From Dehalococcoidia bacterium (GTDB lineage Bacteria; Chloroflexota; Dehalococcoidia; Bin125), in assembly GCA_022826965.1 (NCBI GenBank), contig JAJDTU010000005.1, positions 124,001 through 188,000 on the forward strand: DNA of 64,000 bases. Reading direction: 5' to 3'. Of the stretch, positions 1-64,000 are shown piece after piece. The notes under the pieces are model-generated. The model made no database searches, was not told the origin of the DNA, and was given only the letters and a program-made list of their open reading frames with translations. The stretch's first letter is position 1, and the number at the start of each line of letters is the position of its first letter. A program made the translations under genes and the position numbers.

Positions 1-228
1 GAGGTCGGTGGAGACTTCCATGCCCGCGTTGAGGTAGATACCCGCGTCAACCAGCTCCTCATTGAACCGGTTCCAGTCGTATCGCTCCCAGACGCGATCG
101 TGTTCAGACAGGTTGACGCCGGTGAGACCGATCCGTTTGGCTTCCTCGAGCAACTCATCCGGCTGCAGCGCGGAATCGGCTGCTCCACGAACGGTGTGTA
201 TGTGTCCGTCCAGAATCGTGCCGGGCAT
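1..228 (-). CDS. PHP-domain phosphoesterase, N-terminal 76 residues only
   Basis: The gene runs off the left edge of the window, so only the start is seen. PHP-fold proteins bind two or three metal ions and hydrolyse phosphoesters. The visible part has three metal-binding motifs in the usual order: GHIHT (residues 8-12), SEHD (41-44) and GMEVS (69-73). The ATG at 228 is followed directly by the first motif, as is normal for this fold. It is the last gene of the minus-strand run ksgA-ispE-membrane protein, 88 bases downstream of the previous stop. A -10-like TATACT on the minus strand (283-288) could give it its own promoter. The fold is secure. The substrate is not known, because PHP enzymes include histidinol phosphatases, polymerase-associated domains and RNA or nucleotide phosphatases. 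Confidence 0.8.
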   Translation of the reverse strand, partial: MPGTILDGHIHTVRGAADSALQPDELLEEAKRIGLTGVNLSEHDRVWERYDWNRFNEELVDAGIYLNAGMEVSTDL

Positions 229-282
229 CGACTGAGGATCCACGTGGTCTCCAGGTCCAAGGCGAAGTGGGTTGCTGAACTG

Positions 283-288
283 AGTATA
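283..288 (-). promoter_or_regulatory. Candidate -10 box (TATACT) for the PHP gene
   Basis: The minus strand reads TGCGTATACTC across this site, about 55 bases before the PHP start codon. The same 11 bases occur upstream of alaS at 31216-31226. No convincing -35 box lies 16-18 bases upstream. A short palindrome (298-312, CCGGG arms around GATTT) sits between this site and the preceding stop codon and could be a weak terminator. This is a motif call only. Confidence 0.3.
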
Positions 289-316
289 CGCACCGATCCG
301 GGGATTTCCCGGCCGG

Positions 317-736
317 TCAGGCGGAGGCCAGATGCGGGAGCATCCAGCCGTAACATCCCGCGGCGAGCAAGGCGGTCAGGGCGAATCGACGCCAGAGCCA
401 GCGTTGCCAGGCAACGGCTCCGAGCGTGAGCAGCGCGATGCAGGCGATGATGCCTGCCGTGAACTGCCACGAGGGACTCCCGAGACCGTTCGTGCCGCCG
501 TCGGCCAGATTGAGGAAGAGCACGCCCAACAGCAGGCCCAGCACGGCGCAACCGGCCTGCACGACGAGAGCGGCGCCGAGACTGACCATGACCCAGTTGG
601 ACGGGTCCGGGAACTGGCGGCGGAGCCAGTTGGTCGTGGGGACGTTGACGAGCAGCGGCCCAAAGATGCCCAGGGCAAGGACACCGACGGCCGCGCCGGC
701 GACGAACCCGGAGAAGAGCGCGGCGACGGCTTCCAT
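317..736 (-). CDS. Small four-helix integral membrane protein, unknown function
   Basis: I do not recognise this 139-residue protein. It is mostly hydrophobic, with likely membrane segments at about 5-31, 48-77, 92-110 and 117-135. Short polar loops separate them, including a basic WLRRQ stretch after the first helix and WQRWLWRR before the last. No signal peptide cleavage site or catalytic motif is seen. The start codon lies 2 bases beyond the ispE stop, so it is almost certainly translated from the same mRNA as ksgA and ispE. Its role cannot be inferred from that context. The reading frame is credible because of the tight spacing and the consistent hydrophobic pattern. Confidence 0.7.
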   Translation of the reverse strand: MEAVAALFSGFVAGAAVGVLALGIFGPLLVNVPTTNWLRRQFPDPSNWVMVSLGAALVVQAGCAVLGLLLGVLFLNLADGGTNGLGSPSWQFTAGIIACIALLTLGAVAWQRWLWRRFALTALLAAGCYGWMLPHLASA

Positions 737-738
737 GA

Positions 739-1680
739 CTAGACGGTCCAGAATTCGGTCGCCTCGGACCGGCTCAAGGGCCTGGCTGTGGCCGTGAAGC
801 CGCTGGAACGCTGCAACTGCCTGGCGGCCCCGGCTGCGGCGTGAGGCGAGAGCAGGGCGAAGATTGTGGGTCCCGCTCCGGCCAGCAACGGCACGACCGG
901 TTCCTCTCCCAACTCACGCGCCGAGGCAGCGAGCGCCGCGCCCATCCGGCGCCAAGCGTCTGTCAAGCCCTGCATCACCTCGCGTGCGGGGCGATCGAAC
1001 GAGTTCACGCAGTGGTCCTGCGTCGGCGGCCTGCCGGTCGCGATGCTCGCGGTCAGTGCTTCGGTCGCATCCCCGCGTCGGAGGTCGGACGAACGCAGCG
1101 AGCGATACATGGTCGCGGTTTTGTTGGCCGGGACCGGAATCTCCGGACGATGCAGCAACAGCGACCAATCGTCGAGCATGCCAGAGGGGATGAAGAGCGG
1201 CTCGACTCGTTCTCCGCGGCCGAACATGCGCACGGTTCCGCCGACGAGGCAGGCCGGAACATCGGAACCGACTTGAGATCCAATCTGGCACAGTTCCTCG
1301 TCGGTCAGCGGCAAGCGCCAGGCTGCGCGCGCGAGTCGCAGAAATGCGGCGGCGTCAGTCGAACCGCCGCCAAGTCCGGCGGTCACTGGTATGCGCTTGA
1401 CGACCTCGATTGAGGCTCCGGACGGCAGGGCGACATGTTCATCCAGTGCGTCCCAGGCACGACCCACGATGTCATCGTCGGTCTCGATTGACATTGGTCG
1501 GCCGGCATCTGAGCGGTAAGAGATCTCCCTGGCGGAGTTCGTTGGGGTGAGGCGCACCTCGTCCGCCAGGTCAAGCGAGATCGCGATCGAGGCGAGGTCG
1601 TGAAAGCCGTCGTCGCGCTTGCCGATCACTTCGAGCGTCAGGTTGAGCTTGGCGGCCGCCCTGGTGATCCACGTGGTCAT
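739..1680 (-). CDS. ispE: 4-diphosphocytidyl-2-C-methyl-D-erythritol kinase
   Basis: IspE phosphorylates CDP-methylerythritol with ATP in the MEP route to isoprenoid precursors, in the cytoplasm. The 313-residue protein has all GHMP-kinase signatures. AKLNL at 10-14 holds the catalytic Lys11. The ATP-binding glycine loop AGLGGGSTDAA spans 101-111. GSDVP at 138-142 holds the catalytic Asp140. The C-terminal motif is LLAGAGPT at 265-272. The ATG at 1680 overlaps the ksgA stop in an ATGA junction, so the two are translationally coupled. The frame stays open upstream of this ATG through ksgA, but that part is only antiphase reading of ksgA. ispH at 48334 gives a second enzyme of the same pathway in this window. 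Confidence 0.97.
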   Translation of the reverse strand: MTTWITRAAAKLNLTLEVIGKRDDGFHDLASIAISLDLADEVRLTPTNSAREISYRSDAGRPMSIETDDDIVGRAWDALDEHVALPSGASIEVVKRIPVTAGLGGGSTDAAAFLRLARAAWRLPLTDEELCQIGSQVGSDVPACLVGGTVRMFGRGERVEPLFIPSGMLDDWSLLLHRPEIPVPANKTATMYRSLRSSDLRRGDATEALTASIATGRPPTQDHCVNSFDRPAREVMQGLTDAWRRMGAALAASARELGEEPVVPLLAGAGPTIFALLSPHAAAGAARQLQRSSGFTATARPLSRSEATEFWTV

Positions 1681-2531
1681 TTGGCCCGCTCGGCGTGCTC
1701 GGAGGCGTAATGGGAGATGTGCTGATCGCGCCACCAGGCGAGTCTCGCCCACTCCTGGAGGGTCAGGGTTGCGGGGCGGCGCGCCGGATCGATGTCGCAG
1801 GCGGTGAGCCACTCGTCGGCGCCGCCGGGAGGTAACCAGACGCCCTGCGCAAGCGCATTGTGCAGCTGTTTTCTGGGACTGCGGAATCCTCCGCGAACGA
1901 CTTCGAAGAATCGCTCGATGCTCGGGACCTCGACCGCCGGCTGATCGCGTATGCGCAGCATGACTACGGCTGAGCGCACCTGGGGCGGCGGATCGAACGC
2001 CTCTCGCTCGACGGGAAACAGGAGCTCGGCGTGGGCATAGAACTGGACGGATACGCCCATCAGCGAGAGGCGACCCGGACGGGCCGTGACTCGCTGGGCG
2101 ACCTCGTGCTGGATCATGACCAGCATCCAGTCTGGAGGTTGCGCCTCCTGCTCGAGGAACTTGCGGAAGATTGGAGCGGTGATCGCGTACGGGATGTTGC
2201 CGACCACGCCGTATGGCGGACTCGCTGCGACAGTCGCGAGCGCCTCGGCGGGGTCGACCTCGAGCACGTCCTGTTCGATCACGACCGTGCGGGCGTCGGA
2301 CGCGTGGTTGGCCAGTCGACGCCGAGCGCGGAAGGCCATGCCCTCGTCGAGCTCGACGGAAGCCAGTGGGCGTCCGAGGTGCGCCAGGCGCTCGGTCAGG
2401 ACGCCGTCGCCGGCGCCGACTTCCAGGATCGGTTGCGGCCGTTGGGGCACTGCCTCGACGATCCGGTCGAGGACGTGATCGTCGCGGAGGAAGTGTTGGC
2501 CCAGGCGGGCTCGCCGTCGGCGTCCGCTCAT
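1677..2531 (-). CDS. ksgA: 16S rRNA (adenine(1518)-N6/adenine(1519)-N6)-dimethyltransferase
   Basis: KsgA/RsmA dimethylates two adjacent adenines near the 3' end of 16S rRNA during small-subunit maturation, using S-adenosylmethionine. The 284-residue form starting at 2531 opens with GQHFL (11-15) and has SAM motif I EVGAGDGVLT (37-46). The acidic ribose-binding segment VELDE is at 59-63, QDVLE at 87-91, and the catalytic NIPY motif at 112-115. I chose the ATG at 2531 because GAGG lies 6 bases before it. ATGs at 2552 and 2585 are in frame but lack a good ribosome-binding site. Pairing with ispE is a common bacterial arrangement. The SRP RNA gene lies 100 bases upstream on the same strand. Confidence 0.96.
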   Translation of the reverse strand: MSGRRRRARLGQHFLRDDHVLDRIVEAVPQRPQPILEVGAGDGVLTERLAHLGRPLASVELDEGMAFRARRRLANHASDARTVVIEQDVLEVDPAEALATVAASPPYGVVGNIPYAITAPIFRKFLEQEAQPPDWMLVMIQHEVAQRVTARPGRLSLMGVSVQFYAHAELLFPVEREAFDPPPQVRSAVVMLRIRDQPAVEVPSIERFFEVVRGGFRSPRKQLHNALAQGVWLPPGGADEWLTACDIDPARRPATLTLQEWARLAWWRDQHISHYASEHAERAK

Positions 2532-2630
2532 GCTGCGCCTCGAGTGATGCATGGTGCGAGAAAGCAGGCAGGTGTGGTCGTGCACCCGGCTTCGAACGCC
2601 GCCATGAGCTTGCCTCCGCTAGCCGGCTCC

Positions 2631-2729
2631 GCCCAGGCACTCCCGCGTCACCCGACCTGTCAACCGCTTACCGCTGCTTCCTCTCGGACCTGACGGGGTT
2701 CACGGCGGGCCGCCGCGCGGGACCCAGAC
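2631..2729 (-). ncRNA. ffs: Signal recognition particle RNA, small bacterial type (4.5S-like)
   Basis: Read on the minus strand, this stretch contains the hallmark SRP RNA apex: GTCAGGTCC, a GAGA tetraloop (GNRA class), then GGAAGCAGCGGTAAGC. The flanks form the long closing helix. The 5' segment GTCTGGGTCCCGCG pairs with CGCGGGA and CCTGGGC at the 3' end, leaving the bases GTG as a bulge. A length of 99 bases fits the short SRP RNA of most bacteria. The RNA scaffolds Ffh and the FtsY interaction for co-translational membrane targeting. The ends are set by the terminal helix and may be off by several bases. It is co-oriented with ksgA and lies upstream of it. No protein gene fits in 2532-2934, and this RNA explains most of that gap. 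Confidence 0.92.
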
Positions 2730-2746
2730 TTCATCACTGCTTGGCG

Positions 2747-2774
2747 TCGGTAGGTCTCATGTCGCCGCCCTCAA
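2747..2774 (-). promoter_or_regulatory. Candidate promoter for the SRP RNA gene
   Basis: On the minus strand TTGAGG (2769-2774) and TACCGA (2747-2752) are separated by 16 bases. Transcription would start about 10 bases upstream of the predicted SRP RNA 5' end, compatible with a short processed leader. The boxes match the consensus only partly. Confidence 0.3.
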
Positions 2775-2934
2775 CCCAGGAATTCAACCCCGCTAGAGCG
2801 GATTGCGGGTACAGGGCACCGCTAGCTCCCCATCTAGCACGACCGACCATAATTCTATCACCAGCGGCAGAGAACTCCGGTCGGAGTAAACTCAGAAGCA
2901 CGGCCCGCATTGTGAGCTTGTGAGGGGGCAGCCG

Positions 2935-4350
2935 GTGCGAATCATCTCTATTGGTTGTCCCGTGCCCAGTCCCAGCGTTGATAACCACTCAATCGCCAAC
3001 GCTCCGTCCATCTACGACTACGACGCATGCATCATCGATATGCAGGCGGTCTCGGAGCAGATCGAGGGGATATCCGCGAGCACGCTCAAGGCCAAAGCGG
3101 CCGACGGCCGAGCAGTCAGCGCCGGCGAGTCGGGCGCGTTTCATTTCGGTCTGTCAGAACTGCTTGAGCTGCGTCAGTTGGAGTTTCGCCAGCTGCTGGA
3201 CAACGGTGGGGTCCTGGTGCTGTTCGTCTATCCGAACGTTCGGCATCCCGGAATCGCTTCGTTCCCAGGGCTCAACCGGTACTCGCTCATCCCGACGCCC
3301 GAGGGCGATCCGTTCAAGTGGCCGACGCTGCGACCGGGCGACGGCAAGGACGTGCAGGTTGCGGCTGCGCAACACCCGGTGGGCGGTTTCCTCGAAGATC
3401 TCTCCAATCGAATTCGCTACCGCGCCATCTTCGATCTGCCTGCGTCGAGCAAGGCTGAGATCGTTGGACGATCGATCGGCGGCGCGGCGGTGGCGGCGGA
3501 GTTCCGCGTTGGTCCCGGGCGGATCGTGGCGCTGCCGCCGACGGACAACCTGGCATCGACGCAGCGCAAGGCGTTCAGTGCGTCGCTGCTGGAGATGATC
3601 GAGCGCCTCGTCGAGGAGCCTGATCTGTCGACCGAGCCTGTCTGGGTCCGGCGATATGACACGCCCGAAGCCTCGGCGGCGCGAGACGAGTTGGCCCAGG
3701 CGGAGGCGGAGCTGAAGCAGGCCGAACGCCGGGTCAAGGAGGCTCAGACGCTGGTTGTCGATTCGAGCCGCTTTGAGGGCATGCTCTGGCAGAGCGAGAA
3801 TGCGTCGTTCCGCGAGACCGTCCATGATGCGTTCCGCGTGCTTGGCTACTCGGTCGCGGGCACGGGTGGGGAGGCTGAGATCCGCGACGGATCCGAGATC
3901 GCGCTGCTCGAGCTGGCGTCCACCACGGGCGCGGTCAGCGATCGTCTGTACTTGAGCCTGCAACAGCGAGTGGAGGAGCACTACCTGCGCCGTCGAGCCC
4001 GTCCCAAGGGGATCATCGTCGCCAATGGACATCGCCAGACGGATCCCCGAATTCGACGGGAGCCGTTCCCCAAGGCGCTGGTCGAGGCGTGCGAGACCTA
4101 CGGCTACGCGCTGATTCCGGTCGAAGCACTCTACGAACTGGTGACGTTCGCGAGCGAAGCCGCCGATGAGCCGGAGGTGCTGGAGGAGGTTCGGCGCTCG
4201 ATCGCGGAAACCGCCGGTGTGCTGGAGGTTTCCCTGGAGGAAGAGGTCGAAGAGGAAGAGGTCAACGAGGACGAGGGAGAAGACGACGTGGAGGCGTCAA
4301 GCGTTACGGCCGGCAACGGCGCGGTGGCGACTCCCGCCGAAGCATCCTGA
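2935..4350 (+). CDS. Unknown protein: N-terminal domain, coiled coil, nuclease-like domain, acidic tail
   Basis: I do not recognise this 471-residue protein. I start it at GTG 2935 because AGGGGG lies 6 bases upstream; an in-frame GTG at 2920 lacks such a site. Residues 1-235 look like a mixed alpha/beta domain with hydrophobic strands (VLVLFVYPN, GRIVALPP). A heptad-like charged helix at about 246-275 suggests a coiled coil. Residues 280-405 have the layout of a PD-(D/E)XK-type nuclease (AFRVLGYSV, AEIRDGSEIALLELAS, KGIIVANG, DPRIRREPF). The lysine expected after the second acidic residue is missing, so catalysis is doubtful. The tail from about 430 is strongly acidic. It stands alone, converging on lepA with 6 bases between stops. 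The domain reading is inference. Confidence 0.8.
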   Translation: MRIISIGCPVPSPSVDNHSIANAPSIYDYDACIIDMQAVSEQIEGISASTLKAKAADGRAVSAGESGAFHFGLSELLELRQLEFRQLLDNGGVLVLFVYPNVRHPGIASFPGLNRYSLIPTPEGDPFKWPTLRPGDGKDVQVAAAQHPVGGFLEDLSNRIRYRAIFDLPASSKAEIVGRSIGGAAVAAEFRVGPGRIVALPPTDNLASTQRKAFSASLLEMIERLVEEPDLSTEPVWVRRYDTPEASAARDELAQAEAELKQAERRVKEAQTLVVDSSRFEGMLWQSENASFRETVHDAFRVLGYSVAGTGGEAEIRDGSEIALLELASTTGAVSDRLYLSLQQRVEEHYLRRRARPKGIIVANGHRQTDPRIRREPFPKALVEACETYGYALIPVEALYELVTFASEAADEPEVLEEVRRSIAETAGVLEVSLEEEVEEEEVNEDEGEDDVEASSVTAGNGAVATPAEAS

Positions 4351-4356
4351 TCGGGC

Positions 4357-6207
4357 CTAGTTCTTGCCGAGCTGGAGCACAGCCAGGAACGCTTCCTGGG
4401 GGATTTCGACGTTGCCGACGCGCTTGAGTCGCTTCTTGCCCTCGGCCTGTCGGGCGAGCAGTTTGCGCTTGCGGGTGATGTCTCCGCCGTAGCACTTGGC
4501 GGTCACATTCTTGCGCATGGCGCGCACGGTCTCGCGCGCGACGACTCTGCCACCGACGGCCGCCTGGATCGGGACGTCGAACAGCTGCCTTGGGATTAGC
4601 CGACGCAGGCGATCGGCCAGTTCGCGCCCCTGGGTGGCGGCGGCGTCCGAGTGCACGATTGCGGAGAGCGCGTCGACCGGCTCGCCATTGATCAAGAGGT
4701 CGAGCTTGACCAGCTTGGCGGGTCGGTAGCCGATCAGCGAGTAGTCAAGGCTGGCGTATCCGCGCGTTCTCGACTTCAGCTCGTCATAGAAGTCGGTCAG
4801 GATTTCGGAGAGCGGCAGTTCGTACTCGAGCAGGACGCGGATCTCGCTGGTCGCGGGCGCGTTGTCTCCGGCGCCGTTTGGCTGACTCGTGCGCTGCAGA
4901 TACTCCATGTGGTCGAAGACGCCGCGCCGCGCGGTGACCGTCTCCATGACCGGACCCACGTAATCGTGCGGCGCGATGATTGAGATTCGCACCCACGGTT
5001 CGCGAATCTCGGCCACGTGATTGGGTGCGGGCAGGTCGGAGGGATTCTCGATCAACCTCACCTGGCCGTCGACGCCTTCGACCTCGTACTCGACCGAGGG
5101 GGCCGTGAAGACAAGTTCGAGGCCGTACTCGCGTTCCAACCGTTCCTGGACGATCTCCATGTGCAACAGGCCCAGGAATCCCATGCGATAACCAAAGCCG
5201 AGCGCGGCCGAGGATTCCGGCTGGTATTGGATCGAACTATCGGACAGTCTCAGCTTGTCGAGTGCGTCGGAGAGTTCCTGGTAGTCGGCCGAGTTGGCCG
5301 GGTAGAGACCGGCGAAGACCATCGCCTTGGGTTCCCGGTAGCCGGGCAAGGGATCGGGCTGGTTGCGTCCGCCGGTGGTCATCGTGTCGCCGACGCGGAC
5401 GTCGGCAACGTCTTTGAGGCCGGTGGCGACGTAGCCGACGTCGCCCGCAGACAGCGAGTCGAGGCGCCGCAAGTCGGGCGAGAAACTGCCGACCTCCATC
5501 GCTTCGAAGCGGCGATTGGTGGCGGACAAGCGGAGCGGCGTCTGCCCCCTGGCGTCGCCGTCGACAACGCGCACGTGGGCGATGACGCCCTTGTAGGGGT
5601 CGTACTCCGAGTCGAAGATCAGCGCGCGAAGCGGGTCGTTCGCTTCGCCGGTGGGCGGGGGAATTCGATCGACGATGGCTTCCAGCAGCTCGTCAATGCC
5701 TGCGCCGGTCTTGGCCGAGACGTAGAGGATTTCGTCGCGCCCGAATCCGATGATGTCGACCAGTTCCGAGGTGATCGCCTCGGGTCGAGCGACGTCGAGG
5801 TCGATCTTGTTGATCACGGGGATCAGGGTGAGGTCCTGCTCCATGGCGAGGTAGACGTTGGCCAGGGTCTGGGCCTGGATGCCTTCAACGGCGTCGACGA
5901 CCAGCAGCGCGCCCTCGGCGGCCGCGAGGCTGCGGGACACTTCGTAGGAGAAGTCGACGTGGCCGGGGGTGTCGATCAGGTGCAGGCGATGCGCGCCGTC
6001 GGTCGGTGATTGATAGTCCATCCTGACCGCGCGGGCCTTGATCGTGATTCCCTTTTCGCGCTCCAGGTCCATGGAATCGAGCAACTGATCGGACATGTCG
6101 CGCCGATCGACCGTGGCGGTCACCTCCATCAGTCGGTCGGACAGGGTCGACTTGCCGTGGTCGATGTGAGCGACGATGCAGAAGTTGCGGATGCGAGCAG
6201 GGTCCAT
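4357..6207 (-). CDS. lepA: Elongation factor 4 (back-translocating GTPase LepA)
   Basis: LepA is a ribosome-binding GTPase related to EF-G that acts on stalled or mistranslocated ribosomes. The 616 residues match the usual length. G1 is AHIDHGKST (13-21), G3 is DTPGH (79-83) and G4 is NKID (133-136). The C-terminal end carries the LepA-specific domain (CYGGDITRKRK, then RVGNVEIPQEAF), which separates it from EF-G and TypA. The ATG at 6207 gives the standard short N-terminus before the G domain. It has about 100 bases of its own upstream region, next to the terminator of the ABC-transporter genes, so it is probably a single-gene unit. Confidence 0.98.
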   Translation of the reverse strand: MDPARIRNFCIVAHIDHGKSTLSDRLMEVTATVDRRDMSDQLLDSMDLEREKGITIKARAVRMDYQSPTDGAHRLHLIDTPGHVDFSYEVSRSLAAAEGALLVVDAVEGIQAQTLANVYLAMEQDLTLIPVINKIDLDVARPEAITSELVDIIGFGRDEILYVSAKTGAGIDELLEAIVDRIPPPTGEANDPLRALIFDSEYDPYKGVIAHVRVVDGDARGQTPLRLSATNRRFEAMEVGSFSPDLRRLDSLSAGDVGYVATGLKDVADVRVGDTMTTGGRNQPDPLPGYREPKAMVFAGLYPANSADYQELSDALDKLRLSDSSIQYQPESSAALGFGYRMGFLGLLHMEIVQERLEREYGLELVFTAPSVEYEVEGVDGQVRLIENPSDLPAPNHVAEIREPWVRISIIAPHDYVGPVMETVTARRGVFDHMEYLQRTSQPNGAGDNAPATSEIRVLLEYELPLSEILTDFYDELKSRTRGYASLDYSLIGYRPAKLVKLDLLINGEPVDALSAIVHSDAAATQGRELADRLRRLIPRQLFDVPIQAAVGGRVVARETVRAMRKNVTAKCYGGDITRKRKLLARQAEGKKRLKRVGNVEIPQEAFLAVLQLGKN

Positions 6208-6257
6208 CTCGCCGGATCGTATCAGTCAGGCGGCCGCGCACCGTGTGCGAGATATGC

Positions 6258-6283
6258 GAAACGGGGCCAAATGGCCCCGTTTC
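6258..6283 (-). terminator. Terminator hairpin after the ABC ATPase pair
   Basis: A perfect 12-base inverted repeat (GAAACGGGGCCA at 6258-6269, complement at 6272-6283) encloses a 2-base centre, so 4-base-loop pairing is realistic. The stem ends in T residues on either strand. It lies 24 bases past the stop codon at 6308 and upstream of lepA. It therefore most likely ends the minus-strand transporter transcript and insulates lepA. Confidence 0.75.
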
Positions 6284-6307
6284 ACAGGATGTGTCCGCCT
6301 GGGATCG

Positions 6308-7517
6308 CTACACGCGATGGCAGCGGACGAAGTGGTCTTCGACGATCTCACGCCATTCGGGGTCTTCCTCACGGCAGATGTCGATGGCGATCGGACAACG
6401 GGTGTGGAAGTTGCAGCCCGGCGGCGGCGCGATCGGGTTGGGCACGTCGCCCGTGAGGATCAGGCGCTCACGCCGCCGTTCCATCGCCGGGTCGGGGATG
6501 GGGACAGCGGAGATCAACGCCTGCGTGTAGGGGTGCAGCGGATTCTCGTAGAGGCGGTCGGACTGGGCCAGCTCGACGATCTTGCCGAGGTACATCACCG
6601 CGATTCGGTGCGAGATGTGACGCACAACCGAGAGATCGTGGGCGATGAACAGGTAGGTCAGACCGAAGTCGGCCTGCAGGTCCTCGAGCAGGTTGATGAT
6701 CTGCGCCTGAATCGACACGTCGAGCGCCGAGACGGGCTCGTCGCAGACGATGAACGCGGGCTCCACCGCGAGCGCGCGAGCGATGCCGATGCGCTGGCGC
6801 TGGCCGCCTGAGAACTCGTGGGGGTAGCGGCTGGCGAAGTAGGGGTTGAGACCGACGGTCTCAAGCAGTTCGCGCACACGCTCCTTGCGGCGACCCCGCT
6901 GCAGGCCGTGAATCACCATGGGCTCGGAGACGATGCTGCCGACGCTCATGCGGGGGTTGAGGGAGGCGTAAGGGTCCTGGAAGATCATCTGCATCTGACG
7001 CCGGTAGGCGCGCAGGTTGCGGCCGGCGAGCGTCGTCAGGTCAACCGGACCTCCGTCGCCAAGGGCGGGAGCGGTCGTTTCCTCAGCGCCGTTCTCGTCG
7101 GCGCCGATATGCGATGTGTACTGCGGCTCGGACATGAACACCTGGCCGGCAGTGGGACGATAGAGCTGCAGGATGGCGCGGCCGGTCGTGGACTTGCCAC
7201 AACCAGACTCACCCACGAGCCCGAGGGTCTCGCCTTCGCGGACGGCGAACGAGATGCCGTCGACGGCCTTGATGTCGGCGACCTTGCGCTTGAGCAGCAA
7301 GCCCGCCGTGACCGGGAAGTACATCTTGAGGTCGCTGACCTCGAGCAGGGTGTTGTCGTGCGGCTCGGTCCGGCCGCCACCGGTGTAATCGGCGACGGCT
7401 GCGGCGGCCTGACCGACAGAGGCGGCCGCAGCGGCGCGCATCTGTTCGGGCGTCATCGTCCCGGCGGCAGCTTCATCCTGCGCCTGGGGCTCTTCAACGA
7501 CGTCGGGTTGTTCGTTC

Positions 7518-7525
<8 letters not shown>
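6308..7525 (-). CDS. Oligopeptide/dipeptide ABC transporter ATP-binding protein, OppF/DppF type
   Basis: This is a cytoplasmic ATPase subunit of a peptide-type importer. In the 405-residue chain, Walker A is GESGCGKST (105-113), the Q-loop is [10 protein letters not shown] (about 187-196), the signature is SGGQRQR (239-245), Walker B ends CDEP (261-264), and the switch histidine is in AHD (295-297). The C-terminal Opp/Dpp extension has the family cysteine cluster (C371, C377, C384, C402). Unusual are an Ala-rich N-terminal extension of about 55 residues and an acidic insertion at about 131-165 between Walker A and the Q-loop. Its start overlaps the preceding ATPase by 8 bases. No permease or binding-protein gene lies next to the pair, so the substrate is unknown. 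Confidence 0.93.
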
Positions 7526-8564
<1,039 letters not shown>

Positions 8565-8639
8565 AAGAGCACTCCTTTAGCGACGCCTGTGGTTCCAATG
8601 TTCGCAACACGACCGACCGGTTCAGGGCCGAGCGAGCGT

Positions 8640-8724
8640 TGGTGGGGAAGAGGAGACTCGAACTCCTACGCCTTGCGGCACATGATCCTAAATCATGCTC
8701 GTCTGCCAATTCCGACACTTCCCC
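8640..8724 (-). tRNA. tRNA-Leu, anticodon UAG
   Basis: The acceptor stem GGGGAAG (8718-8724) pairs perfectly with CTTCCCC (8644-8650 read on the minus strand). The CCA end is encoded (8640-8642). The anticodon arm CATGA / TCATG encloses TTTAGGA, giving anticodon UAG. A long variable arm (TGCCGCAAGGCGT region) is typical of class II leucine tRNAs. It is 86 bases downstream of tRNA-Lys on the same strand and 75 bases upstream of the ABC ATPase start. Confidence 0.95.
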
Positions 8725-8810
8725 TGCGCGCGCGAAGGCAGCCGGCGGGCCGGCTGCCTCAGGCGAGAGGTGCGAAGGGGCTGACAAATTGCTGAATCCA
8801 TTGGTGTATC

Positions 8811-8886
<76 letters not shown>

Positions 8887-9048
8887 CCGCGCACGGGTCG
8901 CACCCGACACCGGTTGTGCCGGGGCGTCTCCCAATCTTACACGGACTGCACGGCTCCCATGCCGGGTGGCTGGCTGGCTCAACGTTGCGTCCCCAAACCC
9001 GCTCAGTGTTCAGTCGTTCGTCGCCGGTCCCGTGTCGGCTTGGCCTGC

Positions 9049-9077
9049 AAGCTAGCCAACGAGACGTGGAACGTCAA
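9049..9077 (-). promoter_or_regulatory. Candidate promoter toward tRNA-Lys and tRNA-Leu
   Basis: On the minus strand TTGACG (9072-9077) and TAGCTT (9049-9054) are separated by exactly 17 bases. Transcription would start near 9042, about 155 bases before tRNA-Lys, which is long for a tRNA leader. A nearer promoter cannot be excluded. Confidence 0.4.
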
Positions 9078-9154
9078 CGAGTTGACAGCAATTGTAGACG
9101 CTGGCGCCGGTGTGTTTCGCGCGGGGCTGATGACGCGGTCGACGTTGCGGTTCG

Positions 9155-9184
9155 TTGACCAAGCCGACGGGCGAGGCATACGAT
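9155..9184 (+). promoter_or_regulatory. Candidate promoter for tRNA-Val
   Basis: TTGACC (9155-9160) and TACGAT (9179-9184) are separated by 18 bases. The predicted transcription start near 9191 is 15 bases before the mature tRNA 5' end, typical for a stable-RNA promoter. Confidence 0.6.
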
Positions 9185-9205
9185 GAATCGACACCGGACA
9201 GGTGC

Positions 9206-9282
9206 GGGCGGTTAGCTCAGTTGGCTAGAGCGCTGCGTTGACATCGCAGAGGTCACTGGTTCAAGTCCAGTATCGCCCACCA
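9206..9282 (+). tRNA. tRNA-Val, anticodon GAC
   Basis: The acceptor stem GGGCGGT pairs with ATCGCCC (one G-U) and CCA is encoded at 9280-9282. The D arm is GCTCAGTTGGCTAGAGC. The anticodon arm CTGCG / CGCAG encloses TTGACAT, giving anticodon GAC. The T arm CTGGTTCAAGTCCAG is canonical. The total length is 77 bases. thrS starts 70 bases downstream on the same strand and may be co-transcribed. Confidence 0.96.
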
Positions 9283-9352
9283 TTTTCCCGACAGGATTCT
9301 CAGCGGCAAATCGCCCTGCGATTTGCGCAGAGCCAGCGCTGATGGCAGGCGG

Positions 9353-11206
9353 ATGGCAGACGACCCGTACGACTCGGGCGCGGTCACGGATGCGGACGAA
9401 GCCGCCGCCGTCGCCGTTGCGGGCCGAGGCGATGTCGACGATGCCGAGTGGCTGCAGCGAATGCGGCACTCGGCTGCGCACGTGCTGGCCCAGGTTGTGC
9501 TGCAGATGTTCCCCGACGGCAAGATTGGCATCGGTCCACCGATCGACACCGGCTTCTACTACGACTTCGATCTGCCGCGCCCGCTGACTCCGGAGGACCT
9601 CTCGGAGATCCAGAAGCGAATGCGGAAGGAAATCCGCCGCAATCACCGGTTCGTCTGGGACGAGATTCCGGTCGCCGAGGCGCGCGAACGGTTCGGTGAC
9701 CAGCCCTTCAAGCAGGAGTTGCTCGACCAGTTCTCGGCCGACTCGGAGCAGGTGGGAATCTGCACGCACGCAGAATTCACCGACCTCTGTCGAGGCGGGC
9801 ATGTTGAGTCAACTAAGCAGATCGGCCCGTTTCGGCTGACCAACGTTGCCGGCGCGTACTGGCGGGGCGATGAAAAACGTCCGCAACTGCAGCGGGTCTA
9901 CGGCGCGCTGTTCCCAACGCGTGAGGAGCTGGACGCGCACTTTGCTCGAATCGAGGAGGCGCAGCGTCGGGATCACCGTCGACTGGGCCGTGAGTTGGAC
10001 CTGTTTGCCTTCTCGGAACTGGTGGGGGCCGGGGTTCCCTTGCTGCTACCGGATGGGGCGATCATTCGGCAGGAGATGGAGCGGCTAATCCGCGAGTTGC
10101 AGGACGCGCGCGGTTACCGCGAGGTCTGGACGGGGCACCTCGCGAGAGGAGAACTGTTCCGCCGCTCGGGCCACCTGGACAACTATTCCGATGTCATGTT
10201 CCCCGCGATGCACGAACACCCGGACGAGGTCGAGCCCGGAGACGAGGGCGACGCCTACTTCCTCAAGCCGATGAACTGTCCGGTGCACATGATGCTCTAC
10301 AACAACTCGTTGCATTCCTATCGCGAGTTGCCGCTGCGCTACGCCGAGTACACGACGCTGTATCGCTACGAGAAGTCCGGTCAGTTGTCGGGGCTGACGC
10401 GGGTGCGCTCGTTGACCCAGGACGATTGTCACATCTTCATCACGCCCGAACAGATCTCGGACGAGGTCGCTCGAGTGCTGGAGCTGGTTCAGACGCTGTT
10501 CCGCACGTATGGCATGCCGAACTTCCGCTACGAGCTGTCGCTGCCCGGCGAGGGCGGTAAGTACGTCGATGATCCGGAGGCGTGGCGCACCGCGGTGTCG
10601 GCTCTGCGCAACGCGCTCGATCAGGCCGAGATCGATTATGTGGAGCATGAGGGGGAGGCCGCGTTCTACGGGCCCAAGGCAGACCTGTTCGTCTCCGACG
10701 TGATGGGTCGGGAGTGGCAACTCTCAACGATTCAGCTGGACCTGATCCAACCGGCTCGGTTGGGCTGCGTGTACGTGGCTGACGACGGAGAGCGACGGAC
10801 GCCGGTCGTCATTCATCGAGCGATTCATGGGTCGTTCGAGCGCTTCCTGGGCATTTTGATCGAGCACTACGCCGGGGCGTTCCCGCTCTGGCTGGCTCCG
10901 ACCCAGGCGCGCTGCATTCCAATCGCGGACCGCCACCTCGATTGGGCACACGAGGTTGCGGCCGATCTGAGGCAGGCCGGTTTGCGGGTTGACGTGGACG
11001 ACGGCAACGAACGAATGCAGGCCAAGATCCGCAACGGCCAGCGGCGCAAGACTCCCTACATGCTGGTCATCGGCGACCGTGAGGTGGAGTCGCGATCGGC
11101 GGCCGTGCGAGTGCGCAACGGCGAGGACCTGGGAGCGATGCCGCTGGCGGAGATTCGCAAGATGTTGAGCGATCAGTATCGCTCGCGGGCGATCGAGCCC
11201 TCCTGA
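9353..11206 (+). CDS. thrS: Threonyl-tRNA synthetase lacking the N-terminal TGS domain
   Basis: ThrRS charges tRNA-Thr and removes mis-attached serine. In this 617-residue version the editing domain has HSAAH (39-43) and DLCRGGH (144-150). The catalytic core has zinc ligands C309 (MNCP), H360 (DDCHIF) and H488 (VIHRA). Motif 2 spans about 338-362 and motif 3 about 488-500. The anticodon-binding domain fills the last 100 residues. Bacterial ThrRS usually begins with a TGS domain of about 60 residues. Here only a 33-residue acidic segment precedes the editing domain, and no TGS-like sequence is encoded in frame upstream. The ATG at 9353 has a modest AGGCGG site; a TTG at 9323 is an alternative but would not add a TGS domain. 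Confidence 0.96.
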   Translation: MADDPYDSGAVTDADEAAAVAVAGRGDVDDAEWLQRMRHSAAHVLAQVVLQMFPDGKIGIGPPIDTGFYYDFDLPRPLTPEDLSEIQKRMRKEIRRNHRFVWDEIPVAEARERFGDQPFKQELLDQFSADSEQVGICTHAEFTDLCRGGHVESTKQIGPFRLTNVAGAYWRGDEKRPQLQRVYGALFPTREELDAHFARIEEAQRRDHRRLGRELDLFAFSELVGAGVPLLLPDGAIIRQEMERLIRELQDARGYREVWTGHLARGELFRRSGHLDNYSDVMFPAMHEHPDEVEPGDEGDAYFLKPMNCPVHMMLYNNSLHSYRELPLRYAEYTTLYRYEKSGQLSGLTRVRSLTQDDCHIFITPEQISDEVARVLELVQTLFRTYGMPNFRYELSLPGEGGKYVDDPEAWRTAVSALRNALDQAEIDYVEHEGEAAFYGPKADLFVSDVMGREWQLSTIQLDLIQPARLGCVYVADDGERRTPVVIHRAIHGSFERFLGILIEHYAGAFPLWLAPTQARCIPIADRHLDWAHEVAADLRQAGLRVDVDDGNERMQAKIRNGQRRKTPYMLVIGDREVESRSAAVRVRNGEDLGAMPLAEIRKMLSDQYRSRAIEPS

Positions 11207-11333
11207 TCCGCGTCGCGCATTGGATACTCTCCTCGTATCTCGGCGGGTATGATCCATACGGCCGCTTGCATGAGCACAATGGCGAGCGTCGCCGGGATTT
11301 GCGTGCACGGTTAGGAACCCCAGAAGGCAGCGG

Positions 11334-12896
11334 ATGACCGACTACCAGCGCCCGTTTAAGAAGCTCCTGATCGCGAATCGCGGCGAGATCGCCGTCCGCG
11401 TGATTCGGGGGGCGCGCGACCTGGGGATCGAGACAGTGGCTGTGTTCTCCGACGCCGACCGGCGGGCGAGACACGTCCGCATGGCGGACGAATCGGTGCG
11501 CATCGGCGGACCGGCCCCGGCTGAGAGTTACCTGTCGATCGAAGCGGTGATCAACGCGGCCAAGCAGACAGGGGCGGATGCGATCCACCCTGGATACGGC
11601 TTCCTCTCGGAGAATGCGAACTTCGCTCGCGCCTGCCGCGAGCAGGGCATTGTGTTCGTCGGGCCGTCGCCGGAGGCGATCGAGCTGATGGGCGACAAGA
11701 TCGAGTCGCGACGAACGATGAAGCAGGCGGGTGTTCCGATCATCCCGGGCGCGATCGACCCCCTTGTCGATCCCTCCGAAGCGCGGCAGATGGCCGATGA
11801 GATCGGTTATCCGGTCGTGATCAAGGCGGCTGCCGGTGGCGGCGGGCGGGGAATTCGAATCGTCGAATCGGCCGGTGAGATTGATCGGGCGGTACAGCAG
11901 GCGCAAGAGGAAGCGATCACGGCGTTCGGCGATGGAGCCGTGTTTGTCGAAAAGCTCCTGCGGCCGGCCCGGCACATTGAGATTCAGGTCGTGGCCGACA
12001 CGCGCGGCAACATTGTCTGTTTGGGCGAGCGCGACTGCTCGGCCCAGCGGAGGCGGCAAAAGCTGGTTGAGGAGTCGCCCGCGCCGGGCATGTCGCCGCA
12101 GTTGCGGGCGCGGATGGAGGAGGCAGCGACCAACGCAGCCCGTGCCTGTTCGTACACGTCGACGGGTACGGTGGAGTTCCTGGTCTGGGATGACGCCGAT
12201 GCACCGGACGGACGCAACTTCGCCTTCCTGGAGATGAACACCCGGCTGCAGGTCGAGCATCCGGTGACGGAGCTGGTCCGCGGCGTGGATCTGGTGCAGG
12301 ACCAACTCAGGATCGCCGGTGGATTCCCGCTTGGCTACACGGCGGCGGAACGCCCGATCCGCGGTTGGGCGATGGAATGTCGGATCACAGCGGAGGACCC
12401 GTACAACGGTTTTACTCCCTCGGTCGGACCGATCGCCTGGTTCCGCGAGGCCGATGGCCCGGGTGTCCGGCTCGACTCGATGCTTGCGCGCGGAGTCGGG
12501 GTCAGTCCGCACTACGACTCGCTGATCGGCAAGCTGATCACCTGGGGCGAGACGCGGGATCAGTGCATCCGACGGATGAAGCGGGCGCTGGGCGAGTACC
12601 TGGTGATTGGCGTGAGCACGTCGATTCCGTTTCATCAGGCATTGATGGATGACGACAGGTTCCGCGACGGAGAGATCCACACGTTGTACGTGGAAGAGAA
12701 CGAAATCCTCAATCCGGATGACCGTCCGGCGCATGGGGTGGAGGCCGCGCTGGCCGCAGCGCTGTTCTTCCACACGCAGGGCGAGCGGGCCGATCTGGAA
12801 CGCAATGGACCGCAACCGCAACGGCGAGCCTGGGCTCAGTCCGCGCGCGGTCGACGATTCCCCGTGGAGCAGGGATGGCGAAGAACTACCGGCTAA
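11334..12896 (+). CDS. accC: Biotin carboxylase subunit
   Basis: This is an ATP-grasp enzyme that carboxylates biotin on a carrier protein, the first half-reaction of acetyl-CoA, propionyl-CoA or pyruvate carboxylases. In 520 residues, the start KKLLIANRGEIAVRV (9-23), the glycine-rich ATP loop KAAAGGGGRG (164-173), ERDCSAQRRRQKLVEESP (232-249) and EMNTRLQVEHPVTE (300-313) are all intact. The protein exceeds the usual 450 residues by a variable C-terminal tail. AAGG precedes the ATG at 11334. It overlaps the biotin carrier gene by 22 bases. No carboxyltransferase gene lies nearby, so the acceptor substrate cannot be named. The pair sits between thrS and infC, which are neighbours in many bacteria. 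Confidence 0.93.
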   Translation: MTDYQRPFKKLLIANRGEIAVRVIRGARDLGIETVAVFSDADRRARHVRMADESVRIGGPAPAESYLSIEAVINAAKQTGADAIHPGYGFLSENANFARACREQGIVFVGPSPEAIELMGDKIESRRTMKQAGVPIIPGAIDPLVDPSEARQMADEIGYPVVIKAAAGGGGRGIRIVESAGEIDRAVQQAQEEAITAFGDGAVFVEKLLRPARHIEIQVVADTRGNIVCLGERDCSAQRRRQKLVEESPAPGMSPQLRARMEEAATNAARACSYTSTGTVEFLVWDDADAPDGRNFAFLEMNTRLQVEHPVTELVRGVDLVQDQLRIAGGFPLGYTAAERPIRGWAMECRITAEDPYNGFTPSVGPIAWFREADGPGVRLDSMLARGVGVSPHYDSLIGKLITWGETRDQCIRRMKRALGEYLVIGVSTSIPFHQALMDDDRFRDGEIHTLYVEENEILNPDDRPAHGVEAALAAALFFHTQGERADLERNGPQPQRRAWAQSARGRRFPVEQGWRRTTG

Positions 12897-13390
12897 TCGT
12901 GCAGGGCGGGCTGCAGGAAGTTGCCATCGACGACGACGGCAATGGAACCTATCTCGCCGACTTTGGCGGGGAGAAGTACTCGCTCGAGCTGGAGTCGCTC
13001 GACGACAGCACGCTGTTCCGGCTCTGGATCGACGGAGAGAGCACGCCGCTGGCGATCCGCCGAGACGGCATGACGCTTGAGCTGTTTATTGGGCCCGACC
13101 GCTACTCGGCCGAGATTGAACGCAGCGCCGGCGTACTGAGTCACTCCGGCCCGGTGATCGAAGGCGAAGTGCGGCTGCTCGCGCCGATGACCGGTCAGGT
13201 GACCGAGGTCCTGGTTGGCCCGGGCGATCAGGTGGAAGAGGGCGATCCGCTGCTCGTGATCGTGGCGATGAAGATGAACAATGAGATTCGCTCGCCGGCG
13301 GCCGGGACGATCGCACAGGTGGACGTGGAGGCGGGCGATGCGGTCGATCAGGGCGATCCCATGCTGGTGATCGACACGGATTCGGCGTAA
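12875..13390 (+). CDS. Biotin carboxyl carrier protein
   Basis: This is the biotin-bearing partner of the upstream carboxylase. The C-terminal lipoyl/biotinyl domain (about 102-168) has the biotinylation motif AMKM (131-134) with the acceptor Lys133, and a repeated hammerhead pattern (GDQVEEGDPLLVI and GDAVDQGDPMLVI). The first 95 residues form a separate beta-rich domain, as in carrier subunits of propionyl-CoA or oxaloacetate/pyruvate-type carboxylases rather than a short AccB. That is the only hint to substrate class. The ATG at 12875 follows GGAG and lies inside the end of the carboxylase gene, indicating coupled translation and equal subunit supply. Confidence 0.92.
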   Translation: MAKNYRLIVQGGLQEVAIDDDGNGTYLADFGGEKYSLELESLDDSTLFRLWIDGESTPLAIRRDGMTLELFIGPDRYSAEIERSAGVLSHSGPVIEGEVRLLAPMTGQVTEVLVGPGDQVEEGDPLLVIVAMKMNNEIRSPAAGTIAQVDVEAGDAVDQGDPMLVIDTDSA

Positions 13391-13405
13391 GCGAACGGAT
13401 GCAGA

Positions 13406-13432
13406 CCGGCGCGGTTTGAAACCGCGCGCCGG
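13406..13432 (+). terminator. Strong GC hairpin upstream of infC
   Basis: CCGGCGCGG (13406-13414) pairs with a slightly bulged CCGCGCGCCGG (13422-13432) around the 7-base loop TTTGAAA. There is no T-run after it. It lies 15 bases past the carrier-protein stop and 63 bases before the infC start. It may act as a transcript-end stabiliser, a factor-dependent terminator or part of the infC leader. Confidence 0.45.
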
Positions 13433-13495
13433 CAGACCTACTATCTGCCTCAACGGAGCCAACGACGGACCGGCTCGCAGCGAAGGAGATTTGCC

Positions 13496-14125
13496 CTGGC
13501 AGTCAAGGATCAACGAGAACAGAAAGAGCAGCGCGTCAACGAAGCGATTCGCATTCGAGAGGTGCGGGTGATCGGGGCCGAAGGCGAACAGCTCGGGATT
13601 ATGCCGACGGTTCAGGCCCTGGACCTGGCGCGCGCGCAGGGGCTGGATCTGGTTGAGGTCGCGCCCAACGCACGACCGCCGGTCGCCAAGATGCTCGACT
13701 ACGGCCGTTTCAAGTACGAACAGTCGAAGCGTGAACGCGAAGGTCGCCGCCGACAGAAGGGCTCGGCCCTGCATCAGATCAAGATGCGTCCGAACATCGG
13801 CAGGCACGACATGGAGGCCAAGGGTCGGACAGCGGCGCGACTGCTGCGCAACGGCGACAAGGTCAAGATTTCGATCACCTTCCGCGGCCGCGAGATCACG
13901 CACCGGGACATCGGACAGGAGCGGATCCAGGAGATGCTCGACACGCTCGAGCAGAACGAGGTTCCGACGATCATCGAGAAGCCGATCTCGACCGAGGGCC
14001 GGTTCATGTCGATCATCGTGGCCGAGGACAAGGTCAAAGCCAAGGCGATCGCGGACGCGAAGGCGGCAGTGGAGGCCGAGCGGGACGAGACGCCGGCCGA
14101 GGCGGCCAGCGAAGCGGCGAGCTAG
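13496..14125 (+). CDS. infC: Translation initiation factor IF-3, CTG start codon
   Basis: IF-3 binds the 30S subunit, prevents premature joining and rejects non-canonical start codons. The conserved body is clear: RVNEAIR then EVRVIGAEGEQLG in the N-domain, the linker rich in Lys/Arg, and the C-domain KMRPNIGRHD and KVKISITFRGRE. The conserved N-domain begins upstream of the first GTG (13562). The only well-placed start is CTG at 13496, preceded by AAGGAGA with 7 bases between GGAG and the codon, giving 209 residues. Non-standard infC starts (AUU in E. coli) are the basis of IF-3 autoregulation, so a CTG here fits that mechanism. The Ala/Glu-rich tail extends past the usual end. Confidence 0.93.
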   Translation: MAVKDQREQKEQRVNEAIRIREVRVIGAEGEQLGIMPTVQALDLARAQGLDLVEVAPNARPPVAKMLDYGRFKYEQSKREREGRRRQKGSALHQIKMRPNIGRHDMEAKGRTAARLLRNGDKVKISITFRGREITHRDIGQERIQEMLDTLEQNEVPTIIEKPISTEGRFMSIIVAEDKVKAKAIADAKAAVEAERDETPAEAASEAAS

Positions 14126-14132
14126 GCGGCTA

Positions 14133-14149
14133 GCCCGCATCGGGCGGGC
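14133..14149 (+). terminator. Hairpin after infC
   Basis: GCCCGC (14133-14138) pairs with GCGGGC (14144-14149) around a 5-base loop, 8 bases past the infC stop. There is no T-run. It may be a weak terminator or a leader structure for the ribosomal protein genes. Confidence 0.35.
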
Positions 14150-14201
14150 CGCGGACAAACGTTGCCTGTCTGATCGCGCGTTCAGTGTGTGCTCGGTCTG
14201 A

Positions 14202-14230
14202 TTGGACTCAGTGCGATTTGCTCCTACGCT
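14202..14230 (+). promoter_or_regulatory. Candidate promoter for rpmI-rplT
   Basis: TTGGAC (14202-14207) and TACGCT (14225-14230) are separated by 17 bases. Transcription would begin about 50 bases before rpmI. This would allow the two ribosomal protein genes to be expressed independently of infC. Confidence 0.4.
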
Positions 14231-14287
14231 GAGGAGACGCGCGGCTGCGTCGCTGATCATGCGCAGCTGTGCTGGAGACGCTCACCG

Positions 14288-14494
14288 ATGCCGAAGATGA
14301 AGACCCACAAGGGAGCCGCCAAGCGATTCCGCGTTACGCGCACCGGCAAGGTGCTGCGGATGAAGGGCTATCGCGGCCACAACAAGCAGAAGAAGCACAA
14401 GCGCACGCTGCGTGCGCAGGGCCGGATGCACGAAGTCAAGCGTTCCGGTGACCAGAAGCGGGTCAAGCGCCTGCTGCCGTACGGCTCGCCCTAG
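14288..14494 (+). CDS. rpmI: 50S ribosomal protein L35
   Basis: This small basic protein of the large ribosomal subunit has 68 residues, close to the usual 64-66. The start [14 protein letters not shown], the central GKVLR, and the basic HNKQKKHKR stretch are characteristic. The ATG at 14288 is chosen because it begins the conserved sequence; the frame is open further upstream but that part is not conserved. It is followed by rplT after 39 bases, the standard infC-rpmI-rplT order. Confidence 0.97.
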
Positions 14495-14533
14495 CGATCG
14501 TCCGCAGCGCAGCGCAGAACAGGATTCCGAGTC

Positions 14534-14884
14534 ATGCCACGAGTCAAGGGCGGCCCGCGAGAACGTCGGCGACACAAGAAGGTTCTGAAGCAGACCAAGG
14601 GGCATCATGGCGTGCGCCATCGCCTGTATCGGCGAGCCTCTGAGTCCCGACTCCACGCGCTCTCGTATGCCTACGCACACCGTCGCGAGCGCAAGGGCGA
14701 CATGCGCCGGATCTGGATTCAGCGGATCAATGCCGCCGCGCGGCTGAACGGCACGACGTACAGCCGTCTGATCCACTCGCTGAAGCAGGCGGGTATCGAG
14801 ATCGACCGCAAGGTCCTGGCCGAGATGGCGCTGCATGACCCGGACGGGTTCAGCGCCGTGGTCAAGCAGGCCAACGCCGGCTGA
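14534..14884 (+). CDS. rplT: 50S ribosomal protein L20
   Basis: L20 binds 23S rRNA early in large-subunit assembly and in several bacteria represses its own operon by binding the mRNA leader. The 116-residue sequence matches the family from end to end: MPRVKGG, the basic N-terminal extension with RRRHKKVLKQTKG, then YAHRRERKGDMRRIWIQRINAAAR, and LAEMALHDPDGF at the C-terminus. AGGA lies 9 bases before the ATG. A bidirectional terminator follows 25 bases after the stop, marking the end of this translation-gene block. Confidence 0.98.
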   Translation: MPRVKGGPRERRRHKKVLKQTKGHHGVRHRLYRRASESRLHALSYAYAHRRERKGDMRRIWIQRINAAARLNGTTYSRLIHSLKQAGIEIDRKVLAEMALHDPDGFSAVVKQANAG

Positions 14885-14909
14885 GCGTCCCGCACCTACT
14901 GGACACAAC

Positions 14910-14943
14910 AAAGCCCGGCGCCCGCGACGGGCTGCCGGGCTTT
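14910..14943. terminator. Bidirectional rho-independent terminator
   Basis: AAAGCCCGGC (14910-14919) and GCCGGGCTTT (14934-14943) form a 10-base stem around a 14-base GC-rich loop. T-rich ends are present in both directions (TTTCGT on plus, TTTGTT on minus). It separates the convergent rplT (plus) and the CIRCE-linked gene (minus). Confidence 0.85.
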
Positions 14944-14967
14944 CGTATGGCTGTGCGGCTGCGCCGT

Positions 14968-15483
14968 TCAGGAGCCTGTTGACAACGCTGGAGTCTCGCT
15001 GGCGTCGAACGCGAGATCGGCTGCGTCCGCCTCGGGCAGATGGTCTGCGAGCCACGCGCCGGTGTCCTGATCCTTGAGCCACGGCAGGATGTGCGTCAGG
15101 GCGATGAACTCGCGCATGTGCAGCGCATTCTTGATCACGTCGAACTCGATCTCGCGGTTGCGCTCGCGCCACTCATCGGGCAAATCGATGTGGGCGTCGG
15201 CAAAGGCGCGGGCTGCGACGCGAGCGTCTTCCATGTTGAGCTGCAGGAACGCGCGCAGTCGCCGGACAACGAGCTCGTGCGCCGCTTCCCACGACGCGGC
15301 GCCCTCGCGTCGGGCCATGGCCCGCATGACCCGCCGCAGCTCGATGGGCGGCAGGGCGGTGGCGTCGTAGAGGGTTGCGGCGAGCTGCAAGTGGTCAGTC
15401 GCGTCGTTCAGCCGGTGGGTCAGGTCGCCCAGCTCAAAGGCGCTGCCATAGTTCTCGGACAGGTTCGGATGCACGTACGTCAT
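14968..15483 (-). CDS. Unknown helical protein under a CIRCE element
   Basis: I do not recognise this 171-residue protein. It appears soluble and mainly alpha-helical, with charged amphipathic stretches (LRRVMRAMARREG, HELVVRRLRAFLQL, DEWRERNREIEFDVIKNAL) and an acidic C-terminus. It has no cysteines, signal peptide or membrane segment. The ATG at 15483 is preceded by AAGGAA with 7 bases spacing; the frame extends upstream but through the CIRCE operator. That operator, 39 bases before the start, implies repression by HrcA and induction by heat or misfolded protein. It could therefore be an accessory stress or chaperone-related protein, but nothing in its sequence confirms this. It follows pheT on the same strand after 140 bases. 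Confidence 0.85.
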   Translation of the reverse strand: MTYVHPNLSENYGSAFELGDLTHRLNDATDHLQLAATLYDATALPPIELRRVMRAMARREGAASWEAAHELVVRRLRAFLQLNMEDARVAARAFADAHIDLPDEWRERNREIEFDVIKNALHMREFIALTHILPWLKDQDTGAWLADHLPEADAADLAFDASETPALSTGS

Positions 15484-15522
15484 GAGCGGTTCCTTCCACG
15501 TCGTTCGTCTTCGACTCCAATT

Positions 15523-15549
15523 CTGGCACTCTGTGGCAGAGAGTGCCAA
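15523..15549 (-). promoter_or_regulatory. CIRCE operator (HrcA binding site)
   Basis: The minus strand reads TTGGCACTC, 9 bases, GAGTGCCAG. The CIRCE consensus is TTAGCACTC-N9-GAGTGCTAA, so 15 of 18 arm bases match and the spacer is exactly 9. The arms are perfect complements over 8 bases. The element lies 39 bases upstream of the start at 15483, the usual place in a 5' leader. CIRCE normally controls groESL, dnaKJ or hrcA itself, none of which is here. Confidence 0.85.
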
Positions 15550-15623
15550 CACCATTCGTTGGCGAAGAATCGGGTACGACAAGCAGGGAACAGAGAGACT
15601 GACGGCTTATGCCAAGTGTACGT

Positions 15624-18035
15624 CTATGAGTCTCGCAGCGTCGCCTTGAACTGCGACTCCAGGCGTCGCACGATTCCCCGACGCGCCTTCTCAACATCGC
15701 GGTCGGTCAGCGTCCGATCGGGCGACCGGTAGTACACGCGGAAGGCCAACGACTTCTTCCCGGCCGGGATCTGATCACCCTCGTAGATGTCGAACAGATC
15801 GATGGCTTCGACCAGCCCATTGCCCCCGATTGCGGCGGCGAGCTCGCCAGCGGCGGCGTCGCGATCCACGATCAAGGCCAGATCCTCGACGGCCGCGGGA
15901 TAGATCGATGGCGAAGGCACCGTCTCCGATTCGCGGAGCACCGGCGCGAGTGCCGCAACCGACAGCTCCAGCGCGAAGACATCGCCTTCGATCCCGAACT
16001 GACCAGCGAGGCTCGGCATCAGCTTGCCCAGGACTCCGACCGGTTTGCCGCGCGCTGTGATTTGAGCCGACTCTCCGCCGACCAGCGCCGCGTCATCAGC
16101 GCCGCCCTGCAGGCCGAGTTCAACATCGAGGCCGGCCGCGAGCTGCTCGAGCACGCCCTTGGCGTCGTAGAAGTCGAGCGGTCTGGCGGCCTCGCCGTGT
16201 ACGGAAGCGGGCGCCTCGCCACCGACCAGCGCCAGCACCACCCGCTCTTCGATCGGTTGTCGACCGGGTCGCGCCTTGAAGGTCTTGCCGACCTCGTAGA
16301 TGCCGAGCCCGCCACGAGCCTCTCGTTGATTGGACGCGAAGGTCTCGAGTCCGCGCGGGCGCAGGCTGGTGCGCAGGCGGTCTTGCGCCGCGTTCATGGG
16401 GTTCTGCAGCCTGACCGAGGACGTTTCCGAGGTCGCTTCGGAGGCGGTCAGGGACAACTCAGACTCCTGAACCGTCACGTAGGTGATGATCTCGCGCAAG
16501 CCAAGGCCCGTCAGGACGTCGCGGATGCGCTCGCCCAGATCTCGCTCCCGATCGATGTCAGGATCCGGGACCGCGCCGGGCAGCGGTTCCGAGGGCAGAT
16601 TGTCGTATCCGAGGACGCGGCCGACCTCTTCGACGACGTCGTCCGGGACAGCGATATCCGAACGCCAGGGCGGGCAGCTGACGGCGAACCGATCGGGCGG
16701 CAGCCAGCGATTCGAGATGCCCAGAGCGGAAAGGATGCCGCGCACCTCTTCGACGCTCGGCTGAACGGAGAGGATCTGGCTAATCCGCCGCTGCGGGACG
16801 ACGACCTGCGGCGTGTGCGCTTTGCCCGGGTAGGTATCGACGATTCCGGCGAATGCTTTACCCCCGGCGGTTTCGACGATCAACGCGGCCGCCCGACGGG
16901 CCGCGAGTTCGGCGAGTTCAGGGTTGAGCGACTTCTCGAACCTGCGGCTTGCCTCGGTACCGCCCTCGGTATGCCGTGCGCGGCTGCGACGAATCGAAGA
17001 TTCCTGGAAGTTCGCCGTCTCCAGCAGGACGGTGGTGGTCGAATCCGAGATTTCCGAGTCCGCGCCGCCCATTATGCCGGCGAGCGCCACGGCTCGATCG
17101 GCGTCGGCGATGACGAGATCGTCCGTCTCCAGTTTCAACTCCGAACCGTCGAGCAGTTCGATCCGTTCGGCCGGTCGGGCGCGGCGCACGACGATCCGCC
17201 CTTCGTGAAGGATCTCATAGTCGAATGCGTGCAGGGGCTGTCCCCACTCCAACATGACGTAGTTGGTGACATCGACGATGTTGTTAATCGGCCGCATTCC
17301 CGCGGACGACAGCGCGTCCTGCATCCACTCGGGCGACGGTCCGACAGTCACGCCGTCAATCAGGATCGCCGTGTACCGAGGGCAGCCTTCGGCGTCCTCG
17401 ATCTCGACGCTCGTACGTTCGCGGGCGGAGACCGTTGATTCCGGGTACGTAGCGGACGGCTCACGGACAGCGCTGCGTGTCAGCGCGGCTACTTCACGCG
17501 CAAGGCCGAGGATGGAGAAGTGGTCCGGTCGATTCGGCGTCGGCTTGATATCGAGCACGACATCGCCGAGTACATCCGCGAGCGGCGTGCCCAACGCAGC
17601 ATCGGTGTCGAGCACGAGGATGCCCTCGTGCTCGTCCGAGAGGCCGAGCTCTCGTTCCGAGCAGACCATTCCGAGCGAGGTGATGCCGCGAATCTTGCCC
17701 TTGCGGAGTCGGCGCGGCTCGCGCGTGCTGGGATCAATCAAGTGCGCGCCGACCTGTGCGAAGGCGATCGTCTGGCCCTGAGCCAGGTTCGGGGCCCCGC
17801 AGACCACTTGCAGCGGCTCGTCTGCGCCGAAGTCGACAGTGGCCAGGTGCAATCGGTCGGCGTTGGGATGCTGGTCGACTGCGGCGACTCGTCCGACGAC
17901 GACCTGTTCCCACTCGCCGCCGCTGCGTTTGATCGCCTCGACCTCGGCGCCGGCCATGCTGAGACGGTGCGCCAGTTCCTCGACCGACATGTCCCAGTCG
18001 ACGTACTGCGCCAACCACTTGAGCGGAACGTCCAT
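15624..18035 (-). CDS. pheT: Phenylalanyl-tRNA synthetase beta subunit
   Basis: This is the large subunit of the alpha2-beta2 enzyme that charges tRNA-Phe; it carries the editing and tRNA-binding domains. The 803-residue length is normal. It starts MDVPLKWLAQYVD and has the EMAP-like tRNA-binding domain near 40-150 (CGAPNLAQGQTIAFAQVGA). Next come the B3/B4 editing region, the B5 domain and a synthetase-like fold with YEVGKTFKARPG. The ferredoxin-like anticodon-binding domain closes the protein (FDIYEGDQIPAGKKSLAFRVYYR, then LTDRDVEKARRGIV). The start overlaps the pheS stop by one base (TGATG), so the subunits are coupled. The downstream gene has its own CIRCE-controlled leader. Confidence 0.98.
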   Translation of the reverse strand: MDVPLKWLAQYVDWDMSVEELAHRLSMAGAEVEAIKRSGGEWEQVVVGRVAAVDQHPNADRLHLATVDFGADEPLQVVCGAPNLAQGQTIAFAQVGAHLIDPSTREPRRLRKGKIRGITSLGMVCSERELGLSDEHEGILVLDTDAALGTPLADVLGDVVLDIKPTPNRPDHFSILGLAREVAALTRSAVREPSATYPESTVSARERTSVEIEDAEGCPRYTAILIDGVTVGPSPEWMQDALSSAGMRPINNIVDVTNYVMLEWGQPLHAFDYEILHEGRIVVRRARPAERIELLDGSELKLETDDLVIADADRAVALAGIMGGADSEISDSTTTVLLETANFQESSIRRSRARHTEGGTEASRRFEKSLNPELAELAARRAAALIVETAGGKAFAGIVDTYPGKAHTPQVVVPQRRISQILSVQPSVEEVRGILSALGISNRWLPPDRFAVSCPPWRSDIAVPDDVVEEVGRVLGYDNLPSEPLPGAVPDPDIDRERDLGERIRDVLTGLGLREIITYVTVQESELSLTASEATSETSSVRLQNPMNAAQDRLRTSLRPRGLETFASNQREARGGLGIYEVGKTFKARPGRQPIEERVVLALVGGEAPASVHGEAARPLDFYDAKGVLEQLAAGLDVELGLQGGADDAALVGGESAQITARGKPVGVLGKLMPSLAGQFGIEGDVFALELSVAALAPVLRESETVPSPSIYPAAVEDLALIVDRDAAAGELAAAIGGNGLVEAIDLFDIYEGDQIPAGKKSLAFRVYYRSPDRTLTDRDVEKARRGIVRRLESQFKATLRDS

Positions 18036-19033
18036 CAGCGACGCCCCTCGAACTGACGCAGGAAGCGCACGTCGTTGCGATAGAAGTGGCGGATGTCACG
18101 GACGCCGTAGCGCAGCATGGCCACCCGTTCGACGCCCATGCCGAAGGCGAATCCGGTGTACTGCTGGGGGTCGAGACCGGCGTCCTCGATGATCTCGGGA
18201 TGGACCATGCCGCAGCCGAGGACCTCCAGCCAGTCGCCATGCCAGCGCACGCCGAGCTCGGCGCCGGGCTCGACGAAGGGGAAATAGTCGCAGCGGAATC
18301 GGGTCTCGATATCGGCCCCGAACATACGCCGGACAAACGCCTCCAGCGTTCCCTTGAGGTGCGCGAAGGAGAGATCCCGGTCGATCACGAGTCCCTCGAT
18401 CTGGGTCAGCATCCACTCGTGGGTCGCGTCCGTTGCTTCGTAGCGGTAGCAGGTGCCGGGAACGATCACTCGAATCGGCGGCTTGCGACGTTCGAGGTAG
18501 CGAATCTGCATCGGGGAGGTGTGCGTACGCAGCAGTTGACGCGGGCCACCGGACTCGTCGTCGGCGATCCAGATCGTGTCCCACATGTCCCGAGCAGGAT
18601 GACCGGCGGGAATACGCAATCGGTCGAAGTTGTACTCCTCCAACTCAACATCTGGCCCTTCAACTACGTCGAATCCCATATCACGGAAGGTGCGCTCCAT
18701 CATGCGTCGGGTCAGCGTGATCGGATGCAGTGAGCCGAGCGGCGGGCGGCGGCCTGGCAAGGTGACATCGATCGAGGTTCCCTGGTCCGCCGCGGCGAGC
18801 AGCTCGGCTCGGCGGGCGGAGACTGCGTCCTCGAGTGCGCCCTTGAGCCTGTTCGCGCCCGCGCCAATGATCGGTCGTTCGTCGGCCGGGAGTTCTCGGA
18901 CACTCCGCAAGACCGAGGTCAGTCGTCCCCGCCGACCGAGCCACTCCACTCGCCAGGCGTCGAGGGTTGGTTCGTCGCCCGCGTCAGCGAGCGACGCCCG
19001 CGCCTCCGCTTCCAACGCCTCAAGATCGACCAC
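18035..19033 (-). CDS. pheS: Phenylalanyl-tRNA synthetase alpha subunit
   Basis: This is the catalytic class II subunit of PheRS. The 332-residue form has the N-terminal coiled coil (EALEAEARASLADAG and the RELPADER segment), then motif 1 and motif 2 (PGTCYRYEATDATHEWMLTQ region). The phenylalanine pocket and motif 3 follow (GFAFGMGVERVAMLRYGV), and the end is DIRHFYRNDVRFLRQF. I chose GTG at 19033 because the family N-terminus begins there and GGTGGG lies upstream. The frame is open to 19255 but that extension is not PheS-like and would reach into the divergent RAM gene. Its 138-base divergent intergenic region probably holds promoters for both directions. Confidence 0.96.
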   Translation of the reverse strand: MVDLEALEAEARASLADAGDEPTLDAWRVEWLGRRGRLTSVLRSVRELPADERPIIGAGANRLKGALEDAVSARRAELLAAADQGTSIDVTLPGRRPPLGSLHPITLTRRMMERTFRDMGFDVVEGPDVELEEYNFDRLRIPAGHPARDMWDTIWIADDESGGPRQLLRTHTSPMQIRYLERRKPPIRVIVPGTCYRYEATDATHEWMLTQIEGLVIDRDLSFAHLKGTLEAFVRRMFGADIETRFRCDYFPFVEPGAELGVRWHGDWLEVLGCGMVHPEIIEDAGLDPQQYTGFAFGMGVERVAMLRYGVRDIRHFYRNDVRFLRQFEGRR

Positions 19034-19171
19034 AGCGTCATTCCCACCACAGAAACTCAGTCGTACGCCCCGTATCGTACCTGTCCACCTCTTCGAGTGG
19101 CACGGCGCGGATAGTAAACTTGTCCCATTCTCACGGTCGCGCCCGCAATCCGAGGTTCTGGAGCTATCGAC

Positions 19172-19420
19172 ATGGCAGTGAAGAGTTACATCCTGATCGA
19201 GACAGAAGTCGGCACGGCCAAGCAGGTAGCGCTCTCGCTGGGTGAAATCACACACAGCGAGGGTGAAATCAAGACAGTCGAACTGGTCACCGGCCCGTTC
19301 GACGTCATCTGCCTGGTCGAAGCGGAGAACCTCGAACGCCTCGGGAGTTGTATCACCGATTCAATCCAAACCGTCGCCGGAGTCAAGCGCACCACGACCT
19401 GTCTGACGATTCAAGTCTGA
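19172..19420 (+). CDS. Stand-alone Lrp/AsnC ligand-binding (RAM) domain protein
   Basis: The 82-residue protein is a single RAM-type alpha/beta sandwich domain, the effector domain of Lrp/AsnC regulators, without the DNA-binding helix-turn-helix. The pattern SYILIETEVGTAKQVALSL, then VTGPFDVICLVEAENLERL, then VAGVKRTTTCLTI is typical, including the GPFDVI turn that lines the ligand pocket. Stand-alone RAM proteins form oligomers and bind amino acids or small metabolites, sometimes modulating full-length Lrp proteins. GGAG lies 8 bases before the ATG. It precedes moeA by 20 bases, so they share a transcript, but no functional link is known to me. Confidence 0.88.
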   Translation: MAVKSYILIETEVGTAKQVALSLGEITHSEGEIKTVELVTGPFDVICLVEAENLERLGSCITDSIQTVAGVKRTTTCLTIQV

Positions 19421-19440
19421 CCTGGAACAGCAGCTGCAAT

Positions 19441-20763
19441 ATGACGTCGCAGAACACCTCGGCGCGCTCGACCGAGCCGCCGGTTGACATGCTTCCCGTC
19501 GAGGATGCGGTCGACCGCATTCTCTCGTTCTGCCGGCGGCTGCCCGCGGAAACCCGAGCCATCGATGAGGCGGTCGGGCAGGTGCTGGCGACCGACATCA
19601 GCGCGCCTTTCGACATCCCGCCGCACGACAACACGGCCATGGACGGATACGCCGTGCAATCGGCGAGCACCGACGGTGCGACAGAGTCGACTCCGGTCCG
19701 CCTGCGCGTGATTGGCGAGCTTGCCGCGGGCTACCTCTACGAGGACTCCGTCGGCGCGGGCGAAGCCGTGCGGATCATGACGGGAGCGCCGATGCCCGAC
19801 GGCGCCGACACGATCGTTCCGTTCGAGGAGACAGACGAGTACGGCCTGCGAGCGCCGGGGCAAGAGCACGAAGTCATCGAGGATGTCGGGATACTCAAGG
19901 CCGCCGGTCCAGGAAACAACATCCGCCGCCGCGGGGAAGACGTCCGCCATGGTCAACAGGTACTGAACGCCGGGACCGTGCTGCGTGGTCCTGAGGTGGC
20001 GGTTCTCGCCTCGCTGGGCGTCGGCGATGTCGAGGTCGTCCGACGACCGCGGGTGGCGATCCTCTCAACCGGCGACGAGCTGCTGAGCCCGGGAGACGCC
20101 CCTGCGCCCGGCAAGATCTACGACTCAAACTCATACGGACTGAGCGCGCTGGTTACGCAGTACGGCGGCGAGCCGAAGCGATTTGGGATCGCGCAAGACA
20201 CAATTCCGGCGCTGACGGCGAAGATCAACGAGGCGCTGGAATCCTGCGACCTTGTCATCACCTCGGCCGGCGTCTCACGCGGCGACTTTGACGTCGTCAA
20301 GGAAGTGCTGGCTCGCGAGGGAGCGATCGACTTCTGGACCGTCAAGATGAAGCCGGGCAAACCACTGGCATTTGGCGAGTTCGAAGGTCCGAACGGTCGG
20401 CGTGTGCCGCATATCGGACTGCCCGGCAACCCCGTCTCGTCGTTGCTGGCGTTCGAGCTGTTCGGCCGGATGGCGATCTACAAGATGATGGGGCGGGAGC
20501 CGCAACCACGCCCAATCGTGAAAGCGATTGCCGAGGAGGACATCGTCAATACCGATTGGCGTCGCGTGTACGCGCGGGCGATCCTCGATCTTGACCAGGA
20601 CGGCCGCTGGCACGCGCGCCTGACCGGTCCGCAGGGCAGTGGGGTATTGACATCGATGGCGCTTGCCAATGGGTACGCTGTCTGTCCAGAGGACCGAGAA
20701 CGCATCCACGCTGGCGAGGAGTGCGATGTGATCATGGTCGACTGGGATCACCCGCTCGACTAG
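19441..20763 (+). CDS. moeA: Molybdopterin molybdotransferase
   Basis: MoeA inserts molybdate into adenylylated molybdopterin, the last common step of molybdenum cofactor synthesis in the cytoplasm. The 440-residue protein has DNTAMDGYA (63-71), the linker domain with GAPMPDGAD (115-123), and domain III motifs STGDELL (209-215), AGVSRGDFD (276-284), KMKPGKPLAFG (302-312) and GLPGNPVS (326-333). The start is the ATG at 19441, in line with the family N-terminus. It implies that the cell makes molybdoenzymes, none of which is in this window. Confidence 0.96.
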   Translation: MTSQNTSARSTEPPVDMLPVEDAVDRILSFCRRLPAETRAIDEAVGQVLATDISAPFDIPPHDNTAMDGYAVQSASTDGATESTPVRLRVIGELAAGYLYEDSVGAGEAVRIMTGAPMPDGADTIVPFEETDEYGLRAPGQEHEVIEDVGILKAAGPGNNIRRRGEDVRHGQQVLNAGTVLRGPEVAVLASLGVGDVEVVRRPRVAILSTGDELLSPGDAPAPGKIYDSNSYGLSALVTQYGGEPKRFGIAQDTIPALTAKINEALESCDLVITSAGVSRGDFDVVKEVLAREGAIDFWTVKMKPGKPLAFGEFEGPNGRRVPHIGLPGNPVSSLLAFELFGRMAIYKMMGREPQPRPIVKAIAEEDIVNTDWRRVYARAILDLDQDGRWHARLTGPQGSGVLTSMALANGYAVCPEDRERIHAGEECDVIMVDWDHPLD

Positions 20764-20798
20764 GTCACGCGCCGCACCACGATTGAATCGAGCCGAAC

Positions 20799-22124
20799 AT
20801 GCCACTCGCAACCGCAATCCGATCAGTCATCGCTCCCGTCTACATCAAGGCAAAGCTGGCGCAGGAGCGAATCCAGTCTGGGGTTGTCTGGTATCCGCTG
20901 GATCCGGACTTCATCGCCAATCCATATCCCACCTACAAGGAACTCAGGGAACGCGACCCGTTCCATCCCAGCCCATTGACCGGCGCGCTGGTTGTCTCAA
21001 AGTACGACGACGTTGACGCAGTACTGCGCAACTTCAAGGTGTTCTCCAATCGGCGCGGACCGGTCGGCACGCGCAATCGACGCGGGATCGGCGAACGGAT
21101 CGAAAACGAACTGCAGCCGTCGATGCTGTCGCTCGATCCGCCCGACCACACACGGCTTCGAGGCCTGGTCAGTCGAGCCTTCACGCCGCGCCAGGTCGCC
21201 AAGATGGAAGACCACATCCGCGAGACGGCGCACGGCCTGCTCGACGAGGTCGGAGGCGAGAATGAGTTCGACCTGATGGCGAATCTGGCCGCTCTACTGC
21301 CGACCGTCGTGATCGCGGAGATGATCGGCGTTCCGACAGCAGATCGACAGCAGTTCAAGGAGTGGTCCGACAAGTTCGCGCGGGTGCTGGAGCCCAATCT
21401 GACCGCCGACGAACTGTCCGTGGTCTTCGAAACCGGCCAGTTGTTCGACGAGTACTTCCGGGGCATCGTCGCCGAGCACCGCAAGAATCCCGGGGATGAC
21501 CTCGTCTCGCGCCTGATTGAGGCTGAGGAGGAAGGCGACAAGCTCACGGAAGACGAGATGATCGTCACGCTGCGACTGCTCTTGGTCGCCGGCAACGAGA
21601 CGACGACCAACCTGATCGGCAACGGCCTCAAGGCGCTGCTCGAGCATCCCGAGCAGATGGAGTTGCTCAGGGAACGCCCGGAGTTAATCGACAACGCGAT
21701 CGAGGAGCTGTTGCGCTACGACTCGCCCGTGCAGGTCGACGGACGCACGGTCCTGGACGAGTTCCAGCTCGACCGCCACACGCTCAGTCCCGGACGGCCG
21801 ATTTCGCTGCTGATCGGCGGAGCGAATCGCGACCCGGAGGAGTTCAGCGACCCGGAGACGCTGGACATCACCCGCGAAGACGCCGGCAACATCTCCTTCG
21901 GCCGAGGCATTCACCACTGCCTCGGCGCTCCGCTGGCGCGCCTCGAGGGCAAGATCGCGTTCGAGGCGTTGCTTGAACGGTTCGACGACATTCGCTTCGG
22001 CACCCGCACGCCCGAGTACAAGCAGAACATCGTTCTGCGCGGACTCAAGCACCTTGACATCCGCGTCGAGCGGGCGAGTGGCAAGTCGTTCGCCACGCCA
22101 AGCGCGGAGGCTGCCGCCGACTGA
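20799..22124 (+). CDS. Cytochrome P450
   Basis: This is a soluble bacterial-type P450 monooxygenase of 441 residues. The oxygen-binding I-helix motif is AGNETTTN (264-271), ExxR is EELLR (302-306), and the haem loop FGRGIHHCLGAPLAR (367-381) supplies the proximal thiolate Cys374. SMLSLDPPDHTRLRGLVSRAF (108-128) is the usual C-helix region. Residues 1-30 form a short basic/hydrophobic lead, but I see no clear membrane anchor. It lies 35 bases after moeA on the same strand. No ferredoxin or reductase gene is adjacent, so the redox partner and substrate are unknown. It converges with acyP. Confidence 0.94.
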   Translation: MPLATAIRSVIAPVYIKAKLAQERIQSGVVWYPLDPDFIANPYPTYKELRERDPFHPSPLTGALVVSKYDDVDAVLRNFKVFSNRRGPVGTRNRRGIGERIENELQPSMLSLDPPDHTRLRGLVSRAFTPRQVAKMEDHIRETAHGLLDEVGGENEFDLMANLAALLPTVVIAEMIGVPTADRQQFKEWSDKFARVLEPNLTADELSVVFETGQLFDEYFRGIVAEHRKNPGDDLVSRLIEAEEEGDKLTEDEMIVTLRLLLVAGNETTTNLIGNGLKALLEHPEQMELLRERPELIDNAIEELLRYDSPVQVDGRTVLDEFQLDRHTLSPGRPISLLIGGANRDPEEFSDPETLDITREDAGNISFGRGIHHCLGAPLARLEGKIAFEALLERFDDIRFGTRTPEYKQNIVLRGLKHLDIRVERASGKSFATPSAEAAAD

Positions 22125-22156
22125 GCGACGGCTGCTAGGGGCCCGCTAGAGGCCCG

Positions 22157-22435
22157 CTAGAGGATCGTCACGAAGCCGCGGAATTCGCTGCTGGCGATTC
22201 CCCATTCGACGTTGACGTCTCTGACCAGCGCGTGCGGCGGACCGATTTTGAGTTCGTCCAAGAACTCTTCCAGTGACTCACGGCGCCCCTCCGCCACCAC
22301 TTCCACGGTGGAGCCGTCCGGCAGGTTGCACACGGTGCCACTGATTCCGCCGATGCGGTCGGCCGTGACCTCGGAGAACATCCGATATCCGACCATCTGG
22401 ACCCGCCCGCGCAGGCGGACGGTCATTCGCTCCAT
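22157..22435 (-). CDS. acyP: Acylphosphatase
   Basis: This small alpha/beta enzyme hydrolyses carboxyl-phosphate bonds such as acetyl phosphate or 1,3-bisphosphoglycerate. In 92 residues the phosphate-binding loop GRVQMVGYR (10-18) supplies the catalytic Arg18, and Asn37 in GTVCNLPDG is the second catalytic residue. The C-terminal EFRGFVTIL matches the family ending. The loop normally reads GRVQGVG; Met at position 14 replaces the usual Gly, an uncommon but tolerated-looking change. The start overlaps the aroKB stop (TGATG). It is the last gene of the eight-gene alaS-acyP run. Confidence 0.92.
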   Translation of the reverse strand: MERMTVRLRGRVQMVGYRMFSEVTADRIGGISGTVCNLPDGSTVEVVAEGRRESLEEFLDELKIGPPHALVRDVNVEWGIASSEFRGFVTIL

Positions 22436-24186
22436 CAGGAGGCGCCTACTACCGCATCGATTGCGTCGGACACGATGTCGGGCGGCACGTCGTCACGCAC
22501 GATCGGCGAGCCCACGCTCTCCAGCAGCACCCAGCGCTGCTTGCCCCCGACCACCTTCTTGTCGCGGGACATCGCCTCGACGATCTCAGCTCGTCCGAGT
22601 CCCTGCGGACTCCGGGTTGGCAGGCCGAAGCGTTCGATCAATCGTCGATGCCTGCCGACCACTGCCTCGTCGATCAACCCCAGCGAACAGCCCATCTCGG
22701 CGACCGCGACCATTCCCATCGCCACCGCCTCGCCGTGCAGGACGGTGCTGTAGCCGGTGACGGCCTCGATCGCGTGTCCGAGGGTGTGCCCGTAGTTGAG
22801 AATCGCCCGGAGATCGGACTCGCGCTCGTCGGCCGAGACCACGGCGGCCTTGATCGCCTGATTGCGCGTGATGATGTCAACCAGCAACCGACGGTGTGAT
22901 TCGTCGCTCGCGGCGGATGCGGGATCGAGGAGGGCATCCGCGGAGTCGTCCAGCAGGTCGAGCATCGGTTCGTCGCGGATGAAGCCGTGCTTGATCACCT
23001 CGGCGAATCCGGAGCGCAGCTCACGCGGCGGAAGCGTGGCGAGCGTCGCCGCGTCGGCCAGCACCGCGCGGGGTTGGTAGAACGCGCCGACCAGGTTCTT
23101 GCCCGACGGCAGGTCGATAGCGACCTTACCGCCAATCGCGGCGTCGACCATGCCCAGCACGGTCGTCGGTGCGTGAACCAGCGGCATGCCGCGCAGGTAG
23201 GTCGCGGCGGCTGTCCCGGCGAGGTCCGTGGTGACGCCTCCGCCAAGGGCGAAGATGACATCTCTGCGTTCGGCGCGGTGGGTCGAAAGCCAGCCGTAGA
23301 GCGAGTCCAGCGACGAAAGTGACTTGCTCGCCTCACCCGAAGGCACCGCGTACGAGAACACCGTGCGACCTGTCCGCTCCAGCGACCTCAGGGCGGTCAC
23401 GCCGTGCGAATCGATCACCGCCTGATCGGCAATCATGAACACTCGGCCGCCCAGACCGAGGCGGTCCAGTACGTCGCCGGAGCGATCCAGCAGGCCCCAG
23501 GCGCAGTAGACGGGATATCTGGCCGAGCCAGCTTCAACGACGCAGCCGACGTCGGGTCCGAAATCGCTGATTGGCGGCGGATCGATCCCCGGACCATTGC
23601 GCATCTCGCGCAGCCTGGTGTCCGAGTGGACGACCGCTGCGGCTCGCTGGTTCACCGCATCGACGACCTGCTCGACCGCTTCGCCGATCTCGATGTCGTC
23701 GGTATGGACGGTGAGGTCCGACATCGCGTAGAAGGGCTGCCTCGCCGCCTTGAGCGTCTCGACGCGGCGTCGAGGGTCTGCGCCGGCCAACATGGGGCGG
23801 ACCTCGGTCGTGCCCTGCTCGGCCGCCGCGTAACGGGCCAGGATGGTCGCCGAGCGCGCCTCCAGCGTGACGACAAAGCCACCATCGGCCAGTACCGAGC
23901 GGTTGTCAGCGCTGAGCCAGACCCCGCCGCCGGTCGCGATGACAACGCCGTTTCGGGATGCCGCGCCTCGGACGGCCTGATGCTCACGCAGACGGAATCC
24001 GCTCTCGCCTTCCGACTCAAAGATGCCGGGAATCGTGCGACCGGCAGTTCGTTCGATCTCGACGTCAAGGTCCACGACCTGCCAGCCGAGCCGATGGGCG
24101 ATGAATGGCGCGAGGATCGACTTGCCCGTCGCGCTGAATCCGATCAGGACGATGCGCTTGAGTTCCGCGGGCAGACTCACGGCCAC
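22435..24186 (-). CDS. aroKB: Fused shikimate kinase / 3-dehydroquinate synthase
   Basis: One 583-residue polypeptide carries two shikimate-pathway enzymes. Residues 1-180 are shikimate kinase: P-loop GFSATGKS (16-23), DLDVEIE (39-45), and ATGGGV (84-89). Residues about 210-583 are dehydroquinate synthase: GGGVTTDLAGTAAA (315-328), VDAAIGGKVAID (347-358), and the zinc ligands E396 (FAEVIKH), H467 (NYGHTLGH) and H484 (LHGEAV). The reactions are steps 5 and 2 of the pathway, not consecutive. The kinase loop is slightly unusual (SAT instead of the common MGS/MGA). It overlaps aroC by 10 bases. Such fusions are known in scattered bacteria. Confidence 0.96.
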   Translation of the reverse strand: MAVSLPAELKRIVLIGFSATGKSILAPFIAHRLGWQVVDLDVEIERTAGRTIPGIFESEGESGFRLREHQAVRGAASRNGVVIATGGGVWLSADNRSVLADGGFVVTLEARSATILARYAAAEQGTTEVRPMLAGADPRRRVETLKAARQPFYAMSDLTVHTDDIEIGEAVEQVVDAVNQRAAAVVHSDTRLREMRNGPGIDPPPISDFGPDVGCVVEAGSARYPVYCAWGLLDRSGDVLDRLGLGGRVFMIADQAVIDSHGVTALRSLERTGRTVFSYAVPSGEASKSLSSLDSLYGWLSTHRAERRDVIFALGGGVTTDLAGTAAATYLRGMPLVHAPTTVLGMVDAAIGGKVAIDLPSGKNLVGAFYQPRAVLADAATLATLPPRELRSGFAEVIKHGFIRDEPMLDLLDDSADALLDPASAASDESHRRLLVDIITRNQAIKAAVVSADERESDLRAILNYGHTLGHAIEAVTGYSTVLHGEAVAMGMVAVAEMGCSLGLIDEAVVGRHRRLIERFGLPTRSPQGLGRAEIVEAMSRDKKVVGGKQRWVLLESVGSPIVRDDVPPDIVSDAIDAVVGAS

Positions 24187-25376
24187 TCTCCGCGCGGAAC
24201 CGCCGTCTGGAGGAATGCCTCCATGTTTCGCCGCGTCTCCGGCAGCGAATCGCCTCCGAATTTCTCCAGGATCGCGTCGGCGAGGACGAGCGCCAACATC
24301 GCCTCGACGATCACACCGGCAGCCGGCACGACGCAGACATCGGAGCGCTCATAGTGCGCTTCAACGCGCTCTCCGGTGGTCAGGTCGGCGGAGGGCAGGG
24401 GATGCGCCAGCGTGGCGATCGGTTTCACGGCGACCCGTACGACGAGGTCTTCGCCGTTTGAGATTCCGCCCTCGATGCCGCCGGCATGATTGGAACGCCT
24501 ACGCCAGGGATGGTCGCCCCAGGCGTCCTGCGGCAACACGACGTCGTGATAGCCGCGTCCCGTCAATGCTGCGCCAGTGAAGCCGTCACCGATTTCCACG
24601 CCCTTGAACGCGTTCATCGAGAGAATTGCCTGGCCGATCCGGCCGCTCAACTTGCGATCCCACTGCACATGCGAGCCCAGTCCGAACGGCACGCCGGCGA
24701 CTCTCGCCTCCAGCGTGCCGCCCAGCGTGTCGCCTTCCTGCTTGGCGGCGTTGATCGCATCGATCATCGCCTGGGTCACAGCGGCGTCGGTACATCTGAC
24801 GGGCGACTCCTCAACCGCATCCCAATCGACCTCTGCGTCCGGATCGAGGGCTACGCCGCCGATCTGGACGACGTGGCTATGGAACGAGCAGCCCAGCTCT
24901 TCGCACAGCCGCCGCGCGACGGCGCCGGCGCCGACGCGCGCGGCGCTCTCCCGGGCCGAGGCTCGCTCGAGGGAGTCGCGAACGTCATCGTATCCGTACT
25001 TCAGCGAAGCGGTGAGGTCGGCGTGACCGGGTCGGACTCGCGTGACCCGGGTAGGAGGCGGATCGACCGATTCAAGCGACATCGTCTCTCGCCAGGGCCG
25101 CTTATCGGGGCCCAGGCCCTTGTCGAAGTCACGGTTCTCGATCCAGAGTGCGACGGGGCTACCCATCGTTCGACCCTGACGCACGCCGCCGCGAATGTGC
25201 GCGTAGTCGGTCTCGATCTTCATCCGGCCGCCGCGCCCGTAGCCCTTCTGACGACGCGCAAGCTGCGCGCGAATCTGTGCCTCCGACAGCGGGAGCCCAG
25301 ACGGCACGCCGTCGACGATCACGGTCAGGCCGGGTCCGTGCGATTCGCCCGCGGTGAACCAGCGCAGACTGCCCAT
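24177..25376 (-). CDS. aroC: Chorismate synthase
   Basis: AroC converts 5-enolpyruvylshikimate-3-phosphate to chorismate using reduced FMN, the last step of the shared aromatic pathway. The 399-residue protein starts MGSLRWFTAGESHGPGL and contains RRQKGYGRGGRM, the signature ERASARESAARVGAGAVAR, and HAGGIEGGISNGEDLVVRVA in the C-terminal half. All are family hallmarks. The length is at the longer end of the bacterial range. Its start overlaps the stop of the preceding gene by one base, so it is part of the aroE-aroC-aroKB translational chain. Confidence 0.97.
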   Translation of the reverse strand: MGSLRWFTAGESHGPGLTVIVDGVPSGLPLSEAQIRAQLARRQKGYGRGGRMKIETDYAHIRGGVRQGRTMGSPVALWIENRDFDKGLGPDKRPWRETMSLESVDPPPTRVTRVRPGHADLTASLKYGYDDVRDSLERASARESAARVGAGAVARRLCEELGCSFHSHVVQIGGVALDPDAEVDWDAVEESPVRCTDAAVTQAMIDAINAAKQEGDTLGGTLEARVAGVPFGLGSHVQWDRKLSGRIGQAILSMNAFKGVEIGDGFTGAALTGRGYHDVVLPQDAWGDHPWRRRSNHAGGIEGGISNGEDLVVRVAVKPIATLAHPLPSADLTTGERVEAHYERSDVCVVPAAGVIVEAMLALVLADAILEKFGGDSLPETRRNMEAFLQTAVPRGEWP

Positions 25377-26044
25377 CAGTCGTTCCCCTGCTTCTCGGCG
25401 TCGGCGTCGGTCGTCTCCGTCACCATATCGGCGAAGCGGTCGGGAGGCAGTTCGATGGGACGCGGTTCGCCGGTCGGGGCACGATTAGCGATCGTCTCAA
25501 ACTCCCGAGCCAACACACCGGGCGGGAGATTCCAATCGAGGCTCATCGCGGCGGAGCGATCGGCCTCGACACAGAGGATCGGCAGCGCGCCGGCCTGGCC
25601 CTCGGCGTCGCGGAACGTGGTGTAGACATCGACCCGGACGTGATTGGGGCGGAAGTTGGGGATGTCGTAGAAGATCATCTCAACCAGCCGCAAGGCCGTG
25701 GAGTACGCGGTGTCGAGCGACGATGCGATTTGTTCACGCTGTCCGTCGACGGTCCCGAATTCGGCGTCCGCCGATGTACTGACGCGGACGTGGCGGGCCG
25801 AGGCTCCGACCAGGTTGAGGCCCTGCACGCCGGCCCAGACGTTTGCGCTGACATCCTTGGGCGGACGCTGGGTTCGCCAGTGTTCGATTTCCTGGTCGAG
25901 GATTCCCTGGATCGCTTCCATATCGTTCTGAGCCACGAGCTGACGCCAGAATCGGTGGGTCCTCGCTTCCTTGAACAACAGCAGTCCTACGGCGCCGAAG
26001 AACGCCGCGATCAAGGCGAAGCCGATCGTCACTCCCTCGCTCAT
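25376..26044 (-). CDS. Unknown membrane-anchored protein inside the aro cluster
   Basis: I do not recognise this 222-residue protein. A single hydrophobic helix near the N-terminus (about 6-25, FALIAAFFGAVGLLLF) would anchor it, with the rest probably cytoplasmic because the following residues are basic (KEARTHRFW). The middle has a helical segment (DMEAIQGILDQEIEHWRTQRPP) followed by a mixed region with strands such as HVRVDVYTTFRD and GALPILCVEADRS. The C-terminus is Pro/Glu-rich. It is locked into the operon by a 4-base overlap with aroE and a 1-base overlap with aroC. That suggests co-expression rather than function; no enzyme motif is visible. Confidence 0.8.
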   Translation of the reverse strand: MSEGVTIGFALIAAFFGAVGLLLFKEARTHRFWRQLVAQNDMEAIQGILDQEIEHWRTQRPPKDVSANVWAGVQGLNLVGASARHVRVSTSADAEFGTVDGQREQIASSLDTAYSTALRLVEMIFYDIPNFRPNHVRVDVYTTFRDAEGQAGALPILCVEADRSAAMSLDWNLPPGVLAREFETIANRAPTGEPRPIELPPDRFADMVTETTDADAEKQGND

Positions 26045-26901
26045 ACCCCGGATCCCGTCATCGCCGCTTCGGCCTCGGCCAGCATCACTTCGACCGGCGC
26101 TTCACGCTCGGTCCAGAGCTCAAACGCCGCGGCTCCCTGGTAGACCAGCATGGGCAGACCGCCGAGCGCTCCTCTGCCCGACGCGCGCGCCGCCTTGACC
26201 AGCGGCGTTTCGACCGGATTGGCGATCAGGTCTGCCACGAACGCCTCGTTCGACAGCTTGGCAAGATCGATGGGGATCTGTCCATCGGTCGCGCTCCCGT
26301 GGAGCCCCACCGATGTGCACTGCACGACGAGGTCGCAGCTCAGGAGTGCGTCCGCCACAGCGTCCTCGTCGGCACCCATTGAGCGCAAGGACACGCCGGC
26401 CGACGCCGAGGCGAGATCGTGCCGCAGCCGTCCCCCGCGAACGCCGGTGCGATTGATGATGGTCAGGCTCTCGACGCCACGCCAGATCAGTGCCCAGGCC
26501 ACCGCTCGGGCCGCGCCGCCGGCGCCCCAGAGCACTGCTCGAGCGCCCGCTGGATCGAAACCGGCCTCGGCCAACGACCGCTGGAAGCCGGTCACATCCG
26601 TGTTGTAGCCCTGCAGATGGCCGTCGTTGTTGACAATCGTGTTGATCGCGCCGACGAACCGAGCCGTCTCGTGCAGCCCGTCCATGTGACGCAGAGCGGC
26701 CTCTTTGTACGGGATCGTGATGTTTGCGCCGAGGGCATCCTCGCGACGCAGATCGTCGATGAAGCCTTCCAGTTCAGCGGGCTCGAGATCCCACGCGTCG
26801 TAACGGGCATCGAGACCGGACGCGTCGAATCCGGCCTGCTGAAAGCGCGGCGAAATGCTGTGCGCCACGGGATGGCCGATGACTCCGACGCGTAGCGTCA
26901 T
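26041..26901 (-). CDS. aroE: Shikimate dehydrogenase
   Basis: AroE reduces 3-dehydroshikimate to shikimate with NADPH. In 286 residues the substrate-binding serines lie in AHSISP (13-18, S15 and S17). The catalytic pair is Lys66 (IPYKE) and Asp102 (GYNTDVTG), and Asn87 in GAINTIVNN is conserved. The nucleotide-binding glycine turn is WGAGGAARA. The C-terminal GGLPMLVYQGAAAFELWTE is typical of the family. It overlaps mltG by 4 bases. It has the standard catalytic residues, so a true AroE is favoured over the quinate-linked YdiB variant. Confidence 0.96.
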   Translation of the reverse strand: MTLRVGVIGHPVAHSISPRFQQAGFDASGLDARYDAWDLEPAELEGFIDDLRREDALGANITIPYKEAALRHMDGLHETARFVGAINTIVNNDGHLQGYNTDVTGFQRSLAEAGFDPAGARAVLWGAGGAARAVAWALIWRGVESLTIINRTGVRGGRLRHDLASASAGVSLRSMGADEDAVADALLSCDLVVQCTSVGLHGSATDGQIPIDLAKLSNEAFVADLIANPVETPLVKAARASGRGALGGLPMLVYQGAAAFELWTEREAPVEVMLAEAEAAMTGSGV

Positions 26902-27971
26902 CTCGAAGCTCCGCGATAGCGCTCGATGTTGGCCTGGTGTTCCTCGAACGTGACCGCGAAGGCATGGGTTCCATCGCCCTTGGCAAAGAAAAACAGGTAG
27001 GGCACGTTCGCCGGACTTGCGGCTGCCTCGATCGATGCCAGACCGGGCGAAGCGATTGGCGTCGGCGGCAGACCGGCCGATCGGTAGGTGTTGTAGGGCG
27101 ACTCGAGCCGAAGGTCAGCCACCGTCAGCTCCTGCTTCCACCAGTCTCCCTCCGTGCCGACGGCGTATTGCACGGTGGAGTCCATCTGCAACAGCATGCC
27201 GGCGTCGAGTCGATTCCAGATCACCGCCGACACCAGTGCGCGTTCAGCGTCTTCGATCACTTCTCGTTCAATGATCGACGCAATGATCAGGATTTCGTGC
27301 AGCGAGCGACCGGAGGCGTCGATCTGTCGCCGCAGCGGCTGGGTGAGCGAATCGTCGAATCGCGCGAGCATCAGCCGGATGACATCTTCCTCGGAACCGT
27401 CGAGCGGGAAGGAGTAGGCGCTGGGGAAGAGGTAACCCTCGAGAGACGCGCCAGGCGGTCGATTGGCCGCCAGTGAGCCGGCACCGAGCTCATCGGAAAC
27501 GGTGTCCAACGCCGCCCGGAACGCACCGGCGTTGACCACGTTGGACCGTGTGAGCCGTTCCGTCACCTGCTCGAGCCTCAACCCCTCCGGGATCACCACG
27601 CGCAGCGGTGAAGTCTCCCCTGAGTGTATGCGTCTGAGGATCTCAAACGTCGTCAGCCCGGCCTCGAACGTGTAGTCGCCGGGCTCGAGCCGTGATTCCC
27701 AGCCGAGCAGGGAGGCCAGCAGCTCAAAGCGAGTGTGAGAGCCGATCGCGTCGGCCGCTTCAAGTCGACGCGCGATTGAGGCCGCGGAGTCGCCGAGGGC
27801 GATTGAGACCGAGGAAGGGCCGTAGGTCGGTTCAGCGGCCCCGGGGTCCAACTCCGTGAGCAACCGCTCGGAAGGAGTCCTCGATACGGCCACCGTCGCG
27901 GTGGCAGCGGCCAGGACGGCAACCACCAGCACCAGGGTCGCCACGGCCAAGCGCCAGCGCGAGTTGGTCAT
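26898..27971 (-). CDS. mltG: Endolytic murein transglycosylase
   Basis: MltG cleaves nascent glycan strands at the outer face of the cytoplasmic membrane and so sets strand length. The 357-residue protein has one N-terminal membrane helix (about 8-29), a LysM-like segment, and the YceG core. In the core, EGLRLEQVTERL and LEGYLFPSAYSF are family motifs, and IIASIIEREV holds the catalytic Glu235. WNRLDAGMLLQMDSTVQYA and YNTYRSAGLPPTPIASPG complete the signature. Its presence indicates a peptidoglycan wall. It overlaps aroE by 4 bases and ruvX by 1 base, an order (ruvX-mltG-aroE) seen in several phyla. Confidence 0.95.
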   Translation of the reverse strand: MTNSRWRLAVATLVLVVAVLAAATATVAVSRTPSERLLTELDPGAAEPTYGPSSVSIALGDSAASIARRLEAADAIGSHTRFELLASLLGWESRLEPGDYTFEAGLTTFEILRRIHSGETSPLRVVIPEGLRLEQVTERLTRSNVVNAGAFRAALDTVSDELGAGSLAANRPPGASLEGYLFPSAYSFPLDGSEEDVIRLMLARFDDSLTQPLRRQIDASGRSLHEILIIASIIEREVIEDAERALVSAVIWNRLDAGMLLQMDSTVQYAVGTEGDWWKQELTVADLRLESPYNTYRSAGLPPTPIASPGLASIEAAASPANVPYLFFFAKGDGTHAFAVTFEEHQANIERYRGASR

Positions 27972-28483
27972 CAGATCTCAGCATCCACGCGCGCCTGCGC
28001 GCGTCTGCCCTGTTCGCTGTCAAGCCAACGTTGGAGGATCCGCGCCGCGGCGGCGGCGTGGGATCGCTCACGCTCACGACGTTGGCGTTGGACGCTCCTG
28101 CGACCGGGCGAGCGCGCCTTGCGGCCGCGGTCTACGTTCGCCGCGAGGCTGGTCTCTGTTTCGATGTGGCTGGAAAAGCGTTCGTCTTGCGCCACGCACG
28201 TCGCACCGAGTGCGAACGCCAGCGCCTCGCCGAATTCGCGAAACGCCCGCGCCTGAACGTCCTCGCGCCCGTCAGCGCGCAACGGAACTCCGATCACGAG
28301 AGCGGATACCTGTTCGCCGCCCAGCAGATCGCGCAGGGCTTGCACGGTTGCCCCGTCACCGGCGCTGCGGTCCAGTGTTCCCACCGGCAAGGCGAGGGTT
28401 GAATCGAGTCCAGCCCGAGCCACGCCGACCCAGCGCTCGCCCGGGTCGATCCCTACCGCGCAACCATCCGTCGTGCGCGACAT
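27971..28483 (-). CDS. ruvX: RuvX/YqgF-family Holliday-junction-resolvase-like protein, altered active site
   Basis: This is a member of the RNase H-like YqgF family, linked to pre-16S rRNA 5' processing and proposed as a Holliday junction resolvase. In 170 residues the first catalytic segment is GIDPGERWVG (Asp13), the second strand is VIGVPLRADG, and DERFSS gives Asp100 and Glu101. The final helix normally starts with a catalytic Asp (xDSAxA..IL); here the aligned residue is His142 in RSHAAAAARIL. The loop before it is enlarged and very basic (residues about 119-141). The enzyme may be inactive or use another residue. The neighbours alaS and mltG are classic for this family. Confidence 0.9.
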   Translation of the reverse strand: MSRTTDGCAVGIDPGERWVGVARAGLDSTLALPVGTLDRSAGDGATVQALRDLLGGEQVSALVIGVPLRADGREDVQARAFREFGEALAFALGATCVAQDERFSSHIETETSLAANVDRGRKARSPGRRSVQRQRRERERSHAAAAARILQRWLDSEQGRRAQARVDAEI

Positions 28484-28492
28484 GAACGCGCC

Positions 28493-31141
28493 CTATCCAA
28501 GCTGCTCCCGGACCGCGTCGGTCACAGCGGCCAACGCATCGTCGAGCTTGTCGGCATCTCGCCCTCCGGCCTGGGCCATGTCGGGCGCTCCACCACCGCC
28601 GCCCCCGGCGATCCGGGCAATCCCGCCGATCAACTTGCCAGAGTTGATCCCCTCGCGGACTGCGCCTTCAGTTGCCATCGCGACGAACAGCGGTCGATCG
28701 TTGGCCACTGCGCCGAGCACGATCACGCCGTCGCGGCCGCTCTCCGTCATCCGTCGGCGCACCTCGTCGCCTGCGCGACGGAGCGCGTCCGCAGACTCGA
28801 CCGCCACGACTCCCGAGGTCACGGAGACCGGGCCGACCTGGACTGCCGCGGCGGCCAGTTCCTCGGCGACGGTTGCGCCGGTCTTGGCCTCGACCGCCTG
28901 TAGTCGACGCCTCAGCTCGGTGGCCTCGGCCTGTAACTGGGCGATTCGATCGCCGGCGGTGTCCGGAGTGGCCTTAACGAAGGAGGCAATGTCCGAGAGG
29001 GCATCGAGCCGGCCGTCGGTCCAGGCCGACGCTGCTGCCCCGGTGAGCGCCTCGATGCGGCGCAGCCCGGCGCCAACGCTGCCCTCGGAGATGATCTGGA
29101 AGGCGCCGACGAATCCGGTCGCCGGTGCGTGGGTTCCGCCGCAGAGCTCCTTGGAGAAACAGTCGTGCACGTGCGGCGCAGGATCGCAGATCTCGACAAC
29201 GCGCACAGCCGTCTCGTACTTTTCTCCGAAGATCGCCATTGCGCCGGTCTTGAGCGCGTCGTCGTAGGACATCTCACTGGTCGCCACGGGAATGTTGTCG
29301 CGGATTCGTTCCTGCACGAGCTGCTGGACTGTGCGCAGATCGGCCGGCGAGGGCGCCTCGGGCTGGGTGTAATCGAAACGCAAGTGGTCGGGTGCGACCA
29401 GGGACCCAGCTTGGCGGACGTGGTCGCCGAGCACCTGGCGCAGCGCGGCATGGAGCAGGTGGGTCGCCGTGTGGTTGCGGGCCGCGTCTGCCCGGCGCGC
29501 TCGGCTCACGGTGGCGGTGAGGCGATCGCCGACAGCGATGCCGCCGGATGTCACCTTGCCCGCGTGGGCGATGACATCGCCGAAGCCGCGAGTGTCCTCG
29601 ATCTCGACCTGCAGGTTCTCAGCGCGTAGCCAGCCCGCGTCGCCGACTTGTCCGCCGCCCTCCGGGTAGAACGGCGTGCGGTCGAGCACGACGCTCACAT
29701 CTTCGCCAACCGAAGCGCGCGCCACGCGTTCACCATCGGACACGATGGCGACGACTTCGGCCTCGGCCTCGATCGAGTCGTAGCCCGTGAACGCCGTTGC
29801 GACTTCCAGTTCCGCGTATTGGCCCGACTCCTCGTCGTAGGCGAAGGTCGCCTGCTGACGGGATCGCTCTCGCTGCTCCTCGAGGGCCGACTCAAACTCG
29901 GTGCGGACGCGCTCCTCGTCGTCGAGCGCGCTGTGTTCTCGCGCAACCTCAGCGGTCACCTCGAAGGGCAGTCCATAGGTGTCGTACAGCTCGAATGCGT
30001 CGCGTCCACGAATCGTCCCGGAATCCAGTTCGGCAATCCGACCCTCGAGCAACGATCGGCCGGTCGACAGGGTGCGTCGGAATCTGTGCTCTTCCTGGTC
30101 GAGCACATTCGCAACGAGTGACGCATGCTCGTCCAACTCGGGGTACCAGGCGGCCATCACTTCGCGCACCCGGATGGCCAGGTCGGAGAGCAGGTCGTCG
30201 CGAATGCCGATCGAGTCGGCCATGTACAGGGCTCGGCGAATCAGGCGGCGCAGGACGTAGCCACGACCTTCGTTGCCGGGGATTGCGCCGTCGGCGATCA
30301 GGAAGGTCATGGCCCGGCCATGCTCGGCCACGACTCGCATCGCGCGGCGCTGTGATTCGTCGGCGCTGTGGTACTCGAGGTCGCAGCGTCCGCCGATGTA
30401 GTCGAGCAGCGGAACGAATAGGTCGGTGTCGTACAGGTTGTCCTTGTCCTGGAGCATCATCGCCCAGCGCTCGAGGCCGGCGCCGGTGTCGATGCTCTGG
30501 GCAGGCAGGTCTTCGCGTGTGCCGTCGTCGAACCTCGTCCACTGCATGAAGACGAGATTCCAGATCTCCAGCCACTTCTCCTCGGCCTCGGCAGGGCCGG
30601 TGCCCTCGCGATAGCCGGGTCGCATGTCGTAGTGCAGTTCGGAGCAGGGACCGCAGGGACCGGTCGGTCCGGCAGCCCAGAAGTTGCCCTGATCGGCGCC
30701 GTAGCGGTAGATCTTCGAGTCGGGCAGGCCGATCTTCTTCCACTGGTCGTAGGCGAAATCGTCGTCGGTGAACACCGTGGCGACCAGCCGCTCCGGTTCG
30801 ATCCCGATCACATCCGTCACGAGCTCCCAGGCCCAGACCTGCGCCTCGGCCTTGAAGTAATCGCCGAGCGAAAAGTTGCCGAGCATCTCGAACATGGTCA
30901 GATGCGACGCATCGCCCACTTCGTCAATGTCGGTCGTGCGGAAGCACTTCTGGATCGAGGTCAAGCGATGATGCGGCGGCTGCGATTCACCGAGGAAGTA
31001 GGGCTTGAACGGCACCATGCCGGCGCTCGTGAACAGCAAGGTCGGGTCGCCGGGCGCCGTCAGCGGCGCCGATGCCACGGCGAGATGGTCTCGCTGCACG
31101 AAAAAGTCTGTGAAGGTCTGGCGAATGGTCTGTGCGTCCAT
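28493..31141 (-). CDS. alaS: Alanyl-tRNA synthetase
   Basis: AlaRS charges tRNA-Ala and edits Ser and Gly. The 882-residue length is typical. The class II core contains RLTSIQKCFRTTDIDEVG (59-76) and FFVQRDHLAV near the start. The editing domain has the four zinc ligands H557 and H561 (HTATH) and C667 and H671 (CGGTH). The C-Ala domain ends with a glycine-rich GGGGGGAPDMAQAGG and a final helix. It is the first gene of the eight-gene minus-strand run, followed by ruvX after 9 bases. A -10-like box lies about 75 bases upstream. Confidence 0.98.
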   Translation of the reverse strand: MDAQTIRQTFTDFFVQRDHLAVASAPLTAPGDPTLLFTSAGMVPFKPYFLGESQPPHHRLTSIQKCFRTTDIDEVGDASHLTMFEMLGNFSLGDYFKAEAQVWAWELVTDVIGIEPERLVATVFTDDDFAYDQWKKIGLPDSKIYRYGADQGNFWAAGPTGPCGPCSELHYDMRPGYREGTGPAEAEEKWLEIWNLVFMQWTRFDDGTREDLPAQSIDTGAGLERWAMMLQDKDNLYDTDLFVPLLDYIGGRCDLEYHSADESQRRAMRVVAEHGRAMTFLIADGAIPGNEGRGYVLRRLIRRALYMADSIGIRDDLLSDLAIRVREVMAAWYPELDEHASLVANVLDQEEHRFRRTLSTGRSLLEGRIAELDSGTIRGRDAFELYDTYGLPFEVTAEVAREHSALDDEERVRTEFESALEEQRERSRQQATFAYDEESGQYAELEVATAFTGYDSIEAEAEVVAIVSDGERVARASVGEDVSVVLDRTPFYPEGGGQVGDAGWLRAENLQVEIEDTRGFGDVIAHAGKVTSGGIAVGDRLTATVSRARRADAARNHTATHLLHAALRQVLGDHVRQAGSLVAPDHLRFDYTQPEAPSPADLRTVQQLVQERIRDNIPVATSEMSYDDALKTGAMAIFGEKYETAVRVVEICDPAPHVHDCFSKELCGGTHAPATGFVGAFQIISEGSVGAGLRRIEALTGAAASAWTDGRLDALSDIASFVKATPDTAGDRIAQLQAEATELRRRLQAVEAKTGATVAEELAAAAVQVGPVSVTSGVVAVESADALRRAGDEVRRRMTESGRDGVIVLGAVANDRPLFVAMATEGAVREGINSGKLIGGIARIAGGGGGGAPDMAQAGGRDADKLDDALAAVTDAVREQLG

Positions 31142-31216
31142 AGCTGGGCAGCCGCCTTGGAGATTGATCCACGCACGCTCAAGCCGGTCCGCGCAACGGG
31201 CGGCTCGCAGGATTCG

Positions 31217-31222
31217 AGTATA
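31217..31222 (-). promoter_or_regulatory. Candidate -10 box for the alaS operon
   Basis: The minus strand reads TGCGTATACTC here, matching the -10 consensus at 5 of 6 positions. Transcription would begin near 31210, giving a 70-base leader for alaS. No clear -35 is seen. The identical 11 bases precede the PHP gene (282-292). Confidence 0.35.
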
Positions 31223-31337
31223 CGCAGCGGCGGGTCAGCCGAATGAGGTTGAATCAACCGGGCCATGCCATCGGTTGACAGTCCGTAAACTGGCTACCTA
31301 GCGTTACTGCACCGGTCCGCTGGAATCGGAGCCCCGA

Positions 31338-32756
31338 TTGAGTTCCGACGACGATCCGCCAGAACCTGAATTGTCCGCGCAGATCACCGCCATCGTGCTG
31401 GCCGCGGGACGGGGCCAACGCCTGCGCTCGAGCGTACCCAAGCCTGCCTATCCGATCTGCGGCCGCGCAATGGCCGCGCACGTACTCCACGCCCTCGCCG
31501 AGGCCGGCATCAGACGCGCCGTCGTCGTGGTTCCACCAGATGAGGACGGCGACATCGTTCGAAACGTGGTCGCCGACGACTCCGGCTGCGTTGCGTTGAC
31601 GTTCGCGGTTCAGCAGCAGGCGCGAGGTACTGCTGACGCTGTTCTCGCGGCGCGGGACGTGGTAGCGACGTCGCACGTGCTTGTTGTCAACGGCGACCTG
31701 CCGTTGTTGACGGCCGGTCATCTGCGCCCCCTGCTTGCGTCGACTGGCGCAGACGCGACGATCGCGACTGCAGCGATGGAAGAACCCGCCCGGATGGGAC
31801 GTATCGTCCGAGGCGCGGGCGGTGGCCTGAGCAGAATCGTGGAATGGCGAAACGCCAGCGAGGAGGAACGCTGCATCCGGGAGGTCAATCTCGGCTTCTA
31901 CCTGTTCCGTGCCGACTTCCTCTGGCCCGAGCTGGAGCGAATCGTGGCCGGCGCAACCGAGGACGGTGAAGCCTACGCCACCGACGCCATCCCGGTTGCC
32001 GTCGCAGGAGGGAGCGCCTGCGCTGTCGAGGTCCCGGTCGGCGACATCCGTCTGAACGTCGAAACGCCGCCTGACGCCGCCGCGGCGGAAGCGGTCATGC
32101 GCACTCGCATACTCAACCAACTGCTCGATTCGGGCGTCCACATTCGAGATCCGCAAGCGACCTGGATTGACGCACAGGCCGAGATCGAGTCGGGCGCCAC
32201 GATCGAGCCGGGCACACACATTCGAGGCAGAAGCGTCATCGGCGAGGGTTCGCGGGTCGGTCCGAATGCGATCATTGAGGGTGTGAAGATCGGCAAGGAC
32301 TGCGTTGTCGAGTCCTGCACGATTCGGGACTCCACGCTGTGCGATTCGGTGGAGGTCGGCCCCTACACCACGATTCGACCAGGTTGCGAGATCGAGTCCA
32401 ATGTCCACATCGGTACTCACGCCGAGCTGAAGCAGGCCCATCTCCGTGAGGGAGTCCAGGTCGGCCACTTCTGCTACCTGGGAGACGCCGATGTCGGCGC
32501 ACGAACGAACATCGGCGCGGGCGCGATCACCTGCAACTTCGACGGACAGCTCAAGCAGCGCACGATCATCGGGGAGGATGCGTTCATCGGCTCCGACACG
32601 ATGTTGATCGCTCCAGTTCGCATCGGCAATCGAGCCCGGACCGGCGCAGCGGCGGTGGTCAAGAGGGACGTACCGGACGGCGCCAACGCCGTCGGGCATC
32701 CGGCCCGTGTGACGTCATCGCGACGCACGCGCGGCACAGCCAAGGATGACCAATGA
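31338..32756 (+). CDS. glmU: Bifunctional UDP-N-acetylglucosamine pyrophosphorylase / glucosamine-1-phosphate acetyltransferase
   Basis: GlmU makes UDP-GlcNAc for the cell wall. The N-terminal uridylyltransferase has LAAGRGQRLRSSVPK (21-35) and VNGDLPLL. The C-terminal left-handed beta-helix begins near 260, with repeats such as IGEGSRVGPNAIIEG. It keeps the acetyltransferase His377 in VGHFCYLGDA, then NIGAGAITCNFDG and KQRTIIGEDAFIGSDTMLIAPV. The start is TTG at 31338, supported by GGAG 6 bases upstream. A 15-residue acidic lead precedes the first conserved strand. The stop overlaps the next start by 4 bases. glmS (50672) supplies the same pathway. Confidence 0.95.
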   Translation: MSSDDDPPEPELSAQITAIVLAAGRGQRLRSSVPKPAYPICGRAMAAHVLHALAEAGIRRAVVVVPPDEDGDIVRNVVADDSGCVALTFAVQQQARGTADAVLAARDVVATSHVLVVNGDLPLLTAGHLRPLLASTGADATIATAAMEEPARMGRIVRGAGGGLSRIVEWRNASEEERCIREVNLGFYLFRADFLWPELERIVAGATEDGEAYATDAIPVAVAGGSACAVEVPVGDIRLNVETPPDAAAAEAVMRTRILNQLLDSGVHIRDPQATWIDAQAEIESGATIEPGTHIRGRSVIGEGSRVGPNAIIEGVKIGKDCVVESCTIRDSTLCDSVEVGPYTTIRPGCEIESNVHIGTHAELKQAHLREGVQVGHFCYLGDADVGARTNIGAGAITCNFDGQLKQRTIIGEDAFIGSDTMLIAPVRIGNRARTGAAAVVKRDVPDGANAVGHPARVTSSRRTRGTAKDDQ

Positions 32757-34033
32757 GCGAGAGTTCGATCATCGCCCTCGTCGTTCTCATCCTCGCCGTG
32801 GCGCTGCTCGTGCTCGAGGCCATCGCGGAAGCCGGCGTGATCTCGTTGCCGCGATCTCGAGCCCGGCTGCTCGCCAGCCGTCAGCCCGACAGCCGGCGGG
32901 CCAACCGGCTGACCCGGATTACCGCTGACCGGGAACGGGCGCTGGGCTCGTTCGCGGTCGGTCGCACGGTCGCCGTCGCCAGCGGGTTCACTGCAATCTT
33001 CTACATCATCATCCGCGAGACCGGCTTCCAGTGGGAGTCGCTGGTCATCACCGGCCTGGTCTCCGCGATCGTCGCCGCGTTGATTCACTCGGTACCGCGT
33101 CGCCTGGCCGCCACCTGGCCGGAGGGCTTCGCCATGAACTTCGTCCCCGTGATCGATCTGCTCGACGCCGTCTTCCTCATCCCCGCCGCGATTCTCGAGG
33201 CTCCGGCGCGTCTCGTCACCGGACTCGGGCGGCGGCACACTGAAGTCGCGCCGCAACCGACCGACATCGAGGTGTTGATCGAGCAGGAACACGAGACGAT
33301 CGCGGAAGATGAGCGCGAGATGATCCGCGGAATCATGACCATTGGGGATCGGATCGTCCGCGAAGCAATGACACCACGCCCGGACATCGCCGCGCTGCGC
33401 TCCGACATCGCGCTGACCGAAGCCGCCAACTTCCTGCTCGAACACGGATACTCCCGTGTGCCGATCTACGAGGACACGATCGACAACATCACCGGAATCG
33501 TCTACGCCAAGGACCTGTTGGCCGAGATGCTCAAGGAACACGAGCGAGCCATATCCGAGATCGGCCGCGAGCCGATCTTCGTGCCCGAGTCCAAGCTGAT
33601 CGACGATTTGCTCCACGAGTTGCGCGGATCGCGAGTGCATATGGCGGTTGTGCTGGACGAGTATGGCGGTACCGCGGGGCTGATCACGTTGGAAGATGTG
33701 CTCGAGGAGATCGTCGGCGAAATCGCCGACGAGTATGACCCGGCCGGCGCCGACGACGAGGGCGCTCGAATGGTTGACGGGGCGCTGATCCTGGACGGAC
33801 GCGCGCCGCTCGCCGCTCTCGAACAGATTGGTGGGCGCATCGAGACCACCGACTACGACACGGTGGCCGGGCTCGTGTTCGACCGGCTGGGGCGCATCCC
33901 CGAGGTCGGCGACGAGGTACAACTGGGCACCCTGTCCGTCTTCGTCGAGCGCATGAACGGGCGACGTGTGGTACAAATGCGCGCTGTAACCCACGAGTCA
34001 GCGCCGGCTGACAGCAAAGCCATCTCGCACTAA
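32753..34033 (+). CDS. CNNM/CorC-type membrane protein with paired CBS domains
   Basis: This is a member of the HlyC/CorC/CNNM family, thought to move or sense Mg2+ or Co2+. The 426 residues contain an N-terminal membrane domain (helices at about 7-30, 67-88, 97-118 and 131-150) and a linker EDEREMIRGIMTIGDR. A CBS pair spans about 205-320 (MTPRPDIAAL and HMAVVLDEYGGTAGLITLEDVLEEIVGEI), and the CorC_HlyC domain about 335-415. The old name hemolysin is misleading; nothing here indicates a toxin. It is translationally coupled to glmU (ATGA). The following dprA starts 11 bases later. Confidence 0.9.
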   Translation: MSESSIIALVVLILAVALLVLEAIAEAGVISLPRSRARLLASRQPDSRRANRLTRITADRERALGSFAVGRTVAVASGFTAIFYIIIRETGFQWESLVITGLVSAIVAALIHSVPRRLAATWPEGFAMNFVPVIDLLDAVFLIPAAILEAPARLVTGLGRRHTEVAPQPTDIEVLIEQEHETIAEDEREMIRGIMTIGDRIVREAMTPRPDIAALRSDIALTEAANFLLEHGYSRVPIYEDTIDNITGIVYAKDLLAEMLKEHERAISEIGREPIFVPESKLIDDLLHELRGSRVHMAVVLDEYGGTAGLITLEDVLEEIVGEIADEYDPAGADDEGARMVDGALILDGRAPLAALEQIGGRIETTDYDTVAGLVFDRLGRIPEVGDEVQLGTLSVFVERMNGRRVVQMRAVTHESAPADSKAISH

Positions 34034-34044
34034 CGTGAGCGCCC

Positions 34045-35154
34045 GTGTCACAACACTCCGACGACCGTCACTCCGACGCTGCCTTCCGCGTGGCGTTTTC
34101 CCACGTCACCGGCATCGGACCCGCGCGGCTGAATGCGCTGGAGCGCTTCTTCGAAGACCTAGAGGAGGCCTGGGGCGCGGATCGCAGCGGCCTACGAGAG
34201 GCGGGTCTCGATCAGCGCACGATCGAGGAACTGGAGACCACCAGAGCGACCCTCGATCCTCAGGAGGCGTACCTGCGCATGCAGGAGTCCGGTGTCTCCG
34301 CGCTGTCGCCTGACGATCCAGAGTACCCGCGCCGCCTGAGGGAGATCGCCGATCCACCGCCGCTGCTCTACGTGCGGGGGGCGTTGATGGATCGCGACGA
34401 GTGGTCGCTGGCGATCGTGGGTACGCGCCGACCGACGCCCTACGGCATCCAGGTCACGCGCACATTGACGGCTGAACTCGCCAACGCCGGATTGACCATC
34501 GTGTCGGGTCTCGCCCGCGGCGTGGACGGGATTGCGCACGAGACGACGCTCGAACATGGAGGGCGAACGGTTGCCGTCGTCGCCAGCGGGCTCGACCGTG
34601 TGTATCCCCCGGAACACAAGGGTCTGGCCTCCGGAATTCTTGATAGCGGAGGCGCATTGCTCAGCGAGTACCCGCTCGGGACGCGTCCCGACGCCCGTTT
34701 CTTTCCCCGCCGCAACCGGATCATTGCGGGAATCACGTTGGGCACGCTGGTCACCGAGGCGGGCGAAAAGTCGGGCACGTGGCATACCGTAACGTCGGCC
34801 CTCGATCAGGGGCGCGAGGTCTTCGCGGTGCCGGGTCCGATCACCTCGGAACAATCCACCGGCGCCAACAACGTCATCAAGCGAGGGTTGGGTAAGCTCG
34901 TGACCGTTGCGGACGACGTGCTCGAGGAACTCAATGTGGGACCCATCGAGCGTCAGGCCGAACTTGCCGAGCAGCTGCCCGAGGATCCGACGGAGGCCGC
35001 CCTGCTCGAGCGCATCGGCCACGAACCGATCCACGTCGACGAGCTTTCGCGCATGCTGCAGCAGCCGGTGCAGGAAACTGCGGCCGCAATGGCCACGTTG
35101 GAACTCAAGGGACTGATCCACCAGTTAGGACCGATGACCTATGCCCGACGCTAG
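34045..35154 (+). CDS. dprA: DNA processing protein DprA
   Basis: DprA protects incoming single-stranded DNA during natural transformation and loads RecA. The 369-residue protein has an N-terminal helix-hairpin-helix-like domain (HVTGIGPARLNALERF). The Rossmann-type core has VGTRRPTPYG (125-134), SGLARGVDGIAH (154-165), FFPRRNRIIAG (219-229) and VPGPITSEQSTGANNVI. A C-terminal winged-helix segment spans about 310-369. The start is GTG at 34045 with only a weak ribosome-binding site. It overlaps topA by 14 bases; dprA-topA(-xerC) is a widely conserved order. Other competence genes are not in the window. Confidence 0.95.
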   Translation: MSQHSDDRHSDAAFRVAFSHVTGIGPARLNALERFFEDLEEAWGADRSGLREAGLDQRTIEELETTRATLDPQEAYLRMQESGVSALSPDDPEYPRRLREIADPPPLLYVRGALMDRDEWSLAIVGTRRPTPYGIQVTRTLTAELANAGLTIVSGLARGVDGIAHETTLEHGGRTVAVVASGLDRVYPPEHKGLASGILDSGGALLSEYPLGTRPDARFFPRRNRIIAGITLGTLVTEAGEKSGTWHTVTSALDQGREVFAVPGPITSEQSTGANNVIKRGLGKLVTVADDVLEELNVGPIERQAELAEQLPEDPTEAALLERIGHEPIHVDELSRMLQQPVQETAAAMATLELKGLIHQLGPMTYARR

Positions 35155-37645
35155 CGCCGCCGGTTCGGACACCGAGTCAGAGGCGAGGAAGACGCTGGTC
35201 ATCGTCGAGTCGGGGGCCAAGGCCGATACGATCTCCCGTTTCCTCGACGACGATTATGTCGTCACCGCCTGCTTTGGACATGTCCGCGACTTGCCGCGGC
35301 GGGCAGCGGAACGGCCAGCCAAGATCAAGGGTCAGCCGTGGGCCGATCTGGCCGTTGACGTCGATCATGGGTTCCAGCCGTACTACATCGTGCCGGGCGA
35401 ATCGAAGAAGCATGTCACTCGCCTGCGCAAGGAACTCAAGCAGGTCGATCGGGTATTACTCGCCACCGACGAGGACCGCGAAGGCGAGGCGATCGGCTGG
35501 CATCTGGTTGAGGTGCTCAAGCCGAAGGTGCCATACGAGCGCATCGTCTTCCACGAGATCACGCCGACTGCGATTGAGCGGGCACTTGAGTCTCCGCGTG
35601 GAATCGACGAGAGCCTCGTCGAAGCCCAGGAATCACGCCGGATCCTCGATCGGCTCTACGGCTACTCGCTGAGTCCGGTGCTCTGGCGCAAGCTCGGGCA
35701 GGGCACGTCCGCCGGTCGCGTTCAGAGCGTCGCACTGCGCTTCCTCGTCGAGCGCGAGCGCGAACGGATGGCCTTCGTCAGCGCCGAGTACTGGGGAGCG
35801 AACGGCGATTTCGAGATCGACGATCAACAGCTCAACGCGCGCCTGCACTCGCTCGGGGGAGCGGAGCTGGCGAGCCAGACCTCCGACTTCGATCCGGCCA
35901 CCGGACAGCTCGCAGCGACCGACAAGCGCTGGGAAACAGCGGAGACCCTCGAAGATCTGCGCCAGCCTCTGCTCGACGCTGAGTGGGTCGTGAGTGCCGT
36001 CAACAAGACCCAGGCGCGCATCCGACCGGCGCCGCCGTTCACGACCTCGACCATGCAACAGGCTGCGTCGAACCGGCTCGGCATGGGCGCCGCGCGGGCG
36101 ATGGCCGCTGCGCAGCGGCTATACCAGGGCGTCGATCTCGGCGCCGAGCGCGTTGGCCTGATCACGTACATGCGAACCGATTCGGTCACGCTCTCAAACC
36201 AGGCGCTGGCGCAGGCGGCTGACTTCATCAAGACGACCTACGGCGACGACTACCACCAGTTCCGCACCTACAAGACCCGTTCTCGCAACGCGCAGGAGGC
36301 GCACGAGGCGATTCGGCCGACGGAAATCTCGCGAACGCCGCAATCGCTGCGCGGCGTGCTCGACGGCGACGACTTCGCCCTCTACGACCTGATCTGGCGT
36401 CGAGCGGTCGCCTGTCAGATGGCCGACGCCAGGGTCGAACGCACTCGTATCGAGGTTCAAGCCGCGTTGCCCGCACGGCCGGCCGATGATCCGGCCCTCA
36501 TGATCGCGAACGGACAGGTCGTGCTCTTCCCGGGCTGGTACGAGGTGCTGCCGCCTCGGGGCGACGGACAGCAACTGTTGCCCGACGTCTCGGAAGGGTC
36601 CTCCACGAAGCTGGTCAGCTTCGAACCGAAACGCAGCGAGTCTCAGCCGCCGCCGCGCTACACCGAGGCTTCGCTGGTCAAGAAACTCGAAGACGATGGA
36701 CTCGGTCGACCCAGTACCTATGCAGCGATCATCAAGACGCTGACCGATCGCAACTACGTCAGCCGCAGCGGCCGGACGCTCGTACCCACGTTCCTCGGCT
36801 TCGGCGTGACCGACCTCTTGACCCAGCACTTCGCCGACCTTGTCAACGCCGAGTTCACCGCCGACATGGAAGACACACTCGACCAGATCGCGCGGGGCGA
36901 GGCTCGGGCGGGGGAGCACCTGCGCGCCTTCTACTTCGGTGATGACGACGCCGAAAACGGACTCAAGGGCCGCGTGGCCGAAAAGATCGACACGATTCCC
37001 TTCTGGGCGCTCAATCTGACGAACGAGGGGCTTGCTCTTGACCTCGATGGAGACGATCAGGTGGGTCCCGAGGATGTTCAGGTGCGCATTCGCAACGGTT
37101 CGTCCTTCCTCAGACGCGGCATCGGCGACAACATGCGCACCGCTCCGCTGCCTCCCGACCTTGCCCCCGCAGATTTGACGCTGGTCGGCGCCGACGAGCT
37201 GCTGGAGACGACACTCCAGCTGCCGCGCAAGCTCGGCCACCATCCCGACTACGATGACGACGTCTGGCTGCTCAACGGCCGTTTCGGCCCATTTGTCCAG
37301 GTCGGAGAAACCAGCGGTCGTCCCCGCAAGGGTCAACCGAAGCCGCGCCGTGCTTCGGTGCCGAAGGACATGGAACTCTCCGACGTCAACCTGGAGCACG
37401 CCATCGACTGGCTGCGCTGGCCGAAGTCGCTTGGCGTTCACCCCGAGTCGGGGGAAGAGGTCAGCGTCAGGCCGGGACGCTACGGCCCATACGTTCAGAG
37501 CGGCGACGAGCGCCGAAACCTGAAACCAGAGGATGACCTCGAGACGATCGAGATCGAGCGGGCGCTGGAACTCTTGGCCGAGCCCCGGCCGCAGCGCCGC
37601 GGTCGCGTCCGGGGCGGACCGCGCCGAGGCCGACGTCGATCCTGA
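35141..37645 (+). CDS. topA: DNA topoisomerase I, type IA
   Basis: TopA relaxes negative supercoils through a 5'-phosphotyrosine intermediate. In 834 residues the Toprim domain has IVESGAKA and the acidic triad in TDEDREGEA (109-117). The active-site Tyr343 lies in LITYMRTDS, and QSVALR, EAHEAIRPT and GLGRPSTYA are conserved. The C-terminal third holds repeats of the topoisomerase C-terminal type (RFGPFVQVG and RYGPYVQSG) and a highly basic end. There is no cysteine in that region, so the zinc ribbons of the E. coli enzyme are absent. The ATG at 35141 lies inside the end of dprA. Confidence 0.97.
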   Translation: MPDASAAGSDTESEARKTLVIVESGAKADTISRFLDDDYVVTACFGHVRDLPRRAAERPAKIKGQPWADLAVDVDHGFQPYYIVPGESKKHVTRLRKELKQVDRVLLATDEDREGEAIGWHLVEVLKPKVPYERIVFHEITPTAIERALESPRGIDESLVEAQESRRILDRLYGYSLSPVLWRKLGQGTSAGRVQSVALRFLVERERERMAFVSAEYWGANGDFEIDDQQLNARLHSLGGAELASQTSDFDPATGQLAATDKRWETAETLEDLRQPLLDAEWVVSAVNKTQARIRPAPPFTTSTMQQAASNRLGMGAARAMAAAQRLYQGVDLGAERVGLITYMRTDSVTLSNQALAQAADFIKTTYGDDYHQFRTYKTRSRNAQEAHEAIRPTEISRTPQSLRGVLDGDDFALYDLIWRRAVACQMADARVERTRIEVQAALPARPADDPALMIANGQVVLFPGWYEVLPPRGDGQQLLPDVSEGSSTKLVSFEPKRSESQPPPRYTEASLVKKLEDDGLGRPSTYAAIIKTLTDRNYVSRSGRTLVPTFLGFGVTDLLTQHFADLVNAEFTADMEDTLDQIARGEARAGEHLRAFYFGDDDAENGLKGRVAEKIDTIPFWALNLTNEGLALDLDGDDQVGPEDVQVRIRNGSSFLRRGIGDNMRTAPLPPDLAPADLTLVGADELLETTLQLPRKLGHHPDYDDDVWLLNGRFGPFVQVGETSGRPRKGQPKPRRASVPKDMELSDVNLEHAIDWLRWPKSLGVHPESGEEVSVRPGRYGPYVQSGDERRNLKPEDDLETIEIERALELLAEPRPQRRGRVRGGPRRGRRRS

Positions 37646-37674
37646 GCGACGCCTCATCGTCCTAGAGTGAACTC

Positions 37675-38634
37675 GTGAGCACCGGGACGATCTCTCAGCA
37701 CCATCTGGACTCGCTCGAGCGCTATCTCTCGCTGCTCGAACACGGACGCGGCCTGTCGCCCAACACGATCCGCAACTATCGCTCCGACATCACCGGATTT
37801 CTGCTCTGGTTGGAGGTGCGGCAAGCCAATCTGGCCGATCTCAGCCGAGGCGACTACCGCGAGTACCTCGCGGAACTACAAGCCGACTGCGTGGCCGAAG
37901 CCTCCGTGCGGCGCCGGGCGTCGACGATCCGTTCGTTCACGCGATATCTGACTCGAACAAACGAACTCGAACGCGATCCGCTCGTACTGGCGGCGACGCC
38001 CAGGACCACCTCTCGACTGCCGGGCGTGCTGAGCGAGCAACAGGTGGATGCCTTGCTCGCCGCGCCCGACACTTCGACGCCGGCCGGGCTGCGCGATCGA
38101 GCGATCCTCGAGATCCTGTACGGAGCCGGCCTGCGAGTCTCCGAGCTGAGCAGCATGCGGACCATTGATTATGACGCCGATCACAATGCCTTCATCGTTC
38201 GCGGCAAGGGCGACAAGGAACGGGTCGCCCTCTTGGGTCGCTCGGCGTATCACTGGCTGGGACGCTACCTGCGCGACGGACGACCGCCGCTGCGGTCCGA
38301 GCGGTCGGCAGACTGGCTCTGGCTGAATCGCTTCGGTGGGCCGCTCTCGACCCGCGCCGTACAGATCAGCGTCAGGCGGTACGCCGAGCGTGCCGGCCTG
38401 CCCGCGGATGTGCATCCGCATCTGTTGCGACACTCTTTCGCCACTCATATGCTCGATGGAGGCGCCGACGTTCGCGTGGTCCAGGAACTGCTCGGTCACT
38501 CCTCCGTGTCAACGACGCAGATCTACACCCACGTCAGCGACGCCGCACGCCGCGACACCGTTGAACAAGCGCTTGACGGCATCGCGGCACTCCTTCGCGA
38601 ACGACGCAGCCGTGATGAGGACGACCAAGAATGA
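37675..38634 (+). CDS. xerC: Tyrosine recombinase, XerC/XerD type
   Basis: This integrase-family site-specific recombinase is probably the chromosome-dimer resolvase. The 319 residues have the SAM-like core-binding N-domain (LSPNTIRNYRSDITGFLLWL) and all catalytic residues: Arg154 (GAGLRVSEL), Lys178 (RGKGDKERV), His249 and Arg252 (HLLRHSFATHML), His275 (LLGHSSVSTTQIY) and the nucleophile Tyr284. The start is GTG at 37675, 29 bases after topA. The topA-xer linkage and the lack of any attachment site or mobile gene nearby favour a housekeeping Xer over a phage integrase. XerC and XerD cannot be told apart from one gene. Confidence 0.93.
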   Translation: MSTGTISQHHLDSLERYLSLLEHGRGLSPNTIRNYRSDITGFLLWLEVRQANLADLSRGDYREYLAELQADCVAEASVRRRASTIRSFTRYLTRTNELERDPLVLAATPRTTSRLPGVLSEQQVDALLAAPDTSTPAGLRDRAILEILYGAGLRVSELSSMRTIDYDADHNAFIVRGKGDKERVALLGRSAYHWLGRYLRDGRPPLRSERSADWLWLNRFGGPLSTRAVQISVRRYAERAGLPADVHPHLLRHSFATHMLDGGADVRVVQELLGHSSVSTTQIYTHVSDAARRDTVEQALDGIAALLRERRSRDEDDQE

Positions 38635-39107
38635 AAGTCCTGCTCATTTCGGGACCCAATCTGAACATCCTCGGTCAACGTCAACCCGAGATATACGGCT
38701 CGCAGACGCTGGCCGACATCGAAGACCTGGTCGGCAAGCGCGCCGAGGAGTGGGGTGTGACGATCCGTCCGTATCAGTCAAACCACGAGGGCGCGATCAT
38801 TGATTTCATCCAGCAGGAGCGTTCGGCCGACGGCCTGATCATCAATCCTGGCGCACTGTCGCACTACGGGTACTCGCTGCGCGACGCGCTTGAGGCCTTC
38901 CCCGGCGGGAAGATGGAGGTTCACCTCTCCAATGTCCATGCGCGCGAGGAGTTTCGACACCACCTGGTTACCGCGCCGATCATGGACGGCGTGGTGGCCG
39001 GTCTGGGCTGGCGCGGCTATCTGGCGGCGCTGGACGCGCTCGTGCCCATGCTGCAGGAGCGCAACGGCCGTCCCTCAGAGTCCGAGGACGCGCAGCCCGA
39101 CTCATGA
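38631..39107 (+). CDS. aroQ: 3-dehydroquinate dehydratase, type II
   Basis: AroQ converts 3-dehydroquinate to 3-dehydroshikimate, the step between the AroB and AroE activities encoded at 22-27 kb. The 158-residue protein begins KVLLISGPNLNILGQRQPEIYG, with the catalytic Tyr22 and lid arginine. It has NPGALSHYGYSLRDAL (72-87) and HLSN (98-101), as in the dodecameric type II family. The C-terminal GWRGYLAALDAL is also typical. Overlaps of 4 bases with both the recombinase gene and the peptidase gene show it is embedded in this operon, apart from the other aro genes. Confidence 0.97.
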   Translation: MKVLLISGPNLNILGQRQPEIYGSQTLADIEDLVGKRAEEWGVTIRPYQSNHEGAIIDFIQQERSADGLIINPGALSHYGYSLRDALEAFPGGKMEVHLSNVHAREEFRHHLVTAPIMDGVVAGLGWRGYLAALDALVPMLQERNGRPSESEDAQPDS

Positions 39108-40207
39108 CCGCTCCCAGCACTCGACTCGACCGCATCCGCCAACGACTCGAACAGGCCAACGTCGACGCGTTGTTGGTGACCAATGCTCACAATCGGCGCT
39201 ACGCCTCGGGTTTTACCGGTTCGAATGGCTGGCTGCTGATTCCGGCCGACGAGACAGTTTCACCGAAACTTGCGACGGATTTTCGTTACCTCGAGCAAGC
39301 AGCCCAGGAGTCGCCCGACTTCGAGATCGTCAACATGAACGGCGGCATCGAGAAGTGGTGGGGCGAGCTCGCCCGGCCGTTGGGACGAGGACGACTCGGC
39401 TTCGAATCGAACGATGTCACCGTCGCCGCTCACAAGCAGCTCCGCGATGTGAACGCCAAGCTGCCCGCCAGCCAACGTCCTGCGCTCGTCCAGACCGATC
39501 AGATCGTCGAGCAGGTGCGTGCGTTGAAGGACGAGGCTGAGTTGTCCCTGCTCCGCCGGGCCGTCGCGCTCACCGACGACGCGTTCGCCCACGTCCAACG
39601 CACCATGCAACCGGGCTGGACCGAACAGCAGGTTTCCTGGGAGATCGAGCAGTACGCCCGATCCCACGGCGCCGAGGGAATGGCCTTCGAATCGATCGTC
39701 GCCGCCGGACCGTGGGGCGCCCGACCTCATGCCCGACCGCGTGACGAAGCGATCTGCGAAGGACAGCCGATCGTGATCGATATGGGCGCGCGCTACCAGG
39801 GCTATTGCGCCGACATGACGCGCACCATCGTCCTCGGCGACCACGACGACACCTTTCCCCGCATCTACGACATCGTGCTCGCCGCCCACGAGACGGCCGC
39901 CGAGATGGTCGAGCCCGGCATGTCGGCCAGGGACGCGGACCAGCTCGCCCGACAGGTGATCAGCGATGCCGGCTACGGCGACCAGTTCGGCCACGGCCTC
40001 GGCCATGGTGTCGGGCTACAGATCCACGAGAACCCCTACCTCGGTATGACCTCCAGGGACACGCTCGAATCCGGAATGGTGATCACGATCGAGCCCGGCA
40101 TCTATCTGCCCGAATGGGGCGGCATCCGGATCGAGGACATGGGCCTGCTCGACGACGACGGCTTTCACTCGTTCACCGGCACGCCGAAACTGCGCATGCC
40201 CGCCTAG
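39104..40207 (+). CDS. M24 family metallopeptidase, Xaa-Pro aminopeptidase type
   Basis: This cytoplasmic dinuclear metal peptidase removes N-terminal residues before proline. The 367 residues have a creatinase-like N-domain (NRRYASGFTGSNGWLLI) and a pita-bread catalytic domain. The five metal ligands are Asp226 (VIDMGA), Asp237 (CADMTRT), His301 (FGHGLGHGVG), Glu330 (ITIEPGIY) and Glu344 (IRIEDM), with proton-shuttling His209. Pairing with efp downstream is common across bacteria, though the two are separated here by an 87-base leader. PepP, PepQ and YpdF types cannot be separated with certainty from sequence alone. Confidence 0.93.
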   Translation: MTAPSTRLDRIRQRLEQANVDALLVTNAHNRRYASGFTGSNGWLLIPADETVSPKLATDFRYLEQAAQESPDFEIVNMNGGIEKWWGELARPLGRGRLGFESNDVTVAAHKQLRDVNAKLPASQRPALVQTDQIVEQVRALKDEAELSLLRRAVALTDDAFAHVQRTMQPGWTEQQVSWEIEQYARSHGAEGMAFESIVAAGPWGARPHARPRDEAICEGQPIVIDMGARYQGYCADMTRTIVLGDHDDTFPRIYDIVLAAHETAAEMVEPGMSARDADQLARQVISDAGYGDQFGHGLGHGVGLQIHENPYLGMTSRDTLESGMVITIEPGIYLPEWGGIRIEDMGLLDDDGFHSFTGTPKLRMPA

Positions 40208-40241
40208 CCCGTCTAGCCTGCGCGACAACGTCGTCCGTCAT

Positions 40242-40281
40242 CGAACGCAGCCGAACCACACCGAACACCAGCGAACGCAAC
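40242..40281 (+). repeat. Four 10-base CGAAC repeats in the efp leader
   Basis: CGAAC occurs at 40242, 40252, 40262 and 40272, exactly 10 bases apart, each followed by a variable C/A-rich pentamer (GCAGC, CACAC, ACCAG, GCAAC). The array ends 13 bases before the efp start codon and just upstream of its ribosome-binding site. The phasing is close to one DNA helical turn. Function is unknown. Confidence 0.7.
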
Positions 40282-40294
40282 TGACAGGCAGAAG

Positions 40295-40852
40295 ATGATC
40301 TCCACCGGCGACCTCAAGCGCGGATTCGTGATCGAACTCGACGGCAATGAGTACCAGATCGTCGACTGGGAGCACATCAAGGTCGGCCGCGGCTCCGCTC
40401 AGGCACGACTCAAGCTGCGCGACATCCGCGGCGGTCACACGATCGAGCGAACCTTCCAGGCCGGGACGAAGTTCCGCCGCATCCGTACCGAGCATCAGAC
40501 GATGCAGTACCTCTACCGCGACGGCGACCTGCTCTACTTCATGAACACGGACACCTACGAGCAGGAGCCGCTCTCGCTCGACATCGTCGGCGACGCCATC
40601 AACTACCTGGCCGAGAACGCCGAGGCCGAGGTCCTGATCGTCGGTGAGAATCCGGTCGCCGTTGAACTGCCGGCCGCCGTTCCGTTGGTCGTGGCCGAGT
40701 CCGATCCCGGCGTCAAGGGCGACACTGCCACCGGTGCAACCAAGACGGCCACGCTCGAAACCGGACTGACGGTCAACGTCCCACTGTTCATCAGCCCCGG
40801 TGACACCGTCAAAGTCGACACCCGCTCCGGCCAATACCTCGAACGCGCCTGA
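40295..40852 (+). CDS. efp: Elongation factor P
   Basis: EF-P binds beside the peptidyl-tRNA and relieves ribosome stalling at polyproline stretches. The 185-residue protein starts MISTGDLKRGFVIELDG and ends DTVKVDTRSGQYLERA, as in the family. The loop that inserts into the ribosome reads HIKVGRGSAQARLK, so the tip residue is Arg32 where E. coli has the modified Lys34. Arginine-tip EF-Ps occur in Thermus/Deinococcus types and in rhamnosylated EF-Ps, so the modification state is open. AGG lies upstream of the ATG. It has an 87-base leader with a phased repeat and is followed by alternating hairpins. Confidence 0.97.
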   Translation: MISTGDLKRGFVIELDGNEYQIVDWEHIKVGRGSAQARLKLRDIRGGHTIERTFQAGTKFRRIRTEHQTMQYLYRDGDLLYFMNTDTYEQEPLSLDIVGDAINYLAENAEAEVLIVGENPVAVELPAAVPLVVAESDPGVKGDTATGATKTATLETGLTVNVPLFISPGDTVKVDTRSGQYLERA

Positions 40853-40861
40853 GGACCAAAG

Positions 40862-40903
40862 ACCTCCCCCTCCGGGGGAGGTGCCGCGAAGCGGAGGAGG
40901 GGG
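40862..40903 (+). other. Mutually exclusive hairpins between efp and xseA
   Basis: ACCTCCCCC (40862-40870) and GGGGGAGGT (40874-40882) form a perfect 9-base hairpin with loop TCC. A second small hairpin CCGC-GAA-GCGG follows (40884-40894). CCCCCTCC (40866-40873) can instead pair perfectly with GGAGGGGG (40896-40903), part of a strong purine tract 20 bases before the xseA start. The structures cannot form together. It may be a terminator, an attenuator, or a dispersed palindromic repeat. Confidence 0.55.
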
Positions 40904-40922
40904 CCGCCCGCCAACACCGCCA

Positions 40923-42263
40923 ATGCCCAAACGCCCACCCACCGGCTTCAACGTCCGTCGCGCCCAGCAACAGCGCATCGACTGGGACAATCCGCAGCCC
41001 CAACCCACGGCGCAGGCTGCCGCCACTCCAAAATCCCGCCCCGTCGGCGAAGTCGCCCGGCACATCAGAACCCAGCTCAAAGCCGACCCTGAGCTCAACG
41101 ACGTATGGATCGAGGGCGAAGTCCGCAGCTTCAATCGTTCCGGCGCCGGCCACTACTACTTCGATCTTGCCGACGCCGAGCAAGGCGGCAGGTCCGACGC
41201 CGCCCTCTCCTGCGCCTTCTTTCGGCGCGAGAACCGGGGGATGGCCGTGGAGCAAGGCGATCAGGTGCTCGTCCATGGCAGCGCCGACATCTACCTCCCG
41301 CGTGGCTCGCTGCAGATCATCGTCGACGACCTGCGCCCAATCGGAGAGGGCGTTCTCCAGGCCGAGTTCGAGCGCCTCTTCCGCAATCTCAACGCGGAAG
41401 GCCTGTTCAACCCCGAGCGCAAGCGACCGTTACCGTCGTATCCCCGCCGAATCGGCGTGGTGACGTCGCCCAGCGGCGCCGTCTGGCACGACATCCAACA
41501 GGTGCTGACGCGCCGCTGGCCGCTGACGTCGCTCATCCTCTCGCCCTGCCTCACCCAGGGCGCCGGCGCCGCCGAGTCCATCGCCGAAGCGATCCAGCGT
41601 CTCAACCCGTTGACTGTTGACGAGCCCGATGTGATCATCGTGGCCCGTGGCGGCGGATCGCCCGAGGATCTGTGGGCCTACAACGAGGAAGCGGTCGCTC
41701 GCGCGATCTTCGCCAGCGACGTCCCAGTCATTTCTGCGGTCGGACACGAAACAGATGTCACCATCGCGGATCATGTCGCCGACCGCCGCGCGCCGACGCC
41801 GTCCGCAGCCGCCGAGATCGCCGTCCCGGACCGGGCCGAGGAAGCCGCCCGCGTCGCCGGACTGCGCCAGGCCGCTGACCAGCAGATCGACGGCCGAATC
41901 GTGAATCTCTCGCAGCGCACGTCGCTCAACCGCGAACGGCTCGACCGCGCTGCCCCGCACCCACCCACGATGCGCATCGAACTCAACCGCCGCAGTCGAG
42001 ACCTCGATCAGGCGATCGAACGACAACTGGCCCTGCTGAGAGCCCATCACTCCGCCGCCGTGTCCAGGCTGAGCGCGCTCAACCCGCTGGCGACCCTGGA
42101 GCGCGGCTACGCCATCGTTTCTGACGAGACCGGGCAAGTCGTGACGGCAGCGGCCGACCTGAGCCGGCAACAGACCATCTCGATCCAGTTCGCGGATGGC
42201 AACGTCGCCGCCCAGACCACATCACGAGCCCGTCCCGCTGAGGAGGGACCACATGCCCGATGA
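40923..42263 (+). CDS. xseA: Exodeoxyribonuclease VII large subunit
   Basis: XseA is the catalytic subunit of ExoVII, which degrades single-stranded DNA from both ends to oligonucleotides. The 446-residue form from ATG 40923 has a Pro-rich lead and then the OB-fold (VGEVARHIRTQL to WIEGEVRSFNRSGAGHYYFDL). The catalytic domain carries RRIGVVTSPSGAVWHDI, VIIVARGGGSPEDLWAYNEE and SAVGHETDVTIADHVADRRAPTPSA, then a helical region and the C-terminal GYAIVSD. The frame stays open upstream into efp, but that part is low-complexity hairpin sequence. No close ribosome-binding site is seen, so the start is uncertain by tens of codons. It overlaps xseB by 11 bases. Confidence 0.94.
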   Translation: MPKRPPTGFNVRRAQQQRIDWDNPQPQPTAQAAATPKSRPVGEVARHIRTQLKADPELNDVWIEGEVRSFNRSGAGHYYFDLADAEQGGRSDAALSCAFFRRENRGMAVEQGDQVLVHGSADIYLPRGSLQIIVDDLRPIGEGVLQAEFERLFRNLNAEGLFNPERKRPLPSYPRRIGVVTSPSGAVWHDIQQVLTRRWPLTSLILSPCLTQGAGAAESIAEAIQRLNPLTVDEPDVIIVARGGGSPEDLWAYNEEAVARAIFASDVPVISAVGHETDVTIADHVADRRAPTPSAAAEIAVPDRAEEAARVAGLRQAADQQIDGRIVNLSQRTSLNRERLDRAAPHPPTMRIELNRRSRDLDQAIERQLALLRAHHSAAVSRLSALNPLATLERGYAIVSDETGQVVTAAADLSRQQTISIQFADGNVAAQTTSRARPAEEGPHAR

Positions 42264-42450
42264 CACCGAACGATCCTATGAGGAGATCGTCCAGGATCTC
42301 GAAGATGTGCTGACCGAGCTGGAAGACGGCGGTCTGCCCCTCGATGAGGCCGTCGACGCCTACGAGCGCGGCGTCAAGCTGAGTGAACGCGCGCAACGGC
42401 TGCTCAGCGAGGCCGAACTGCGCATCGAGACGTTACGCGAAGAAACCTGA
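42253..42450 (+). CDS. xseB: Exodeoxyribonuclease VII small subunit
   Basis: XseB is the short helical partner that binds the XseA arm in several copies. The 65-residue sequence shows the family pattern SYEEIVQDLEDVLTELEDGG, then LPLDEAVDAYERGVKLSERAQ and a final helix EAELRIETL. The ATG at 42253 is preceded by AGGAGG with 6 bases spacing, an excellent site, and lies inside the 3' end of xseA. The chain is slightly shorter than the usual 70-80 residues. Confidence 0.94.
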   Translation: MPDDTERSYEEIVQDLEDVLTELEDGGLPLDEAVDAYERGVKLSERAQRLLSEAELRIETLREET

Positions 42451-42460
42451 GGCGCGCCCG

Positions 42461-43240
42461 ATGACGCTGCGCATCGCCTGGTTCGCGACAGCCAAGGGCA
42501 CCAGTTCGCGCAAGCTGCTCAACGCCGCCCAGTCGGCCATCGACGCCGGTCGGCTGGACGCCGAGATCGTCTGTGTCGTCTGCAATCGCGAGCGCGGGCA
42601 GTGGGCTAACACCGATGCCTTCCTCGACGATGCGGAACAAGCGGGCATTCCGATCATCGCCAGCAGCTCGGGCGAATGGCGCAAGCGGGTCCATGGCGCG
42701 ATCTCGGATCCGTCCGCGGGACTGGCGTCGTGGCGACGCGATTTCGACGATCATCTCTACGAACGGATTCAGGAACACGCTCCGGACCTCGGCCTGCTGG
42801 CCGGCTACATGCTCGTCATCACGGACGTCATCTGCGAGCGGCTGCCTTGCCTCAACCTCCACCCTGCCTTGCCTGATGGACCGATCGGCACCTGGCAACA
42901 GGTCATCCACGAGCTCATCCGAGAGCGGGCCGAACGTTCAGGCATGGTCCTGCAGCGAGTCACGACCGAGCTCGACCGCGGGCCAACGGTCACTTGGGCG
43001 CAGTATCCGATCAGAGGGCCCGCATTTGATGCACTCTGGGAAGCCCACGAAGTCGACTCGGAGTTGGAAACGCCTCTGTTTCACGCGATTCGCGAGGCCG
43101 GCGCCAGTCGCGAGCCGAACTTCATCCTGCAGTCGCTCGAGTCGCTCGCCGGCGGAGCCGCCCAACTGCCGGATACCGATGCCCGCGGCGTAGGAACCGA
43201 GATCACGGCCCAGGTCGAGCAGGCAATGGAGCTCACATAG
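42461..43240 (+). CDS. Formyltransferase-fold protein, PurN-like
   Basis: The 259-residue protein resembles glycinamide ribonucleotide transformylase. It has the hydrophobic strand LGLLAGYMLVIT (111-121), LNLHPALPDGPIGTWQQVI (131-149) and TTELDRGPTVTWAQYPI (168-184). These supply the formyl-transfer triad Asn132, His134 and Asp172 at PurN-like spacing. It differs from PurN in its N-terminus (ATAKGTSSRKLL in place of the phosphate-binding SGxGSNL loop) and in an insertion around 75-105. It may act on another amine or have lost substrate binding. The start ATG 42461 lies 10 bases after xseB. No purine gene is nearby. The fold is reasonably secure; the reaction is not. Confidence 0.75.
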   Translation: MTLRIAWFATAKGTSSRKLLNAAQSAIDAGRLDAEIVCVVCNRERGQWANTDAFLDDAEQAGIPIIASSSGEWRKRVHGAISDPSAGLASWRRDFDDHLYERIQEHAPDLGLLAGYMLVITDVICERLPCLNLHPALPDGPIGTWQQVIHELIRERAERSGMVLQRVTTELDRGPTVTWAQYPIRGPAFDALWEAHEVDSELETPLFHAIREAGASREPNFILQSLESLAGGAAQLPDTDARGVGTEITAQVEQAMELT

Positions 43241-43304
43241 AAGAACAAGCCGTTATGTAAAGGTAATGCTGTGAATGATCTGTTCACGTGCATAGTCCAA
43301 TAAC

Positions 43305-43310
43305 TATATG
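43305..43310 (+). promoter_or_regulatory. Candidate -10 box in an AT-rich gap
   Basis: TATATG lies 8 bases before the ATG at 43319, within an unusually AT-rich stretch (43245-43320). If used, the transcript would begin within a few bases of the start codon, giving a leaderless mRNA. No Shine-Dalgarno sequence is present, consistent with that. TTCACG 16 bases upstream is a weak -35. Confidence 0.35.
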
Positions 43311-43318
43311 ATCGCCAT

Positions 43319-43603
43319 ATGACCGATCCCGAGCCTCCCGTGCTCACGCCCACGATCATCGAACCTCGCCCGAACGCGCTGCTGCCGGCGATCCGCGAGG
43401 ACCTGGCGCCGTTCCTGCCGGCACTGCGCAGCGCGGCCGGACTGATCGCTGCGGCGGCCGTCGCGGAGTTCACCGCTCGCTATGCTGCACCAGCGTTGAT
43501 CGATTCCGCGCGGCAGATCATCGCCCCGGCGCCGCAGCACAAGCAAACGATTCTTGTCGAAGAGCAGACCACGGTTCGGCGCAAGGTCACGGTCGTTTCT
43601 TGA
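43319..43603 (+). CDS. Small protein of unknown function upstream of the lamin-tail protein
   Basis: I do not recognise this 94-residue protein. It has a Pro-rich N-terminus (PEPPVLTPTIIEPRP), a central Ala-rich hydrophobic helix (about 38-58, RSAAGLIAAAAVAEFTARYAA) that could be an amphipathic or membrane helix, and a C-terminal strand-like tail rich in Val/Thr with RRKVTVV. The ATG at 43319 follows an AT-rich region without a ribosome-binding site. Its 3' end overlaps the next reading frame by 50 bases, suggesting co-translation with the lamin-tail protein. It may be a small accessory membrane protein. Confidence 0.6.
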   Translation: MTDPEPPVLTPTIIEPRPNALLPAIREDLAPFLPALRSAAGLIAAAAVAEFTARYAAPALIDSARQIIAPAPQHKQTILVEEQTTVRRKVTVVS

Positions 43604-45965
43604 ACTGCTAGCCGCCCTCACCCTCATCTCGAGTTCGTTCTTGCTTGCAAACCATCCCCGTTCGGTTTCGGCGTCCTTGACCCCGCGCCTGATCATCAGC
43701 GAGGTCTATGCCGTCGCCGTCACGTCCGATGTCTCAACCGAGGCTCATGAATGGGTCGAGATTCATAATCCGGAGCGATGGACCGTTGATCTGAACGGCT
43801 GGACCATCGAAGACTCTCAGGCGATCGCATCGCTGCCCGACCTCTCCATTGCCGGAGGAGCCAGCGTCGTCGTGGTCGGCCGTTCGGCGATCCTGGCTGT
43901 CCCGGCCGGGAAGACGCTGGTCATCCTGGACACAGCGCGGATCGGTACGGGGTTGCGCAATGCCGGCGACCGCGTCGCGCTGGTTGATCCGTACGGCGTC
44001 CGATACGACGCCGTGAGCTGGGGCGATGTACGGATGCCGCAGCATATGGATCCACCAGATGCGGGAACATCGATTATCCGCAGGCACGATGCAGGTCAAC
44101 GCATGTCGGACGAACCGACGCCGTGGCGTACGCGCGAGCTGATCGGCCCCCGACCCGAGCGTCACGCCCATCCGCGGCCCGATACCCAGGTGCGTATCGT
44201 CTCAGCGCGACTCGACCAGTCGGAAGAGCGCCCCGAGTCGGTGTCGATCCGCAACATCTCTGATCGGCCGCTGCGGACCGTCAACTGGCAGCTGACGGTT
44301 GGCTCATCCTCGGTGCGCGTCCCCTCGGTGCGGATCAACCCCGGCGACCTGTACACCATCACCGAGCCCGACGGCGAGATCGGCGGTGGACTCAGTCGTC
44401 AGGGCGGACACTTCGTGCTCCGCGACGCGAATGGCAACTGGCTCGCGACTGCAAGTTGGGGCGACGACAGGACATTCCATGAGCTGGATCTGCCGGATGG
44501 GGCAGAAGAGATTCACTTCAACCCGCTGGCTCGCGTGCATCCCAGAATTCCCTGGCATGAACGTTCCCACGACATGAACCGAACGATCGTCGGCGACCAA
44601 CGTCGGCGGCATTCGTTGACCTATCAGAATGTCCTCGGTGGCTCGGAGCGCCTCGCACGGGGGAGCTCGGCGCAACAGGAATCGGACCAACATGCCGTAT
44701 GGATTAGCGAGGTTTACCCCGCCGCTGGACAGGGCCGCAACGACGCTGCCTTCGAATGGTTCGAGATCACCAACTCGAGCGACGTTGCGGTTGACCTCGC
44801 CGGTTGGACGATTGCTGACAATCGCTCCGCCGATCCCCTCGACAACTTCGTGGTTCCTCCTCAATCGTCGGTGGTGGTCGCGGGCTCAGCGGAAGCTGCA
44901 GCAGAGCCTTCGTTCACCATTGGCGACGGACGAATCGGCAACGGTCTGGCCAACACAGGCGATCGGTTGACGCTCATCAATCCGGATGGCGAGGTCGTCA
45001 GCGCCATTAGCTGGGGTAACGACCGCACCCATGCCAATGTCAAAGCGCCGACGCCGGAACAGGCTATCCATCGCTCGGCTGCGAGCGCGGCGCCCACGCT
45101 CGCAGATCCATCCCCGGGGGAAGTCACCACGGCGGGCAAGCCTCAAGACTCGAACACTGCCACGGACCAGGGAGAGGCTGGCGACGCGCACCAGGGCGCT
45201 GCGGAGGACACCCGAACCACGCCGGCCGAGCAATCAAGCGAAGCACCTCAACCCACTGATTCGCGCATCGAGTCGTCCAGGCTGCGCATCACCGAATTGT
45301 TACCCGCGCCTCTGCCAGGAGAGGCGGAATGGGTCGAGATTCACAACCCGTCCGATCAATCGATCGAGCTGACCGGCTGGACCATCGGCGATTCGACGCG
45401 TCGCACTCCTCTCTCCGGAACGATCCCTGCGCGGTCCTACCTGGTCGTCTCGACGCTCGCCGTTGACGCTGCGGCGCCGGTACTGGTTGTCGACCGAATC
45501 GGCAACGGCATGAACAATGACGCCGACATCATCGAACTCCGGGATCCACAGGGCGATACGCAGTCCAGCATCCGCTACGGCACCGCCCAGGTGCCGTCGC
45601 CCGGCCAGGGACTCTCCCTCGCGTTGGAGCCCGCACGCTGGGTCGTGACGGCCGTTGCTTCTCCCGGCGCACCAGAGGTGACCGCGTTGCTCGACGACGC
45701 GTTCCGCTCTGCGAGTGTCAAGCCATCGGCTCCGGAAGGCGAGCGACTGCCGCTGGTCACGGAACCGCCGGAGCAAGGGCTCAACGCCTGGATGATTGTC
45801 AGCTTCGCGTTGATCGGTGTGATCCTGACGCTGATCGTGCGCCGCTGGCAACCCGAGCCTGAGGCGAAGGTGGAGCCAGACAGCGGCGCGAGGTATTCCG
45901 GTCCACCAACAGAACCGTCGGAACCAGACGAACAGGATCAAACCGGCGACAATCAACGTGTATGA
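43554..45965 (+). CDS. Secreted, membrane-anchored protein with several lamin-tail domains
   Basis: The 803-residue protein begins with a basic N-region and a hydrophobic signal segment (about 15-33) and ends with a membrane helix (about 744-764) followed by a polar acidic tail. Most of it should therefore be outside the cell. Lamin-tail (LTD) domains are seen at about 44-158, 382-490 and 576-680, each with ISEVYP/ITELLP, EWVEIHNP, LxGWTIxD and a GNGLxNxGDxLxLxDP-like strand. A diverged fourth copy covers about 210-305. Pro/Thr/Glu-rich linkers join them. Bacterial LTDs occur in surface and nuclease-linked proteins, but no nuclease is present. The TTG start at 43554 is inferred from the signal peptide; the ribosome-binding site is poor. 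Confidence 0.82.
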   Translation: MSKSRPRFGARSRSFLELLAALTLISSSFLLANHPRSVSASLTPRLIISEVYAVAVTSDVSTEAHEWVEIHNPERWTVDLNGWTIEDSQAIASLPDLSIAGGASVVVVGRSAILAVPAGKTLVILDTARIGTGLRNAGDRVALVDPYGVRYDAVSWGDVRMPQHMDPPDAGTSIIRRHDAGQRMSDEPTPWRTRELIGPRPERHAHPRPDTQVRIVSARLDQSEERPESVSIRNISDRPLRTVNWQLTVGSSSVRVPSVRINPGDLYTITEPDGEIGGGLSRQGGHFVLRDANGNWLATASWGDDRTFHELDLPDGAEEIHFNPLARVHPRIPWHERSHDMNRTIVGDQRRRHSLTYQNVLGGSERLARGSSAQQESDQHAVWISEVYPAAGQGRNDAAFEWFEITNSSDVAVDLAGWTIADNRSADPLDNFVVPPQSSVVVAGSAEAAAEPSFTIGDGRIGNGLANTGDRLTLINPDGEVVSAISWGNDRTHANVKAPTPEQAIHRSAASAAPTLADPSPGEVTTAGKPQDSNTATDQGEAGDAHQGAAEDTRTTPAEQSSEAPQPTDSRIESSRLRITELLPAPLPGEAEWVEIHNPSDQSIELTGWTIGDSTRRTPLSGTIPARSYLVVSTLAVDAAAPVLVVDRIGNGMNNDADIIELRDPQGDTQSSIRYGTAQVPSPGQGLSLALEPARWVVTAVASPGAPEVTALLDDAFRSASVKPSAPEGERLPLVTEPPEQGLNAWMIVSFALIGVILTLIVRRWQPEPEAKVEPDSGARYSGPPTEPSEPDEQDQTGDNQRV

Positions 45966-46726
45966 CTGAAACCGACCGCGTTCGCATCGCCGTCGCGATC
46001 GCAAGAAGCGGCATCGCTTCGCGTCGTGGCGCGGAAGTCTATGTCCGCGAACGACGCGTAGCCATTGACGGCCGGGTCACGACCGATCTGTCGCTCAGAG
46101 TCGACCCCGGGAACCAGCGAATCACGCTTGATGGCGAACCGCTTCCGTTGGCCGAGCCGCTCCGCTACTACGCCCTCAACAAGCCGCGAGGTGTGCTCTC
46201 GACCGCTCGCGACGACCGCGGCCGGCGGACGGTTGTCGATTTCCTGCCTGGAAACGCTCCGCGCTGTGTGCCGGTGGGACGGCTTGACCTCGAGAGCGAA
46301 GGGCTGATCTTGCTGTCCAATGACGGACCGTTGATCGGCACCCTGCTGCATCCGTCGGCCGAGGTCCAGCGCGTGTACCTGGCTGAGGTGATTGGTTCGC
46401 CGACCGATGAGTCGCTCGACGCCATGCACGCAGGCATTGACGACGAAGGCGAACACCTTCAGGCGAAACCTGCACGCTCGCGGCGTCCGGGCCGGATGCT
46501 GCGCGACCGTCGATCGACCTCGTGGATCACGCTGTCGTTGCACACCGGGAGGAAGCGCGAGCTACGGCGCCTGTGCGCCGCCATCGGCCACCCGGTCGTC
46601 ACGCTGCGGCGAGTTCGCTTCGGCCCATTGCTGTTGCGCGACCTGGAGGTCGGCGCTGTGCGTCCGCTCAGCCGACGCGAAATCAGGCTGTTGCGACGCG
46701 CAGCGGGGATTTCAGACGACGCCTGA
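45962..46726 (+). CDS. rRNA pseudouridine synthase, RsuA/RluB family
   Basis: The enzyme isomerises a specific uridine in rRNA. Its 254 residues have an N-terminal S4 RNA-binding domain (IAVAIARSGIASRRGAEVYV to RVAIDGRV). The catalytic domain has YYALNKPRGVLST, the catalytic Asp109 in VGRLDLESEGLILLSND, and HPSAEVQRVYLAEV. HTGRKRELRRLCAAIGHPV (where family members have GxxxQVRRM) and RVRFGPLLLRDL follow. RluB-like specificity (23S position 2605) is the usual partner in low-complexity genomes, but RsuA and RluF types cannot be excluded. It overlaps the lamin-tail gene by 4 bases and is followed by cmk. Confidence 0.92.
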   Translation: MTETDRVRIAVAIARSGIASRRGAEVYVRERRVAIDGRVTTDLSLRVDPGNQRITLDGEPLPLAEPLRYYALNKPRGVLSTARDDRGRRTVVDFLPGNAPRCVPVGRLDLESEGLILLSNDGPLIGTLLHPSAEVQRVYLAEVIGSPTDESLDAMHAGIDDEGEHLQAKPARSRRPGRMLRDRRSTSWITLSLHTGRKRELRRLCAAIGHPVVTLRRVRFGPLLLRDLEVGAVRPLSRREIRLLRRAAGISDDA

Positions 46727-46765
46727 CAAACTGAGCGCTGCCTTGTCGGCCACTACCATGACGCT

Positions 46766-47518
46766 ATGACCAGCGCGGCAGGTAGAAGTTGCCAACACCT
46801 CGTTGTCGCGATTGATGGGCCGGTGGCATCCGGCAAGACGACGGTAGGCCGCGAGCTGGCGAACCGGTTGGGCTGGAGACTGTTCGATACGGGCATCATG
46901 TACCGCGCCGCGACCTGGCAAGCCCAACGCCGCGGCGTGCACCTGGACGAGGAAGAAACCGTCACCGAGTTGATCCGCGATTCGGAGTTCACGCTATTGC
47001 CCGCCGCGTCGGGCGAATCGGTGGAGTTGGACGTGTATGTCGATGGCGACAACGCCACACCACACCTTCGCGACACGGCGGTCGAATCGGGTGTGCCGAC
47101 GGTGGCCGCGATCGCCGGTGTTCGAACGCTGATGGTTGAGATTCAACAGGCACAGGCCGCGGAAGGCTGCATGGTCGTCGTCGGACGTGACATCGGCACC
47201 GTTGTCCTGCCCGATGCTCCGGTCAAGATTTTCCTTGATGCCAGCCAGGAAGTACGCGCGAGACGGCGGGCCGCGGAGCAGCAGAACGGCGCCGACGAGG
47301 CGAGCGTACTGAGAGCGACGCAGCGCCGAGACGCTCGCGACAGCGGCAGACGCACCTCGCCCCTGGTCGTCGCGGCAGACGCGGTCTTCCTCGACACCTC
47401 CGAGCTGTCGCTCGACCAGTCCGTCGATGCGGCCGAAGCGATCATCCGCGAGCGCATGCCGGAACTCGTCGATGGCATCGCTAGATCAGCGGGCATCGCC
47501 ACGTCCGAGGAAGGCTGA
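46766..47518 (+). CDS. cmk: Cytidylate kinase
   Basis: Cmk phosphorylates CMP and dCMP with ATP for nucleic-acid and lipid precursor supply. In 250 residues the P-loop is DGPVASGKTT (17-26), followed by LFDTGIMYRAATW. The substrate and lid motifs are VVVGRDIGTVVLPDA, KIFLDASQEVRARRRA and RATQRRDARDSGR. The order rluB-cmk-plsC-ispH recalls the common scpB-rluB-cmk-plsC-ispH neighbourhood. The 11-residue lead before the first strand is slightly longer than usual. It lies 3 bases from plsC. Confidence 0.95.
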   Translation: MTSAAGRSCQHLVVAIDGPVASGKTTVGRELANRLGWRLFDTGIMYRAATWQAQRRGVHLDEEETVTELIRDSEFTLLPAASGESVELDVYVDGDNATPHLRDTAVESGVPTVAAIAGVRTLMVEIQQAQAAEGCMVVVGRDIGTVVLPDAPVKIFLDASQEVRARRRAAEQQNGADEASVLRATQRRDARDSGRRTSPLVVAADAVFLDTSELSLDQSVDAAEAIIRERMPELVDGIARSAGIATSEEG

Positions 47519-47521
47519 GGA

Positions 47522-48337
47522 ATGCGGCGACGAACCTATCGCTGGGTGACCCGTCAGCTGACGCGCCTGGTCTTTGGCGAGTACAAGGCGTTGGCGGATA
47601 TCGGTATGACCGGCATGCCGAACGCCTCGCGGGTCTGGTTTCTGGTGGCCGGGTTCTTCGCGCGCCTGGCCTTCATGCGAATCGTCCAATGCCAGTGGCT
47701 CTACTTCGAACGAATTCCCAAGGGCGGCGTGATCATCGCCTCCAACCATGTCTCGTCCGCCGATCCGGCGATGATGGCGTCCGCGATCTATCCCCGCTCG
47801 CCCAGATACATGGCGAAGGTCGAGCTATTCCAGAAGGAGCCGGTCCTCGGCTACCTGTTCGCGCTGTCCGGAGCGTTCCCGGTGCGTCGCGGCGCCGGCG
47901 ACCGGCTGGCGATTCGCGAGGCGGAGCGCCTGTTGCGCGAGGGGGCGGTGGTTGGCATGTTCCCGGAGGGCCACCGCTCCGACACCGGAGGGCTGATGCA
48001 CGCCCATTCCGGCACTGCGTTGCTTGCGTTGCGGACGGAGGCGCCGGTTGTGGCCGTCGGCATCACCGGTTCTGAGAGAATGCGAGCCGGTTGGCGGGCG
48101 CTCGTCGCGAGAACCAGGGTCCGCATGACCGCGTCACAGCCCTTCGTGGTCAAGCCCAAAGGTCGTAGGATTACTCGCGAAGACGTAGAGGAGGCGCACA
48201 CAGCGATCATGCGCGCCATTGCCGAACAGCTACCCCCCGCCTATCGTGGCGTATATGCACACTTGGTTGACGACCACGTCGACCGGGGTGATGACTCCGA
48301 CCGGTCCCGCACAGACAGACCAGGAGCAGCAGCATGA
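47522..48337 (+). CDS. plsC: 1-acyl-sn-glycerol-3-phosphate acyltransferase
   Basis: PlsC adds the second acyl chain to lysophosphatidate at the cytoplasmic membrane. The 271-residue protein has the catalytic NHVSSAD (75-81, H76 and D81), the substrate-binding MAKVELFQKEPVLGYLF, and MFPEGHRSDTG (146-156). VVAVGITGSERM matches the fourth acyltransferase block. A hydrophobic stretch at about 38-52 may help membrane association. Its C-terminal tail is polar and overlaps ispH by 4 bases. It uses the cmk-plsC neighbourhood seen in many bacteria. Confidence 0.92.
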   Translation: MRRRTYRWVTRQLTRLVFGEYKALADIGMTGMPNASRVWFLVAGFFARLAFMRIVQCQWLYFERIPKGGVIIASNHVSSADPAMMASAIYPRSPRYMAKVELFQKEPVLGYLFALSGAFPVRRGAGDRLAIREAERLLREGAVVGMFPEGHRSDTGGLMHAHSGTALLALRTEAPVVAVGITGSERMRAGWRALVARTRVRMTASQPFVVKPKGRRITREDVEEAHTAIMRAIAEQLPPAYRGVYAHLVDDHVDRGDDSDRSRTDRPGAAA

Positions 48338-49209
48338 AAATTCACCGCGCGAGCGACATGGGCTTCTGCTTCGGCGTCCGTCGCGCCGTCGACATGATGA
48401 AGGAGGCCGCTGCAAACGGGACGAGGGTCACCACGCTCGGCCAGGTCGTCCACAATCCTCAGGTGGTCGCCGAGCTTGAGCACACCGGGATCATGGTCAA
48501 GAACGATCGCTCCGCCGACGAAGTGGAAACCGACACGGTCGCAATCACAGCGCACGGAGTCGGCGAAACCGTCGTGCGAGACATTGAGGCGCGCGGGCTG
48601 CGGGTGATCGACACGACCTGCCAGTTCGTCTCACGCTCGCAGCGCGCCGCCAGGAATCTGGCCGAGCGAGGCTTCACGGTCGTCATCTTCGGCGACCCGA
48701 CCCATCCGGAGGTCAAAGGGGTGCTCGGCTGGTGCCGGGGTCGTGGGATCGTGGTCAAGGACGAGTCGCTCGAAGAACTCCCCGACTATCTGCCTGCGAA
48801 GATCGGCGTCATCTCGCAAACGACGCACACGCCCGAGCGCTTCGCCGCATTCGTCTCCAACCTGATGCGGGCGCGGATCGATCAGATCACCGAGATTCGC
48901 GTCGTCAACGTGCTCTGCAACGCCACCACCTCGCAGCAGGCCGCGACTCGCGACCTGACCGAGGATGTCGACTTGATGATTGTCGTCGGCGGTCACAACT
49001 CAGCCAACACCCGACACCTGGCCGAGCTCTCGCGCGCCAACGGCATCGAGACATACCACGTCGAGACCGCGAACGAACTCAAGCCGGAGTGGTTCGACGA
49101 TCATGAGGACATCGGTGTGACCGCGGGCGCGTCGACACCCGACTTCTCTATTGACGCCGTCGTGGCCCGCATCGAAGAGATCGATCAGCTCGCTTCGGCC
49201 ACCGCCTAG
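48334..49209 (+). CDS. ispH: 4-hydroxy-3-methylbut-2-enyl diphosphate reductase
   Basis: IspH makes IPP and DMAPP in the last step of the MEP pathway, using a [4Fe-4S] cluster. The 291 residues hold the three cluster cysteines Cys12 (GFCFGV), Cys96 (DTTCQFV) and Cys195 (VLCNATT). The diphosphate-binding His40 (VVHN), His74 (AHGVG) and His124 are present, with the proton donor Glu126 in THPE. GGHNSANTRHL and AGASTPDFSI are conserved C-terminal motifs. It pairs with ispE at the left end to show that isoprenoids come from the MEP route. Confidence 0.97.
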   Translation: MKIHRASDMGFCFGVRRAVDMMKEAAANGTRVTTLGQVVHNPQVVAELEHTGIMVKNDRSADEVETDTVAITAHGVGETVVRDIEARGLRVIDTTCQFVSRSQRAARNLAERGFTVVIFGDPTHPEVKGVLGWCRGRGIVVKDESLEELPDYLPAKIGVISQTTHTPERFAAFVSNLMRARIDQITEIRVVNVLCNATTSQQAATRDLTEDVDLMIVVGGHNSANTRHLAELSRANGIETYHVETANELKPEWFDDHEDIGVTAGASTPDFSIDAVVARIEEIDQLASATA

Positions 49210-49235
49210 TCGATTCCAGAACCGCGCAGCAACCG

Positions 49236-50663
49236 ATGACACGACCGCGCCGCGCCGCTGTTCCCGCCGGCGCCATCAGCGCCGTGGAGCCAAAATCCCT
49301 GGCCGACGAAGCCGGTCTGCGGCCCGGCGACCAGGTGCTCGCAGTTAACGGCCAATCGGTTCGCGACCCCGTGGACTACCGCTTCCAGACGACCGACAAT
49401 TTCGTCGAGCTAGAGGTGGTCCACGATGGCGAACTCGCGATGGTGGAGTTCGAAAAACCGACCGACGAACCGCTCGGTATCGAGTTCGAGGACGACGCAT
49501 TTGACGGCACTCGGATCTGCAACAACAAGTGCTTCTTCTGTTTCCTCAAGGGGTTGCCCAAGGGACTACGACGCCCGCTCTACATCAAGGACGACGATTA
49601 TCGGCTGTCTTTCCTACACGGCAACTTCGTCACCTTGACCAATCTCTCAGACGACGACTGGGTTCGCCTCGAGGAACAGCGGCTCAGTCCGCTGCATGTC
49701 AGCGTGCACGCCACCGACCTCGAACTGCGCCGCCAACTGCTCGGCAACCGCAATGCTCCCGACATTCTGGAGCAATTGCACCGCTTGGCTGATATGCGGA
49801 TCGAGGCGCACACGCAGGTCGTGCTCTGCCCCGGCGTCAACGACGGCGACGCGCTCGACCAGACAGTGTCCGACCTCTTGCGCCAGGAGAACGTTACTTC
49901 GATCGGCGTCGTACCCGTCGGCTCGTCGCTCGAGGGTGAGCAACGAATCAGCGACGAAGGCATGCGCGCTCACAGCCCGTTGGAGGCCAAACGAGTCGTC
50001 AAGCAACTGCGTCGCTGGCAGCGATTGGCCCGGACAGAGCGCGGCTCCTCTGTGGTGTTTCCCAGTGACGAGTTTTATCTGACCGCCGAGGCTCAGATCC
50101 CATCGACCCGGCGTTACGACGGCTTCCCGCAATGGGAGAACGGGATCGGGATGACGCGCACGCTGATCGACGATTGGCGCAAGACCCGAGGCAAGCTACG
50201 CGAGGGACGGCTCCACGTTTCCGCAGCTTCCGCGTTGATCGCCTGCGGGACTCTGATCGCACCAACCCTTCAGTCGCTTTGTGAAGAAGCTGCTGCACTG
50301 ACCGGTATCGACTTCACGATCGTGCCGATCGAGAATTCGCTGTTCGGTTCGCGGGTCAATGTCAGCGGGCTGATCCCGGGCCGGGACTTCCTCGCGGCGC
50401 TTGCAGCGGTCGACCTGCCACAGCACGTCTTTCTGCCGCGCGCATCGCTCGACTACTTCGGCGCGAAGTTCCTCGATGATCTGACGCCGCAGGAGCTGGA
50501 AGTTGGCCTCAATCGTCCGGTCTCGTTCGTCTATACGCTGTCGGAACTCCTAGAGTTGATCGTCGAGGGCGCCGACCAGCGAGGTTCCGGGAGCAGGCAG
50601 CCCGGGGCCAACGAACGATCGAACGGTCGTAGCTGGACGACGCCGGTGGTGGGGCAGACGTAG
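49236..50663 (+). CDS. DUF512 family protein with PDZ domain and radical-SAM-type cysteines
   Basis: In the 475-residue protein an N-terminal PDZ-like domain (about 10-50, SLADEAGLRPGDQVLAVNGQ) is followed by CNNKCFFC (C95, C99, C102). This matches the CxxxCxxC motif that binds the [4Fe-4S] cluster of radical SAM enzymes. A barrel-like segment follows (LSPLHVSVHATDLELRRQLLGN, then QVVLCPGVNDGDAL). The C-terminal DUF512 region has IPSTRRYDGFPQWENGIGM and ENSLFGSRVNVSGLIPG. The family is conserved in Clostridia, Chloroflexota and others, often next to the GTPase gene der, but its reaction is unknown to me. Here der is absent and glmS follows 8 bases later. Confidence 0.9.
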   Translation: MTRPRRAAVPAGAISAVEPKSLADEAGLRPGDQVLAVNGQSVRDPVDYRFQTTDNFVELEVVHDGELAMVEFEKPTDEPLGIEFEDDAFDGTRICNNKCFFCFLKGLPKGLRRPLYIKDDDYRLSFLHGNFVTLTNLSDDDWVRLEEQRLSPLHVSVHATDLELRRQLLGNRNAPDILEQLHRLADMRIEAHTQVVLCPGVNDGDALDQTVSDLLRQENVTSIGVVPVGSSLEGEQRISDEGMRAHSPLEAKRVVKQLRRWQRLARTERGSSVVFPSDEFYLTAEAQIPSTRRYDGFPQWENGIGMTRTLIDDWRKTRGKLREGRLHVSAASALIACGTLIAPTLQSLCEEAAALTGIDFTIVPIENSLFGSRVNVSGLIPGRDFLAALAAVDLPQHVFLPRASLDYFGAKFLDDLTPQELEVGLNRPVSFVYTLSELLELIVEGADQRGSGSRQPGANERSNGRSWTTPVVGQT

Positions 50664-50671
50664 GGCTTCGT

Positions 50672-52528
<1,857 letters not shown>

Positions 52529-52639
52529 TCTCGGTTCGACAAATCGACTGCGTCCGGCGAACCGCGCGAATCCTGAACGCGGTGATATCCTGCGCGCGCG
52601 AGCCGTGAACGTCCCAACCAGCACTCGCGGGCTTCCTCT

Positions 52640-54934
52640 ATGACCTCAGACTCCAGCCACATCGTCTGGTTCGCCGAAGTCGGACGGGATGATGTCTCGC
52701 TCGTCGGTGGCAAGGGAGCGAACCTGGGCGAACTCACCCAGGCCAACATCCCCGTTCCGCCGGGATTCGTGGTCACGACCCACGCCTATCGCCAGTTCAT
52801 CGATGACAGCGGTCTGAGTCACACGCTCCGGCGCCTGCTTCGCGGCCTCAACGTAGACGATGACGAGCAGCTCAACAGAGTCGCCGATGCCGTGCAGCAT
52901 GCGATCGAGCAGGCCGAAATGCCCGCCCAGATGCAGGAAGAGATCACCGCGGCCTACGGGCAACTCGGCGAAGGCCCTGTGGCGGTCCGCAGCTCAGCAA
53001 CGGCCGAGGATCTGGCCGAGGCGTCGTTCGCCGGTCAGCAGGCCACGTTCCTGAACATTGAAGGCGGAGTCAACGTCGTCGAGGCGGTGCAACGCTGTTG
53101 GGCCTCGCTCTTCGAGCCGAGGGCCATCTTCTATCGAGAGCAGGCCGGCTGGGGCCACCTCGACGTGGACCTGGCGGTACCGGTGCAACGCATGGTCCAG
53201 AGCCAATCCTCGGGAGTAATGTTCACCGTCGATCCGATGACCAACGATGCCAACCGGGTCGTCATCGAAGCGGCATTCGGGCTTGGCGAGGCTGTCGTCG
53301 GAGGGCTGGTCTCACCGGATCATTTCGAGGTAGACAAGGCCGCCGGGAGCATCCTCGAGCGCCAGATATTCATGCAGGATCGAAGACTCGTCCGCTCACC
53401 CGACGGACTGATCGACCCGGTACACGGCCCGAACGTCTGGCAGGAACTGTCCGAGGCCGAGGGATCCGAGCCGAAGCTGGATGACGAACAGGTCGTCGCA
53501 CTATGCGCGATCGGCAAGCGGATCGAGTCGCATTACGGTTCGCCTCAGGACATCGAGTGGGGATGGGCGGACGGCCAGTTCTACCTGCTCCAGACGCGTC
53601 CGATCACGACGGTCGCGCCGCCTGCCAGGACCAACGGAGAAAACCCCGCGCCGACTCCGAGCGCGGAGCCGATCCTTGACGGCTCGCCCGCGTCGCCGGG
53701 AATAGCCACGGGGAAGATTCGGGTCATCGTCGACGCGCGAGAGACCGCCAGCATCGGCGAGGGCGATGTGCTGGTCGCGGAAATGACCACGCCCGACTTC
53801 GTTCCGGCCATGAAGCGCGCCGCGGCGATCATCACCGAGCGCGGCGGGCGAACCTGTCACGCGGCGATCATCTCGCGCGAACTCGGAGTGCCATGTGTCG
53901 TCGGAGCATCCGGCGCTGCCAAACTGGCAGAGGGTCGCGAGGTCACGGTCGACGGCGCCAACGGGTTGATCTACGACGGCGTCCTGACCGAACTGCTCGA
54001 CTGGTGGCACGACCGTGAGGATGAGCTGTACGCCCCGATTGCGACCGAGACCAAGCTGTACGTCAACCTCGCCGAACCCGAGATCGCGGACCGGGTCGCC
54101 GACCGCGACGTTGACGGTGTGGGCCTGTTGCGGGCCGAGTTCATCATCGCCCGTCTTGGCGAGCACCCCCGTAACTTCATCAATACCGGTCGCCAGGACG
54201 AATACGTACGCCGGCTGGCAGAGGGCATGCGTAAGATTGCGTCCGCCTTCGATCCGCGCCCGGTCGTCTACCGCGCCACCGACTTCAAGACGAACGAATA
54301 CGCCAACTTGACCGGCGGCGGAATCTACGAGCCGGACGAAGAGAACCCGATGATCGGCTATCGCGGCGCCGCGCGATACATCCGCGAGCCCGACCTGTTT
54401 GAGTTGGAACTGCGCGCGCTAGAGCACGTCCGCGAGGACCACACCAATCTGCACCTGATGATTCCCTTCGTCCGCACACCGGACGAAATGGACCAGGTTG
54501 TGCAGCAGGTCGATGAGTACGGGCTCGAACGCCACGCCGATACGCCGGGCGGATTCCAGCTTTGGATGATGGTAGAGGTGCCGTCCAACGTCTGGCTGCT
54601 CGACGAGTTCATCGACTGCGGTATCGATGGCGTATCAATCGGTTCCAACGACCTGACCCAACTCACGCTCGGCATCGACCGAGACTCCGAGCGCTTTGCC
54701 GATACCTTCGACGAACGCAACCCGGCGGTACTCAAGGCCATCGAGCACGTGATCACTACCGCCAAGCGACGCGGGATCACCGTCTCGGTCTGCGGCCAGG
54801 GTCCTTCGGAACATCCCGACCTCGCTCAGCGTCTTGTTGACTGGGGGATCACCTCGATATCTGTGACCCCCGATGTGATCGAGCAGACCCGCCGTCTGGT
54901 CGCCAACGCCGAAGCTCAACGTCAACGTCGCTAG
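52640..54934 (+). CDS. ppsA: Phosphoenolpyruvate synthase (pyruvate, water dikinase)
   Basis: PpsA forms PEP from pyruvate and ATP for gluconeogenesis. The 764-residue chain has the ATP-grasp N-domain (VGGKGANLGELTQ; VAVRSSATAEDLAEASFAGQ) and the swivelling phosphohistidine domain with His407 in GGRTCHAAIISRELGVPCV. The PEP/pyruvate barrel shows GVGLLRAEF, GSNDLTQLTLGIDRDSE, and catalytic Cys718 in SVCGQGPS. It is slightly shorter than the E. coli enzyme (792). PPDK is less likely because of the VPCV and GLLRAEF context and length. It has a 111-base upstream gap after glmS and no clear ribosome-binding site. Confidence 0.93.
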   Translation: MTSDSSHIVWFAEVGRDDVSLVGGKGANLGELTQANIPVPPGFVVTTHAYRQFIDDSGLSHTLRRLLRGLNVDDDEQLNRVADAVQHAIEQAEMPAQMQEEITAAYGQLGEGPVAVRSSATAEDLAEASFAGQQATFLNIEGGVNVVEAVQRCWASLFEPRAIFYREQAGWGHLDVDLAVPVQRMVQSQSSGVMFTVDPMTNDANRVVIEAAFGLGEAVVGGLVSPDHFEVDKAAGSILERQIFMQDRRLVRSPDGLIDPVHGPNVWQELSEAEGSEPKLDDEQVVALCAIGKRIESHYGSPQDIEWGWADGQFYLLQTRPITTVAPPARTNGENPAPTPSAEPILDGSPASPGIATGKIRVIVDARETASIGEGDVLVAEMTTPDFVPAMKRAAAIITERGGRTCHAAIISRELGVPCVVGASGAAKLAEGREVTVDGANGLIYDGVLTELLDWWHDREDELYAPIATETKLYVNLAEPEIADRVADRDVDGVGLLRAEFIIARLGEHPRNFINTGRQDEYVRRLAEGMRKIASAFDPRPVVYRATDFKTNEYANLTGGGIYEPDEENPMIGYRGAARYIREPDLFELELRALEHVREDHTNLHLMIPFVRTPDEMDQVVQQVDEYGLERHADTPGGFQLWMMVEVPSNVWLLDEFIDCGIDGVSIGSNDLTQLTLGIDRDSERFADTFDERNPAVLKAIEHVITTAKRRGITVSVCGQGPSEHPDLAQRLVDWGITSISVTPDVIEQTRRLVANAEAQRQRR

Positions 54935-55020
54935 CCTCGGCCCCGCCGCGATATAGAGTGACGGCGAGCCTGTCCGACAGAACTTGGGCGTCGGTCCAAT
55001 AGGCAGGCGGCTGGAGACGA

Positions 55021-56910
55021 ATGGGCAGTCGGGTCGGTTCCATCGCGATCCTCATGGTCATCGGTGGCATCGTCGCTGCCGTCGTCATTGTCATCAGCCG
55101 CCTCGACCTGCTCGATACCGGCGAACCGGATGCGCCGGTCATGGTCCTCTCGATCGACGAGGGCGAACTCGTCCTGCTCAACGAGCCGCTCAGCATCACG
55201 GTCACGATCTCGTCGGGCAACCCAATCACCACACTTGAGTTGTTCGTTGACGAGATCTCAATCTTCTCGACGCTGCCCGCCTACTCGGCCGATCGGGGCA
55301 CCTGGATTGGTTCATTCGTCTGGACGCCGGAACGCCTCGGCTTCGCGGACATCACGGTCGTCGCGCTCGACGATCAGGGCGTGGAGTCTGTGCGCACCAT
55401 CAAGGTCGAAGTGACTGACGACCAGGCGCGAGTCGCCGCCGCGCTGCGGGTCCAGGTGTTGGGCATCGCTCCGCTCCAACGGTTTCTCTCGGGAACTGAG
55501 ATACATATCGCGATTTCGGCGACCGGCAACCAGCCAATCGAGCGATTCGACATGTTGGTCAACGGAGAGTTCGTCGCTTCGGTGACGCCGGTGCGAAATG
55601 AGGATGGACAGTACATCGCCGCCTTCATATGGACGCCATCCAACACCGGCGAAGTCGAAGTCACGATCGTGGCCATCGACGCGAGTGGAAGGCAGGAATC
55701 CGAAACCATCCCCGTGTTGCTCGTCCCTCAGGACGGTTCGGCGCCGACCCGGGAAGCGCAAGACGAAGCGGGGCCAGAGCCCGAGTCGGATTCTTCAGAG
55801 GAAGATGCAACAGTCGGCGTTGGAGAGGCAAGGATCGAATCGCCCCAGGACGGCCAACGGTTCACCCTTGATTCGGACCTCTCGATCGATGTCAAACTGG
55901 CCGCTCGAAACGTCGGCGCCGTGGCCAGCGCGCTTCTCTACATCACGCCGGTCGCGCCCGACAACACGCTCGGCAGTTCGGTCCTGATCCACTCCTCTGA
56001 AGGTCACGCCCCCGGGGACTATAGCGAGCGCATCACCGATGTCGAGCGCTGGATCACGAGCTCCGGCTCGTACGAGCTGCAACTGGTGGTGTTCACTCCT
56101 GACGATGAGCGCTACGACGACCGGATCATGATTCGCGTCGTCGCCGTTGCCGATGGCGGCGATGACCGGAGCGACGAACTCCAGCAGGACGACGAGCCGC
56201 CGGCCGGCGACCAAATCGACCTGGCGATCGTGACGGCGCGCCAGGCCGAGGATGATCGCCAACGGCTCAACGTGTCAATCAAGAACCAGAGCACGGTCGA
56301 CATCGAGCGCACCGACGTCGTGATCACCGTGGTCGACGCCCGCGACGGGGCCGAACTGGCCAGCGCTGCCGTGACACTTGGCATTGAGTCGGATGCGCTA
56401 CGGACGATCCCGCTCGACCTTGACCTCGAACCGGCCGTTGACGTCGAGGCATTTGTATTGCTTGAGGCTCTGGTCGACACCGACACCAGCAACAACCGGT
56501 TGTCGATCACGCTGACCGGACCGCCGGAAGATCAGCCTGAACGCGGGCAAGACGACCAAGCCGACCAGCAAGAGTCGCAGGGTCAGCCCGAGCCGGCCGG
56601 GCCGAGTCCTGACCTCACGTTCCTTGATGTTCAGGCCACCAACGACGGCTACATCCTGATGACCGTCATCAACAGTGGCGCCGGAACGGCTGAGACGTTC
56701 TTCATCGTGATCACCGATCAATCCGGGGAACAGCTGGAGACAATCTCGCGCCGCGACGGCGACGCGCAGGCGCTTGGCCCCGGGGACACCGAGATCCTCA
56801 CCAGCCTGCAGCCCCATTCCGGGACCGTGAACATCACCGTCGTCGTGGGCGGCGACTCGGTCGAAGAGGAACTGGACAACAATCGGATCACGTTCCAGAT
56901 ACCCGGCTAG
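55021..56910 (+). CDS. Membrane-anchored protein with Ig-like and CARDB-like repeats
   Basis: I do not recognise a named family. The 629-residue protein has one N-terminal membrane helix (about 7-26) and a long extracytoplasmic part. Beta-rich Ig-like repeats lie at about 40-130 and 140-235; both contain a FVWTPE/FIWTPS turn and a DITVVALD/EVTIVAID strand. A third beta region spans about 265-375. Two CARDB-like domains lie at about 400-505 and 530-629; each ends with a D-N-N-R turn (DTSNNRLSITL, ELDNNRITFQI). Acidic, Gln/Pro-rich linkers join them. Such architecture suits adhesion or a scaffold at the cell surface. GGAG lies 4 bases before the ATG. It is probably monocistronic. Confidence 0.82.
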   Translation: MGSRVGSIAILMVIGGIVAAVVIVISRLDLLDTGEPDAPVMVLSIDEGELVLLNEPLSITVTISSGNPITTLELFVDEISIFSTLPAYSADRGTWIGSFVWTPERLGFADITVVALDDQGVESVRTIKVEVTDDQARVAAALRVQVLGIAPLQRFLSGTEIHIAISATGNQPIERFDMLVNGEFVASVTPVRNEDGQYIAAFIWTPSNTGEVEVTIVAIDASGRQESETIPVLLVPQDGSAPTREAQDEAGPEPESDSSEEDATVGVGEARIESPQDGQRFTLDSDLSIDVKLAARNVGAVASALLYITPVAPDNTLGSSVLIHSSEGHAPGDYSERITDVERWITSSGSYELQLVVFTPDDERYDDRIMIRVVAVADGGDDRSDELQQDDEPPAGDQIDLAIVTARQAEDDRQRLNVSIKNQSTVDIERTDVVITVVDARDGAELASAAVTLGIESDALRTIPLDLDLEPAVDVEAFVLLEALVDTDTSNNRLSITLTGPPEDQPERGQDDQADQQESQGQPEPAGPSPDLTFLDVQATNDGYILMTVINSGAGTAETFFIVITDQSGEQLETISRRDGDAQALGPGDTEILTSLQPHSGTVNITVVVGGDSVEEELDNNRITFQIPG

Positions 56911-56942
56911 GCAATCGTTTCGATATTTCGCCTTCGCGAATA

Positions 56943-56971
56943 TTGATAAAAGTTCCGCATCAACGTAAATT
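56943..56971 (+). promoter_or_regulatory. Promoter upstream of dnaG
   Basis: TTGATA (56943-56948) and TAAATT (56966-56971) are separated by exactly 17 bases, the best promoter match in the window. The region is AT-rich against a GC-rich background. An imperfect palindrome just upstream (ATATTTCGC, CTT, GCGAATAT) overlaps the -35 and could be an operator. Transcription should begin near 56978. Confidence 0.65.
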
Positions 56972-56977
56972 TGCCGT

Positions 56978-57031
56978 ATGCCCTCTCGGTCCCTCGTCAC
57001 TCGCCTGCCGGGTTGCTGCGTATGTCGGTAG
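56978..57031 (+). CDS. Possible 17-codon leader ORF overlapping the dnaG start
   Basis: An ATG at 56978, at the predicted transcription start of the promoter above, opens a 17-residue frame (MPSRSLVTRLPGCCVCR) that stops at 57029-57031. The stop is 9 bases into dnaG, whose ATG at 57022 lacks a good ribosome-binding site. A leaderless upstream ORF could feed ribosomes into dnaG by coupling. Short ORFs arise by chance, so this is a hypothesis. Confidence 0.3.
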   Translation: MPSRSLVTRLPGCCVCR

Positions 57032-58890
57032 CCGAGGAGATCAAGGCGAAGGTCGATATCGTCGACCTGATCGCCGCCGAGGTCCAGCTCAAGCGGAGCG
57101 GCTCCTCCTTCAAGGCTCCCTGTCCCTTCCACGCCGAGAAGACGCCCTCGTTCATTGTCAATCCCGACCGCCAGACCTGGCACTGCTTCGGCGCATGCTC
57201 CGAAGGCGGCGACATCTTCAGCTGGGAAATGAAGCGGCACAACGTCGACTTCCGTGAAGCGCTGCAGCGTCTGGCCCAGCGCGCCGGCGTCCAGCTCCGG
57301 CCGCGGACGCCCGAGCAGGCGCAGAGAGACGAGCAGCGGCAACGCCTGATCCGCGCCAACGACGCGGCGCTGCACTTCTGGCGCGCGCAGCTGCAGGACG
57401 GGTCGACAGGGCGCGAGGCGCAGGACTATCTGCGCGAGCGGGGGATTTCGACGGATGCCGCGCAGCGCTTCAACCTGGGCCTGGCCGGCTCGGCGCCCGA
57501 CGCCTTGGCCCACCACCTCTCGGCCCGCGGCCATCGAGCTGACGATGCCGAGGCGGCTGGTCTCATCTTGAACACTGAGAACGGCCCCCGCGATCGATTC
57601 CGCGACCGACTGATCTTCCCAATCCGCAGTGCACGCGGAGAGACTGTGGGGTTCGGTGGCCGCACCCTGATCGACGAGCCGGCCAAGTACATCAACACGC
57701 CCGAATCCGACCTCTTCCGCAAGCGGGACTTGCTCTACGGTCTCGACCTGGCTCGCTCGGCCATCCGTGAATCCGGATCGGTGATCATCGTCGAGGGCTA
57801 CACGGATGTGATCAGCGCACACGAGTACGGCAGCCCGAACGCCGTCGCCTCGATGGGCACCGCCTTGACGGAGACGCAGATTGGTCTCATCAAGCCGCTC
57901 GCGAGCGATGTCCGTCTGGCGCTCGACCCGGACGCCGCCGGCCAGGCAGCGGCGCGCCGCGGCATTGATACCGCACGGCAGGCGATTGGCGCAGAGCAGC
58001 GCGTCGCGACCGACCTCCACCGCGTCGGCGTCCTACAGAATCAGCTCTCCAATGACATCAGGATCATTCCCTTGCCCGAGGGCCGGGATCCGGACGACCT
58101 GATTCGATCCGAGCCCGAACTCTGGCAACGGCTCGTCGAGACCGCTCCGACCTTCCTCGACTGGCTCGTCGATCATGCGAGGGGCCGCCACGACCTGGAC
58201 AGCCCGCGAGGGCGAGCCGACTTCATCGACTATCTGATGCCCACGATCCGCACGATCGGTCACGCCGTGATGCGCGAGGAGTATGTCCGTCGCGTCGCTG
58301 CCTGGGCACGAGTGGACCCGACATCGCTGCTAACGCGATACTCCGCCCCCAGTCCGTCCCGGAACGGCTCGATGTCGCCGGCCGCGCGTGAAACCGGCCG
58401 CCAGCGAGACCGCCAACAGACGTTCATCGTGCAGGTAGCGCTCAGACACGTGTCTGCCTGCGACCGCATTGACCATGGAGTCCTCGAATTGATCGATGAC
58501 TCCGAGGATCGCGCGATCCTCATCGCGAGGATCGAATCGCCCGAAACGTCTTGGGCTGACCACTTGACAGACTCTGCGGAGAGAATCTCGCAATTGTTAC
58601 GTGACGCGAAGCATCTTCCGCCCTACAGTGACGCGGAAGCCAGCGCGGCCGTCGAGGATGCCGCCAATCGCATTCGCAGGAATCGCAGCAAAGAGGGCCT
58701 TCGCCTGAAAAACCTTGAGATTGGTGAGCACGAACGCGAACTCGGCGCCGACGAGCTCGCTCGCGCTGCCGTGCTCCTGGACAACAGTGAGCTTTGCGAT
58801 CCCGACCTCGAAGAGGCCGCAGGAACAGTCGTACACGCCAGAGACGAAGCCAGGAATCTGCATCAAGCCTCCCGTACGCGGGCGGATTGA
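57022..58890 (+). CDS. dnaG: DNA primase
   Basis: DnaG makes RNA primers at the replication fork. In the 622-residue form from ATG 57022 the CHC2 zinc domain has CPFHAEKTPSF with Cys34 and His37, then Cys55 and Cys59 in CFGACSEGGD. The spacing matches the family apart from an extra residue (CFGAC rather than CFGC). The RNA polymerase domain contains GFGGRTL and YGLDLARSAI, and the Toprim motif VEGYTDVISAHEYG with ALDPDAAG. The C-terminal helicase-interacting region is divergent. An in-frame TTG at 56971 overlaps the -10 box, so it is rejected as start. rpoD follows, the typical dnaG-rpoD pair, here without rpsU. Confidence 0.96.
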   Translation: MSVAEEIKAKVDIVDLIAAEVQLKRSGSSFKAPCPFHAEKTPSFIVNPDRQTWHCFGACSEGGDIFSWEMKRHNVDFREALQRLAQRAGVQLRPRTPEQAQRDEQRQRLIRANDAALHFWRAQLQDGSTGREAQDYLRERGISTDAAQRFNLGLAGSAPDALAHHLSARGHRADDAEAAGLILNTENGPRDRFRDRLIFPIRSARGETVGFGGRTLIDEPAKYINTPESDLFRKRDLLYGLDLARSAIRESGSVIIVEGYTDVISAHEYGSPNAVASMGTALTETQIGLIKPLASDVRLALDPDAAGQAAARRGIDTARQAIGAEQRVATDLHRVGVLQNQLSNDIRIIPLPEGRDPDDLIRSEPELWQRLVETAPTFLDWLVDHARGRHDLDSPRGRADFIDYLMPTIRTIGHAVMREEYVRRVAAWARVDPTSLLTRYSAPSPSRNGSMSPAARETGRQRDRQQTFIVQVALRHVSACDRIDHGVLELIDDSEDRAILIARIESPETSWADHLTDSAERISQLLRDAKHLPPYSDAEASAAVEDAANRIRRNRSKEGLRLKNLEIGEHERELGADELARAAVLLDNSELCDPDLEEAAGTVVHARDEARNLHQASRTRAD

Positions 58891-58942
58891 TGCTGAACAC
58901 ATGCTCCGACGTACGGGGACCAGCTGAGAAGGGACCACAACC

Positions 58943-61051
58943 ATGGTGATCGCTCGAAAGGCCGCCGCCGGTGCAACAGCGGAAGTCGCTCCGCCAACGA
59001 CTGGGTCTCCGACCGACGCGAAGTCGAGTCCAGCCGCGAGCTCCAATGCCAACGGCGCGGGACCAGTAGTCGGCAAGGGTTCGGGCGGTCGCAAGAAGTC
59101 TTCGCCGGTCGCAACTGCCGACGTTCTAGCGGTCCGCGCGCGCGAGGCGGATGTCACAGCTCACCTCGTCGGCAATCTTCGCCAACTGGTGCGCGATCAG
59201 CTCGGCGATCGCCGAGTGACCGCAGAAGCGCCGGGACAGCGCAAGCCTCGAGCAGTCGCCAAGTCCGAAGAGGAAGCACGCGTCCGAGCACTCACTGCTC
59301 CGGTCGACGAGTTCTCGATGCCCGCCGGTCGCCGAACGATCAACCTGGCCGAGCAACCGAAGCGAACCACGAAGAAGTCAACCAAGGCGGCGCCAACACC
59401 GAAGAAGGCGGCCGAACGTCGCAACCAGGCCAAGATGCACGAGGAGCGCCAGATCTCCCATGCCTCGGTGGCCAGCTTCACGCTGACCGGCGAGGAGTCC
59501 GAGGAAGAGGTCACCTCGCTGGGTGAGCTGCTCGGCGTCCTCGATCGGCCGCTGCAGCCCAAGCCGGAGCCCAAGCCCAAGCAGACCGGTCGCCGAGGCC
59601 GGGGCGGCAAGTCCCGCGGTCGCGGTCGCGGCAAGGGCAAGTCGGAGCCGGCCCCGCCGCCGACACCCTCGGTCGACCTCTACGGGCGGAGCAAGGAAGT
59701 CAGCTCCCGCCGCATCATCGAGATGCGCAAGGAAGGCCGCCAGAGCGTTCACGAGGAGGCCGAAGGCGTCGACGATCCGGTGCGTATGTATCTGCGCGAA
59801 ATCGGACGCGTGAACCTGCTCACCGCGCAGGATGAGCGTCATCTCTCCCGCCAGATGGAGGAAGGCAACTGGATCCGCGACTTCGAGGAAGAATGGCGCA
59901 TCCTCAACGGTCGCTGGCCAACCGCCATTGAGATCACCATCTTCCTGCTGCTGCAGCTTGAATCGTTGCTGCCCGAAATCGCCATCATCGCGGAGGAGAT
60001 CGGCAAGTCGGAACTGTCGCTCTTCGACCTGACCAAGGATGCCGACTTCCGAGACCGGGTCGACCAGGAGATGGACCCGGACTTGCGCGAGGCGTTGATC
60101 AATCGCTTCCAGCCGGTCGACGAAGAGTACGACGAAGCTCGGGCCGAGGAGCGCCTGGTGCAGGTCTCGGTCGTGACTCACATCTTTGACCAGCGGCATG
60201 TCCGCCACCTGCTGCGCACCGCCGGCGGCGTGGACGAGCTGATTCCTTGTCCCTCCGATCTGGATTCCAGGCTCGAGCCGATCAGCCTGCGTTGCGAGCG
60301 TCACGTCGGCGTGCTGAAGGAAGACGCCTACCTCTCCGAGAAGCGACTGACCGAAGCCAACCTGCGGCTCGTCGTCTCGGTCGCGAAGAAGTACATCGGT
60401 CGCGGAATGTCGATGCTGGATCTGATCCAGGAAGGCAACATCGGCCTGGTCCGCGCGGTCGAGAAGTTCGACTACCGCAAGGGCTACAAGTTCTCGACTT
60501 ATGCCACCTGGTGGATTCGTCAGGCGATCACGCGCGCGATTGCGGATCAGGCCCGCACGATCCGGATTCCCGTGCATATGGTCGAGACGATCAACAAGCA
60601 GGTCCGCGTCTCGCGACGGCTCGTCCAGGAACTGGGCCGTGAGCCGACGTACGAGGAAATCGGCCAGGGCATGGGCGTCGACGCGCAGCGCGTCCGAGAG
60701 ATCATCAAGGTCTCACAGGAACCGGTTTCGCTCGAGACGCCGATCGGGGAAGAAGACGACAGCCACCTCGGCGACTTCGTTGAGGACGAGAAGATGGTCG
60801 CGCCCGACGCGGCGGCCGGCCAACAGCTGCTCAAGGAAACCGTCAGCGCCGTGCTCGGTTCGCTGTCGCCGCGCGAACGCCAGGTGCTCGAGTTGCGCTT
60901 CGGGCTCGGCGACGGTCGCGCGCGCACGCTCGAGGAGGTAGGCCGCGACTTCGACGTGACCCGCGAGCGCATCCGTCAGATAGAGGCCAAGGCACTACGC
61001 CAGCTCCGTCACCCCACCCGCGCCACCCGACTGCGCGACTACATCGAGTAG
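58943..61051 (+). CDS. rpoD: Primary sigma factor with long basic N-terminal extension
   Basis: This is a sigma-70 class housekeeping factor of 702 residues. Region 1.2 is [12 protein letters not shown] (277-288). Regions 2.1-2.4 run from [18 protein letters not shown] through [19 protein letters not shown] to [20 protein letters not shown]. Region 3 includes [13 protein letters not shown]. Region 4 has [15 protein letters not shown] and the helix-turn-helix [25 protein letters not shown]. The first 250 residues are low-complexity, rich in Ala/Pro/Lys, with a [22 protein letters not shown]-like basic stretch at about 207-235. This replaces a normal acidic region 1.1. It follows dnaG after 52 bases. 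Confidence 0.96.
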
Positions 61052-61069
61052 TCACTACGGACCTCGAAC

Positions 61070-61534
61070 ATGTGGCAAGACGTCGTCAACCTGCTCACTC
61101 GCCTCGGCCTGATGCGGCCGATGGAGGAGCTGTCCGTTCGATTGACGGGCTATTCAATCGCTGCTCGCATGATCACGTGGAACGAGGGCGTTCCCTACAT
61201 CAATTCGTTGATGCTGCGCACGGTCGGCGCGAACTCCGGCGACCTGCGCGACGCGGTCCTGTTCTACTTTCCCGACGGAGATAACTGGGTGATCATCGGC
61301 TCAGTCGGCGGTGCTCCGAAGCACCCGGCCTGGGTCCACAATCTTCGCGCCAATCCCCACGCATGGGTGTTCGTCGATCGCAAGCGTCACCCCGTCGAGG
61401 CTGAGTTCGTCGAGGGCGACGAGCGCGAGCGTCTGTGGTCGGCGGCGGCTGAAGTCTGGCCGCCATTCCACCAATACGAAGAGAATGCCCGTCCGCGCCG
61501 GATCGAAGTGATCCGGCTCAACCCGAGCGCCTGA
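61070..61534 (+). CDS. Deazaflavin (F420)-dependent nitroreductase/quinone reductase family protein
   Basis: The 154-residue protein matches the Ddn-type split beta-barrel family that uses reduced F420 to reduce quinones or nitro compounds. The core runs INSLMLRTVGANSGDLRDAVLFYFPDGDNWVIIGSVGG, then APKHPAWVHNLRANPHAWVFVD. The G-x-x-S-G turn, the GSVGG strand and the PAWVHNL motif are diagnostic. The N-terminal helix is amphipathic and could touch the membrane. It lies 18 bases after rpoD and its stop abuts the stop of the convergent LLM gene (TGATCA). The physiological substrate is unknown. Confidence 0.88.
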   Translation: MWQDVVNLLTRLGLMRPMEELSVRLTGYSIAARMITWNEGVPYINSLMLRTVGANSGDLRDAVLFYFPDGDNWVIIGSVGGAPKHPAWVHNLRANPHAWVFVDRKRHPVEAEFVEGDERERLWSAAAEVWPPFHQYEENARPRRIEVIRLNPSA

Positions 61535-62455
61535 TCAGAGCGTCGGCGCGAGCGAGCCCAGGAACTCTTCCGTTCGCGACCGTTCATCCTCAGAACCGAA
61601 CACCACACCAACAAAGTCCGTCGTGCCGGCGTCCTTGAGTTGCCGCAGCTGGGTCTCGATCTGTTCCTCGGTTCCGAGAACAGCCACATCTTCGGGATGG
61701 GCGGCGCCCTGCTTGTCCAGCATCGAGCGGTATGAGGGCAGGCGTTCGTAGTTGGCGAACTGCTCAGCCGCGGTCGCTCGGGCGGCATCAACATCGGAGC
61801 TCAGCATGACCGGCAATCCGACCACGATGCGGGGATGCGGACGTCCCGCTTCGTCGGCCGCGGCGTTCATTGTCGGCGCGATGTAGGACTCGACCACGCC
61901 GGCCGCTGTCATCCAGAGGATCGTGCCATCGGTGCGCGCGCCGGCCAGCCGGAGCATGGCCGGACCCATGGCGGCCAACATGCACGAGACCGGTTTCTCG
62001 GCGTCGGGCACGTCCAGGCTGACCTGGCCTCGGTAGTGCTCGCCGTCGGTCTGGACCGGCTCACCGTTCAGAAGCGGCAGCAGGACATCGAGGTACTCCT
62101 TCATGTGCCGCGCCGGCCGATCGAACGAGTAGCCGAACATGCCCTCGATCACGATCTTGTGCGACAGGCCGATGCCCATCACGAAGCGCTTGCCGCCGGC
62201 CGCTGCTTGCACGGTCAAGGCCTGCTGCGCCATGGCGTGAGGATGTCGCGGGTAGGTCGGCACGACGGCCGTCATCAGCTCGATCCGCTCGGTCTGCGCT
62301 CCGGCGAGCGTCAATGCGCCCATTGCGTCATGAGAGAAGATATTGGCCATGCCGAAGGTCGAAAAACCGGCTGCCTCGGCTCGCTGAGCCTGCTCGACGA
62401 TGTTCTGCACGCTCGGCGCGGGACCGGCGCCGCCGATGAAGATGCCAATCTGCAT
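61535..62455 (-). CDS. Luciferase-like (LLM) flavin/F420-dependent oxidoreductase
   Basis: The 306-residue TIM-barrel protein belongs to the bacterial luciferase-like monooxygenase superfamily. Typical features are MQIGIFIGGAG at the start, EQAQRAEAAGFSTFGMANIF, IELMTAVVPTYPRHPHAMAQQALTVQAAAGGKRFVMGIGLSH, and VLGTEEQIETQLRQLKDAGTTDFVGVVFG near the end. Many relatives in Actinobacteria and Chloroflexota use F420, others FMN; sequence alone does not settle which. GGAGG lies 6 bases before the ATG. It is convergent with the deazaflavin reductase gene and 24 bases downstream of the MDR gene. Confidence 0.9.
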   Translation of the reverse strand: MQIGIFIGGAGPAPSVQNIVEQAQRAEAAGFSTFGMANIFSHDAMGALTLAGAQTERIELMTAVVPTYPRHPHAMAQQALTVQAAAGGKRFVMGIGLSHKIVIEGMFGYSFDRPARHMKEYLDVLLPLLNGEPVQTDGEHYRGQVSLDVPDAEKPVSCMLAAMGPAMLRLAGARTDGTILWMTAAGVVESYIAPTMNAAADEAGRPHPRIVVGLPVMLSSDVDAARATAAEQFANYERLPSYRSMLDKQGAAHPEDVAVLGTEEQIETQLRQLKDAGTTDFVGVVFGSEDERSRTEEFLGSLAPTL

Positions 62456-62479
62456 GTCAATCCTCCAGAATCGATCCAG

Positions 62480-63469
62480 TTACGCGGGCCGCACGAGGAT
62501 GCGGCCTCGGACGCCGCCGGCGAGAATCTTCGAGGCCGCCTCCGGCACCTCTTCCAGCCCGATCCGAGCCTCGACGAGGTCGAGCAGGTCGCGGTCGCGG
62601 AAGTCTTCCGCCATGCGCGCCCAGAGTCGCGGTCGATCCTCGCTCGGCCAGAAGACAGACTCGATACCGACCAACGACACGCCGCGCAAGATGAACGGCA
62701 TCACGTTCGTTTCCACGCCGACGCCGCCGGTCAATCCTGACAGCGCGACAACCCCTCCGTACTTCGTCTGTCGGAGGATCGATGCGGTCGTCGAACCGCC
62801 GACCGGGTCGACGCCGGCCGCCCAGCGCTCACGCTCGATCGGTCGGCGAGATTCGGCCGCCAGTTCTTCACGCTCGAGGATCTCGCTTGCTCCCAGCGCG
62901 CGCAGGAAGTCGTGCTCTGAGGATTTGCCCGTGCTCGCATGGACTTCGTAGCCGCGTGCGGACAACATTGCGACGGCCGTCGATCCCACGCCGCCGGTGG
63001 CCCCGGTCACGATCACCGGTCCCGCATCCGGTCCGACGCCGCCCTTCTCGATCACGTCGACCGACATCGCTGCCGTGATGCCGGCCGTGCCCAGCGTCAT
63101 CGCCTCTTCCGAGTTCATGCCGTCGGGCAGCGGCGCCAGCCAGTCGGCGGGTACGCGGACGCGCTCGGCGTAGCCGCCGGCGTGTGCGGTGCCCAGGTCG
63201 TAGCCCGTCGCGACCACGGAGTCGCCCTCGGAGTAACGCGCGTCGGACGACTCAAGCACGGTCCCGGCGAAGTCGATCCCGATGGTCATCGGGTACTTGA
63301 ACACGACTCGACCATTGGGCGTGCAGGCGAGTCCGTCCTTGTAGTTCAGGTCCGACCACTCCACCGCGACCGTGACATCACCTTCGGGCAGCGATGACTC
63401 GTCCAGTGTCAGGACAGACGCGCTGAAATCGTCATCATCCTTGTTCACCACGAATGCTCTGTACGCCAC
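62480..63469 (-). CDS. Medium-chain reductase, acrylyl-CoA reductase (YhdH/AcuI) type
   Basis: This is a zinc-free NADPH-dependent MDR enzyme of 329 residues. The substrate domain has VEWSDLNYKDGLACTPNG and YPMTIGIDFAGTVLES, close to YhdH/AcuI proteins that reduce acryloyl-CoA to propionyl-CoA. The Rossmann part shows VTGATGGVGSTAVAMLSARGYEV, STGKSSEHDFLRALGA, and the C-terminal SVFWPSEDRPRLWARMAEDF. I prefer GTG at 63469 because GGGAG precedes it with suitable spacing; the upstream TTG at 63481 is too close to its GGAG. Acrylyl-CoA arises in DMSP and propionate metabolism, but no other gene of those routes is nearby, so the physiological role is open. Confidence 0.88.
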   Translation of the reverse strand: MAYRAFVVNKDDDDFSASVLTLDESSLPEGDVTVAVEWSDLNYKDGLACTPNGRVVFKYPMTIGIDFAGTVLESSDARYSEGDSVVATGYDLGTAHAGGYAERVRVPADWLAPLPDGMNSEEAMTLGTAGITAAMSVDVIEKGGVGPDAGPVIVTGATGGVGSTAVAMLSARGYEVHASTGKSSEHDFLRALGASEILEREELAAESRRPIERERWAAGVDPVGGSTTASILRQTKYGGVVALSGLTGGVGVETNVMPFILRGVSLVGIESVFWPSEDRPRLWARMAEDFRDRDLLDLVEARIGLEEVPEAASKILAGGVRGRILVRPA

Positions 63470-63502
63470 AGCAACTCCCAACTCCAGGTTGAACGCGAAG
63501 AC

Positions 63503-64000
63503 CTAGTGCAGGCGGGCAGCCAGCATCGGATTCGCAGTCTGCGGATCGCTATCCGCGCCGTCATGCAGTTCGTGCCGGACGACTACGCCCTCGGCGCTGA
63601 AATCGACGATCGTGGCGCCGCCCGAGTGCCGCGGAGCGCCCGGATAGTAGGCCGGGATCGTCCCGTCGCCGACGCCTTCGTGGACATCGATGTGACCCAG
63701 CGCCACATAGTCCGCATCGAGTTCCGCAATCTCCGACGAGTGAATCTGGTACGAATAGCGCGATTCCCCGGTGCCCACGTAGTAACCGTGCGCCATCGCC
63801 ACGCGCCAGATGTAGTACTCAGGGCCGTTTGCCCAGGCCGGACTGGCCGACGCCGGCGAGAAGTCGTTGTAGCTCTCGTGCGCCTGTCCCCAGAACTGAA
63901 CGCCGTGCTCCTCAAGCAGGATCAACTCGCCTTCCGCCGATGCGATGATGTGCACGTTCGACGGAAACGCGTCCTCGAACTTCTGGTAAATGCCGTCTGG
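63503..64000 (-). CDS. Calcineurin-like metallophosphoesterase, C-terminal part
   Basis: The gene enters from the right edge; its last 165 residues are visible. The segment FWGQAHESYNDFSP resembles the middle of SbcD/Mre11-type phosphoesterases. DADYVALGHIDVHEG gives the metal-binding GH(I)H-type motif, although the second histidine appears displaced (GHIDVH). IPAYYPGAPRHSGG corresponds to the YPGSP turn that follows it. No capping domain is evident and the tail ends shortly after VDFSAEGVVVRHEL. It may be a DNA repair exonuclease-like or YfcE-like enzyme. It lies 21 bases upstream of the MDR gene's TTG and on the same strand. Confidence 0.8.
   Translation of the reverse strand, partial: PDGIYQKFEDAFPSNVHIIASAEGELILLEEHGVQFWGQAHESYNDFSPASASPAWANGPEYYIWRVAMAHGYYVGTGESRYSYQIHSSEIAELDADYVALGHIDVHEGVGDGTIPAYYPGAPRHSGGATIVDFSAEGVVVRHELHDGADSDPQTANPMLAARLH

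Follow-up and report, generated by a model that had tools for sequence, protein, structure and literature searches.

The window, a stretch of 64,000 nucleotides from a Dehalococcoidia bacterium, contains an inverted repeat that resembles the CIRCE operator, and the gene behind this repeat (here called X) encodes a protein of 171 residues. HrcA and CIRCE form a textbook system, and the HrcA regulon is usually very small, consisting of the groESL and dnaK operons. Does gene X belong to this regulon, and if it does, what might its protein do? The features of the locus are:

14534..14884, plus strand: rplT, convergent neighbour downstream of X (synteny)
14910..14943, bidirectional: terminator hairpin, AAAGCCCGGC...GCCGGGCTTT, common to X and rplT
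14968..15483, minus strand: gene X, encoding a 171-residue protein of an unnamed family, predicted to be all-helical (open reading frame; structure model)
15491..15497, minus strand: likely Shine-Dalgarno sequence GGAAGGA (from the sequence; GGAA..GGA is largely conserved in the alignment of orthologues)
15520..15525, minus strand: -10-like hexamer CAGAAT, which shares bases with the end of the right CIRCE arm; 18-bp spacer (promoter scan)
15523..15549, minus strand: CIRCE operator, reading TTGGCACTC-TCTGCCACA-GAGTGCCAG towards gene X and kept in all orthologues
15544..15549, minus strand: -35-like hexamer TTGGCA, from the left CIRCE arm (0 expected in shuffles)
15624..18035, minus strand: pheT, upstream neighbour of X on the same strand (synteny)

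The operator and its counterparts in the genome

On the plus strand, positions 15523-15549 read CTGGCACTC-TGTGGCAGA-GAGTGCCAA. Compared with the CIRCE consensus (TTAGCACTC-N9-GAGTGCTAA), 15 of 18 positions agree and 3 are mismatched. The arms (TGGCACTC and GAGTGCCA) are perfect over 8 bp, the spacer is 9 bases long, and 39 bases separate the element from the ATG of gene X (15483, minus strand). An earlier note on this DNA had reported a CIRCE element with these properties at this position, and we confirm each of them. There is no second match of this quality in the window, and 100 shuffles gave a mean of 0.02 matches. The same operator variant, CTGGCACTC-N9-GAGTGCCAA, is the form found before groESL of Desulfovibrio vulgaris (PMC545781).

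The earlier note proposed looking in the genome for hrcA and for other CIRCE sites, and both are there. The source genome encodes HrcA (PF01628, E = 6.6e-35), which also matches the equivalog model TIGR00331 (247.8 bits; the cut-off is 197.2). In the 3.0 Mb genome, just 4 places have the exact core GCACTC-N9-GAGTGC; about 0.35 would be expected genome-wide from base composition, and a control pattern, read backwards, has 1 match. One of the 4 lies before X, and the other three are found in front of hrcA-grpE-dnaK, in front of groES-groEL, and in front of a second groEL (groEL2). The operator of X is the least consensus-like of the four, with 3 mismatches as compared to 0-2. When up to 3 mismatches are allowed, a single further site appears (C7:85732). 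It is asymmetric, and we regard it as a chance match, without evident meaning, because the control pattern also yields one.

The second groEL (L018 3440-5545, in C2 of the source genome) has no groES but does have its own CIRCE. It adjoins a gene for a 99-residue S24/S26 peptidase-like protein, and several further genomes in the class also have the two side by side.

Across 12 genomes, all of the symmetric CIRCE cores lie before the three canonical operons or before X. Each of these genomes has CIRCE at all three canonical operons, and those with X have it there too. In three genomes from genera g2 and g4 in which we found no X (G128, G232, and G241), there are exactly three CIRCE cores, and they are the canonical ones. 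(This census leaves out a small number of asymmetric matches to the pattern, in G215 and G209, which are not CIRCE-like.)

Conservation before gene X

We found twelve orthologues of X (71-96% identity), by protein sequence alone, in metagenome assemblies of Chloroflexota/Dehalococcoidia. In all twelve, the repeat stands 38-40 bp before the ATG. In the alignment of 13 sequences, the left arm (TTGGCACTC) is invariant and the right arm varies at its last base only, while the 9-bp spacer varies. A profile search of the class found X in 15/15 sampled genomes of the window's genus, all with CIRCE, and the sister genus also has X with CIRCE. More distant homologues, at roughly 28-33% identity and from other families of the class, keep the operator as well (loci L038, L125, L126, L047, and L039, in which the gene is broken). 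Some of these operators are perfect, and L037 has a symmetric variant. Overall, CIRCE precedes X at 22 of 22 loci in three families of the class, counting the one with a symmetrically altered core and the one with a broken gene. (The phylum-wide profile search scored some of the candidates in each genome, and members that it missed were found later, so it gives no basis for claiming absence outside the class.) The earlier note had proposed looking for the inverted repeat in front of orthologues, and it is conserved there.

The operators before X differ in detail. They match the consensus perfectly in G209, G655, and G720, and with one mismatch in G070 and G176. Three genomes (G215, G054, and G140; loci L034, L035, and L085) have two copies of CIRCE before X. 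The tandem copies are 43 bp apart in G215 and G054; in G140, they are 82 bp apart, with a TTATCACTC or TCATCACTC arm. In G043 (L037 462-488), the operator of X is TTAGCAGTC-N9-GACTGCTAA, with both arms changed symmetrically, unlike the groEL, groES, and hrcA operators of the same genome, which are normal. In G176 (L039 1376-1650), X seems to be frameshifted or truncated, but a CIRCE with 1 mismatch and a PAC2-like sequence behind the gene remain; the break may be an assembly error.

Could the repeat be a chance palindrome, or the site of another regulator? Three of the 18 positions in the window's operator depart from the consensus, and the core at L037 is altered in both arms. But the cores in the source genome exceed the expected number and all lie before heat-shock genes or X, and the repeat is kept at every one of the 22 loci while its spacer and flanks change. 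We consider this explanation highly improbable.

In a phylogenetic tree, a branch supported at 100/99 sets all of the CIRCE-bearing X proteins apart. Outside of this branch, we found no CIRCE at any of the checked loci of related helical proteins. As CIRCE was kept before every relative found in the subfamily, X looks like a lineage-specific member of the chaperone response. The related proteins outside the branch include a sister group that is spread through the class (L128-L155). Its members are small and helical, and many of them finish with a PWWKFW-like tail, perhaps an anchor to a membrane or to another protein. Among the neighbours that we examined, no partner gene was common across the CIRCE-free relatives.

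Comparison of these sequences indicates that X is very probably under the control of HrcA. Our main reading is that X belongs to the HrcA/CIRCE (class I heat-shock) regulon and has some role in proteostasis, which we leave broad; we put the probability of this at about 85%. The earlier note had suggested X as a candidate new member of the regulon, and the presence of hrcA and the conservation of the repeat before orthologues support this.

Predicted promoter and regulation

The region has a single promoter-like site, TTGGCA-18-CAGAAT (minus strand; shuffled sequences gave 0), which coincides with the operator: the left arm is the -35 element, and the end of the right arm starts the -10 element. 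This promoter is a consensus match only. Nevertheless, the A at position 2 and the T at position 6 of the -10 element are present at 20 of 24 X operators, which corresponds to 20 of 21 intact loci. At canonical operators, they are present in just 10 of 39 cases, 8 of which are at groES. (Fisher's exact test gives 2e-7, which overstates the independence of the sites because they are related by descent.) In most canonical cases in these genomes, by contrast, CIRCE comes 2-12 bases after the -10 element of a promoter-like pair, which puts CIRCE near the start site. So X differs from most canonical targets in that its operator overlaps the predicted -35 and -10 elements.

This arrangement also bears on another way that CIRCE could work. 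A role in the mRNA leader has been proposed for some CIRCE elements that are transcribed. At X, the repeat might act mainly as a hairpin in the 5' leader that affects mRNA stability. Such a hairpin could form if the repeat is transcribed, for instance by read-through from pheST, and a consensus scan found no terminator between pheT and X. But because the predicted promoter uses the CIRCE arms themselves, the transcription start of X would lie downstream of the repeat. Furthermore, the substitutions in the arms still match other forms of CIRCE, as expected for a site that is bound by a protein. A role mainly in the leader seems very doubtful.

At its other end, X was said by the earlier note to stop at a terminator, and we agree: the bidirectional hairpin at 14910-14943 was identified from the sequence and by RNA folding, and it is absent from the listing of the consensus terminator scan.

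HrcA represses transcription via CIRCE, and its activity depends on the availability of GroE (PMC3842655). By analogy, we infer that X is repressed by HrcA and induced by heat. Under normal conditions, an HrcA dimer bound to the operator (15523-15549) would mask the -35 as well as the -10 element of X and block RNA polymerase. That is, HrcA would cover the polymerase's site directly because the promoter appears to be built from the operator. When misfolded proteins draw GroEL away, HrcA would lose its activity, and X would be switched on together with hrcA-grpE-dnaK, groESL, and groEL2.

The protein, its neighbours, and its possible role

Neither X nor its distant homologues have any hit above the cut-off in Pfam, NCBIfam, or PHROGs. 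A match of X to Ovate (E = 0.012) falls short of that family's cut-off, no known chaperone or co-chaperone family in Pfam or NCBIfam matches X, and a sequence profile search found no relative in the PDB. Using 29 diverse sequences, AlphaFold2 gave an all-helical model (mean pLDDT 81.5, pTM 0.74). The five models agree (pLDDT 78-81.5), and the core, at around residues 21-130, has a pLDDT of 90 or more. (An earlier model from 13 close orthologues was unstable, with pLDDT ranging from 36 to 75 across five models.) The earlier note had described X as a helical protein of 171 residues without a recognisable family, and these results agree with it.

Fold searches with the model lead to solenoids of helical pairs (MA3, MIF4G, CID, and VHS domains), but not above background: Foldseek gave E values of 0.25 or higher. 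The best structural alignments, among the top rows, have Z scores of 7.0-7.6 at 3.1-4.0 Å over 105-116 residues. Although these best alignments are to alpha-solenoid domains, the Z scores are within the range for unrelated helical folds, with identity of about 10%, and we do not claim membership in any of these families. We predict that X is an all-helical, solenoid-like domain.

As neither a family, a PDB relative, nor a fold was matched, our view of the role of X rests on co-regulation, the helical model, and a PAC2 neighbour in one lineage. Two ideas come from the genes nearby.

First, X lies between genes for translation. In the window's genus and genus g3, all loci whose flanking genes could be seen share the order rpmI-rplT> <X <pheT <pheS. 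The earlier note took the proximity to pheST as a hint that X might protect ribosomes or tRNA, and one could extend this to a tRNA synthetase. But X comes with an operator, a predicted promoter, and a terminator of its own. In G128, where we found no X, rplT and pheT are direct neighbours across a 26-bp gap, the empty-site counterpart of rplT-X-pheT in the window. Since the two are adjacent there, X has, as far as these sequences indicate, been inserted into or lost from the spot between rplT and pheT. Furthermore, in the stretches that we fetched from families f2 and f50, neither pheST nor rplT is beside the CIRCE-bearing homologues. Given the separate promoter and terminator predicted for X, and distant homologues without pheST beside them in those stretches, the idea of a tRNA or ribosome protector is unsupported, and we consider it very unlikely.

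Second, in family f2, a gene from the PAC2 family follows CIRCE and X on the same strand (L037 and L038; PF09754, E = 2e-45 and 6.6e-36). Similar PAC2-type genes lie behind X at L125 and L126, and a PAC2-like sequence lies behind the broken copy at L039. The source genome also has two PAC2-family genes, located elsewhere (L041, L042, and L156 comprise these two and the PF00227 match described below). These observations raise an alternative. HrcA would still act at the operator, but X, rather than being a general co-chaperone, would be induced by stress to partner or regulate a PAC2-family protein in the assembly or turnover of protein complexes. Against this, in the family of the window X is a solitary gene that ends at a terminator of its own and is unlinked to PAC2, and our genome-wide scan found no CIRCE at either PAC2 gene of the source genome. 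X itself is not a PAC2 protein. We view this alternative as rather unlikely.

The source genome also has a match to PF00227 (proteasome fold), with E = 2.5e-9. The matching piece has no NCBIfam match in the part that was tested.

Our tentative proposal is that X is a stress-induced, small alpha-solenoid protein that acts as a protein-binding adaptor or as a co-chaperone. This follows weakly from the co-regulation of X with chaperones, its helical and probably protein-binding shape, and the link to PAC2 in f2. Once induced, X would most likely take this role in protein quality control, and in one distant lineage, it may work with or alongside the adjacent PAC2-family protein. With similar caution, we suggest that X is an undescribed and lineage-specific heat-shock adaptor or co-chaperone, from a branch of a class-wide helical superfamily that was recruited once to the HrcA regulon and given a promoter made from the CIRCE arms, and that it works with GroEL/DnaK or with proteins of the PAC2 family.

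The source genome shares with the known class I heat-shock regulon (groESL and hrcA-grpE-dnaK(J)) the form of the operator, hrcA, and the operators of the canonical chaperone operons, but the gene controlled here is from a new protein family. Other additions to the HrcA regulon have been described: rpoH in Geobacter sulfurreducens (PMC545781), the phoH and wcw_1080 promoters, which are bound by HrcA of Waddlia (PMC4989314), and predicted extra targets in Lactobacillus plantarum (PMC3842655). As with X, a non-chaperone gene has joined the regulon. But those targets were reported in single species, while the link between X and CIRCE is kept at 22 loci in three families of one class. Among open papers, we found no report of HrcA/CIRCE in Dehalococcoidia. 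What is new, judging from sequence, is that the HrcA regulon has, across three families of the class, a stable member from an unnamed protein family.

The operator has been kept even as the protein diverged to roughly 28-33% identity, a sign that X genuinely belongs to the stress response, where annotation by homology has missed it. For uncultured Chloroflexota, X offers a new candidate proteostasis factor that can be tested. It is also a case in which the arms of an operator appear to double as promoter elements.
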